Assembly (NCBI GenBank): GCA_013365325.1
Contig: JABVXV010000008.1
Location: forward strand, 682,001 to 746,000
Source: Dipetalonema caudispina
Lineage: Eukaryota; Nematoda; Chromadorea; Rhabditida; Onchocercidae
Reading direction: 5' to 3'
DNA: 64,000 nt
The stretch's first letter is position 1. Every line of letters starts with the position of its first letter. Both the position numbers and the translations under genes were made by a program. The notes beneath the pieces were generated by a model. The model searched no databases and was not told where the DNA came from. It saw only the letters and a list, made by a program, of their open reading frames with translations. This document shows positions 1 through 64,000 of this stretch, in pieces.

Positions 1-957
1 CATCCGTGTATTACGCCTCATGAATAAAATATAATCTATTCTTTTCTCAAACAAAATATATTAAACTAACTTTCGTTTCGAAAAATTACTTTAAGAACAT
101 CCGAGTGTGATCGTTTCTAAAAAAATACTTTCTATTTTATCATTACTCGCCTCTCTTTATGTCCTACATTGCCTTTTTATAGAGAGAACTGAGAATTTCA
201 TCCTAGGTAATGTTATTTCAGTATGCAAAGCATATCATCATCTCCATTTCCCAACAACTTTCTTGCCATGCCTAAGTCCCACTACAATTGTTTTATTGAA
301 CAAAATAATCGATCGGAAGGAAAATAGTTCTTTTGCAGGTACTTAAATATTGCTGAAGTATTATGATTGTACTACTGAGAAGAGTAATAAGATAACAACA
401 GAACCAACGAAAAACATTAAGTAAGAAAGAAAAGGAGTCAACATTTTTAATATGTTCCGGAAGAACAAATCAGTTGATATAATCGAAATTTTGATGAAAA
501 AATTAATCATGACAGATACAAACAGTAAACACATAACTTTTCAATTTGCTTCATTCAAAATTCTAGCATAGTCGTCAACGAATATTTGTTTAAAAAAATC
601 CTTTAGTGTGAAACTAATCATTTCGCAGAAAAGAACTCCAAGACTACAGTAAGTGCATTTTTAAATAAGCAGATCTTTTTTAATAAGAAATATGTGGAAA
701 ATCTGCTCATTGAGGATTTGCCAATATTTCGAAAGTATGCTAAAGATATAACATTATTTAAAACTTTGCAGAACCGACCATGAATTTGACAGAGTAAATA
801 TTTTTAATTTTGTAAAAAGACTAATAAATAAAAAATCGACAACCAGTTGTAAAATTTCAAATGAGATCATAATAGTTACGAATTCGCATTAAGAAATCCA
901 AATAAATCCTAAGATTACTATCTCCCTCTAACAAACATGCAAAACTTTTTTCTCCAA
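1..957. other. AT-rich sequence 3' of the TPR gene; no supported gene
   Basis: This stretch should hold, or be an intron before, the C-terminal exons of the minus-strand AGS3/LGN-type gene. I looked on the minus strand for GoLoco-like sequence (an acidic-Gln-Arg core) and saw none. A plus-strand reading frame at 107-346 is hydrophobic, AT-driven and without splice or family support, so I do not call it. Confidence 0.5.
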
Positions 958-3900
958 TCAAGATATTATGAAAGAGTTCATTAAAATTTCGACTACATTG
1001 GTAAATAATAGGAAAAAATGAACCTCAATTGATATATGCCCTTGCAGTACATAGAAATAAATAGCCTTTGCCACCATTCCCTGTTTTCGAAAATCTGTTG
1101 CTAGCGCTGCACATGCACGCGATTCTGCAGTACGATCACCCAACTTCCTAGCAAGCTTCAAATATCGGGTATGATATTCTGCTGCTGAAATGCAATCAGT
1201 TAATCAATAACATGTACGCGTAAAGGAAAAATTAAATCTTAATTGCAAATAAACATAAAATTTTCTATTTCACTTACAAATGTATGACACCGGTCATCCT
1301 CAAATAAGGTCTATATTTGCCAGCACATCCTTTACAAGGAAATCTTTAAACAAACCTGTTACGTGATCGCCACATATAGCAGCACCATTACCAACATTGA
1401 AACAGCATTGTGCTTCTGTCACTTCATCATGTAATTCCGCTGCAAGTGACAGCGCCAAACTAAAAAATTTTTATTACTTTATTACTTACGGTAGCGACAC
1501 TAAAAGATCCCTCAAATATTTCATTATAACTTCCATGCAAATTGAAATAAGACAAATATCAAATGAATCTCAAACAATGCTCACGTTATAATCACTTCTA
1601 AATTACTACTAGCAGCATTAGACGGAAACAACTATAAATAGCAGAAATGAATATTTAAAAAAAAAAAACAACTACCGGTAATATTCTAAGGCTTTTGCCG
1701 TTTCTGAAAGGAAAATATGCGCATTCCCAAGATTTGTGTAGGCACGTCGCATTGCTGCACGATCACCATATTGCCGAGCAATGTCCAGTCGCTGAAATAC
1801 ATTCAGTTGAAGAATAACTAAATGTATGAGTTTCACCAGACAACTCTGGAAGTAACCGAGTAATTCGTAGATTTAATACATATGAAAATTACGAATAATG
1901 CGATAAAATAATGATTTCCTTCAGGTAAATGTTTAGTATCTATTTAGTTGTATTCTTGTTAAGTATTAGACTTACTGGAAGATACTGAAAGGGAGGACAT
2001 CTTTGAACACGGCCAAAATTTTTTGGCATGCAGATAACAATTATAAGTCATGATAAATACTAATATCCTCTTCATGAATACTAGCTTACTTTGTTATGAT
2101 AATAAACAGCAGTTGCATAATCACCCAGCATATAGTAACTGTTACCAATATTGCCATACGTTCTACCACATGCCACAAAATCCTTCATGTTTTCGACTAT
2201 ATGAAGATTTTGCCTGGAAAAAGATAAACTATTCGACGAACTAGTTTTTGCCTGCAGTACCACTGAAAAATAGGCGTGGATTTTAGATCTTTTCAAGAAT
2301 TAAGTTTTAATTTCTATGATAAATCAGATATAAAACAAAAAAAAAAAAACCTCCATTCTACAATTAGCTACATATTTAACGAAACTAGCAAGATGCAAGT
2401 GATAAAAGAAATGCACAAAGTGTGAAGTAAGTGAAAAGCCTATGGAAAATTAACAAAGAGAATTTCGCAGCATAGTCCACATATCAGTTCCAACCCAATA
2501 CGATAAATATTTACAAATAACAATTTATAGCAGCTTGAAGTTGCGAGGTTGCTGTCATATCGCTGGCTGTAAGAAGCCCAGATTTATCAAGAGGTTCCGA
2601 TGCATGGATTATTGTTTTCGCGCGACAATGATAAACAGATGCCACATTGTAAAGAGCTCCAGCCTCACATTCCTGTAATACAATTAAGCAAATCTTGAGG
2701 ACTTCACTTTATATTATTTTTCACTAAATGGAGTATATACGAGCAACCGAAAAAAACTCATTACGGCTCAATTTATCGAACTGATCAACGAATAAATAAA
2801 TGTATCAAATGCAATCTATAAAAAGTCAGAAAACCATGCGGCATACATATCATTTGCGCGTAAGACATTATCTAATTTGATTGCAATGTTTTACTGTACT
2901 TTTCTGACTTATGAAAATCCATATAATCATCTGCACAACCTCGCTTCATTATGATAACAAAATTGTCGATGCCAGCATCAAAACAAAACCTAACCTCGAC
3001 TAATTCAGCTACATATATCATAACTCGTAGAAATGCGACGAACTGCGTAAGACAACAACATAGGCTAGAAAAAATTCAACAAGATAATATGTGTTGGAAA
3101 AAATAAATAGTACCACACTTACTTTATCATTAAGTTCCTGTGCTAATCGTAAATGTGCGACCGCATGCTCATAAGCGCTATCAAAATCACCCAAAGCCTT
3201 GTAGGTATTTGCGATATTTCCATGAGCTTTTGCAAGCCCACAACGGTCATTGAGCAGTCTAAAACGGATAATAGCGAATCTCATGATGTAAAGATTTTGT
3301 ATGCATTATGAACAAAAATAAGAGACATGTTATCATGCTCTTACTTGGCTGTTTCCAAATCATGTCGATGATATTCGAGTGCTTTGTCGAAAATACGCAA
3401 CACAAAGTATGCATTTCCTAGTTGTGAATAGATTGCGGACAATGCTTCCAAACTGCGTCCTCCAAGGTTGATTTTTTTTTCCAGCGCCATTTCCAAGTAT
3501 TTGATCCCTATAAAGTAGATTCTTCTGTACATTTATTCATTCGACGCGCGCTAATTCCTATTAACTTTGATAAAATAACAAAGAAATCGTGAACACTCTC
3601 CAAAGCAATAATTATGCGCTTGGAAAATCTAATCACTGTGCAAAATTGTATTTGAATCCCTTAAGTGACAATTAAAACAGTAGGAGTAATAATACTGCAA
3701 CCAAATTCAGAAATTAGAAAGTTGGTGTCCTAGCACTTTAGTTCATGAAGTGTTTTTAATACAACAGGAACTTATAAATCAGCCTTCTGGAAAGGGCAAT
3801 GCAGGTCACAAGGACTGCTCAAACCGATAATGATATGATACAAGATGTAACAATAAAATCAACCAAATAATCCAATTTCAAACCTGCTTTCATGCTGTTT

Positions 3901-3974
3901 TCACGGCATAACCGCTCACCTTCTTGGGCAAGCGCTAAGGCATCCATACCTTCTACCGCTAGTGGTACGCTCAT
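958..3974 (-). CDS. ags-3: AGS3/LGN/Pins-type TPR protein (G-protein signalling modulator), 3' incomplete
   Basis: Eight minus-strand exons read in frame: 3884-3974 (ATG at 3974), 3345-3507, 3123-3258, 2515-2672, 2090-2213, 1676-1791, 1356-1459, and 1184 down to about 1024, or to a stop at 958 if there is no further splice. The product is a chain of helical TPR units with repeated LGNAY, YGNIGNSYYMLGD and GDRTAESRACAAL-type motifs. The N-terminus (ALAQEGERLCRENSMKAG) and LEALSAIYSQLGNAYF match the start of the LGN/AGS3/Pins family. In that family the TPRs bind NuMA/LIN-5- or Inscuteable-type partners, and C-terminal GoLoco motifs bind GDP-loaded G-alpha-i/o to orient spindles or tune signalling. 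GoLoco motifs are not visible here, so the gene either continues past base 1 or is a short form. It is divergent from the deubiquitinase gene. Family assignment is firm; the 3' end is not. Confidence 0.85.
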
Positions 3975-4550
3975 CTCTATATTTTTCTGTACGTCTTGAG
4001 ACTACAGCTGCACCTACCCTGAAGAAAAAGCTTCGCACTGATACTTTTCGAACAAACAAAACGTACCCAACAATGGCATAAACATAATTAGATGAGGTCT
4101 CAGAAAATGCGTGAAGTGTAACATGATTAAATATCGTCATAATTAAAATCATATACTACTTCTTCCCTCTCTTCCCATATACTTTTACGTATCATATTAT
4201 CCACTTCACATCCGTATTACACGTATCACATCCCACGTGCCATACTTCCGCGCAAAACACAGTGACACGCATGGCGCCAATTGATCGGTTAAAGGTTTGG
4301 ATCGCAATGCAATAACATTTAATGCATGCAACACTTCATGCAACTTTATGAAGGCTCTCTTTTGTTATCCTTAATTGCGTGTTGATCTGGGAAGATGCGG
4401 GGTTGACTTGTTGTAAGTGTTACGCACTCTTTTATTAATAGATATAATTCATATTATGTGCAATGATGGTGCTTTAATAAAATTTAAACATCTATAAAGT
4501 ATTTCAAGTAACACTTAAATCGATATCAGCCTTAAACGATAAAGGATCGT
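3975..4550. promoter_or_regulatory. Shared divergent promoter region (ags-3-like / USP)
   Basis: The 576 bases separate the start codons of two head-to-head genes, so both promoters must lie here unless 5' non-coding exons exist elsewhere. The stretch holds a CACGTG E-box at 4234-4239 and a locally less AT-rich segment around 4200-4290. On the minus strand a TACAG 12 bases before the ags-3-like ATG could be a spliced-leader acceptor. Promoter function is inferred from geometry. Confidence 0.45.
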
Positions 4551-7500
4551 ATGTTTGAGGACGTTCAACGTTCCTATGAAGTGGTACAGGAATCCACTCC
4601 CACCGCTTATGGAGAAGTCGAATACAGCGGTATGTTTTTCATTTCATAATTGTAGGGAAAAATGTAGGGACAGCTTATTTCCTTCGATTAATTCAATTTG
4701 GTTATTTCGCAGTAAAAATGTTTTTTATATTGTTTTTGTTTTTCAGATACTAATGTACGACAGGATGTGGAATGCCCACACAAGAATAAGAAGGGATTAT
4801 TTAAAGTTGCAAATTTGCGAAAAAAAGTGAAAAATTTTAAGAAGAAAGTGGGAATTAATTATTGCGAAGATTGCGCAAGGCTCGATCCACCCGAACAGCG
4901 GCCATCGGTCTGTTTTCTCCTTTTATTTTTGTAACCGTGTGGAGTAAAATGCATTAAATTATGACTATTTCCCATTTTATAGCTAAAATTATGTACAAAA
5001 TTCATACTGTTTGTTCCCTAGCTGAAGCATCTTGATGTTGAAGGTGTGGATATGTGTCACCTGCAGTTTTTCCGGCTGTGATGAAAAAAACCATACTTTA
5101 AATCACTTCAAAGCATTGCGTACTGGTACGGAGCATCCACTTTTTTTTGCCGTAGAAGGCAAACAATTCCGGTGACTTTTACATATTCGAAATTTACAAA
5201 TAAATTAAGGATTTGATTTTAGCTGTATATTCATTTTTTACTTTTGCATCGTTATGAGCAGTTCATACGTAGGCATTGCAATGCATTAACATATGTGTTT
5301 AGTGAGAAGAGATTCGAAGTAATTTTTTGTCTGATAAATTAATTTGATAAATTACGAAAGCATTGTACAAACAAATTAGTTAATCAGAAAAGGACTTTCA
5401 TGGCGTTTGTTTAGTAATTTTAAAAGATTTTTGCTGTTTTTATTATAAACACGAAAAGTCCTTTGACCATAGAGTTAAAACATTACATTGAAAGATGTTC
5501 ATAGCTTCAGGTGCTTCAGCTGCGAAAAAAGAATTGATGTTGCTGAAGAAGAAAGTGGTTCAATAAAAGCTTTTCTTAGCGATTATAATTCTTTCATAAA
5601 ACCAAAACTGAAGATTGATCCATCGGAATCTCAATCAATGAAAATCGGTAACCTGAAAAGAAATTCTTCACTCGTTGGGGAAGTTGATTCGAAAAAGAGT
5701 GGAAGTAGTAACGAAAAGTGTTTAACAGAGAGCAAAATGAAAAATAATGAAAGGAAAACATTGTTACCAGTGAAGGTTTGTGAAATTAATCCATTTTCAG
5801 ATAAATTTCTTAAAATCTGAGGAAAAGCTCTTGATTTTTAAAGATTTTGTGCGTATATATTTCTTTAGAATTCTTCTATCTATTAATTTTTAACTAGTAC
5901 TGTTCTTAACCTGAGATAAAATTCTTAGTGCAGTTGTGAGATCATCAAATGTCTGTTCTATAATACAGGGCCTCGCTAATCTTGGAAACACCTGTTTTTT
6001 TAATTCGATAACTCAGTGCCTTCTTCACACTCACACTCTCGCTGTGTACATCAACTTGATTGGTAGAGAAGACAACATCGAACTCATGCAGGACAAAGTT
6101 TTAATTGGCGATAAGCAAGTCCAGGTAGTTCATTGAAGTTTCTTGTCTTTAAGCTGTTAGAGCTTCTCTAGCCCCTTCACCACAAAAGAACTCACTCCTA
6201 GCGTTATCGATGCTCATAATTTTTTTTCAACATTTCAAGAACGACATACTATTGGTAGGTATTTGAGTAGCCATCACTGATATAGTCAGATCCAATATTT
6301 TTGATATCTGGGTACCGAGAGTAATAAATTGGCTTATTATTATTATTAGAGAGTTAGAAAAACTGAACGCATGACCAGTAGTAGAGAAGCAGTGGCATTG
6401 AAAAGTGTATATCTTGGAGAGCTACCAATCATGCATCAGGAACTGGCTACGTACTCATAAAAAACTGAAAACTCTGTGTTTTTGTAAGTCGAATCATAGT
6501 CAGATAAATATTGTTGATTGAACTGGTTGTACTTGAAACGAGAGAGTTTGGGACCTTTCCATAATTTTGCTAACAAACTCCTAAATTGATAGTAGATTAT
6601 TCCTTAGAATGTCTCAAGGATTTCAACTTAATAACATTCAGGAAACTAATTTCATTGATAACAGTGGCGTTATGGAGACAACTACTAAAATACGGAATAA
6701 CGTGAAAGAAATTAAGTTAGGCAAACATGTTTAAATTTTCCAGAGGGCTCAAATATTGGTCAAGCTTTTCTTTCTAAGTTAAATGCGTTCAAGAGTTAGC
6801 GTATCTACTTGAGAAATTTCAACCTCTTATTTTTTTTTTTTGATAAGTCTAGGAAATTTTTTAATCGGTTAGTATGTTAGCCAGTCATTGCAGCACTGGT
6901 TAATGTAATTCTCAAGCTCTCGTGGGTCATCGCACAGTTTCATGCAATTTGTGGGATGATCAATGTCTTTATTAATTTTTATCAGGTTACAATCCATTTG
7001 CAGGTGCCACACGTGTATTTGTCTTTGGATTCATTTGATGGGCCACTGAATAATATTTTCGCGAATTTCATACGTGATTTCAAAGCTGGATTGGCTGTTC
7101 ATCCCTCGTCTTTATTCAGTGAAATAGCGAGGAAGTTAGTGCGCTGCTCTATAGTGAAATAATTTTTGTAATTTTTTGGAATTAACGAACTAATGCGTGG
7201 CTGTTTATCTTAATGTTTTGAAAAAATGATGACTAAAAGCTCAAAATATCTCCATTTATTGTGTATGAAAGCTAGATGAAGCTTCACTAAAAGTTTGTAA
7301 ACCGACATATTATCACATCTGATTTTCGGGAGTTGTAAAAAGTATTTTTACCTTTCATAATTTTATATCAACCTCATGTACTTGCAGAGCGCCACGTTTT
7401 CGAGGGTGGGCGCAGCAGGATGCTCATGAATTATTACGGTATCTAATGGATGGTCTCCGAACGGAGGAAATTAACCGATATAAGGAAGCTATTTCTCGAT

Positions 7501-10474
7501 ATATCAAAGTAGCTAGAGCTGAAAATCCCAAGTTGATGGATGGCGAAATGTCTTTATTGGCTAAGGTCAGTTTTTACTAATGCGTCATTTTATCTTACAA
7601 TTGCGACAGATTTGCGTTCATAAAACTATTCCATAGTGATATATAGAGGGCAATATTGTTTAAATATAGTGGTGGTTTTTGTGCAGATGCTGCAGTGGAT
7701 TGGTACCGTACATCTCACATTATCACATTCTTTGTAAAACTGGCCTTAGTAAAATTGCTTCGTTGTTTGTATATGTATAAGCACTCGATCATTAATCATG
7801 CAGCGTGGAAATGCAAATATTTACAGTTTTTAGTTATTATTTCAGGGCATGCTCAAAGCATGTGGAAGGCCGCTTATTGATGCTGTTTTTGGCGGCACTC
7901 TTTTGCAGACAGTGAAATGTTCAGATTGTGGTCATCTTTCGAAGACTTATGAAGATTTCTTGGATCTATCTCTCCCACTTCCATCAACATCAACCAAAAC
8001 ATTATTTAATGGAACATACAAAATGCATAAATCTGCTTCACTGAGCTTGAGTAAATATCAGAAAAAAAAAGAAAAAACGAATGCGCGTAAAGGGGTTAGT
8101 AAAATCCATGTTAGGGGATTCATGGAAATTCTTTATCTTTACACGGTGTACACGATACATGAACCGTTCTTGCGCAGTTAATGCATTAATTCATAAAAAT
8201 TGTATATAACAACAGCACAGGCATTACTGAACCTGTTCAGTTCCTCTGTTATACCTCATTTTTTGTAAATTTAAGAAAGTACGTCGAAAATCTCATGAAA
8301 TCATTTCGCATAACGATGAAATTAATCATAGTGGGGAGCGGTCTCATCTTAACAATGATGTTAGCGATGAAGATATTCCCGATGATGATGATGTTGATGC
8401 AAAAAATGTGAACGGTAACATTTTCACTCTTAATCTTTTGCATCTGTTATGGTTTGGCATAATTTGTTTCAGCGGTATTTTGTTTGGATAAGAAATCAAA
8501 ATTGTCCTTTTCGTATGGTTTAAAAACTTTTGGAATGAATATCTATTCGACTTTAGAATATTACTGCATCCTTTGCTTTCCTGTGAGAAATAGGATTGAA
8601 TTTCGGGATGTTCCTTTTTTCTTTTTTCTTCATTTTTCAGTTCATATTATAATTCGATTTCCTGGGATGTTAAATATTTAGGTAATATCTGTGATGAAAT
8701 GAATAAATTGAATATGAATACTGAACTAGAAGATTGCCTACAGTTGTTGGATGATGGAAAAGCTGTAGAGGATGATCCGCGTTCATTAGCATCGTGTCTT
8801 CGAGCTTTTACAACAACAGAAGTTCTGTCGGCACCAAATACCTATGAGTGTGAAAAATGCTGTGTTCCTTACAACAAACAGGTTTCAAAATTTTGTTCTC
8901 AGTAGTTCTGTTCCCAAATTCGTTCTTGAAATTCGATCGTCGTGTTCTAAAGATGATAATTCCTTTTTATATACTTTCTGTCCTGTTAAGAGTATGTTAG
9001 AAATATTAGATTTGAGGTTTGAATTGCAAATCTTGTTATATAATGAGCAATGCGCTATTCTTCAGCTTCGAAATGGAATGAAGAAAAGGACAGTTGAAGC
9101 TGAGAAGCGTTACTTGATTTACGAGCCACCTCCAGTTTTAACATTACATCTGAAAAGGTTTGAACAGGTAATCTGGGAATCTTAGTTGAAATAATATAAC
9201 GAATTTCTTTTTTAAGCTATGCAAAATTGACAAAGAACAAACAGTTCTGAGCACTCAATGAATAGTTGTAGGGAGAAGATCCCATATTATGCAGTACAGA
9301 AAATCTTCTTTAGTTTTCATTTCTGTTTTCTTTTAAAAAGCGGAAAGCACTCATCCATCTGCATTTGAATCTTCCAGATTGAGTTTCTTTTCCACCATGC
9401 TTGTTCGTAAATTTGAATATATAATTTTTCCACTGCTTAAGGATTTTAGTTTAGAGTAATGATTCTCGTGCAGGGATTTAGCGATCGCAATTTTTGTCCA
9501 GAGATCCTTTCCCCACTTTTAATCACGCATTTATTTTGAGAGCACTTTCGTATGATTTTCAGACACATTCAATGAGTGGTCGTGTGATCACGCGCAAGGT
9601 TCCTGGGCAAATTTCTTTTCCAAAAATTCTTAATATTGCACCTTTTTGCACGCAAATAGCCAAGGTAATTGGTTTCATAAAAATTGCTGCATGTTGGATC
9701 TTTATTTTCTTCATTGTTTTTCGAAGCTGTAATATCTTTTTCTAGCCAGTAACTAGTAAACACTAGTTAACATTTCGTCGTTTTGGATATCCATATTTAT
9801 TTCGATTCTCATTTTATCTGTGTTGTGGAAGTATTATAATTATTAAATACGATTTTGTAGAGAATCGAGAAAGGATTAAAAAAGGTATATTATTCATTAT
9901 ATGGTGTTGTATCACATTCTGGAGATCTCTCATCGGGTCATTATGTCGCATTTATCAAGAATCGATATCCCTCATCGCAAACAGAAAAATTTTTCTACGA
10001 AGCTGCAAATCTTTCGCCACCAGATTCAGTCGTTACTTGTAGTGCTTCAGAACTGAAAGAGTTAGATCTTGTTTTTGTATCATGCTTACATAAAGTCCGT
10101 CTTGAAATTATAGTAACTATTTGGTTTTTAAGTGGATAACTCCATCTCTTTGGTAATTTAAAAAAAAAAAAGAAATTTTTATATCATCTCTTTGGGTGAG
10201 CTGATGCCTCATTATATAGTTTCGCTACTCATAAAAACATTTCAGTAATGATTAATTGCGAAATCTTGTTGATTGCGGCGGGTTAATCCCAACCATTTTT
10301 AGTGATTAGGTGCTTTCATTATTATTTTATATCAAATACTTCTGCAGGGTAATAGAGGGGCCATGCGATGATGGTGAATGGTACTATGCAAGCGACATGA
10401 GAATAAGCTCTGTGTCGGAATCGCGTGTGCTTGGTGCTGAAGCATATGTTCTTTTCTACGAACGAATCTTTTAA
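4551..10474 (+). CDS. Ubiquitin carboxyl-terminal hydrolase, USP16/USP45 type
   Basis: Fifteen exons give about 759 residues: 4551-4629, 4747-4907, 5044-5171, 5511-5775, 5969-6124, 6986-7134, 7388-7565, 7846-8094, 8276-8414, 8473-8517, 8682-8881, 9066-9167, 9563-9664, 9861-10060, 10348-10474. The N-terminus is a ZnF-UBP finger with C36, H38, C66, C69, C84, C87, C92, H101, H111, C124 and C127 as likely zinc ligands. The catalytic domain follows: Cys box [13 protein letters not shown] (C220), a [14 protein letters not shown] box, [10 protein letters not shown], His box SSGHYVAF (H678) and a terminal SDMRISS...YVLFYERIF block with D734. An acidic, low-complexity insert (about 456-520) interrupts the domain, as in USP16/45. 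Such enzymes cleave ubiquitin from substrates such as histone H2A. All catalytic residues are present, so it should be active. The 3' acceptor of exon 3 (TTGAAG) is unusual but is required by frame and homology. Confidence 0.92.
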
Positions 10475-10478
10475 TAAA
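10473..10478 (+). terminator. AATAAA polyadenylation signal overlapping the USP stop codon
   Basis: The stop codon TAA (10472-10474) shares two bases with an AATAAA hexamer. If used, it gives a 3' UTR of only some 15-25 bases. A second AATAAA lies near 11070, so a longer 3' UTR is also possible. Confidence 0.4.
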
Positions 10479-13400
10479 TTTTTTCCCGTTTATTTCGGTG
10501 TTGTATCAGTAATTTTTTCCAATCAGTATTAGGGATTTCTTTTAATGGTAACTAATTTTACTATTTCGAAAATTTCCTTTTTATGACCAAATATGCTTGC
10601 TCATATCATTTTCGACTATGCTCCATTTTCCTTTCACCATCGTCGATTTTAATTAAACTCTAAATCATCGATTACAAAGCTCAACAGTTCTTGAAATGGT
10701 GTTCAGTAATACATATTTATAGTGTTTTGTATTGTATGTTGCTATGTTGTTTTAGAGAAATATTTCGTTCGAAATATTATTTAGTGGATAATTATGGACT
10801 GTTTGCCTTTTTTCAAAGCATACCGAAGGCGGCAAGTAAATCATTTGTACCACCTTAAATTTTAACGGGGACTAATGGCCAGTGTTTGTAGTCCTTCAAT
10901 CTCTGCATGCCATATTGTGCTGTTGTTGTGTTTAGCAGTTAACTACGGGTGTAGTGTTAAAGTTAAGGAGAGGCGAAAAGTGGTCGTTTCACTCTTTTTT
11001 GGATACTGGGGTTTGCTTTTACTGGTCTTTCTATAGTGTTGTAAACTTTATTGATTTTTTATGTGTAATGGAATAAAATGTTTTATCATACCCCTGTGTT
11101 CTATCGCTTTGGGAATACTTATTAGCTATTCGTAAAGTTCTTATTTGATAAAATAATGTGGCAATTTTGATTGCCTGCTCTGTTATGTATTGTTTGCGTA
11201 TGTAGTTCAATACTGGATAGTTTGGTATGTAAGAATTTTTCAGAACTATGTTATAGATAAAGGTTATATCGATGACTGCGATTGATCGGAACTCTACCGA
11301 GGTCAGTGGGTTTTGTTAAAAGATGACAGAGTACTTGTATTTTGATTTTTTATTTACTCGAAAAGTTTTTTGGACTTCAATTCTGAGGAAACATTCAGTA
11401 TGTCTCATTTTCAGCGAAATGTGCCTACGATGTAGAGTAGTTTTGTTATCATGTAATCATTTGCAATGAGTCTCATTGGTCAAAGAACAAGTAAATTTGC
11501 TGCGATCAGATGATATATATCATTAGTTGATAGCACTGGTTGACCCTGAAGTAAGTTTTTTTGATTATGTCTTCTTTTCTAGTTTATTCTTTGTAATTCC
11601 TTTTTTTTTTTGCTTTTTTGTATTTGATGAACTGCCATCTACGTACACATCGCTTTACTCTTTGTCAGAATTGCTAAATCCTATAAATGGATAAACTAAA
11701 AAACAGACGTATCATGTGAAATCATTTTAAGCTTCAGTTCAAATTTTATTTATAATTGATTAGTCAGTCTGTTTAATACAACTAAATTACATCTACCTTT
11801 TTGTCTTTGTTCTTTCATTATTATTAATTAAGGATATGATCTATTGACTAGTAAGAGGCTATATTTGACAGCGCAATTCAGGCATATAATCCGTAGTAGT
11901 TATGCGAATAATTACACTTTAACCAAAGTTCTTGTGTCCGTTACCGACTGTATACTCTATTGAGAAACACACCATTATCATAACTTTTCATATATTCATT
12001 CAGATCTGAGGCGTAAAGAAGACCACATAAGTGCCTCTCATTTAATTTTTTCATTTTTTTTTTTTTTCACCCAACTTCTCTTCCTTACTCTTCGCTTTTG
12101 TTATCGGTATAGCAAAAACAACTGTTGACGGCGTATACGAGTTTTTAGCTCTTAATTCTGATAATGTAACCGTTATCATTTCTTTGACCTTCATCTCTCC
12201 TACTACCTTTCACATCTCCATTTCTTCTACCAAAAAATATACAGGATACAATCACATATTTTTGTGCCTGGTCAGAAAAAAACTGTTCCATTCTTTTGTG
12301 ACGTTTTACTTATTTGCGGCAAGTGCTGCATAATACAAAGGAAAAAAAAAACTACGAATGCATTCCAAAAAGTGGATAGTAAATCCTTTAATGAAAGAAA
12401 GATAAAATGGGTACCATTTAATATCCATTTTATTTTTAATATTTTTGAAAAAGAAATGGATAAGATTACCGTTGATATCTTTTCGGTTCGAAGTATATAA
12501 CAACGCAGAAAAAAAAGATGGTTTGGATAGTCTTTCATATCGTGAAAAGGTTTTTCTGCAAAGATAAAGTTGATTTGAAGCATTTTAAAGGATCTTAGCC
12601 TGTCATACTGGCATTCTTAGCCATATCATATTGTCATTCTTTGCTCTCCACTGTCTAATAAATTCTTCCGCTGATATACAGCATGAATGATTTCCGGATT
12701 TTTCATCCACAAATTTTTGTTAACTTGCCCTAGATCTTTAAGATGTATCACTGATAATGGTTCCCACAATTTTCTAAGAAGTATTTTCCCTTTTCAAGGG
12801 TATTGTTATAGTAGGAACGTTCTTTCCCTAAGAAGAAATCAATTCGTAACACTACGTTTAAATTATGTCGGCGTCTTTATCATGGAACGTTGTAGTGTTC
12901 GGTATCCACCTTATTAAATATTTCTCAGTACCCAACTTATTCCTGTTTTCATTCCCTTATCCATATAAAAACCCTGCATTCTGCACATCTTACTTCATCA
13001 CTGTGTTGTTCGGAAACACAGTGTCACATCGTTCGTTACTCCCTTTTTTTCATTTTAATTGCTTTCATTTGTGTCTTAATAATTTTGAAAATTGCATAGT
13101 TATTGCATATCAGTGTGTGTGTTATTTCTCCGTTTGAGATAAAGTTTGCATTGTTGTACGCTTAATATCTTCTAAAAACTATGTCGATTTCATTCATTCA
13201 TTCATTTTTATGCTTATTTACTATACATTTGAAGTAAAGGTGCTAAAAATGAAATAGACAATATCGCTCTTTGCAAGAAGCAGCAAAAATTGAAATCTTC
13301 GTTTAAAAATTTCTCTAAAAACAGTTTACCGATGTTATGTGGCATTTTAAAGGATATCTCACGTATGAAAGTTTTGCATTAATCAAAAATACGCTTTCTG

Positions 13401-16400
13401 CAAAGGAGTATAGAATTATAATTAAGTTGGAACGAGTGATCCAATCATGATTGTAAAAAGAATTTTTGTTGAACCATCTAAAATGAAACCATGAATAAGG
13501 AGCCATGGTTTACAAGGGATTTGATGGCTATTTGCTATATTTTTCTAGTTTCCTAGTTTTTGTTTCAATAACAATGCAAAAATTTAATCAGGCCTTTCCT
13601 ATCATCTTCAAAGCTTTCTCTTACCTTTCACAGTCATACGTTGCGTTTCTTGCTTCATTCCGATCTATGAAATTTGAACAAGCTTGTTTATTTCATTGTG
13701 GCTTTTTTTAATAACATTCTTTTAAGGAAAGGGTGCGATAAGGACAATATGTATCAAAGGTAGATGAAAATGAGTGTCTGTCCTTTTAATTTAATGCCAC
13801 TCATAATAGTTTCATAAACATGTAACAGTTCGAAGTTGCTGTTGTGCACTACAACGATTGGCATTACTTGTCCTTGGCTGTTGCCTGTTTTGGCCGGAGA
13901 TCACAATTTTTTATTGTTTGTTCGTATCAAGCTTGTTTTGAATTCATTCTTCATGAGTAGTGTATGCTATTGTTCTTCTACTTAGTAGATGGCTTGATAT
14001 ATCGATATTAACCAGCCAACATCTATGCACCTCTGGTTTTTTATCTTTTTTCTTTTTAGAAGAAATCTAATTTTTGAGAACCGAAAGTTTTGACCAAAAA
14101 CATTACACCATGCGAAGTATATGTTGAATATTTGCTAAACATAAATTCCAGTCAAGTGCATTTTGAAGCGCACTAATGGCTTACATTTCGAACATGAATC
14201 ACATGATCTAGTCGATTTGACTGACTTGATTTAACTTTATTTGAGATATTTTCTTTTAAATTTTAGATTTCTCAGAAATTCGTCATTCAAATTTCTACCC
14301 TCATTTGTCAGTCCATTTCTTTCTCTTTGTGTGCACTTTAAAATTTGTTTCGCTGAGTATTTCTCGACTCATATGTGAATTATTTCAAAATTGCCAAATT
14401 TGTTCGTTTAAATTTAGGTCTTTACAGTTGACGCCAGTGTGTAATGCTGAAAGCGAAATTTTAAAACAATAATTTAAAGTATCTTACGTAATATATCATA
14501 TCAGAACAGCTATCAGAATATTGTAGGTGAATAAAATTGCAGAGATTTTACTGAAATTTTTGTTTTAATTACATCATATTTTGTTGCTTTTGTCACTGTC
14601 ATCAATTATTTGTTCCGGATTATGTTACTTTGTCACCTCCTCTCTTCCTATTGAACTACTTAGGAACATGTATTTGTTATTGATTGTACTTTAAGTAATG
14701 TAATCATTTTTGTTTTCAATCTGTTATCACTTCTTTTTATGACGAAATGGTTGCGAACGAAGTTCACTATCAAGTGGTTGCTATTCTTGCTTCATTAATT
14801 GATTTTTAATTTTAACCTTTCATTTCTTATTCGTTTTATTGTTATAAGTGATCCTTCTTCATTTCTGGCCTTGATTTCATTCATTGAAAGGATGAATCGA
14901 TTTGCATGAAACTTGTGATTATCTTAGAAATTGGCCGTAAGATTCATCATGAAACATTATTCTCATGTTCATTGAGTTACAAGCTATGATGAATAATTAA
15001 CATGGCATTCTAGTTGGATTGTTCTCATCTCCATTGGCAAAAAGTGATCAGAAGGATTTGTAGACAAGAGGGAAGGGAAGAATACCTTGTGAATACTAAC
15101 TTATTTCCTTGTTTACTTATTTTTGTATTCATTGTTGTATGCTCAATTAGACATGGCTTTATCTTAACAATAAATTGTATAAACTTTTGTACAGAAAAGG
15201 AGTACTTTTATAACATTGTTTTCTATTTATTATGCTATTCCCTTCCATGACCTATTTTGAAATTTAATTTTAGTTATCGGTTCTAAAGTCACTTCTGAAT
15301 ATATTTACTATAAACGGTGGCTATTGACTTCTTTGTTTTGTCAGCATCCATACCATTCTCATTATTTATGTTTATTGTTAGTGTTATTCTTTTTCCTGTT
15401 CTAAGAATACTAACTACTAGCGGGAATTTGATTAAAATTTAAAGAATAAAACATCGTTCGTTGTTAATTGTCGGAGCGCAACGATTATATGTAATAGTCA
15501 GCTGTGTAGATGCACAAACAGGAGACCGGGAAACGGGTAATCGATTACTCTTTGATATCGCTCGTGGAAACTAATTTTCGATATTTGAATGGTTTTGCGA
15601 TATGCCTTTCGTTCTTATTAGGTGCGTCAGCTGCATTTTGTTCAGAGACACAGAAACATCCATACTCATTGTTGTGTCGAGTAGTAAAGATTGAGGAATA
15701 AGTAACATTTTGATTTTCCGGTTTTAATGCATCCTAAAAAGGCTCCTTTTCAAGAAAAGATAAGAATTGTAGGATTGTCGGATGATCCATTCATAAAGTT
15801 AGTGTTATTCCATTTTTTACTATATACAATTTTCGTTTTGTGTCGCTAAATACGACGAAACTGCTGAAGCCTTCGCTAAACCTTTGAAAATCATTTTGAT
15901 TTATTTCTTTTTTAATGCTAAATTAACTGGACTGTATAAACAACTATATTATATTATACGCTAATTCATACTAGCGTTTTTTCTAGTCTATGATTTTGAA
16001 AATCATTCAATTATTATTATCTGAATCAGTTTGTTATCACTTCAAATGACTTAACGCTAAATAAAACTTGAACTTTATCAGTTTTTATGAAGAGTTTGTA
16101 TAATTTTCAAAGTCCAATAATTTTTTGACAAATTTCTTAACTCTATCCCGATAAATGTTAGCTTCAGATCCTTTTTATCCATAGTTTACTACTCTCGTAA
16201 AACAAAAAGGTATGGCAGCAACTAATACTGGTCATCTCATGTGACGATTAATAGTATCTTCCCGTAAAAAACAAGCAGTTTTTTGTTGAAACAATACAGT
16301 TTTCATAACTTTTCTCAATAATCAATTCATTATTTTGCATATCTTAATTTAGATGTGTTGATGTCAATTTCCAAGTCTTTCCAGGTATTTCTTTTGCAGT

Positions 16401-16451
16401 CTGTTTTATTTGCTGGATTGAACATTTGTTTTAAATCTCATTTATTTGCAG
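10475..16451. other. 6-kb intergenic stretch without a supported gene
   Basis: AT-rich sequence with T-runs and a short CATT tandem near 13190-13210. Open frames such as 12264-12500 (+), 12272-12583 (-), 12687-13137 (+) and 15014-15250 (+) are phenylalanine/isoleucine-rich and show no family motif or splice logic. Two short ATG frames at 15510 and 15727 each end near a donor-like GT. The one at 15727-15797 could be an alternative first exon of the downstream FATP gene (see findings). Confidence 0.5.
16446..16451 (+). promoter_or_regulatory. Candidate trans-splice (or cis) acceptor before the FATP start codon
   Basis: A TTTGCAG acceptor ends one base before the ATG at 16453. In nematodes this arrangement is typical of spliced-leader addition. 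A cis-splice from an upstream exon at 15727-15797 is the alternative, and that exon would join in the correct phase. Confidence 0.45.
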
Positions 16452-16452
16452 G

Positions 16453-19400
16453 ATGTTTGATTTCAGCATATTTCCCTTTGCTGAATTAAGGGTATGGATA
16501 TCGTTATTATACACCCTGTTGTTATATATATTCTTTGCATTCTTCTTTTATTTAATTTATCTGGGCCTTGTTTCACACTATTTCTATCAATTCCGTTCAA
16601 CATATCGAAGAGATTTATGGTGAGTTGCACTGGGCTTCAAACTTTAGGAGACTGTTAGCATATTTCAAATTACGTAAGCATTAATAAAAAATTACTTGGA
16701 TGGCGAGTTTTTGAATAATTAAATCTTTCATCCTTATTTATCAGAAAAACAAATGACATTTATGAGCGACAATTGAAAATGATACAAATGTACAAATGAT
16801 TGAGCCAATACTCTTAAATTAGCAGGAACACTCATTCCAGTAATTTGTTAAAGACAATGATTTTGCTAATAGTCGAAAATTTTGTAAATTTGTATTCTTT
16901 GCGTTTTATTGGAATTCTTGTGTTCATCAGCAAAAATCATTTCATCTTGTTTTTTATTTACCAAAAAATACGCTATCAACTACGAAGATTTGTTCATTTT
17001 GACACTATTTTATTCACTTCGTATGGCACATGGATTACTGTGCTATTGTGTTTTCGGTTGTAATGTGTCCTTTTTTTATCACTTGTTAGTATGAACCTAA
17101 ACTCGATTCAAAATCCATTTGTGTTTTCTTTTGTTTGCAGTGGTTTGATATTACTGATCCGATTAAGATGGAATATTTGGAAACATATGAAAAGTAATGA
17201 GCCGTTGCACCAAATATTTTTGTGGAATGTGAAAAATTATCGAGATAAAGAAGCATTGGTTGAAGTGGATACAGGGAGGAGGTTAACGTTCCATGAAATG
17301 AATAATCTGTGCAATCAGTATGCGAACTACTTCCAGGTTGATCATAAGTTACACATTTTTTTTTCCAGTTTTTTCAAAATATAATGCTATGCTGTCTTTA
17401 TTAAGTCAATAGACATTTTGAAATCTTTTAACGACGATTTGTTCTAATGCTGTTATTCAAAAGTGCAGAGAAATGAAATTAAACATTTTGCAGTCACAAG
17501 GTTACAAAAATGGTGATGTAATAGCATTGTTTCTTGAAAATTGTGCTGATTTTCCTGTCATTTGGCTTGGATTAAGTAAGATAGGTGTTATCACTTCGTG
17601 GGTGAATATTAATCTGAAGGCAGAACCACTTGCTCATTCAATCAGCATTTCGAAGTCAGTTTCTGTTATCACCAGCAGTACACTTTTGCCTGGTTAGTTT
17701 TCATTTATAGAAATTTTCTCAGAAATAAGGAATGTAGTAGGGTTTTTGGACTGTATCCAAGGAATCTTGATGCGAAGTTACGCATACAGGAAGTACCATT
17801 CCAGCTGTGGGATACTGGACTGCGGAATCATAGCGGGATTGAGCAACAAATGAGGAAGCCAAGGACAATTACCAAGTGAAGTTCGTAAAAAAATCCATTT
17901 GCTCATGAAATTTGTAAAAAAACTCAATCTAGAGGAGTTTTTTGCTACCATAGCTTTGAAAAAAGCAAAACTTTCCGCACGCAAGTCATGAATGACGGAC
18001 ATTCGGTTTGTGTCCAACAATGGTCTTTGTTATAAATAACTCGTTTATTCTGTTTTGAATTAGTTCCTTTCGTTATTTGACTGTTTTTACATGGGTGTAA
18101 AGATCTGATCATTGAAAGGAAAATTTTAAAAATGAAACGAAGAGAATATGTACTTAAAAATCTTCACTTTTTTCAGCACTGGAAGATATATTCTCATCGG
18201 GGAAATTGAAACAGATGAAAGTTTATGTCATAGATGATGATATTGGTAATAAAAAAAATGGCATCTTGTCACTGGCAACGAAAATCCCTTTAATTTCCTC
18301 CGAGGAACCAGTTGTTAATGAAAAACCAACATTCAGATGTCATTAATTTCTGTCCTATATCGTCACTTATTTTCTTTTTCCAACTCATAATGTTGTCTCT
18401 TCAGTATAATAATCGGGAAGCGCTAATTATAGAAAGAATGAATGCGATATCCTTTTGCTGATTAAGCATTCCCAGTAATTAATGCATAACTTTGAACGCC
18501 ATAAACCAAATTTTTCATAATAATTTGATATATAATTAGGGATTTAGGAAATATTTCGTTCGCATGTGATCTATTGGTTTTGTATTTCCCCATCATAATT
18601 CTTCCCCTTTATATTCAAATAATTTTTTTGTCATATTACCGTTTTTTCCATTATTAGTTTAACACTGACCTTCGAAATCCCCCTTAGTATATCACTTCAT
18701 TTCCATTTCCTGCTATTGCTATTTTCACCGATATTTCTTAATTTTTCAGCAGTGCTTTGTTATATCTTCACATCAGGAACAACAGGAAATCCTAAGCCAG
18801 CACTCATAAAGCATTATAGGTATGTTTTGAAAATTAGGTTATGCGAACAGACGAAATTTTTCGTGCAATTATCGTTTGCTACATTATAAGAGTTCATTTG
18901 GAATCGTGTGACATTAAGATACTTTGGAGAAACAATTTTAACATGTCTGAGAATATGGAGAGTATTGTAAGCTCATTACTAGCACTGTTATGCAAAACAA
19001 ATCGTTTAAAATAGTATAACGTAACTGGCATAAGTTCACCAATATGAGGTGACATATTATATTTATTTTCGAAATACTATAAAGTTTCTTTTATTTCATC
19101 ATAAATTTAGGTTTTATTGGATGACAATAGGTGTGGCCAACTCTTTTGGAATTTTTACAACAGACCGTTTGTATGTGATGATGCCAATTTATCATAGCGC
19201 TGGGGGGATCCTCGGTATAGGACAAACCGTGCTACGAGGTAGCACGTGTGTTATTAGGAAGAAATTCTCTGCGAGTAATTTTTGGAAAGACTGTGTTAAA
19301 CATAATTGTAATGTCAGTCAGTATATCGGTGAAATTTGCAGGTAGAGTTTTTCATGGTGGTTTCTTATTTCTGAATTTTTTCTGATTTAAAGTTTAACAC

Positions 19401-21613
19401 AGCTCAAAATACTTCTTTACTCAAGTTGAGGGAGGAGAGACATATGAATAGAAATAGTGGTTGTTGATGGCCGTTAAGTATAATTTTTATTTTTTTTTTT
19501 TAGATTTGGAATGAATATTCTTTGCTTTCAGATACCTTTTAGCTCAAAAAGAGATTGTGGAAGCGAAAGAACACAAAATACGTCTTATGTTTGGTAATGG
19601 TTTACGAACAGAAATTTGGCCAGAATTCGTGAATCGTTTTGGCATCCAGAAAATCGGTGAACTTTACGGTAGTACAGAAGGCAATTCAAGCATTGGTATG
19701 TTCTCGTCATTTATTAATTTTTGAAAATTGTGCAATGGAACTTATTTTTTAGAAAGAAGTTTGCTGTAATTGGGATATTTCTTTTTTCTCTCTTGAATAG
19801 TCGCTTCGAGAGACTGAAATTTGCGTTGGAGTTTTTCCTGTAGTTCCGTACCTAGGAAAATTGGCTAACTTCAGATGATGTTAATTACAAATTTGAATTT
19901 ATTCATTTCCTTGAAATCCAGATTACTTTTAGTGAATATAGATAATCGTGTCGGCTCGTGTGGTTTTATTCCGGTACACCCTTTTGTGAAATATTTGTAT
20001 CCTGTGCGTTTACTCAAAATTAACGATGACACCGGTGAATTAATTCGTACAAAAGATGGGTTTTGTGTGGCATGTAAACCTGGTGAAACTGGCGAAATGG
20101 TTGGTGTTATTAAGGAAAAGGAACCTTTACTTAGGTAATTTTTGTATCTTAACTTTTTTTTTAGAAATCATAATTTTATTGGTTATTTGATGTAGTATGA
20201 GGTTTCTGATATTTTAATACGTTTCAGTGTATTTTGACAGTGTAGAATATTTTTTGCAGCTTTGAAGGGTATTTAGACGAGAACGATACTGGAAAGAAGA
20301 TACTAAGAAATGTTTTACGTAAAGGCGATGCTGTTTTTACATCAGGCGATATTATATACTGGGATGATCTAGGATATTTGTATTTCAAGGATCGAAAAGG
20401 CGACACTTATAGGTTTTTTTGCAAGATTTAGTGTCAGTTTTCTCGTTTGTTTCATGGAAGAAGGTCGCCTAATTTTCCATTCTTACAGTTTTTCACCTAT
20501 TAATTTTACTGAAAATACCTTAAGATTCTAAGGCTTTATTGTCACAGTTCAAAATTATTCATCAAAGTACATTAGCAATATTTTTATAGATGGAAGGGCG
20601 AAAACGTTAGTACTACAGAAGTGGAGGGCATTTTACAACTGCTGAAATTTGTGACCGATGTTGCTGTTTATGGTGTCGAAATACCGAGTAACTCTTAATG
20701 TTTTTCATATATATTTTCATTGTTTCATAATATCATTTTCCAATATACTGTCCATTCTTTATAAGTTGTCAAAGAATTTTCCAGACAGAGAAGGTCGTGC
20801 TGGTATGGCTGCCATCGTCGTAACAAGAGACGAATTTTTAAAAGTTGGCCTTCAGTTTTTCCCACTAATCACGTTTCTGATTTTGATAAAATAAATAGCA
20901 GCTGCGTTGATTAGCAGCCTATTTTCAGGATGTGATATGTAAAATAGCAGAACATCTCAATAAAAGTCTTCCATCCTATGCTATTCCTGTTTTTTTACGC
21001 TTTTGCAAGGATTTTGAACGAACAGGTCCCAATTACGCTTAATTTTATATTTGTTAGTTCGGCAATTTGCAGGAAAGCGGTTAAATTTTTGTATAAATGA
21101 ACAATTCAAGTGAATAACACTTTCAGAAATCTTAAACCTGTTTTTAGAGTGCTGATTCTTATGTGTTACAGGTACTTATAAGCTGAAAAAAGTGAGTCTA
21201 CGGAAAGAGGGATATGATTTATCATGTTTTGACGATGAAATATTTATTTGGGACTCCTCTATTAAATCTTATAAGTAAGGTCTTCTTTCTTATGTTGATC
21301 CCAAAAGCAGGTTTACAAATATTCAGAGCGAATATTAACTGAGTGATGTCTTATGAACAATGCATTTTCATTGTTTTCCTGGAACATCAGTTTTTTTTTT
21401 CTGCTTATCAGAGGTGTTAGATGTTGACTGCTATCTTCAATCAAGCATAAAGAGATGAAGGTTGGATAATATTGATAGTGTTTTTATAATATCTTGAACT
21501 GTGTACCGAAAATCGAGTCATGTGGATGATCGCAGTCATTCAAATATTTTTGTAGGATATTCGATGAAAGGTTACAGCACCAACTGGATAATGGTACTTA
21601 CATGGGCATCTAA
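16453..21613 (+). CDS. Fatty acid transport protein (FATP/SLC27A family), very-long-chain acyl-CoA synthetase
   Basis: Fourteen exons give about 652 residues, close to FATP4 length: 16453-16619, 17141-17336, 17494-17692, 18177-18338, 18750-18819, 19111-19341, 19532-19695, 19933-20134, 20260-20412, 20590-20687, 20785-20843, 20929-21025, 21172-21274, 21556-21613. A strongly hydrophobic N-terminal segment (about residues 17-42) is followed by YRRDLCGLILL, the membrane-proximal block typical of FATPs. The AMP-binding P-loop [10 protein letters not shown] lies at 248-257, then [32 protein letters not shown] (387-392), and the FATP signature [19 protein letters not shown] with [13 protein letters not shown] after it. 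It should activate long or very-long-chain fatty acids with ATP and CoA at the ER or plasma membrane. C. elegans relatives include ACS-20/ACS-22, used in cuticle and membrane lipid synthesis; which one is orthologous cannot be told by eye. Confidence 0.93.
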
Positions 21614-24600
21614 TTCGTTAATAGTGTTTTAATCGACATTTGTATAGTTTATTTCTTCTTCGATTTATCAGTTCTTCAGAAAACTTTAAAGCGCTATGTC
21701 AAAAAATCGTCTATATCTTTATTGATATAATTTTTTTTTGTAATTTAATTATTTTTCCTGCGAAATGCTCCGTTTCCTTCTCTTCATTTTTATCTTTTTT
21801 TTCCACAGCATTTAAATTTCATTTTCATGTTATAATACAGATATAAATGATCTTACGATAGCGATAAGGCAGTGTAAAAACATGGTGTATGTAACTCGAG
21901 ATCCAGCTTGAGTGCCTGGAGTTTCAATGATCCAAGCGAATCAGTATGATGATAAGTCATGGATTCTTAGATATCAAGATTTTGCTTCTAAAGTTGAAAT
22001 TTCGTTAGATTTGTAGACGAAGCAACTGCTTTGTTATAAGTTTATAATAACAAATTCATCACATGTGCTCGTAGATCTATTTCCTCAACTTATTTTTGGC
22101 AGATGTATTATTATATACTAAACTACTTCCAAATGTTTCGAGATTATCAATATGCATCCAAACATGGTAATAATAAGTTAATTTACCCACTGCCTTTTAA
22201 AATTTATTGTCGTTTTGTTAACTGTTGCAGTATTAAGCGGATATTTGGATAGATTTCTTAGTTTGATTCTCTTACGTTGCTCCGTTTAACTCATCAGATG
22301 CATCACGATTCTTTGCCATTTCTATTGTGCACTGTTGGATTTTTCAGGTTTTCCTACTTATAATTATGATCATAAAATTAAATAACGTTATCACTCTTGA
22401 GCACAAACCCGTTGAACAATTTATTCTTCAAAAATTTTCCCTTTCTTTTCTCATCTTATTTGCAATGCACTTTTTTTCATGGTGACAATGTTTAAAGTTT
22501 CATGACATATTCGTTGTGAAATGTCGATGACGGTGATGAGCGACATTTTTTCATTTTTTGAATCGTTTCATTTGCGGGCTGAAAATTTTTCTTGAGAAAT
22601 ATTGAATGAAGTGGTAACCAAGTCATTTTCTTCTTTTCCATAGAATTATTAAATGCTATCTTTCGTTTTTATAGTTTCATAATTCCTTAAAAATCGAAAT
22701 TGTGCTCTTCCTGACTCCTCCTTTTAATATCTCTTGATAACTTAAGCCATTATGGCAGTGTCCATCAAAACAGGTTATGCAAGATTTGCAATCGAGCCAC
22801 ATAAGATTATTTAGGCTGCAGGAAAATTTTGATCCAAGTATTCGTTCCGTATTACATGGCTGTTTTCTTCTATTTCAATTTTGTGCTCTTTTGTTTGTTA
22901 CCAAATATTAGAACCAAAGGACATCTGTACTGTCCAAAGGTAAGTATTTTGCAAGCTTCATTTTCAGTTATATTCTCCAAGTTCCTTCTGAATAGATTAA
23001 TGAAATGAATGTAGTAAGTGTCTTGCCATTAAAGTGGTTACATAATGTATTTACATAAACCATAAGTGGATCAATTAAAATTAAATTTTCACCTCTAAGT
23101 TTTTTTTTTTTTTGCTTCTACCCATTGCAAGTTCATCTCTCTCTATCAATTTTAATCGGATTAAATAAATAGTTCTGAAAGGATGATTTTTTTCATTAAA
23201 CTTTTGATGAACCCGAACGAAGTAGTGCATTTTAGCGGACTTTTTTTTTTGATAGATTCATTGGCATATTTGTGACAAACTTCCAGTTCCGCCTCCTTCG
23301 TTTCTTGTTTTTTAAAGAACAGAAATGGTGTTCCGTAAGTAAGACATACCAATGAACTAAATTTCGGAAGGAATGTAGCTTGTATTATTTCATTGTCCGG
23401 AAATTTGCAAAAGGACAAACATTAGACGACCAAACTGAATGTTCAGTTTTTTATAAGGGTAACAAATGGCGGCGAAAATTGTGGAACGATCGTTCCATTA
23501 TATTTCTTCCATGCTTCAGTGATTCCAACACTTTCTTAATTTCCATCATCATATATTTCTTCATACCAAAATAAATTAAGTTACAACGGTCTAAATTCCT
23601 AATTATTCGGATGGCCACCGTTTGGATAATTATTATTTAAACGTCTAAAATTAGAGAACATCGAGCTGGAATTTGATTGGAGCTCATTTATATAAAAAAT
23701 AAGGTCCGTGATAGACATATAAATTCCTTTACAATGATGGCCTATTATCCGCTCAGTTATCAAAGCAATGAAACAAATTTTATATTCCATCTTCTCTCTT
23801 CCTTTCCTTCAACCTATCAACGATCCTTTTCATTGTAATTAAACCTTTAGAGACGAGGTAGGCTTTGAATGTATAATTTGCTCTTCATATTTTGGGATAT
23901 AAATTTGTAAAATGAGTTATATATAAGATTCATGGCAGGTCGGCCTAAATTTAATTTGCTCGTATCATTTAAACAGTCGGCTTCGAAGAATCAGTGGTAC
24001 CATGTAGATTTTATTCTTTTGATCGATTTCCGCTATAGAAAGATTAACAAAATTTTCCAAAAATATGATTTTTCGATTATCCATCGTTTTAGTAATAGTT
24101 TTTAAAACTTATTTGATTGCGAATAAAAAATCGAAAGAAAGATTTCAAGGGTGCACTTATTCATTCCAACTCAATTTGTTAATTAATTAATCATTGTTAC
24201 ACAAAGAGGATCACACCTGTCGCACTGTTAGTAAAATCACTAACTTTTACTACCCAAAAATTTTCACGAAGTCTCTTTCCTGATAACGAACGGATACATT
24301 CCTAACTCTGTCAATATTGTCAATATTGCTAATTGCAATATTCATCAGTCGAACAGTAATAATGTCTGATGCATGGAAAAAATGACATTATTTTGAAGAG
24401 AAGCATTCGACTGATAAATTATTTGGTTGCACAATCATCCAAAAAGGTGACATCATAATGGATTGAGAAATAAAATGAATGATACATATCTATCACTAAT
24501 TGTGATGATCCATAATATAATGAATTTAACATAGCGGCAGTCAAACACTCCAAATGTAATGTAACAAAACCATTAACATTAATTTTGATGCTTATTTACT

Positions 24601-25334
24601 TAATAACTTTAATATTATTAACATTTGGATGACTCATTTCATTCAAATAGTTTTGCTTTTATTCAAAAATCATTTCGCCTATGAAAAATTGCAGCATTCA
24701 TTTACAATTTTTCAAAAATAAGCAACAAGTAATTGCAATATGCTTTTCGTATCCTCAAATTTCGGAATTCAATGAATTTATAGGACCGGGAAGACTAACA
24801 TATTATACAGTTTTCACACCGATGTCACTTGTTGTAATTAATTCGAATGAAATTTGGCATCTTTTAGAATTCTTCAAAAAGATTACGTCATACTTGCTTG
24901 TTTATTATTGCACATTATTTTCTGCAAGTTTGAAATACTTTTTTGAAGTATATATGAATTGGAAATTGTAATATAATTTTGTTAAGCGAGTCAGCTTATT
25001 CTCCGATTCACTTTCCTTAATTTAGTGATTCAGTCAATCTAACTTCTCCAGATTAGATTGTTTCGCATAAATTTGAAAGACGTTTATGAATGAAATTATT
25101 CAAACTAGCATCAAATCGCTTGTTCCAACAAATGGCTTTTTGCTTGGATCACTAATCATGAATCAGTGCATTTCATTGCAAGCGATAAGTGATCACTGCC
25201 AAGATATAGTGAAAACAAACCTCTCCATTAGCTTTCTATAAATTTCTGGATTGCTTATATCTGAAATCGAAAAAAATTGAAAACTGAATTTTTACAGTTA
25301 AAATATACGCGATTAGTCCGATTTATCTCATTCT

Positions 25335-25574
25335 AATTTAATTCAAAACGAGGAAGAAACTCGAAATGCAAAAAAAAAAAACCCCAACGCAAAAAGTTTT
25401 CGCCAATCTCATAAAGCAAAAGGAACATCACATCTGCAAAATATTTCAAAATTACATTTTGCAAGTGACAAAAGAATCTTAATCAAAATTTACAATTTAC
25501 TAAAAAAATTTAATTCAAAACGAAGAAACTCGAAAAAAAAGGACCGCAAAGCAAAAAGTTTTCTCCAATCTCAT
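25335..25574. repeat. Direct repeat pair, about 70 bp each
   Basis: Copy one is about 25335-25412 and copy two about 25507-25574. They share an AATTTAATTCAAAACGA-type start, a GAAGAAACTCGAAA core, a variable A-run, and GCAAAAAGTTTTC.CCAATCTCAT at the end. Differences are mainly in the poly-A length. Probably a local tandem duplication that has drifted, or two copies of a short dispersed element. Confidence 0.6.
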
Positions 25575-27965
25575 TGTAAACGTTGATTTACACTTTTACT
25601 TCAAGACTCTGATCTTGAACTGAAGAGTTAATTCAGTTCCAACAAACTACAGACTTTAATTCCAAACGGTCAAAATGGTTCTCATTATATACTATTAATT
25701 TCTACATATTAAATCCTGATTAAATAAATGAATATCTATGTTATTCGTTTTAGGTACAAAGCATTTGAAGATATTTAGCGCTGATTTGAATTAATTAAGT
25801 ATTAAAATGATTTGGATGTTGAAAAGAGCAAAAAAAAACATCTTTTGAAGCACAAAAATAAATAGCAGCAGTTATTTCAGGGACTCCTTTAAATTCCAGT
25901 TTTCAAATTATTTGAGTGCTGAAGAAATTCAACAGCTGGTCAAGTTTTTGCACATATTTCATCTCTTGGCTTGCAATAAGAGCGCCTTACATTTTAATTT
26001 TCCTATAATTTCATATTAAATAATTCTCATACATTTTTTAGTAATAATATAAAAAGTAAAGAACTACAAAAAAAGAGTCAGAAAAATATTTAAAACTATA
26101 AATAAATGCAAATACTAATGAGAAAGCGTCCCTTTCTGATATAACGGTAATTTCATCGCAGCTACCTATCATTCATCGCAAAGTTTCTCATAATCAGATA
26201 TTGATAAATTTCTTCTTGTCAATGAATTGTGAAAAACCGAAAAGAAAAAAAAAAAAAAAATGAACGCCTACCAGTTGATGCACAACGGTAAGTGCGAGCA
26301 ACGAATACTTCTACAGTTTTGCATGAACGGTAAGTACGGTCATTAGAATTATATTTCACAGTAAAATCTTCTTCAGTGTATTTGACTGTCATTAAATCTG
26401 TCCTAGTCCCTGGATCGAATTTCGTGACGAGACAGTTATTTGGCCAAGTCGTAGAGATAGCAGTGAAATCATGCCACTTTCAATATAAGAAACGACTGAA
26501 AGACTCGAACGTCCAAAAATACTACGAAAGCTTGATTTATCTGAGCTGAGTAAAATATTAAGCTGCAGAAGGAGAATAATTTTATTTAAGCTTTGTATTT
26601 AATTTTAATACTTAGCGTGAAAGATAAGATGATGTCAACCAAACATAACAACAACAACAACAATTGCAACATCATTTTGAATGTTCAATACCCAATCGCC
26701 AACTTGTTGCCTAAAATAATGCGATGAGTAGCATATCTACAATAAATTAATAAAATGAGAAAAAATTCAAAAATTCTTCGGTTATGCTTAAAAATTCGAA
26801 AATGCTTAAAAACTGATATTTCTTTATTTCTCCATGACCCAAAAGGTATTTTTTCTTGTAATTGATGGTTCACACGCATTTATAAAGCAATATGACTTTA
26901 ATTAAGTTTTTGAAAGATGTTTTTAAAAGAATTTTCTCTCATTGAAAATTGAAGAATCACAGTGTTGAACAAAAGTGTCGATATTTTTAAATAAAATCAG
27001 CTTCATGAACTCAGAAATTGAAAAAAAAAATCAACTTTCAAATCACATATTTCAAATTTCAAGAGAAAAATTTTTAAATTGAACAAGTTTCTTTTAACTT
27101 GTTCAAATGTTGAAGAAAATAGCACATTACGAAGAAAATCTTTCAGTTACGAATAACATGCATCCATGAGAGAATCACGAAATTTCATTTCTTAACTTTA
27201 ACAATTCAGCGATGGTTTGCTTCTATTGTTGCCAGTCTTCTTGGTGATTCTGTGTGATAAATTCATTCTTCTAACTTTCACGGTTACTTCTTAAGCTTAT
27301 TTGTAAAGAAATTACAGAAAACCTAATCGGTGAGTAGAATGAAAGAATGTTGAAATATTCTTACCATTACGAATCCTTTCGAAGCCTAAGTACTCCTATT
27401 TTTTGACTAATAATTCAACTCAATTTATGCTGATTAAATTCGAATACCTTATACAGAACTTAATTGATGCTTCTCACAACTGCGAAGCAAGACGAAGTTC
27501 CAGCCCAGTAGTCTGATGAGATGTTTTCAATGGAGAATAGAAAAGCAAGAAGAAGCAAATTCATCTCTTTGTTTCCTTGAGAAACATTTCCTTAAAAAAA
27601 CAACATATAAATATATGAATCCACTGTACTAATTAATCACATTAATTAATCACGACATTTAGCATGCTAATAATCGTTGATGCAAAATTCTTATTCTTCT
27701 CGACAAGTTTAACATGAATTTTGAGGAAGCCCAATTTAAATAAGACAATGGTAATAATTCATTTCATCCAACAACAAAAAATTCGAATTTTGGAAATACT
27801 TTAGTTTTACAACTTTAATTCTTATATGTTCCTATCGAAGCTCGAAATTCGATTTTTTCCACTCTTCTTCAACTTATTTCTTAAGTAGAGATTTAAAAGA
27901 TTATTGGATCAATAGTAATAATTGAGGTAATTTTTTGGGGTAACAAGGATGCTACAACAGACTTG

Positions 27966-28033
27966 TGAAATCGGAGCATAATTTTGACTAATCGACTTAT
28001 GAGTCGATTAGTCAAAATTATACTCCAATTTCA
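27966..28033. repeat. Long inverted repeat (32-bp arms, 4-base loop)
   Basis: Left arm 27966-27997 and right arm 28002-28033 are reverse complements with two mismatches, separated by TATG. The arms contain TTTTGACTAATCGACT and its complement. The structure could extrude as a cruciform, or form a hairpin if transcribed. It may be a short palindromic mobile-element remnant. No coding frame uses it convincingly. Confidence 0.8.
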
Positions 28034-31000
28034 TTTCCATAATCATTATAACCTATGTTGTCAGAATGATAAAATTTAAAACCGACCTTAAATTTGTGCA
28101 GTGAGTAGAATTTTTGCCTCATTACTTCATAAAGCTGAAATTTCAAATCTACCGTTAAATAATTTATCTTCTCCCTCCTACAGTGCTTAATGATTTTTAG
28201 GCCCACATAGTTCTTCCATTTTACTGTCCATATGTTAGCAGAACATTAAATCAAACGAATCAAAAGTTGATAAACTATGAATGTTTACTGCTTCCGTTAT
28301 TTCCCCAGCGGCAAATGTATCATTTCCTTTCACTGATAATACTTTTTAATTATACTTGCTAAATTAATGCAAATGTTCGCTTCAATATTAACGCATATCT
28401 CTCGCTTATCAATGCCATTCCGAATCAACCTAAGATCTATAATCTTCGGTACTCTTTACTCGAATAATCCATATTACGGAAATGATAAAATTTGATATCC
28501 ATCTAATTGTCCTACTGCAACCTGAGTGAAATTGTTCCTATAGTAATCGTTAATAATAATAGTAATTAATATCACAAATAATATTAGCAAAGTAATCGCC
28601 ATTATGCAAAAGATTTAAAACTTTCAATAGTTTTGGTTCCTGCACAAATCATACTACTGGAAAATATGGAAATTACATTTCATTTCCATAAATACTATTG
28701 GAAAATATGGCATTAGCTTACATCTAAAAAAAAATATAAGAATATATTTTGATTGCAAACAGCGTTTATCCAACAAAAATTTGTAGAATATCATTTAAAC
28801 AAAGAAAAGAGTATCAAAATAATACTACCTTTTATGAAGTGGTTGTATTTTTGATCTGAAATTTTTATAATAAGAATGATTAGTATAGAAATCAGTTTAT
28901 TAAAAATATGTCATATTTATCATAAATATGGTATAATTTCAAGTTAATCTAAATTCAGAAATGATACAAACTTGAAATAGACTATTCAGGATGACTGAGC
29001 CTAATAATATTTCCATAAGATATTTGGATGGACTATAACAATAATAACTTGATCGGTAACAATATAATTCTCAATATTACACTTAATGGGATATCATTCT
29101 TCGATGTTGAATACCAATAAAGATATGAATAATTAGTAATACATCAAATATCCGACATGTAATAATTTCATAAGTATGTTTTTGAAAAGTGCAAGCAACT
29201 CTTAATCCTTGTACCTTTCAGTTTTTCTCGTAATTGAATATAATCCTCTTCGATAGCGATCCTCAAAAGTTGATGGCGGGATAAGACAGTTTAGGGAGCG
29301 CGATACTATCAGGTTCTTTCATCTTGGCTCACAAGAGGACAGCCCTTTCATGTTCTATGCTTGTGTAAGAAATTTTTTTTCAATTTAAAATCAACTTACT
29401 TCTATAAAGCATAACTTTCAGCGACAAAATTTGATTTATTCAGGGTTATTTAGCACATGAAATCATAAAAGCATTTCACAAGTTAATATGGAAAGATCAG
29501 GAAAATGCCACAACCTTTGGAAGTGTCATCTTTTCATGAGTAAGAATCCTTGTCCCTTTTCTAAACATTTCGACTTTATTCTCACAGCAATGAAAATACA
29601 GTGCAACAGTAACATTTGCTTTCTATATATTTCGGATAAATTCTAGGCTTCTTTGTAAAATAAAGTACACTGCGTCTTGGATACAACAAATTCATCAATT
29701 CATTCTCCTATCTCACAATCCAATGCTGTGTTTCGGTCTGAAGAAGAAGTTGTCTGAACATTCTACAAATTGTCATATGTGTAAAAAGATTACCCAACTT
29801 TTGTTTCAAGTGATTACTACCATACATCGAAAGGATATTCTTTTCTTTGTTTTGCAGTAACCAGTCATTTCCGATCTATTTCTTCCGTTAAACTGTTCAG
29901 TCTAAAGTCGAATGAGGTAGCAAATCGGAGAATCTCTAATTATCTAATATTGACATAAGTTGAAGCTTATATCTTCTATACTGTCGGCTTGCTTAGAGCA
30001 CTTATTGAATTAATCGTCTTCACTTAATCTGACGAAACAGCGAAGGACAAAAAAATTAATCCACGTTGTCCACAAATATTATTGTTGTTGCCAATGAAAA
30101 GCCACAAGGTGCAAAAAACAGGAAAAGAAATTAGAAATGAGCGGAAATGGACGTTAAACAATACCAGTTATATTCATTCTGGTTATATCCAGCATTACTA
30201 TTTCCACTTGATCATGCAAGTAAGATACTATTTCCAAGTGATTTTTTTAAATCAAGAAATTAATTAGCTGAGGATGACTGTAAAAAAATAGAAATTAATA
30301 GCTCCCGCAGATCACCTATATAGCAATTTTTTGACTGGACTGGATGGATATCTGTTTCCGGATTTGTATTTGCATATGGATCCAAATTTATGCCTGTCTA
30401 TCCATGTTCTTTGTTTCTGTCCATTCCTTTTTTGAAACATTTAAATTCGTGCTCTTTCTTTGTTTTCAAACAATTGAAATTTGTTTCATTAACATGTTGC
30501 CCTCATTAGGGTTACTGCCTTCTGCTGTTTTTATCAGCAATTATTATCATTATCATCAAGTAGTTATGACATAAAAAAACCACATATTGAAACTGGGAAA
30601 ATTCTTAGTGCTTCACTTAACGTAGTTTTATTAATCTTTATAGTGAAAAATCAGTTTGGAAAATTATTTTGCTGAGGATGATTACCGGGAAACGGTGCCA
30701 GGAGGTAACGGCACATGGAGGACGAGTCAATGATGGCGGTATCAACAGAACTACATCAGCTATCATCTCTGATTTCAAAATTGCCTTTCAGTATCTGCTC
30801 AGTTGGGGACTGTTGCTGTCAGTTTTGACAGCAAAATGTTATTTATATCCTGCCCGTTTTAAATTTTGTTTTCAAATAAGGTCTTGTTGAAAACAAAGAA
30901 ATTTTTCAGAAGCGAGCAATAGAAAAATGAGTGAGGAAGTAGTTCGGAGTGGTACAGTTAGTGTATCAATAACATGTTCTCACTAAAATTTTTTCATCTT

Positions 31001-33810
31001 AAAACGAAAAAAATACCAATTTCCATCTTCAGAAAAAATATCAATTTTCATCTTCAAAGATACTGCAAGTGGTATTATTGTTGATATAATGATGGCGATA
31101 CTAACAATTATCACAATGATTAATGCTTACTTAGCATATGGATCTTTCATAAGACTACCGAAAAGAACATGAGAGAACGAAAACTACATGAAGTGGAACG
31201 TGATGGAAAGAAGTTCAGCAGAAGGTTAGTTCTTTAATTTCTAATTACCTTTGTGATTACTCCTCGTATTAAGTCTTCATTCGTTCAAAAAAGAAAATGT
31301 CTTTAGTAATAAGCAAACTTTTTCGGGGATTTTTGGTAAGGCATTCAGTTCGATGACCGATATTCTCAAAAAGCAACAAATCCATAATCCATCGGAAAAA
31401 TCATTCTTCACGGGTGATCACTACTTGTTTCAACAATATTGTATAGCTTAATAAATAATGAAATTTACAGTGGTATAATTAAGCTTTGTCCGAAGAATCT
31501 ATTATTTCACATTCATATCAATACCAGTGAATATTAAAATTGATGACTGCTTCCTCAATATTATTCACTAATTTCGTTACAGATGTTGGAACAATAAGAT
31601 TATATGCAATACGATTTGTTCAACAATAAGCAATTTTATAAAAACCCCCCCGTATTTTTCCATTATAAGGATTTAACTTGTTTTATTGTTGTTGGAAATA
31701 ATCGTTTTTAGGATAATTTCAAACGCCGCAAATACTCCAACCAAAGTGCGATATGTTATATCTTCTATTGGTCATTAATGTCTGAATGGTTAAAATAATT
31801 CCAAGTTAGTCATACAATCAATTCCAGCAGAAAATTAATTTTATGAGTAACTTGAAATTATTTTATCCCAAATTCGGTAAAAATAAAGGAAATTAGAGAA
31901 AAAAAATTGAAATTAAAGTTCAGCATAGTCACGTGAAAAGCATTTAATATTGCATCATTTAACTTAGTTGCCCTTTCTGTGCTACATCCCTATAAACATT
32001 GGAAACAAGTTACAGTGTGAAAAATCCTGCAGGGAAGCAATAAAGGATACCCAAAAACGAATTGAAATCATCTAGCAATTGAAATTAACCTTAAAACACG
32101 TTGAAATGAAAGGCTTCATTGACAATCGTCTGCTTTTAAAACATGCTTTGATGAGAAATCAAAATTTAACAAGTTTGAAAGTGGAAAATTACTACTTCTT
32201 TTGTACACCATGTTTTTTGGGGGTCTTTGGTAAAGGGAAAGAAAGGCAAACAGTTACATTGCTGAAATAATATATCTATAATAATTAGGTAGTAAAAAAA
32301 TGTAAAATAACCAGACACTAAAGTTAAACGAATTTCTGTAATTCGAACGTCATTAATAAATGTCACCAAATACTTTTATCAGCTAATCAGGTATGATAAC
32401 AATGGTTCATATGTTTTATCTTGGTTTAAAGTCAAACTTCAAAACCTTTCTCGAGCCATATGAATGTTATATAATGTCTATATCTGATTTGTTCACTTCA
32501 TCAATTTTTGTTATTTGCTTGAAGGACTTTACGAACTTTTAATCTTTTAAAATGACTCGACTGATAAAGATTGAAATATTAAAAACCATAGTTATGATAA
32601 TGATAGCAGCACAAATGTTCATCCTGAAAATGTTATTGGTGAATTATTAAAGTGATAAAATTGCTATAGTCTTTTACTTATTATTCCTTATAATGATAAT
32701 TACCAATTAAAACGATTTGTGACTAATTTATTCTGTCTTATATAAGTAATCCTCACACATTGCGCCGTAACAGTCGATTTGATACACAATAACTTGGAGA
32801 AATTACTTTCTGGGATATTTACAAGAGTATCATTTGTCAGTTATTTTATAAAATTAATATAAATATTAGCTATTCATCCTTAACCTTGTAATCATCAAAT
32901 CATCATCTAAATCGAATTTGTTTTTGATTTGAAAACATTGTCTCTCTATTCGACAAAATGAAAGTTGACTGACTGCTTCTTAAAATTTCTTTGAAATAAA
33001 ACATTACGTTATTTTATCAACGTCGTAAGCAATCAGCTGAAGTGTTTTTTTTTGTATGTTCATCTTTTTTTCACACGGAAACACTAGCAGAAAACAGAAT
33101 TTAACGCGGTGTTCGTATCACCCTGAACCATCCTCCAATAGTCATTTTTTTACTAACAACTAAGGATAGATGATTAGAAAAAACGTTCCTTAGATATGGC
33201 CTTGACGCGTCATAACCGGCCAGGAGAGCGAAGCCATAATTTCATCTGGTGATAGATCTTGTAGCAATTATGTTCCTTTGCCAAAGCTTTCTCAAATTGT
33301 TTCATTATTTAAAGCGGTAGATTTTGGATAGTACCCAGCATAAGTTGGTTGCTTCTGATAATACCCCCTCATTATTACCTTACCATAAGAAATTTTTCAA
33401 ACAGTACTTATCAAGTGTAAAATACTTAGTTAAATATTTTAAAATGGATTATCTCTCTGAGTAAGATCAAAGCAAGTAACATATTGTAATGTTGGCAGTT
33501 CAACCTTAGAAACTATCATCGATCTTTATACTAGCAGAATTAGAAAGTTATTTCAGAATCTTATATCGATATGTTTGTATTTGTACAACAAATAATACTA
33601 TAGCATCAAAACTTTTTGCTAAACCTTCATTTTGATTCACAATTTACTTAGTATTTACTAAGTAGTGCGATCACACTTCTAGACTTTTTTTTAAAGTTTT
33701 TTTCTTTAAAGTGCATAAAATCAACAAGTGGTGGTGGAAGCTGATGTTAAATTTTTAAGGATTGTATTGGATATTTGTATTCTCATGCTTTTACTCCTTT
33801 TATTCGTTTC

Positions 33811-34090
33811 CTTCTACTTACTATTGTTTAAAGACTTTCAAATATTTTGGAAAGTTCGTTTCTAGTTGAATGAATAAGACACTATGATAAAGCAGATGCT
33901 CTAATAGTCTGTTTATAGATTCAACTTGAAGTAATTTGTAGGAATTGAAGCTTTTCAACAATATTTAAGCGTAAGGATTGATGGAACTCTAAAATTGCTT
34001 TAAACATTTAGAGCTGTTTTCTGGTAGACCTGATTTCTTCTACTTACTACTTTTAAATTTTTTGGAAAGTTCGTTTCTAGTTGAATTGAA
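33811..34090. repeat. Direct repeat pair, about 55-65 bp each
   Basis: Copies at about 33811-33874 and 34037-34090 share CTTCTACTTACTA and TTTTGGAAAGTTCGTTTCTA followed by GTTGAAT. Weaker similarity continues downstream (a CTAAAGCA / TAAAGCA motif). The offset is 216-226 bases because of small indels, consistent with an old tandem duplication. Confidence 0.6.
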
Positions 34091-34379
34091 AAACGTTGTG
34101 CTAAAGCATATGCATGAAATTTTGATTAAATTTAAAATGCATATCGTTTCATATCAAAAACATGGAATAATTATTCGAAGTTATTGATATTACTGTTATT
34201 TAATTTAACCGTACTCTCATTTGTTGTGCACTCGAATACGGTACTTAGTACCATAGATGAGGAGAAGTGAAATGGAAAAGGAAGTAAGAAAGGGTATGAT
34301 TTGTGACATGAAAATGTCCTCCTGTTCATGTTCCTGCTGGTGCTAGTGCTCGTCTTGGTACTGGTGATATCGATAAACT

Positions 34380-34408
34380 GGGCGGGGCGGGGCGGGGCGG
34401 GGGTGCGG
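34380..34408 (+). repeat. GGGGC tandem tract with G-quadruplex potential
   Basis: Four to five G-runs of three or more bases are spaced by single C residues, giving several perfect GGGGC units in a row within a genome that is otherwise about 70% AT. The pattern meets the usual G3+N1-7 rule for an intramolecular G-quadruplex. It lies about 1.15 kb upstream of the secreted-peptide gene. Confidence 0.8.
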
Positions 34409-35551
34409 TGAGATAGGTGGAGTAGGGTCGATCATCCATCCGTTCTATAGAACTACTTAACTACCAGTGCTCATGCTGCTTCCAAAACCAATCCTTGTGG
34501 TGACAGTCAGGAATATAAGCTGACCTCTCGTCTTTCTTTGATACTTGACTAACTTTGTCGGATTTACTCACTCAGTTTTTTTCCTAATTTGTATTACTCA
34601 AGATTGATCTATTTAATCGAGTACATCCATGTTAATTAGTTGCTTCAGTAGAAGTTAAATAATTTTATATTAAATCAATTTAAGCATATGCAGTTAAATC
34701 GCATTGGGAAAAAAGATTATGAATAAAAAGTTACTATGCTAAAAATTTATAGTATTCCTCCCAAAAATATGAAAGTGTTCTCCCCGTAATCAAATACATT
34801 TTAATCAAATTACTTCTCGTTATTTAAAATACTGTCACTGTCACATTTTTCACTTCGTTGTTGATTTCGAGTGCAAAAAAAAAGTACTTCCACTTTTCAA
34901 CTTTCGTTTGCAGATGTCATTAAGTAATAATAAAAAAACTTGAACTTACTAATCCCTTTACAGCTTGTGAATACAAATCAGTGTAAAAATGAAAGTCACT
35001 CTTAAACACTCGAATTTTTTAAATTATAAAATGATTTGATTATTATAAGATGTTTTTATAAATCGAATTTATAAATTATAAAATGCTCATTTGATTATTT
35101 CATAATTATCGCGTCCACGGATAAATTATAGTCTTAAATGTTTGGAATTATTCATCTAGTTGATTTAACTCTGTCTAACTACTCGTTATATTACTTTACC
35201 ACACTTTACTTAAAAGTACCCGTGAATATGTTTAATTTCTAGATTCTAATTGTTATATCAGGTAAGACCACCTTTACAAATAACAATATAATAGCTTTAA
35301 CAATAATTATTATTATCATTATATATCAATTTATATCAATTACTACAAAATCCTAGTCATATCTTGATAACACTCGAAAAATTATTTTATGTATAATTAA
35401 TTATATTAACTACAATGTTTTACATTCTCATTGTATTTCGATTTATTAGTTGCTCAAATCCTATTGAAATATTACAGATGGTATCTATTCATTATATGGA
35501 TGTGATTAATTGTCACCAAATTTTATTTTAATCTAAATATATCCGTAATCA

Positions 35552-35558
35552 TTTACAG
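35552..35558 (+). promoter_or_regulatory. Candidate trans-splice acceptor abutting the start codon
   Basis: A TTTACAG acceptor ends directly against the ATG at 35559, leaving no room for a normal 5' UTR. In a nematode the simplest reading is spliced-leader addition, so that the leader itself becomes the 5' UTR. It also supports the choice of start codon for the peptide gene. Confidence 0.55.
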
Positions 35559-36306
35559 ATGAAGACGACCGGTGTATTATTGCTGTCGGCGCTATGCGTC
35601 GCTTTATCGTTAAGTGTTAGGGATGAGTGCATGGAACGCTACAAAATATGTTCGGTGAAAGATCGCTTCACAATGCAAAGAATATGTCGAAAAAGCGGCG
35701 GATTGTTGAAACATACACTGAAATATGCAGGAAAAGGTTTGCTTAAAAGTAAAGGAACTAAAACAATTGGTCATAAATTTCAAAGTTTGGAAATATCGTA
35801 CAGGATAGAGTAGCACAAATAATATTGTGCAAAATAGTTATTGGATATTTAGGGAAATAGAGAAATTTATGTGATAATTATTTGTTTTTTATTTTCTCCA
35901 TAATCATTTTTTAAATTCTTTTACTATTTTCAAAAAGTTTAACTCGTTAATATGTATTTTTTAGATCTAAGTTGAATAATTAATTATCCATGGAAAGTGA
36001 GAAATCAAAACTGCAAGGAATCCCCGAGTTGAGGATAAATAGGGTTTTCGACCAACTTTGAAAACAAGAAATTTATGTTCGTCAAAATTCTAGGATCATC
36101 CCGTTACGTGATGCAAAGTTTTTGATATTACTGTCAGTCAGTTACTTTTAAACAGATAACAGGTGCAGTATGTGATCATTGTTAGTTTCTTTTCAGAGAT
36201 AATCTCTGATTGCTGCCAGCCAAGCGGTTGCACCAGACAGTACTTATGTGACTTCTGTGGAAATTCGTGTTGTCAAATTGCGGTTGACATGATGATTATG
36301 GATTGA
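35559..36306 (+). CDS. Small secreted cysteine-rich peptide, possibly a divergent insulin-like peptide
   Basis: Two exons, 35559-35748 and 36197-36306, give 99 residues with matching phase 1. Residues 1-19 are a clear signal peptide (MKTTGVLLLSALCVALSLS). Exon 1 then has C24, C31 and C43; C31 and C43 are separated by 11 residues, the spacing of an insulin B chain. A basic linker follows, with KK at the exon junction. Exon 2 carries C69 C70, C75, C81, C84, C88 and C89; CC-x4-C-x8-C (69-84) resembles an insulin A chain, which is normally CC-x3-C-x8-C. The phase-1 intron falls in the putative C-peptide, as in insulin genes. Ten mature cysteines allow five disulfides, more than canonical insulin. 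An alternative phase-1 donor earlier in exon 1 (GTTTGC) would shorten the linker. An unrelated cysteine-rich secreted peptide remains possible. Confidence 0.5.
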
Positions 36307-39300
36307 TCGTTTCTACAAGAGTGGACTCCATCATGCAACACATATTTGCTCAAAGAAATTAAATTCATCAGTAATTGGTTGCGTCAATAATGAACACTTC
36401 GAGTTTTTTTTTTATAAACAGGCCGTCGTTCCAAATGGTGCTGATATACAGAATACTGTATCTTAATGTACTAGCATGCACTGTATTTGATGCCAAAAAA
36501 AAGATCTTACCGTATCACTTCTGATCTTTGATAACTTAATTTGAACTTAATTTTAACTTAATTTATTTTACAAACAAAACAGTATTTTTATTATAGTGTA
36601 TATTGCATCAATGATTTTAATGAATAGTGTAATTTGTCATTAATAGTAACTATTTAGGATAGTGCTAATGTCATCTCTCAAACTGCGTTTTCTTCACTGA
36701 ACCACAATTGCAAAAGTACTTGAGTACTTACACTTAGAGTAATCTGGAATGAGTTATTTCTTCGTTTATCTTTTATTTATTCTCTCATCTTTTGAACACT
36801 ATTTGTTGTTGCATGATATTAAATCCCATCTTCTTATTTATTAATTGGTCTCGTCAATTTTGAAAGACAAAGGGAAGAAATGCAAGATGTATGGGTGGGT
36901 AAGTCGTTTGAAAGTGATATGATATCGCGACGAATTGTCATCTCAACTTTATTCTAGTCAATCTCAATTGTTACTTCACCGCTATTATTGTCATGTCATA
37001 TGTTAATCACATTGCTGTCAACACACTGCATTCTCTCCTTCTTTCTCTCTCTCTCTCCACACATATATATGTATATGTGTAATGTTAATGTGTCACTCTC
37101 TGTCATACTAATCGTATTACTGTGAATATACCGTATACTCTCCCCGTATACTGTCAGTTGTTACCGTAAAACTCATTCAGCTTTAAAAACTCTTTTACGC
37201 CTTCTGTGTTAACACGTCATCGGTGGACAGCGATTATTGAGTAATAGGATAGCTCATGAAAAATATGCAAAGTTGAACTGAACAGCACCAATTTATTCTT
37301 CCATTCCACATTTCCTGAGAGGAACTGTCGCTCAATGAGAGGAAAAGTGCAGTGTAGTGGACACTACAGCGGTTTATTGAGATAGTAAGAAATAATTCAA
37401 TGCCATTCTCTACCTTGCTCTCGTTATACATCGGATAAGCATAGCTTGTTGCTTTTCCTAACGGTTACGAGACTGGTTCTTCCTGATAAGTGGAGTTTTT
37501 TGGATTCGCAAGAAACAGATCTTGGTATGTCCCCCCTCCTTGTCACTATAACGATAGTGCATGCCAAGCAAAAAGATGGGACGAACCAAATGTTGTCATG
37601 CAGAAAAGTCTTTCTAGGTAGGATATATAGGTGCAGTAGATCTTCGCTTGGATCAATGTCAATGAGCAGACAATACTGAGTGGTTTTTGAAGAGAGGACG
37701 TGAACGGTCCTCTAAATGACATGCGGTTGTTGTTAAGTTGGTGCGAAGGTCAGTGCGATGGTTTGCCGCATGTGTGTCGCAGATACAGAAGGTGCATATG
37801 GTTGACGTGAATTATACTACCTGGAGCAAGTTAGTGTCAGTGTCCGTGTCGGAACGATTGAAGTTGATGAAGAATGCACCCCTCTCCGAACAAACAACAC
37901 ATGTTGGGAGGGAGCCACATACCATCCACGAAGGACATTAAATAGCCCTAGCATGACCGTATGGGTATGGCAAGCCATGTATCATCACTCCATTTTCCCA
38001 TCTTGCCCGTCTTCATACACGGAAGTCTTCATACACCCAGTAACATTTGCATACCACTAAGATATAGCGGAAATCTACCCTCAAGCGTTCCAAGACTTCA
38101 GTGGAAATGGGAGTGATGATCATTGGTCTTTTTTCTGTACCTTTGACATATGATCAGTGGTGGATGCCTTTTCTAAATATTGATACATCCTATTAACAAG
38201 ACCCTTAGAAGAGCAAAGGAAGTATTTCCTTTATTAATATTGTAATGCGAATAATATCAAGCAAAACAGAAAACTTTGATTAAATTATTGATCCGTTCAA
38301 TAAATATATGGCAAAATTCATTGGTTCTTGTACCGAAAATGCCGCAGAAAGTCTAAAGCATTTACCTTTTTGCAAACTATAATTTAAGCGAAAAAGTTGA
38401 CAAAACAGTATTTTAGTAATTAAATGATAATTTTTCAAATGCATTTAATATTGATAGTCTTGTGGAATAGATTAGAATGAAAATTTCAGCACTGGGGAAT
38501 ATTCAACATATAAATGGTTGGTTGATGTCAAGCAGTGCATTGCATACCTTCTTGATGAATAACGTTACACATTGGTAATTTATGCCGGGTGCAAACCGGA
38601 AGAGAGAGAAAGAAAGGACATTTCAAGAATTAGTGACCGTGAAATGTATCGATCGTAATTTGCCATCTTTTGCTTAATAAAAGAACCTCATCTGATTGCT
38701 GAAATTGAAGGTATAATAGCTAATATCAGACTTAATCTTGAAAGTACCAATCCTTTTTGCAATTCATAAATGTCGAAACGAACTGGCAGATATAAACGTG
38801 GCATCATAAAGAATTATTTCCTGAGAACATAGATGAGAAATTTCAAAACAGAAATCCTGATGTATTGGATGAAATCAGTTTTTCGCAGATCAAATCATCT
38901 TTTCTCATCGTATATAAGCAAGGTCGTGCTGCTAACACGTGTACTCATGCAATTTACTCGTTTCTGAAAGAGTAATACCAAAATATCAAACGACTTCGAT
39001 CATTAACGCATCACGTCCCTTGTGACGGAATAATACATATTAGTTGAGGCCAAGCAACAGTTTTATGAAGAAAGCCAATGACTCACTATGTGACTGTCAA
39101 CTATTAATCTACTTGCCGAATAAATTATTCAGTTCTGAATACCTCTATTCTTATTACTTCATCGGATTCTCAATTATTTTTCCGATACAAATATTCTCAA
39201 CCGTTATAAGTTTCTAACCATACACTGCGTTCAAGTATTATGCTGATTTTATGCTGGTTTGCTACAAATTCAATATTTTATTATGATGTTGGAAAGAAAA

Positions 39301-39534
39301 CAGCTGTGCAGTATTGAAGCATACCGAAGAAATTGCCTTGGACTAGTTGGAAGAAAATAGAGAACCTGAACCATTGAGCCTGAACTCAAGCAGTAATGAA
39401 CTTGAATGAGAAGTTAAAGTAAGGCTTGCTTGTGCGCAGTAAATTTATTATGAAATACCTTGTTAGCCTTTCACATCGTACAAAAAACTTCCTGACAGGT
39501 GAAGTGATGAAATGATCTGATGGTTCTCAGTGAA
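36307..39534. other. Intergenic stretch with microsatellite and a less AT-rich island
   Basis: Contains a CT run at 37042-37058 followed by TA/TG dinucleotides to about 37080, and a less AT-rich island at about 37440-38120. Open frames at 37446-37679 and 37738-37941 lie in the island but show no recognisable domain and no splice-consistent chain. From 38470 to 39100 there are broken short frames with nothing I can name. Confidence 0.4.
37042..37082. repeat. CT / TA-TG microsatellite
   Basis: A pyrimidine CT run followed by an alternating AT/GT stretch (ACATATATATGTATATGTGT). Simple sequence, likely length-variable between individuals. Confidence 0.8.
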
Positions 39535-40038
39535 TTACACTTGCATTTCAATATTTTCTACATTTGTCCAGGCACTAAAATTCTGGGAACCTAAGACACT
39601 AATTTAATTCCGGTAATTATCATAATGAAAAATAAAACTTACAACATATTCAGTGAATTCGTTTTTCTCGGATACGTGAAGTAAACTTTCTTCACAATTT
39701 TGCAACCGTATCCTCGCAATCATCATTCCGCTAACACAAAATGATACAAAGCTACAAATTATCAATACTAAAATCATAATTTGTATACTGATACCATTGA
39801 TCAGTAACCAAAATCCACATATGAAATTTGCAATAACCATGAAACCTAAAACGAAGATTAGTGAATCCGATGTGGACTTCCAGCGAGATTGGTGAAGTGA
39901 AAATTCCAACGGGATTACAGAAGCAGCTAGTCGAGTTTTCACGGATTTTGAATGCTCACAACTTAGTTGGGAGACCGCATTTACTGGCGAAACATTTAAT
40001 TGACATTTATCTGTCGCAGTTAAATGTAACAGTTTCAT
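39535..40038 (-). CDS. Small two-transmembrane protein of unknown family
   Basis: Two minus-strand exons, 39643-40038 and 39535-39582, give 147 residues in phase. The ATG at 40038 lies nine bases behind a TTTCAG acceptor (exon start at 40047), which suits spliced-leader addition and decided the start. Residues 1-58 are polar. Two hydrophobic helices follow, about 59-80 (IFVLGFMVIANFICGFWLL) and 86-109 (IQIMILVLIICSFVSFCVSG), with a tight turn between them. A polar acidic tail then runs to a short exon 2. The donor after TEYV is a strong GTAAGT. I do not recognise the family. It lies downstream of and parallel to the tetraspanin gene. The first exon is better supported than the second. Confidence 0.45.
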
Positions 40039-41356
40039 TGTAGCAATCTGAAATTATATCTAAATTTCGAAAAGTTTATTACCTTTGTGACTACAATGTA
40101 CGTTCAAAATATCGTTCAGTATATTTGTAACACCAAAAATATAGTTTGCAATTTATCTTTCGAATTCCACGTACACTGACACACACACATTCAACAAATT
40201 AGAAGTACCGCGATACAGCAGTAAATATCACTTGTCCTACTGCAATTTATTTCTCAAGAAATTTCCTCTTTTTTACAAGAAAGCAAAACTTTATTAGTAA
40301 CCAAGTTATTTCATATGAAACGATAAAGTGATACACTGGTAAAGAAGGGAAAGGTTGGTGAAGCAGGGAAGTAAATGGAGTCATAAAAAGAGTGTACCCT
40401 TTTCATTGTCACCTTATCGCACGACGAGTTTTGTACCATTCGAATTGAATGAAATAAAACGAGATGGAAGGAGTAGTTTGTTATCGATGAACCGATCGAC
40501 AACCATCTATTTCCCTTCTTTGGAAATATTTTTGATTGAAGCAAGACGATAGAAATAGACGATGCAAATATACCAAACATATGCAATGATAATAAACGAA
40601 CCTATTGATATTGATTACAAATAAGTAAGTTTGAGTAAAATTTCTCGCAATTTTCACAATTCTCTCAAAGTATAAACCAATGCATTAGAAAACAATTATA
40701 TTAATGACGAATTTTTTTAAGCAATCAAAAAATTCATTTTGACTGGCGTTTCTTCTTCGACAGACGTTTTGTCCTTCTGAACAGTTAGCTATAATTTGTT
40801 TAATTAGAAAACAGAACTCTGTAAAATTTAAGTCCGAAACTGTTGCAAATCGCAACAGTTTTGAACTTAAATAAATTCACAATAAAATAAATTTTGTTTT
40901 CTTTTTTTGTTTTTGTTATTTATCTTATCGTCTTTAAAATTTCATTGGTCATTCGAAAAGTAGAAATTAGAAACTGAAATTCTTGATGCATCTCGAAATT
41001 CTCTGAAAATCTTCTCAAAATTTTGCTTCTACGGTTCTGTTAAGGCAGTTTAAGTTAGGTAAGGGAGTTAAAAACCTAAGGAAATGCACTTTGAATTTCT
41101 TGAATGTTTCTTGATTCAAAATTGTGTCGCTTTTTCTCGTTTGCGTGAACTCTGTTTATAAATTTTAATTTGGTCAAAATTTTGTGTTAATTTTAAACAT
41201 CAAATAAGCTTTATAATTCCTGATAGTAAACAAGCCTTATAATTTCTGCTAGTCAAAATTTAACATACAAATCTAAATTTGCACAAATGTGCTATAAAAT
41301 ATAGTTGCAACAATTATTCTTTTAAGGATGTCACAATTTTTAAAATAATCTCTTAG

Positions 41357-44300
41357 CTACGTCTTTTCCTCCAGAAAGGAAGCACTGAATAAACATTTGA
41401 ATTTATAGCCTTTACTATATGCGATCAGGATGATAATTACCGTAGTACTGGAATTGATTATTGTGGTATCGATTGCGATATATGTAAATATTGCTTCCTG
41501 TAACACAGAAAGCATCACCTTTACTGCTAGAGCTATACCGAATGAATTCATCAACCAGTCAATACTTGTACTTAGTTTGTCGAGGCAACCTTGTTGATGC
41601 ATACTAAAATATTATTAGAGCAATGAGACCTCTCGGTACAATTTTAGTCCTTAAGATTTAAAATACGAAAAATTACATACTTTGGTTGTCTCCAAATTGT
41701 TACCTGAAGGGGGATATTACCTTCGAAAACTAAATCTGCAGAATTCTTGTCCAACATCAACGCATCTGTTAGAGCAAGATTACAACACTAGCTACCAATT
41801 AGTCATGCAATAAGACCTCCGGTTTTTCTGCCAGCTGTTTCGACTATCTAGTATTTTCTTAAATTCTGAGACACCTAACCACTTTTCCTCAATTTTACTG
41901 AACTACTCCTATTTAGTTAACTTGACAAAGCACCGATATCAGATTCCTTTACATAAGTTACAAAAATATTTGAATATAATCAAGACGTCATATAAATATA
42001 TGTGATTAAATGTTTGACTTACAAAATAACACGATAGTTTGCTTGATGTAATAATCCCAAAAAGTTTCATAATGAAGAAATAAATTGTAAAATTTTTGCC
42101 TCATAATCACTTATAAAACTTATTACCTATTCAACGCAATCTATTTCAAGTTTAAGATCATAATTTTACTAAGAAAAGAATTTCCCACTAAGTGATTATG
42201 GAGCTATCAGTGCAAATGAGCAAACCTTTCCTTGGAACAATATTTTTTGACATTCAAGCAACAAGACAAAGGAGCTGAATTTATTTTTTCGTCATAATTT
42301 TGTAGTTTCCAAATATTTTGTGCTTGATCATCTAGCATTACTTTTGACACATCTTCAATCTGCAATCTACAAATATAAGATGAAAAGGTCATATAGATTC
42401 AAAATAGTTTCTTTAACTTGTTTTTTACAATCATTTCTTACAGGATCATAATAGTGAATTGTTCTATTCCGCAGCCATTCCGTGTAATTTCCAGCAAAAC
42501 CGCAACATTGCATGGTTCTTTGAACATCATCTACCGTATGCATAAACTTTTGTGGATCATTTTTCAACAATGTTCCTGCACCAGCAATCAAAGTTGATGA
42601 CACTTCGGATGAATTTAAACCTATTGCTACTGTAATTATAATAATCGTTTAATATTCAAGCCGTAATATATCAGTTCAGTGTCATCAATGCTGCAATTAT
42701 GCAAACTAATGCATAGTTCCCATTATTTGTGTTCATGGAAATACAGTTATAATAATAATTCGCTAATTTACATAATTGCTATATCGGAATTTCCAATTCC
42801 TTATTCCTTTCCAGTGCAATATTAATGATAGTCCTGCTGTATCATCAGTGATTATCAGAAAGATAACAGAAAGATCAACTTTGGTTACAAAATGTGAATA
42901 ATTGCGCCCATAATAAAGGAAGGCTTAATGCAGGAGAAGACATTGCAAATGGAATGATTTGCAATTTAACATCTCCAATTTGAACATGACAGAAAGAGCA
43001 TAGGTTAATTAATGCATGATGAAAAGGTCAACATGGAGCTGGTAAATATTGCCATGATATCAAGTATGAAGATAATAACAGAATATGATGAACAATCAAG
43101 CGGCTAAATATTCGGAACCTAATCAGAACGACGTGTAGTGAGATGGAACAGGTGTAGTAGACTGTGGTGGAAAATGATGAATTAAATAATGTGATACAGC
43201 AGTTATGTGGGTCAATGAAAGATTAAAAACAGTAAAATTCCTTGTAATGAACGATGGTCCTTCATGTTATCAATTCCAAGATGATTGTTTGAATAGAACG
43301 ACACGAAGTTTCCAATCAACTATTCGAATCAATAATTTTGTACTTAATTGTTTTTTTCTAACTTAATTTAAGGAATTAAAAATTTAATAATAAAATAATG
43401 TATGTTTCTATTCATCCCATAATTAACTCACTGAGAAATAAATAAAATAACATAACAAGGAATAATAAAGCGAAGTCCATTGCTATCGATATCCCATACA
43501 AAGTATATTCCTTCTTCATAAAGGTTAATAACGATACAACCTGTACTGCAAGTAGAATTCCTTCCATTCCAAATAATACGCATGGAAAGAAACCAAGACT
43601 TTTTATTAACTGAAATTTATGCAATTCTTGAGGTATTCATTAAATTTTAGAGATTATAAGAAGTGTTTGTGGATAGATATTGCTATGCACTATGCTAATT
43701 AATTAGATAACTAATAAATGAAAAAATGAAATTATAAATCGACTATCGATAGGTTCCTACTATTACTGGTACCGATAAGTATTGTAAATATTTTTCAAGC
43801 TCGTTTAGCGCATAGAAATTTATATAAACCATACAATTTCGGCACTGATTGTAGGCTTTGTAATAGCATAAATTCGACGTGTAGGTTGTACATATTTGAC
43901 GACAAAGTTCAACGATATAAGTATAACTGCTATACATCTAAATGACATTTTCTAATGCAAAGATTTGGATAATTTTTGATAGGTTGCATTTCGTTTCACA
44001 ATAAAAGCAATCTTTGCCTAATATGCAATACTGAAAGAAGCGTTGAACTAAATATTTAGTATTGTTGGAGTTTCCCACCGAACTGCAACGTAAAGTTATG
44101 CAATGTACAACGTGGAACGTATATGTTCACGTGAGCAGATACTCACTTAGATTCCCAATAGTACAGTGATCGGTGTCATCTGAATATCTTTTATCTTAAA
44201 AACCGACCTGTACAAAATTAATAAGAACTGTCAATGCGTTTTGTAACATATTCAGTGAGTTCGATTATCAAGCATTTTAAAAACAAACATTAATATACGA

Positions 44301-44369
44301 ATAATAATTGCGCAGGATATTATAAGGAGAAATATTTTGTGAGGACTTCTTTTGTTCCTTACCGATACT
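41357..44369 (-). CDS. Tetraspanin, N-terminal exon unassigned
   Basis: Minus-strand exons that join in phase: 44289-44369, 43835-43937, 43432-43609, 42442-42629 (or to 42418), 42226-42359, 41357-41603. They encode TM1 (IFLLIISCAIIIRIL plus CIAVILISLNFVV), a short loop of about 25 residues, TM2 (FFPCVLFGMEGILLAVQVV), TM3 (YGISIAMDFALLFLVMLFYL), and a large extracellular loop with the hallmark CCG (MQCCGFAGNYTEW). The loop also has APLSCC, KYC and GCLDKL cysteines, and TM4 (SFGIALAVKVMLSVLQEAIF) follows. Tetraspanins organise membrane microdomains and partner receptors; in parasites they occur at the tegument or gut surface. No ATG precedes TM1 within its exon, so a start lies further upstream; an exon at 44835-44910 would join in phase but is unproven. 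A GTAATT donor at the end of TM4 might splice to another tail. Confidence 0.78.
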
Positions 44370-45373
44370 CTGAAATGAGAAAGAAAAAAAGAACTGATTT
44401 CAAGGAATATAATGAATTAAGCGAATATCATGCACGGATATGTTCAAGATGCTGACATTTCTTTACCGCAACAAAACTTTACTAAGACTCTTGGCTATTT
44501 AAGCTAAATCAGGTTTTGTGAAGCTTGTCTTATTGATTAGTTCAATAACAAATTAATTAATATTTCTCCAGTTTATTACTATACCTATCGAGGAATTACA
44601 GCTTGCTAGCAGCTCGATTATTCGATTTATGAAAAATATCAAAATTCAGGGTGCTATCAGACAATTCACATTAGTAGAATAATCATTTCTTTAGTGAATG
44701 GAAATCTACAGTTCCATTAGGTATATCCGACCGGAATTTCAGCATCTATGAGATAAATCATAAAATACAGAGTTCGAATTAAGATAAATCATACATATTT
44801 GCTTAAACGCCAAATGGAATAAAATAGAAAACACCTTGGTGATGAATCATCCTCATTTCGACGAAACTTGAAAGGAATTTCATGATGTCCTTGTAAATGC
44901 TCATTTCTTTCTGAAATTTGTTAGCTGATTTGACAATGTTTCTGGAACTGAATGAATGAATATATGCTTTCCATTTCCTAATAGGTTGTTCGATCTAAAA
45001 AATGTGATAAAGCTAATTTGAATTTGATCTATGTGACTTTGCAAATACGTTATGTTGTGAAGAACTGACAATCCTTTGAGATCTGTTTATCAACTTTTTG
45101 GATGGTAGTACGGCGGTAAATTAATATGTTCGAAGATTTCAAGACCAACAGCTTATTGCGGTTCATATTAATATTCCAAAAGATTAAGGCATTCATCTCT
45201 CAAAACTTGAAATTCTTACACTAAACTATTGATTCTCGGAATTTATTAATAATTAAAATTCGATGATCGTTTCATTTCACTTCATCAGATTTTATTTTAC
45301 CTTCAACCCACTTTTCTCTTGTTTAACTAATTCGCTCAGGTACGTCTTAAAATGCAATTTCTTATGTATTGTT

Positions 45374-48300
45374 CTATTGACGACCTGCCCATTTATTCAG
45401 GTCATCTTGATCAATGAATGGATCAAATGAGACTTCGAATTCTGTAAGACATGAAATCATGTCATTATTAATACACATGAAACATGTTTCCCCATCGTAC
45501 AGTGGTCGAAACTCACTTCACAATTACCTTTTTTAAACTTCATTTTTGGATAATCTGTAAACTGACCGCCATATTTAAAGGAAGGAATGCTTTGATGTGT
45601 TCTTGATCCTGGCAGATGATTCATTTCTGATGAAAGAGGTTTCATCTTTTTATTTGAATTTAAAGCTGAAATGAAATTTTTATAACAGAAAAGAAATCAA
45701 TGTAAAATCTAAGAGTTCGAGAATGCCATAAAGTTTGATTGATAATACTTTCAGAAATGATCACTGATATATACATATAAGCCATTTGCTACCGAACCAG
45801 CTGTTACAGAAGGGTGCATTACTTAGAAGTAGAAACTTTGCTCGTTAAAAAGTAAGGGGAGCCAAAGGGAATCAACCTTTCGAATGTGCTATGCAAGTAA
45901 AATGAATTAGATTCTGAAAATCGAATTCCAGCGATGCACACAAATTTTGCATATATTTCCTTACAGATATGTAAATAAAAGGAATTTAAGGCTTGGAACT
46001 ATGTGTGCGTACACGTAAATAATGTTTGTCGATAGGAGGAAAGTAGGCAAAACCCAGAACACAACCATAGATGCGTAAAGGAGCGCCTTGTTTATCCAAA
46101 TAACGGGTTTTGTCATAATCTTGATCTTAGCAATATCGAAAATTCAAATAACTTTGAAAAATTATGTATGCAAAAAGTCGAAAACTGAAGTGCAACAAAT
46201 AGACAACAAAAAGAAGTTGGAAAATAATTGGAATCCAGAAAAAGTTCAAATTTATTTGCATACTTGCAACATTGCAGTAATTCCACGTATGCAACATATT
46301 AATGACATTCACCGAACATGTTTGATAATTTCGTTTATTGGGTGATATTTTCAAAATTTATTTCTTATGACATTGAAAAGTGATTGGAAAATATCACTGA
46401 CAAATAGTTGTTGAAGTGAGAAGTAACTATAAATAATGGTCATGTTACTATAAATAAGGTCATCTACTACAAACAACATCATACATTACGATATTGGTTT
46501 ACTATACGCCGAATAGTTGAGATACAACTGCATTTGAATTATAGACTCTTCTTTATGACTTCCACGGTTCGACCATCCTAATAGAACATAGTCATAATTT
46601 CCAAATTTAAAACTTTTCAAGGCTTCTATTTTAAAAACAAATTACAAAACTTCTTTTAAAGCAAATAAACAGTAAAAACTTAAATATTTCGCAACAATTA
46701 TTTTATAAGATTTTTGAAACATGCAAAATCTTTTACTTCCGTATTTAATTGATGATTAGAATTAATGAAATATCTTACAGCGATATGATCATCCCAGTTA
46801 TTGAAGATTTTCTTGAATTCAGCCGTTTCTTTGCCTTGTAGCACCTTTACAATTTGCGCTCCAGCCGGGCGTGGAAGTGTATCACCTTGCAAATATTTCT
46901 ATAAAAAAAAGACTTCATTTGTTAGAAAAAATTTATTTTAGAATGCAATCATTATTATGATCGTGCAGGTAATTTGTTGAATCGATATGTGAGAAGCGGT
47001 CGTAAATCGACTAAAGGTATAACAGATCAAATCTGTTTCCACCGCCTGAAGCAATTTAGGCGGAGAAGAAAGGGATACATTTCGTAAATTAATGATTCTT
47101 AACGTTACTTCAAAGACAGTATAAATCGTAGGAAAGGATTAAACAACTGAAATCGAACATTGGCAACATCATTAGCGAGCTTCTTTTCCTGTTCATTAGC
47201 GCCGATACCGATCCATACATAAATGTCCTTCAGAGCATCCAAAATCATCACATCATCACCATCCAAATCCTAAAAAATCCTTATTTACTTCATTTTTTCT
47301 TTAAGTTAGAGACTACAGTTCTGGCTAGGGAGTACGAAGCACCATAAATTAATATAATCCAAAATGTACCAATGTGAAGAATAGACTTTCATATACTTTG
47401 AAAAACTGATTTGTGCTATAATGAGCCTTCCTTTTTTTTTGAAACATTTAATTATTTAAAAACAGAGTTGATATTTGGTCATAACCTCCCAGTCTTACTT
47501 GAAAAAATTTCTCAAATCTAATAGATTAGTTTTCTCCTACTTTTCAAAGAATTTTGCAACACAATGCTATTCCTCACTTTTATGAATTCATTATTTCTTG
47601 TCTCATTTGTTTCTAATTGACTTACTTCTTGTGTATAGTTACAAATTTCTTCAATAGTTAGTCTACCATTTTGATCACTGCACTGATACAGTTTAGGAAT
47701 GAACTGTGGTATCTTTTTAGGACCTTCCCAAGAACTGGCCCATTGGGTAAATGCTGTCGGTTCAGCACCATCCAAAACTCGTACCACTTGCGTATTTTTC
47801 GATCTTCCCTAAAAAACATGCATGCATTATAAAAGCGAAAATACTCTGACATGGACATTGAAGGAGTAGTGAACTACAAATGATTCCATCGAAACAACTT
47901 TCAGTAACAGGTAAAATCGCTTTTGTAAAGCGTTTATAGTATTATCACTGATAAATTGCAATGATATGCTTTTATATGGCCTTTTTAGAAATTAATTTTT
48001 GACTTTATTTTGGTGAATAATCAATTTATAGATCCAACCTGCATTTCGATATATTTGATCGCATATTCCATAGCTTTTTTTCTTTCATCTGTTGAACAAT
48101 TTTTTCCGATCCAAACGTATATTCCACCGTTGCACGCATCCAATATGAAAGCATCCTTCAAATTCAACCTGCCCATTAGTATCGAATTTAGGAGAAGTTG
48201 GCTTTTCGAAAGTTCAATGCATTTACAACTTACACTTGCAAATGGTATAACCAAATGGACTTCTGTAATTTAGAATGGATGTAAATTAGTCAAGAAAAGA

Positions 48301-51300
48301 ATCTGATAAAACCTTTGACTCAAGCTGATTGTACTGGAAATTCCCTTTTGAAACCATCTGCACGCTCATTTCACCCATTTCATCCGATACTCTGAAATTT
48401 ATTTCCACTTCGAGTACTTCTTTGATTCAACAGTTTGGCTAGTTTAGTTAAATTCAATGAAAAAAATATTTGCATGATAAGTTTTTCCAACTGTAAATGA
48501 CATCTTTTCTGTGACATCATCCATTGAGGTATTTCGATACTTTAAGAATTCACAAATTTAGTTTTGTTTTTCAAATTCCTTAGAAATCCGGAATTTTTCG
48601 AAATCCCAAATCTATGTTTTGATTTAATGGATACTTCATATGTAAAAGCATCAGCCCATTGTAATTAATTACAATAATAATTTACAGAACTTTAAATAAT
48701 CAAGCCAAAAAGTCAGTCATATGAAAAACCTCCAAAGGATCAATTGATTGTTAGTCGTCTGCCAGTAATTTTCGTCTTCTCCACCGGCTTCTGCTGGCTT
48801 AACTTTTTCTTTACCACCCAAAATTTTCCAGAATTCATCGTTCGTATTCCAATCAGAATCTAACAAATTATTTTTGTTTGTAAAATTGTTTGGCAAGAAA
48901 TATCATGGAGAATAGGTCTATAGAAATAAATGTATTTTAGATTTAATAAAATATTATTTAACAAAATTCTGATTTTTAGTCAGTTCATAATGAATATTAA
49001 TTATCATGTATTTGTCTTAATACTGTGTAAGTTTCAAGTTCAATTATTTCAACTTTCTGTTAGATTAAAATGTTTTTTTCAGTAGAAATTCAATTGTAGG
49101 AGGCTGTGTTTGCTCTTCATATTATCTTTTATCGTATCCAGGATTCTGCTTGATCTAGCTAATCATCATTCATTGCAAATAACTAGAAAATTCGATAAAA
49201 GAGTAGTAAATTTCACTTTAAATGTTATTGATAAGCTTAAAATACTGGAATTCTGATACTGTAATTAATGGCATCAGTGATCTCCACATTGCTAACATTG
49301 ATCGCTTATATTTAAGATCACTAACTGTATTAGAACCATTGTGGATGAAACTTCTGAATCTTTATTGTAGAAGAATTGTATTATTTTTCTATCAAATTTG
49401 CTCCATATTAAATTAAGGCGATCATACGGTATATATCCTTACCAAGAATTATTATTTCAGGTTTTCCGCTTCTTTCGCGATCTCGAATGCTCCTTGCTTG
49501 ATCCATCCCCTAAAAATTATCTTGCGATAATATTAATGTATTTGAAAGCTAAAAGTCAATTTAATTCGTTGTTTAAAATTATAGCATTTTTTACTCCAGA
49601 AATTCTACCTTTATTCTTTCAAGTCTTCCGCTTTCAGGTGGCATCCAGACGTATATTTTTAGACCGCAATCCAATATGAAAACATCTCCAAGGTTTAGTG
49701 ATTCTCCTTTACATTCCACCTTAATTTTTTGTTAATTGATATCAAGTTAAGTGATAAAAGATGGAGAAAATGATAAAATAGCCAATTGAAATGTAAACAT
49801 AAACAAGTGAAGTATGAACATTGCATCATTAACAATGCTTTTTTAACTTTTTCATAAACGAACGTTTTTTTCGACTAAACTTAAAGATACGAGTGCCAGC
49901 TGTTGTTAGTGAAATATAAAGATAAGCAATTTAAGGATGGTTATGAAATTTAAATATAATTATAATTCACCTCTTTGCATCGCACATTCCGCTTTCCTTT
50001 GCACTGGAACAGTTTTGGTTTCCAATTTTCATATTTGTCTGTGACATGTGTGAAGCCCGAGGCTACTCCTCCTTTCAGATATCTGTAAACTTTTTAACTT
50101 TTCCATATAGACAAAACAATTCAGAAGTATCGGATTCCGCATATAACACCATTTTTTGCAAATTTTAGCATAAGAATTTGCAAATACTATGACCTTTTAT
50201 AAAAGAAAGATGGATTTGTCTCTGGAAAGTTAAATTAAGCAGCATTTCGAACAAACAGACTAAGTTTAATAAACAAATGCGAATTCAGTGAATGTTCAAT
50301 TTTTTTGGTTCCGTTGAATTTTTAAAAAACTTAATTTTTAGGTTGACTTTTTTAATGATTGGAAAAATGAAACTTTGAATTATCTAGAATATACAAACAA
50401 CATTTCTTGATTGTATAAACTCCATTCAAAACAATTAATCGAAATCAATTCCATCTTTTAAATTAGAATTAATCACTAAGTAAATATTTTTTGCGCTGAT
50501 AGACAACTGCAAATGGAAGCACTTGCCGCACAATTTTTTTCGTGTCTTTGCATCTTTAAGTGTTAATAATAAGACATGTTCATACATATCGATGTTACTT
50601 TTTCTGAAACAGTTTCAGAATTCAACTTATTTCACTTTTACATTGCTTTTGGCTCATGAAATTCATCATTACCTTAAATTAGTATGCACACTTTTGAAAA
50701 GATCGAAATTTGCATGAAACATTCCAATCATTAATAGATAGATTTAAATTATTCTAGCAGCACCGCTTTTTTTTTTTTAATAAAGAGATTAACGTGAAAA
50801 ATATTTTGCATAATATTTAAGTGGTTGATTCTTGGGAAAATGATTAAATTTTAGTCAACAATATTATTATTTATATGACTGAGTTGTTTAGTTTACGAAT
50901 AACCGATAGCAGCTATAATGAGACATGTATGATAAAAAAAAAAAAAAAATGATTTAAAAGATTTCCAGTACAAAATTGATTCGAAAAACTTTGCACCTAC
51001 CGTATGCCCTCTTTGAAGTAGGACAAAAACAGCGGCGATTCATGTCCTTGAACCTGAAGATGCATTAAAATAGAATCACTTTTTTGACAGCACCAAATAT
51101 TTTCACCATTAGAAAAGATAGAAAAAAATAATCGATTTAGTTGATCATAATTAGCGTAATTTTTTTGTAATTTATTGTTAGTCCATTACAAGAATACCTA
51201 TGACATGGAGTCTTGGTGATTTTGAAGTCCGTTAAATCCAGGATTAAGAAAAATTCAAATCATAAGTGATAATATACCTCACGATATTGTACAGGTAATC

Positions 51301-52351
51301 CATTAAGTGAATCATCAATTTGTACGGTCATAATTGCTGCTGCTCCTTGTTCATCCTGAAATCTTCAAAATATTTTTTCATAATTAAAAACTTTAGCGAT
51401 GTTTTTCTTTGTTTTTTTTTAAATAAAACTAAAAATTTTCGTTGTAAATTGATCGTACTTGGGACGTACAATGGTAAATTTGGGAAAGGTATAGTAGGTT
51501 GGATATTCCATTTTCTTCAAGTATAAATAAATAATAAATTCAAATGCTACGGAACTATTCGCTTCGCTTAGAATCTTTGTATACACTCTCAGAAAGGATA
51601 AGAATTTTCAGACCAGAAGAAAATAAATAATGTTTATAAGACAGGAAAATGCTTAGGTGTTTACTTAATTATGGGTAGGATGTTATAACGCTACTTGATT
51701 TTAAAAAAATATTCGATTAAAATATGGACAAACCTGGCTTGTTTCATTTCCTAGCCAAAAATGGACATTCCATTCGCCTGGATTTTTTGTCTAAAACTCA
51801 AAATTTCATTTATAAGCCATATTTTCTATCTTTTTTGGCAACCATTGATAGTTTTTATTTATATTGGACACCCCTTCTTAGTAATTCATGGCATAAACTT
51901 CCTAAGAAATTTAGTTTAATAGTTGAGAGTACTTTATTTTTTCATATTTTTTACTGAACAAATTGTAAAAATGCTTACGTAGAGAAGGATATATGAATCA
52001 CCGTCGTAAAAACTTCCGAACTGCTCGCTTGATAACTTTTCCAGGGCAAAATCCTAAACAATATCAGGAACTTTTTATTTGGACATTTTCAATGCAGAAT
52101 TCTGAAAAGTTAAACTGCATGCTTAAACAGCTTAGGATTCGATTTTCTGCTCAAAAAAATATATCATCTAATAGATTATCCTATTTTGAAAAGTAAATTA
52201 TATAAAAATATTTGATTTTCTCCAAATGAATCATTCGTGATTCGCAGACGACAAAAGAATTTAAAAAGGATGGCACTAAAACCTTAATTCGCCATATTTC
52301 CATCCCACGTTGCTTTCCTATATCCTTCAATTGTGCATCAGCGGTTGTCAT
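45374..52351 (-). CDS. gsnl-1: Gelsolin-like actin-severing protein with four gelsolin repeats
   Basis: Minus-strand exons: 52283-52351, 51979-52053, 51734-51790, 51278-51355, 51001-51053, 49971-50082, 49609-49719, 49443-49509, 48730-48859, 48313-48391, 48039-48155, 47626-47808, 47159-47269, 46779-46898, a tentative 31-base exon 46547-46577, 45528-45665, 45374-45441. The product is about 532 residues. Repeat 1: [37 protein letters not shown]. Repeat 2: [25 protein letters not shown]. Repeat 3: [26 protein letters not shown]. Repeat 4: [30 protein letters not shown], then FNNWDD. A 60-residue basic tail ends in [16 protein letters not shown]. Animal gelsolins usually have three or six repeats; four is the form known for C. 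elegans GSNL-1. Function expected: calcium-dependent severing and capping of actin. The ATG follows a TTTCTCAG acceptor by five bases. Confidence 0.92.
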
Positions 52352-52356
52352 AGTGT

Positions 52357-52364
52357 CTGAGAAA
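52357..52364 (-). promoter_or_regulatory. Candidate trans-splice acceptor of the gelsolin gene
   Basis: TTTCTCAG on the minus strand ends five bases before the start codon, the usual distance for spliced-leader acceptors in nematodes. It supports the start at 52351. Confidence 0.5.
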
Positions 52365-54561
52365 TTGATCGCTATCTAATAAAATCTAAAATTAAAAACA
52401 ATAATAATTCGACAGCATTCATATCTAACCTAACTAGCCTCTACCAAAATTTTTCCACACTCAATTCTGCCAGCTAGAACATCTGTTCACGACAACTGTT
52501 AGTTTGTATACTCACTCATCGATCATTACTTTTTATTAATGCAATGAATATTTTCGTATTTCGGTTCCGAAATGAATTCATTAAACAACTTAGTTTTCAT
52601 ACCAATCATTTTTAACACTATAGTAATTCGATCAATGAAGTTTTGTAGTTCTTCAAACAGAGTGTTTTTTTTTTTTCTAGTGCTAAAGTTGGTAGGAAGT
52701 TTAAGATCATAAAATAGATTTTAGACTATGAATATACTAAATGTTAAATGCACAAAACAGTACTGAAAATTAAGCGAGGAAGGGTAATAAGCTTTAAGTA
52801 ATAAAATTACAAGTCTATGACTCATTGTGTGTTCTGAGCCCCAAGGATGAATTTTATGGACAGCGCTTAACAAAGCAAATTAACAAATCCGCAAATCGCA
52901 AAGATTTAGTATAATCCATCGGACGACGACATTAGCAAACATTCTTCGAAAAGAATTTACATACATAAAACTTTCATGACATCATAAAAAGGCAATATCT
53001 TTCCGCCTGACGATTCAGCAACATTCAAGGTGTGAAAGAGACGATGAACAACAACATTTCCAGTCAAAGTTATTATTTCTAATGACCACTTCACAGTTAG
53101 CAATAGATTTTATTTTTTTTAAAAAAAATATAAGAAATTAGCTTGCACCTATATTTTGCAGATTATATCTCAGTGATCAACACAATTGGTGCAAGCAAAT
53201 TTGTTGTATTTGCTGGATGAAATTTCATGCGTCCATATTACACATCAGATCAGCTGTCTATCTCGTGAGTAAATTTATTAATTATTTTCCTACACTTTAT
53301 GTTTTCACTTTGTTATTACATTTTCTATAGCTTAGATTGACTGCTTCATACATTTCATGGCTGAAATAAATTTTAAGATTGAGATGAAGTTCAATTTAGA
53401 TACATACTTGTTAATGTTGCATGTGTAAAATATTATATGCAATCATTTGCAATAAATGACACAGTAATATAGAATGCATTCCAATCAGGTAATTAAAAAT
53501 CCACTACTACTTAATTAATTATTTAATTACGTTCCATTTGTTTATGTATAAGTACTAAATGCAAAAATATTTTAATGGATTGAATACTCATATTAAGGCT
53601 AGCATGAAGAACTTGGTGATAAACTGAAGTTTAAGGGAAAATTTAAGAAGCAGTACAAATTGAAAAGCATCAAATGAATTAAAATAGGCAATCAATTTTT
53701 TTCTTTCCTTCTCTTTTAATTTGTATTTAAACTAAAATTACACTTCTTGATACTTCAATTACTATGTTTAACAAGATCCACATAGTGTTCAACAAAAAAT
53801 TTAAATAATAGGTAAAGGGACCACCAAATCTATTCATTAATTTTATAACGTATCACGTGACGCATAGGGAAGAGAACAATAAGCACGTATGTGAATCTTT
53901 GGTATCATTTGAAAATTACTGATTATAATTAGCAAAATGAGTAGCGTCGCTGGGCATGCAAAGAAAAGATAAAGGAACTTCAATGAGAAATTTACTAGCA
54001 AAGCTAACATATGCGAAGTTTTTCTTTCAGAGTTTCTAACTCATATTGTTTTTGTTAAAATTGCAGAAACATTGCTAGTGTCAATCAATATGAAACATAA
54101 GATCGGTATGCTTACGTAACAAATTTCAGATCCTCTTTCATCTAAACACTTAACTTTGGATCAATGCCTAGTTTCCAAACTATTGATAATTAAAGCTTGG
54201 AACATTTGGCCTAACTTTTTGGAAATTTGTTAATCAACGAAATGTTTTAAATTACAAAAATTTAAAGTACTGTGAAATTATATAAAAGAAGGCAGAAGAA
54301 AGTAAGAACATTTCTTATCATCTAAACTGAAAAGTGATAAAATAATGAATAATGTCTTCATATTTCTTCCCTTCTCAAATTAAATTTATTTATAATGTCT
54401 CGTTTTTGAGTATTAACATGCTTGTTTTAATATTGCTAGCAGTAACAAAATGAAATATTTGATGGAATAAAATGAGAGGACAAAAAACCAATCGCCTGAT
54501 TAGTTCTTCCGATCCTAGATCTCACCGGATTTCCGGAATTCCTCCTTCAACGCTGGAATGT

Positions 54562-54593
54562 CTGAAATACCATGTATTGACATGGTATTTCAG
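54562..54593. repeat. Perfect hairpin (14-bp arms, 4-base loop)
   Basis: CTGAAATACCATGT and its exact reverse complement flank ATTG. Weaker complementarity extends outward a few bases. If transcribed it would form a stable stem, but nothing around it looks like a gene. Confidence 0.75.
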
Positions 54594-55645
54594 AGCATTT
54601 CGCAGAACACCACTACATTATTGTGGAAAGAAGAAAAAGTACAAAAATGAATAAGTCTTAGTAAAATATGACGAAGTGATAGATGGAACTTTACAGATTT
54701 TCAGTTCCATTCCTTATCTCTTCTGACAAAATCCGTATCACATCACATTTTGAAACACTCTGTTAAGCTCATATTGATAGCTAATGTTTGATGATAAATC
54801 AGTGCCAGTCACAGTGTTATCGATCTAACCGCAAATAATTCCATCGCTTCTTGTCAAATGAACAAATATAAGCGCCTAAGCCTTCATTTTCTCATAAAAG
54901 AAATTCTAGTGACAAGCAGAGAGCATTCTATCGTTAGTTTGTCACCAAATCCAATGAGGATAATTATTTCGGTCATCAATAACATCAACTTCAATGATAA
55001 TTTATATTATTTAAACTCATCAATATAAAATGTTATGGAAATGATTTTTAATCAACAGATCTAGTGAAGCACTACTTAGGACGACATTGTATATGTCGTT
55101 ACTCAATTCATTATTAATTTTCCATTCATATTCCTTAGTTAGCGATTTGAATCCTATCCAATTATCAGCAAAAATACCAATTGCGCTAATAAATTAATTA
55201 ATTAGTCGTTAAGCATGAGGAAGGAATGATCTTGTGAGATGCTTCAGTAGGAAGATTGCTTTTTGAAGTGAGATGTAGAAAGAGATTTATCTTATCAGCT
55301 ATCTTGGCTTATTTATAAGCTTTATCTCCTACTCTCGCTCTGCCTCCACTTTACTTTTCTCTTCTCTCTCATCAGAATCTGTCAATTATCTTTGGTGGAG
55401 AATTTTCTGAAGATTTAAACTTTTATTTAAGCATATTCTTCAGGAAAACTTCTACAATCCAAAAATTATTACTTTTTAACCATATACTCTCGCCAACTTA
55501 TTAATGAATTAGCAAACGAAATGTGGTTGAGAAGGAAAAATTAGTGGTATGTGAGTATCAGGGCTAGATATCGATGCAGGTAAACGGTGAATTAACTTAG
55601 ATATTTTCATATCGAAACTGGCCTTCAAGGAAATCTTATTAGATA

Positions 55646-56009
55646 AAGTTACTGCTACACAAACAGTTGCTCTTCAATTAAATATTTTTAAAATAAAACA
55701 ATACATGGGCTCTCTTATAGTGGCGCAACTTGTTTATCAGCATAATTCTGAAAATGAACTCTGAACCTGAGATTATGGCAGCAAAGAATGAATTTGATTC
55801 GAATTTTATTAAAAGAAAGAGAAATGTAGTGGAAAATCTGATGGAAAGTGGAAAATTTAAATCTCAAGTTACGAAGGTGTTGCGTAATTGATAACAATAA
55901 ATGATTTTCAAAATAACTGAGAAAAAATGACGTTCAATAAATGAAGTTACTACTACACAAACAGTTGCTTTTCAATTAAATTTAAAATAAAACAACAGAT
56001 GGGCTCCCT
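55646..56009. repeat. Direct repeat pair, about 65-70 bp each
   Basis: Copies at 55646-55714 and 55944-56009 share AAGTTACT.CTACACAAAC, then AGTTGCT, TTCAATTAAAT, AAAATAAAACAA and ATGGGCTC. They differ by a few substitutions and a five-base indel. The 298-base offset suggests an old local duplication or two copies of a dispersed repeat. Confidence 0.7.
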
Positions 56010-57752
56010 ACAACAACACATAATGAAGTAATCAAATTTCGTAATTTTAAAATCAAACAGAATTTCTTAACACTAAATAATGTGGCGTATAGTCGCATTT
56101 TCGTCAAAATTAAATTTAAAAATTTAAGCAAATTATGTAAATCATGGAAATTTATTTGATCATGTCATTTGAACTTTTCCTCTCACCTTTCTACCACTTT
56201 TTTACCATTCATTATTTATTTATAACAATTACTGTCTCTACATTTCTCAGACAATCTTTGCATTTTTGTCCACAGTTTTTGTGTATAGAGTAAATAAACA
56301 TAAGTTCAAAGGTAAAGTGCCGTTATTAGATTGTTATTAATAACGCAGTAATTCTTTGGAACTGATTATCACTGTTGGTTCGATTTTTCTCATAGCAAAA
56401 TAGAAAACATTCATGCCCTTCTAATGCTGAATAACTTCGTCGAATTTTCGGTAAGATATCTTACCCATATATGGTAAGTTGTACTGCACTGTCGAGAAAT
56501 ATTAAATCTTGCATAAATTAAGGTGTTGAAATTGTAATTAGTGAAAATCGGAGTACTTTTTGTGAAAATTGGACAATCAATACTGACATTTACTGTTAAG
56601 GATAATTGCAAAGTGTATGGAATCGGAGGAGATCCATTTCGAATATGTTAAGCAGTGTTTCAGTAATACCACGGAAAATCTCACAGGACATGCTGAATAT
56701 CAAAAAAAAAAAAAAAAGATCAAAGAAAAGTTGAAATTGAATTAGATGGATAGTGAAATGAAATCCAATTGATAGCCAAGTGTTCATCTCTGCCTTTACT
56801 TCTGACAAAATCGTCAACAAAGAAATGCGATCAGTTCGGAACTACTCGAACTAAGTCCACATCATACATTTTCCATCGTCCACTCTCTATTGCTTCGCAT
56901 TTTTGACCATCGCAACTCCTCTTATTCTCTGTTACCACTGTAAAAGATTGGTTCTTCTCAAAATTTCTGAATGTCTGCAGCAGTATTGTGTTGTGAATCT
57001 TTTTAGCTTCTCCTCATTTCTCTCACTCCCTCACTTTCTAATATCTTATTTTGATTCATTCTGACGAGTAGCATTGCGGTTCGGTTTTCCGGATATCTCT
57101 TAATCCGTTTGCAGGTTTTACTTTCGTTTAATGTTCCTAGTCCTTCACCGATCTCATGTTCTATTAAACCTTCCATCCCCATGTCGATAGGTGTTAAGAT
57201 AATGCCACTGATAAATAGATAAGAGATTTCACCATAATAACACAACTTCTTGCGTTGTCGAATTACATTCGATAGCATGGCGACAGATGTCCCACTCTAC
57301 AAAGTCCTATCCAATTGAAGCTTACTGGTAGATGACATCACTACTGACATCTTGAATATTCATATTTTAGTATTACTTCTTTTTCCTTGCATCTTCATTT
57401 CCAGGATGTATGCATGATATAATCGTGAAGCTTAAAACCTTCTCCTTTATTCGTTTGTATTTCACATAGTTACTTACAGGAGAATTAGTTTCTTTGTGTT
57501 ATCGACGCAAATAGTTATTATCTTGAATATTTGGGATTTGGTTCAGTTTTAATCAGCCATTCTCTAATTCATGGCAAATAATTGTGGAATGAAGTAACGA
57601 ATAACCTTCTCTTCATGTCCAATAAAACAGACGGTGGATTACATGAAAAGTTGATATTCAGGAAATAATTTCAATACTTTCTACACTGCGACAACGTTCA
57701 GCTTCTAAGATACCCAAGAAGGTTTGAAGTTATTCAATTATAGAATTTGTGA

Positions 57753-60700
57753 ATGGGTCGACGTTTCTCAGAGTGGATAGTCTTTTTGGTTCTGCTTTTC
57801 TTCTCGGTAACCTATGGCACTCTGTCGAAATCAGATCGGAAAGAGAAGTCAAAAAAATTTCATAAAATGGAACAAAGGCAAAAAGAAGTAAGCAATGTTA
57901 TGGAACAATCACAAGTAATTTTTCTTGCCTAAATCCTTATTACAGGAAAAACTCGGTGTTAACACTTTCTTCTTTCCACTGATGCATTGCACACTAAAAT
58001 TCTAAAAATTTTAAGGAAATTTTCTGGAAATTCCAATTTGCTACAAAATGCTAAGCTGTTACAGTGCATTAAATGTACTACTCGATAGAAGTATTTCGTT
58101 TTACTAGATTATAGTAATGTTTGCTTTTTAATTTAGCATTTCGAGGATAATGGCGGGAAGATGACTGTTGCAAATATACTTAGAGACCATCATAAGTTGT
58201 GTGTGGAGGAAAAGAAATCCAACCGTCCTATATTGGCATATGTTACTCCGGTAAGCTTTAATTTTTGATTACTTCGACTGGTTCTATCCTTATACAGATC
58301 TTTGAAGGTTGAGCATTATGTTCGGAGGAATTTGAGTGTAAGTTTAAAGTATGCTTTTCATGCTGCCTTTGTAAATTTCGCATTTCTAGCATCAAATAAT
58401 CTTGTTAGCAGTAGGTTTACTAGACTTCTGGTGGAAGGATTTTCAGTATGGAAATATTTCTTTCATTTTCCATTCTTATTCCGGTCAAAGGTTCCTGACC
58501 AACTTCTAATTTTTATATGTTTGTTATCTTTCGTAAATTTTACCTCATGAAGTTTTGTAAATTTCACCATATTTCCAAAAAAAATGTGGCTAAAAAGAGA
58601 GGGTCAAGGAAAGGGAAGTGAAGAAGTATGAAATTCAGTACTGGTTTGAGAAACATTAAAAGAATAGTAGAAAATAGCAGTGTAGTTGTAATGTGGACAA
58701 ACTTCCAAGAATTTATAGTGGAATAATGGCGGATATGATATTGCCAAATGGGCGGCTCGAAAATTCACTCATATTTCTCCTGTTTGGTTCCAGTTTAAGC
58801 CTGAAGTAAAGCAACATAAAACATGTACCATACTTGGAACTCACGATATGGATATACGTAAGTTAAGTATTATTTCACGTCATTTATTTAAGAAAGCAAT
58901 ATTCATTAATGGATTAATAATGTATCACATAGTGAATGTTAGCTTTTCGATTAGTTATCCTTTAAGTGTACCAGTTTATTTTTTCTCAAATTTTTATGAA
59001 AGGAAGAATTAAATAATCATTATTGATCTTATTCTCTTTCAAGAATGTTAGATGAAATTTGTTTTAGAGTGGTTAGCTGATGTTCGTGCAAACAATTCAG
59101 AAATCAAGTTTACGCCACGTTTTGTCATCGATGGATCAGCACTTGGAAATATTAAACAATTTTTGTATGAAGAAAAATGGCAAACAAATTGTGTTCAATT
59201 AATTATTAATTTCATAAAGGTTGCAATTGTAATCGGTTAAGGTCGTTTAGTGCTTGAGTTAGTCTTGTGACGTTTTTTCTGAATTTTCTGTAAAAATTAG
59301 TTCACAGTATTGGTTCTTATCTTTTTAGCAAAAAAGCTTGTATTTTTGTAGTGTGAAAGTGTAGAGCAGCTACAGTACCAAAATGTGAGAAGGAAATTGT
59401 CACTTCTCATATTTAGTTATATTTTATTACATATGCGCTCGCTGCGCGATAGTGTATGATGCAAGTTTGCTATTCTTCACTAAATGCATGGTTTCTCAAG
59501 GCTGTCAGTATTTTCAAAATGATCTTAACTAAAAATGATTTCAGAAAAACAAGATGCATGGAGCGATCATAGAAGTGTGGCTTCAGATTTTGTCGTTTGT
59601 TCAAGCAAATGTGAAAGAGTGAGTAGGTTTTTCCTTCATTTATTGTTTTTTCCACTGGATTATAAAATTGATGCGTGACTTCGATGCATTATATAGTAGA
59701 TAGAAAATGGATATTAGCTATAAGCTTCGATCATTACTGTATTTTGTTATGAAAATAATCACTATATCGACATTCCATGGTGAATGGATTTCATTAATCT
59801 TTGAATTTTTTATCACTAATGGATAGTTCCTGAAGTTCGTTTACATAGTTTTTGTTATTTTTTCTGTCAATTATATATTGTAAGGTTTGAACAAAGTAGC
59901 ATTCGAAATCATAGAAATTGATGTATTAGAAGTAATAGCATGAAAATAAGATATGTTACAGAGAACTGATCGAACTGATTTTACACTGGGCAGAACTTTT
60001 CCATCAGGCTGATCTTGAAATTATTGTGCCTCTTCCTGCACCCCTTAATGACAAGTATATTTCATTTTATATTCCTCAAGCTGTTCGATTTGACACGTTT
60101 TTTTATTATTAGTTTGAAAAGATTTACTAAAGGCTTAGGTTATGATTTTTTTTTCTATAGTTATGGTTTAGGTCCGTTCAAGAAAAAAGTAGGAGCTATG
60201 TTTATTCGAGAGTTACATTTTCTGATAACCTATCTAATTGTTATGCTAAGTTTTTCACTAAAGACTTGGATTAATAAGTTGTTATACTGAAAGAGTTGTG
60301 ATATCTTTTATTTAACAACGTAAAGACATCGTGGAACAAGAAAATATGATGGCTTTTCTTGTCCAAATGTCAAGTATTAGCTTTTTATCGTTTTTATTGT
60401 TTATTAGAGAATCTCTGATTCTTTGGAGTTCTTCGTTGGTTATTTTGGAAATGAAAGCTAAGTGATTTTTTTTTTTTTTCAGGAATAAGCCATCCGGATT
60501 TGTAATGAAGGCTGAATTAGCGAGAATAATAAATAATGTCGATTATGTCAATGTAATGACATATGATTACAGTTCTGATCAGTAAGCGTAAAAAAATTCT
60601 TTGCCAGACGGTTTAATTTAAAAGCGAAATTTGTGTTTGGAAAATTGTTGTCGGATTTTCTACGAAATTTAAGAAAATGCCTTCGACTCTTAGATGGAAG

Positions 60701-62200
60701 AAATCATCTCAAATTCAAATTGATAAGCTTGCAGTCTTATATGAAATTTTTTTTTCTTTTGCATTTAATCACTGGCTGACTCTCATTTACCTTTTGTGCT
60801 GAATTCTGGAAGATTTTGATGTATATTTTTGTTATTGCTTTCTGGCAATTATAAAAAATCGTCAACCTAATCAAAATAGCAGCAAGCAGCTTTCGAATAT
60901 ATGACGAAAAGCATGTCGAAAGCACTAAGAATGAATGAAAAACTTTGGGGTTTAGAGGAAAATTTTTTGGTGCATATTTCGTAAATAGACTAATTCATTT
61001 AGTTTAGGACTGTGAAACGCATCGTTTTAACCTCTACTTCTTTCCTTCAAAATATCCAAAATCAAATGATTTTTCGAAAATTTATCAGACTGATTGTTTC
61101 AGTTTCGTTGGAGTGTCACCATTTGAATGGATTCAGTACAATTTGGAATATATTTTGTCGGAATCATCGACTAGTTCATCCAAACTTCTCATGGGACTTA
61201 ATTTTTATGGCTATGCTTCTCAACAAACTACAATCAAAGCTGTTATTGGCAGAGAGTGAGTTTTGAAGTTTTTTACTTTGGTTCGAACTATAACTTCAAA
61301 CTTCGTCTTGAATGTTGTGGAAGCAGATAGTTCGATGAGTTTCAATGCCTGTACTTGAAATTTTATAGTATGATTACCAGTGTTTTATCACTGGTTATCC
61401 TGGAATTCTTTTCGAAGATTGCTAGTTAATGCAAAAGATGGTAGTCATGTTTAGTTATATTTCAGCTTTATCAAATACATAACAGCACAACCAGATGCAT
61501 TATTCTGGAATCCTATAACGAAAGAGCATTTTCTCAAAACAAAGTACTGTTTGTTTATTCTTTGATAATGCTTATAGAATAAGTTGTAGATTTTGTAGAT
61601 TGTAGATTTGTTGGTTTTAGTTTTAGTTGTAGATTTGTAAAACAACCGGAAGAGTTTTCGTCCGTGAATATCGAAGATTTTTCTGAAATTTCTGACAATT
61701 CCAGATGAGAACTCTTCCTCAATAATCTCAATTCACAATCGTCGAGGATGTTACATGATAGCTTGTTATTGGGTATTGTAATCTCCTAATAAAGCTATTT
61801 TTTCGAGGTTCAGAATAAATTCAAGATTGTAAAGTGTTTTGTAGAAACCATAGCTATCGTTCAAGGCGGATACCTGCACAAAAACTTTTTTTTAGTTGAA
61901 GAAGAGTGATTGCAGTTTGTCTAAACTGTTAAAAACAGTAGAGATAATGGTAGAAAAAAATTGAGAGTTGACTCAGTTTCCTTATTCGTTTTTTGAAAAT
62001 GATTTAATTAAACTGAATAGTTACTGTTCGAAAGGAATATCAGTTTATGGGATTATTCTAATTTCAGGGACAAAGATTTTTGTATTTATCCGACAGTGGC
62101 ATCTTTGCAAATCAGACTCGATCTCGCAAGTCACTTTAACGTCGGAGTAGGTATTTGGGAGCTCGGACAAGGCCTTAATTATTTCACATGCTTACTTTAA
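57753..62200 (+). CDS. CHID1: Chitinase domain-containing protein 1 (CHID1/SI-CLP) homologue, secreted GH18 fold
   Basis: Ten exons give 389 residues, matching CHID1 length: 57753-57887, 58137-58250, 58719-58857, 59068-59219, 59545-59618, 59962-60054, 60483-60581, 61103-61255, 61466-61543, 62068-62200. Residues 1-22 form a signal peptide (WIVFLVLLFFSVTYG). Family landmarks follow: VTPWNNGGYDIAKW, FTHISPVWFQFKP, KMHGAIIEVWLQ (about 184-193), LHWAELFHQADLEIIVPLPAP, VNVMTYDYSSD (about 258-268), LLMGLNFYGY, YPTVASLQIRLDL and GVGIWELGQGLNYF at the C-terminus. In active GH18 chitinases the catalytic motif is DxxDxDxE; here only the Glu of IIEVW remains and the aspartates are absent, as in CHID1. 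It is therefore probably a sugar-binding or chaperone-like secretory protein rather than a chitinase. Mammalian CHID1 binds stabilin-1; that partner is not expected here. Confidence 0.92.
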
Positions 62201-63562
62201 TCTTTTTTATATATTTAATATTTATTGCATTTCGTCTTATGATAAAACTCTTTACCTTCAATTAAATTATATGACATATCTTGAGGTACTCTTATAAACT
62301 GGGAAGAGAATAATCAAGATTTTTCCCTTCCTTTAGGTCATAAACAAAGTGTGCTACTATGCGTATTGTGATTTATATTACGGTGAAAAAGTAGCTAATT
62401 GGTCGGATTTAAAAGTTGATAAAGTATATTTCAATCCAACTGCGGAAAAGGAAAAGGGAGAAGGGCTTTTCATAAATCAAGGAGATATGCTATTTTCCTG
62501 TCAATTCCTATCAATTGAAGATTTGGACTTAAAGTCCCAGTTCCCATTCAAATTCCCAAGCTTATTTTTTATTTTTTAATAATTCTTATCAATATTAGTA
62601 GCCGTGTAATTGCTATTTTTATCGTTATTAATAGTAATGATATCGTAGTCATTTTTGTTGTTCAAACTATCACTGTTGTTGCTCTGACTGTCACCAATAT
62701 AATTGTTTTGGCCAGGTATATGTATGCAAAATAAAGCAATAATACTGTAAGCGTGCATTTCTACGTGAAATGCTTAAATTATATACAGTTATACGCAGTG
62801 TATAGGCTCATCGTGATATTATTAGTGCTTCGTTGTATCCAACATGTAGTGTATCTTTATGATATTTAAAGTGTTTATTGTCTATTTGTAGTAATATTTC
62901 TGTTATTATGTAATTTATAAGGTATTTCCTGTAAATTTAGATCTTAACTGGGTTGCATCGATATAGAAAGGATAGGCTTAGTCTCTTGTTCCAAAGCTCA
63001 ACTGATAGTTACGATGTTAAGAAGAATAACGTAAGACATATAAGCAAAAGGCAATAGGTTGTTGGCTTTACAATGACTTCATCATGTTTAAAAAAGTGAA
63101 AAATTATATTCGAATTTTCATCTTTTCTAAATTCTTGCCAACATTTGGTAATGAGGCCTTAAATTTCAAGTGAATTTCGATCAGAGAACTGTTTAGGCAT
63201 GAGAGTCTAAGAAAATAGAGAAGAAAGCAAATATGTGGATATGGGTATCATTTTTATTTCCTCACTTTTAATAGATATCATATAAAGCTGTGTGGGGTTT
63301 TTGCGTCCTCCCCTTTTTGTAAGAAGGCGATTGAGACCAGAGACTATGGCTAGCAGCTTGCTAATAAGAAAAGCATTTTAGAGATCGCTGTTATTTTGTA
63401 ATTGTATCATTTATTCTTTTTGACCGCCGAGGAATTTTTATTTCAGTCAGCTTTTCTTTTTGAGAAGAAACATACGGTAAAAGGAAGAAATAGAAGATTG
63501 TTCTTGCTTGATTGCTTTTGTATATTCTATTTCGAGTGCTGGAATTCCTCGATTCCTGGTGA

Positions 63563-63621
63563 CTATTATTATTTTGTTATTATCATTACCATTATTGTTA
63601 TTATTATTATCATTACTGTTC

Positions 63622-63653
<32 letters not shown>

Positions 63654-63670
63654 GTTATTATTATGGTTAT
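63563..63670. repeat. ATT-type trinucleotide microsatellite
   Basis: About 100 bases of ATT units with scattered ATC, GTT and CTT variants, including one uninterrupted run of roughly eleven units. The array keeps frames open on both strands (poly-Ile on plus, poly-Asn on minus), which explains the false ORFs there. Confidence 0.9.
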
Positions 63671-63780
63671 TGATTCTGATATGTTGATGTGAGCGATCTT
63701 TCTCGGCCAACATCAAAATATTAGGCTGCTTTTCATTACTGAATTTCATATTAATGTTAGGCGCAGAATAACAGACAAAT

Positions 63781-63794
63781 ACACACACACACAC
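63781..63794. repeat. AC dinucleotide run
   Basis: Seven AC units. Simple repeat without coding support. Confidence 0.85.
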
Positions 63795-64000
63795 ATATCA
63801 TAAGAATAGACGAACAGGTAAATGTATACATTTAGAGAGAGAGGAGTCGTGGAACAGAGATGAAGGTGTGGAATTTGTGCTGTTTTGTCAAAATTCTGGA
63901 ATTGTCAAGAGTGTTGTTGAAGTTATATGCAGAAATTTATATAAGTCCGGTCAGAGCTTGTGCTCATCGCCGTTATGATCGTCTTTTGTAGAGAATGTAA

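What the first reader, a model, noticed from the sequence alone, without database searches (positions are those of the whole stretch)
35559..36306. Possible divergent insulin-superfamily peptide with ten mature cysteines
Seen: signal peptide, C-x11-C in exon 1, CC-x4-C-x8-C in exon 2, a basic linker with KK, phase-1 intron in the linker, 99 residues, acceptor abutting ATG. Known: insulin-like precursors have B chain C-x11-C, A chain CC-x3-C-x8-C, and a phase-1 intron in the C-peptide; nematodes carry many divergent copies. Inference: an insulin-like peptide with an extra N-terminal B-chain cysteine, a one-residue A-chain insertion and a CC near the end. This layout differs from the usual extra-disulfide nematode forms I know.
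Basis: partly seen in the sequence, partly recalled or inferred. Interest (0 to 1): 0.75.

Follow-up and report, generated by a model that had tools for sequence, protein, structure and literature searches.

The report
Divergent insulin-like hormone of filarial worms
A filarial worm gene encodes a small secreted peptide, kept nearly unchanged in related worms, that looks like a strongly altered insulin-type hormone with ten instead of six cysteines; its fold, receptor and expression are still unproven.

Summary
The two exons, leader, phase-1 intron and ten mature cysteines are real. Only this locus matched in its own genome. Six named spirurid nematodes have full-length orthologues; all ten cysteines are invariant in 7 of 7 sequences.

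One detail is wrong. Four of six orthologue models imply a donor 12 bases upstream, so exon 1 ends at 35736, the product is 95 residues, and the KK site vanishes. The linker is as conserved as the chains, which suggests an uncleaved peptide, though two of seven sequences have Arg-Lys at the linker's end.

Insulin-superfamily membership is probable, not proven. For: A-chain spacing and core residues; B-A intron phase; an insulin-like chain topping the profile search of the PDB (E 0.15, not significant); a profile match to five insulin/relaxin sequences that none of 400 cysteine-preserving shuffles reached. Against: no Pfam hit, atypical B chain, no excess similarity to this genome's own insulin-like peptides, no insulin in the single-sequence PDB search, uninformative fold predictions.

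Ten-cysteine nematode insulin-like peptides are in print (Strongyloides "type delta"), and the Dirofilaria protein is already labelled putative insulin-like peptide: a conserved variant of a known kind.

The parts
35552..35558 (+). TTTACAG abutting the ATG: candidate acceptor for spliced-leader trans-splicing or a 5'UTR intron (inferred)
   Evidence: read directly; no transcript data
35559..35736 (+). exon 1 as implied by orthologue proteins: leader, extra Cys C24, B-chain-like C31-x11-C43, conserved linker; ends in phase 1 (AAA G|GTTTGC)
   Evidence: 0.85 mean pairwise identity in the B part over 21 pairs of 7 sequences
   Evidence: predicted phase-1 introns between B and A exons in three ordinary insulin-like genes of this genome
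36197..36306 (+). exon 2: A-chain-like (E)IISDCC-x4-C-x5-C-x2-C-x3-CC, short hydrophobic tail, stop
   Evidence: 0.90 mean pairwise identity in the A part over 21 pairs of 7 sequences

Best explanation
A gene found in all six named spirurid species that turned up, single-copy here as far as the search shows, for a secreted, divergent insulin/relaxin-superfamily hormone that probably stays single-chain. After leader removal the peptide of about 75 residues would fold by the three insulin disulfides (B7-A7 = C31-C66, B19-A20 = C43-C80, A6-A11 = C65-C71), with C24, C77, C84 and C85 forming two more. It is then released as a developmental or metabolic ligand, most likely for the worm's own DAF-2-type receptor. 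Shown: gene structure in DNA, conservation, cysteine positions. Inferred: splicing, fold, disulfide pairing, lack of cleavage, receptor and function.
For: A-chain spacing with insulin core residues (positions recalled): A2 = I61, A3 = I62, A16 = L76, A19 = F79, all invariant in 7 of 7, and GC[TS] as in relaxin GCT. Phase-1 intron between B and A exons, as in the predicted splicing of 3 of 3 ordinary insulin-like genes examined in this genome. Family profile against all PDB sequences: an insulin-like chain (7u23) ranks first of 7 listed, both chains in register and with the same CC-x4-C spacing, E 0.15. The exon 2 frame (with 12 intron-encoded residues) puts relaxin A chain second of 5, E 0.49. 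hhalign to five sequences (insulin, IGF1, relaxin-2, INSL3, bombyxin) scores 23.9 against 10.5 +/- 2.0 and 10.9 +/- 2.5 for cysteine-preserving column shuffles; 0 of 200 reach it in each of two runs. Low-confidence models of the Loa and A. viteae orthologues put helices where insulin has its three (33-46, 60-65, 73-79; and 34-46, 58-66, 74-80 in a protein one residue longer). Linker identity 0.89, as high as the chains, against 0.50-0.58 in the C761-type peptide. NCBI names the D. immitis protein putative insulin-like peptide and UniRef names the Gongylonema one IlGF domain-containing.
Against: No Pfam family at E <= 10 in 7 of 7 sequences; NCBIfam gives one irrelevant match (E 0.07) in 1 of 7; three ordinary insulin-like peptides of the same genome do pass PF00049 or PF03488 cut-offs. 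A single-sequence PDB search listed 6 chains at E <= 10, none insulin. B-chain Gly after both cysteines is absent and B11 is Asp35. hhalign against this genome's own insulin-like peptides is no better than shuffles (90 of 200; C761 type 81 of 200 and C366 type 200 of 200), nor against single human insulin, IGF1 and bombyxin (40, 58 and 129 of 200). AlphaFold2 pLDDT 54.8 and 53.5; Foldseek found 0 PDB matches for one model and one meaningless match for the other. The exon 2 frame ranks a zinc-finger protein first. Against the single-chain part: A. viteae and D. immitis have Arg-Lys at the linker's end (ARK|E), and every sequence has Arg-Lys or Arg-Arg right after C43. No transcript data.
Confidence: 0.62

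Rival explanations
1. A different, lineage-specific cysteine-rich secreted peptide of unrelated fold whose cysteine spacing resembles insulin by chance or convergence.
For: No family hit; no insulin in the single-sequence PDB search; atypical B chain; failed fold searches; no excess similarity to this genome's own insulin-like peptides; C-x11-C alone is common by chance.
Against: A-chain motif rare by chance; core residues, intron phase and position, and the in-register profile match agree with insulin.
Confidence: 0.25
2. A conventional two-chain insulin-like peptide with the linker cut out, either from the reader's donor 35749 (99 residues, KK) or at the Arg-Lys sites of the 95-residue form.
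For: AAAA|GTAAAG is a plausible donor in the same phase. Two of seven sequences (A. viteae, D. immitis) have ARK just before the A part, and all have RK or RR right after C43.
Against: 0 of 6 full-length orthologue models show the 99-residue join, 4 of 6 the upstream one. W. bancrofti read-through P0008 has Asn where the window codon is AGT, so that donor is not kept there (inferred from protein). The linker's end is AGK in 5 of 7 and the linker is highly conserved.
Confidence: 0.1
3. A decayed or never expressed gene.
For: No transcript evidence could be obtained.
Against: Open frames, a GT-AG intron, all ten cysteines kept in 7 of 7 sequences; leader less conserved (0.60) than the B, linker and A parts (0.85-0.90), as under protein-level selection.
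Confidence: 0.03

Closest known systems
Strongyloides stercoralis type delta insulin-like peptides Ss-ILP-2 and Ss-ILP-5 (PMC3493385)
   Same: ten cysteines; parasitic nematode; outside types alpha, beta and gamma
   Different: the paper says S. stercoralis ILPs lack the intron between B and A peptides, which is present here; their cysteine spacing is in a figure that could not be seen
Nematode beta-type insulin-like peptides (PF03488), e.g. this genome's C366 and C642 genes
   Same: leader, C-x11-C, CC-x3-C-x8-C core, phase-1 intron
   Different: those two have an extra Cys three residues after B19 and a second Cys beside A20; here the extras are before B7, inside A helix 2 and 4-5 residues after A20
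Filarial C761-type insulin-like peptide (P0013, P0014, L001)
   Same: in P0013 and P0014 a Cys seven residues before B7 in the context NECM-x5-C, like DECM-x5-C here; Ile at A2 and GCT in the A chain; extra C-terminal cysteines
   Different: that early Cys may lie in its leader; A spacing CC-x3-C-x8-CC-x4-C-x3-C; faster-evolving linker; recognised by Pfam; hhalign no better than shuffles
Relaxin/INSL3 branch and single-chain viral insulin-like peptide 7u23
   Same: GCT and LxxFC in the relaxin A chain; CC-x4-C in 7u23
   Different: three disulfides and B-chain Gly residues, relaxin cleaved into two chains (recalled)
Sea-anemone ILP IlO1_i1 (PMC8698791)
   Same: extra cysteines at the N-terminal side of the B chain
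   Different: there a putative pair within a B-chain extension; here one extra B cysteine plus three in the A part

Membership tests
Insulin superfamily | secreted precursor in the order leader, B, linker, A | tested here: met
   (leader read by eye; no signal-peptide predictor available)
Insulin superfamily | B-chain cysteines C-x10-12-C | tested here: met
   C31-x11-C43 invariant in 7 of 7; weak evidence alone
Insulin superfamily | A-chain CC-x3/4-C-x8-C | tested here: met
   C65 C66-x4-C71-x8-C80 invariant in 7 of 7, with an extra Cys inside x8
Insulin superfamily | A-chain core residues A2, A3, A16, A19 | tested here: met
   I61, I62, L76, F79 invariant in 7 of 7; insulin positions recalled
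Insulin superfamily | B-chain core: Gly after both Cys, hydrophobic B11, B15, B18 | tested here: not met
   Ser32 and Arg44 replace Gly and B11 is Asp35; B15 (Met39, Leu in Gongylonema) and B18 (Ile42) are hydrophobic. The C642 peptide of this genome also lacks the first Gly but passes PF03488, so Gly is typical rather than essential
Insulin superfamily | phase-1 intron between B and A | tested here: met
   same phase in three ordinary genes
Insulin superfamily | profile match over a curated cut-off (Pfam) | tested here: not met
   0 of 7 sequences at E <= 10, nor the 99-residue form; control peptides pass
Insulin superfamily | three-helix insulin fold | tested here: inconclusive
   helix layout fits but pLDDT 54.8 and 53.5 and no PDB fold match of value
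Insulin superfamily | two B-A disulfides and one within A | not testable with these tools
   needs chemistry or a structure
Type delta nematode ILP | ten cysteines | tested here: met
   against PMC3493385
Type delta nematode ILP | same cysteine spacing as Ss-ILP-2 and Ss-ILP-5 | not testable with these tools
   sequences are in a figure not held
Beta-type nematode ILP (PF03488) | extra Cys soon after B19 and next to A20 | tested here: not met
   pattern as in C366 and C642

The most novel reading that the evidence does not exclude
A separate structural class of insulin-superfamily hormone confined to spirurid (filaria-related) nematodes: single-chain, five disulfides, cysteine framework C-x6-C-x11-C-x21-CC-x4-C-x5-C-x2-C-x3-CC, with an extra disulfide tying the B-chain N-terminus to A helix 2 and a conserved uncleaved linker, different from alpha, beta, gamma and possibly from Strongyloides type delta.
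Probability: 0.3. Interest if true: 0.58.

Novelty: new variant of a known kind. Interest (0 to 1): 0.42.

Why it matters
Filarial worms cause elephantiasis, river blindness, loiasis and heartworm, and dauer-type pathways, insulin signalling included, have been proposed to control development of infective larvae in parasitic nematodes (PMC3493385, PMC8555053, passages). In the listings and passages seen here there was no catalogue of filarial insulin ligands. A highly conserved candidate ligand shared by the filarial species that turned up, and missed by standard profiles, makes the role of insulin signalling in these worms more directly testable and warns that profile-based counts of their insulin-like peptides may be too low.

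Tried and rejected
PF00049 over the own genome gave nothing, but that search sees one exon at a time and its controls gave nothing either, so it shows nothing. PF03488 then gave five places; four belong to three ordinary insulin-like genes, and the fifth (C173, L003, below the cut-off) was not pursued. A profile search of 5.8 billion proteins listed the same ten proteins as the first (only the 7993 candidates sharing most words were scored). Two AlphaFold2 runs (of the Loa and A. viteae orthologues, not of the window's own product) and three fold searches were uninformative. An inhibitor-cystine-knot reading was considered from memory and dropped because of the 21-residue linker and predicted helices; it was not tested. 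Literature: nine accepted searches; no paper on this gene and no filarial insulin-ligand survey was seen in the listings, of which (20 of 38; 12 of 24; 12 of 469; 10 of 12) were cut short, in an open-licence library. Papers: PMC3493385 (section 18 whole, other passages), PMC8698791 (section 19 whole, other passages), PMC4924289, PMC4092141 and PMC8555053 (passages); others as listings.

Full report
Observation. The ATG at 35559 follows TTTACAG directly. Exon 1 encodes a leader and C24, C31, C43; exon 2 (36197-36306) encodes C65 C66, C71, C77, C80, C84 C85 in 95-residue numbering. Ten cysteines lie outside the leader. The A-type motif CC-x3/4-C-x8-C appears once in six frames of the window, against a mean of 0.07 in 30 first-order Markov sequences; C-x11-C is common (67 against 52), so the B part is not evidence by itself.

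Gene model. A search of about 5.8 billion proteins returned ten proteins at E <= 10 out of 14 candidates: six full-length orthologues (Loa loa, Onchocerca flexuosa, Wuchereria bancrofti, Acanthocheilonema viteae, Dirofilaria immitis, Gongylonema pulchrum), three proteins that read from exon 1 into the intron, and one D. immitis model labelled Phospholipid scramblase that appears to carry exon 1 followed by exon 2 in another frame. Four of the six full-length models join ...KYA[G/R]K to EIISDCC, and two (W. bancrofti, Gongylonema) keep extra residues at the junction. Their proteins were seen, not their DNA. In the window the matching join uses the donor AAAG|GTTTGC at 35736/35737, phase 1, giving 95 residues. 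A profile search with seven sequences listed the same ten proteins. In the own genome a search at E <= 10 matched the two exons of this locus and nothing else (only best candidates are scored there).

Conservation. All ten mature cysteines are invariant in 7 of 7 sequences. Mean pairwise identity over 21 pairs: leader 0.60, B part 0.85, linker 0.89, A part 0.90, tail 0.76 (the extra residues of the W. bancrofti and Gongylonema models were left out). For comparison, the C761-type insulin-like peptide in three filarial sequences has B part 0.87-0.96, A part 0.93-0.97 and linker 0.50-0.58. A linker that evolves as slowly as the chains suggests a peptide that stays in one piece. Against this, A. 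viteae and D. immitis have Arg-Lys at the linker's end just before the A part (the other five have Gly-Lys), and all seven have Arg-Lys or Arg-Arg directly after C43, so cleavage is not excluded.

Insulin membership, for. The A part carries Ile, Ile, Leu and Phe at A2, A3, A16 and A19. A profile of the family against all PDB sequences ranks a viral insulin-like peptide first of seven listed, E 0.15, with both chains in register and the same CC-x4-C spacing. The exon 2 frame, with 12 intron-encoded residues, ranks relaxin A chain second of five, E 0.49. Neither is significant. The similarity therefore goes beyond the cysteine skeleton, although hhalign's own probability is only 45%. Three ordinary insulin-like genes of this genome (C761, C642, C366) each have a predicted phase-1 intron between B and A exons, as this gene does; the splice sites were picked by eye.

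Insulin membership, against. Seven of seven sequences have no Pfam match at E <= 10, while all three ordinary peptides pass the PF00049 or PF03488 cut-off. NCBIfam gives one irrelevant match in 1 of 7. The single 99-residue sequence against the PDB lists six chains, none insulin. The B part lacks both glycines and has Asp at B11. Compared with this genome's own insulin-like peptides the hhalign score is no better than shuffles (90 of 200; 81 of 200 for the C761 type and 200 of 200 for the C366 type). Pooling the own peptides with the five gives 2 of 200, and the C761 type with the five gives 0 of 200. Single templates: relaxin-2 8, INSL3 5, human insulin 40, IGF1 58, bombyxin 129 of 200. AlphaFold2 gave pLDDT 54.8 for the Loa orthologue with six sequences and 53.5 for the A. 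viteae one with eight. Both place helices roughly where insulin has its three, but Foldseek found no PDB match for the first and one meaningless match for the second; the aligner's second look at the first compared one chain without a match.

Mechanism. Most likely a secreted hormone of the insulin/relaxin kind with the three standard bridges and two extra ones from C24, C77, C84 and C85. In insulin numbering C24 is at B0 and C77 at A17; I recall these regions as close in folded insulin, so a B0-A17 bridge with the second bridge near the C-terminus is one possible arrangement. The genome has two places with several receptor L-domain matches each (C274, C111), as expected for an insulin-type and an EGF-type receptor, though these were not told apart. 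Receptor, expression and function are untested.

Novelty. Stoltzfus and colleagues described seven Strongyloides insulin-like peptides, two with ten cysteines named type delta, and say the Strongyloides peptides lack the B-A intron (PMC3493385); they listed CC-4X-C-8X-CC among search motifs (passage). A sea-anemone peptide has extra cysteines at the B-chain N-terminus (PMC8698791). The D. immitis orthologue is already named putative insulin-like peptide and the Gongylonema one IlGF domain-containing. What is added here is a corrected gene model, the conservation across seven sequences, evidence on the linker, and a framework that fits neither alpha, beta nor gamma. Whether it equals type delta could not be tested.

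Noticed in passing
L001, L002, L004 and L005 (own genome contigs C761, C642, C366): Three ordinary insulin-like genes of this genome, each with a predicted phase-1 intron between B and A exons; their joined products pass the PF00049 or PF03488 cut-off.
   Followed up: yes
L001 and proteins P0013, P0014: The C761-type peptide also has a Cys seven residues before the first B-chain Cys, as NECM in two species and NGCL here, and cysteines beyond A21; the early Cys may belong to its leader.
   Followed up: partly
proteins P0001, P0010, P0016, P0019: Database labels that look wrong for short insulin-like proteins or their pieces: SCR-like, Phospholipid scramblase, SCP domain, Gnk2-homologous.
   Followed up: no
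window 48024-48269 (-), 42370-42648 (-), 3021-3305 (-), 17064-17381 (+), 7834-8178 (+): Likely exons of ordinary neighbours among ten frames scanned: gelsolin repeat (over the Pfam cut-off); tetraspanin, TPR, AMP-binding and ubiquitin hydrolase matches below their cut-offs. The insulin family searches listed no place inside the window.
   Followed up: partly
window 63450-63797 (-): Open frame with long asparagine runs, seen in the frame list.
   Followed up: no
own genome C274:53879-56856 and C111:409164-412699: Two places with several receptor L-domain matches each, candidates for insulin-type and EGF-type receptors; some matches run through stop codons, probably introns.
   Followed up: no
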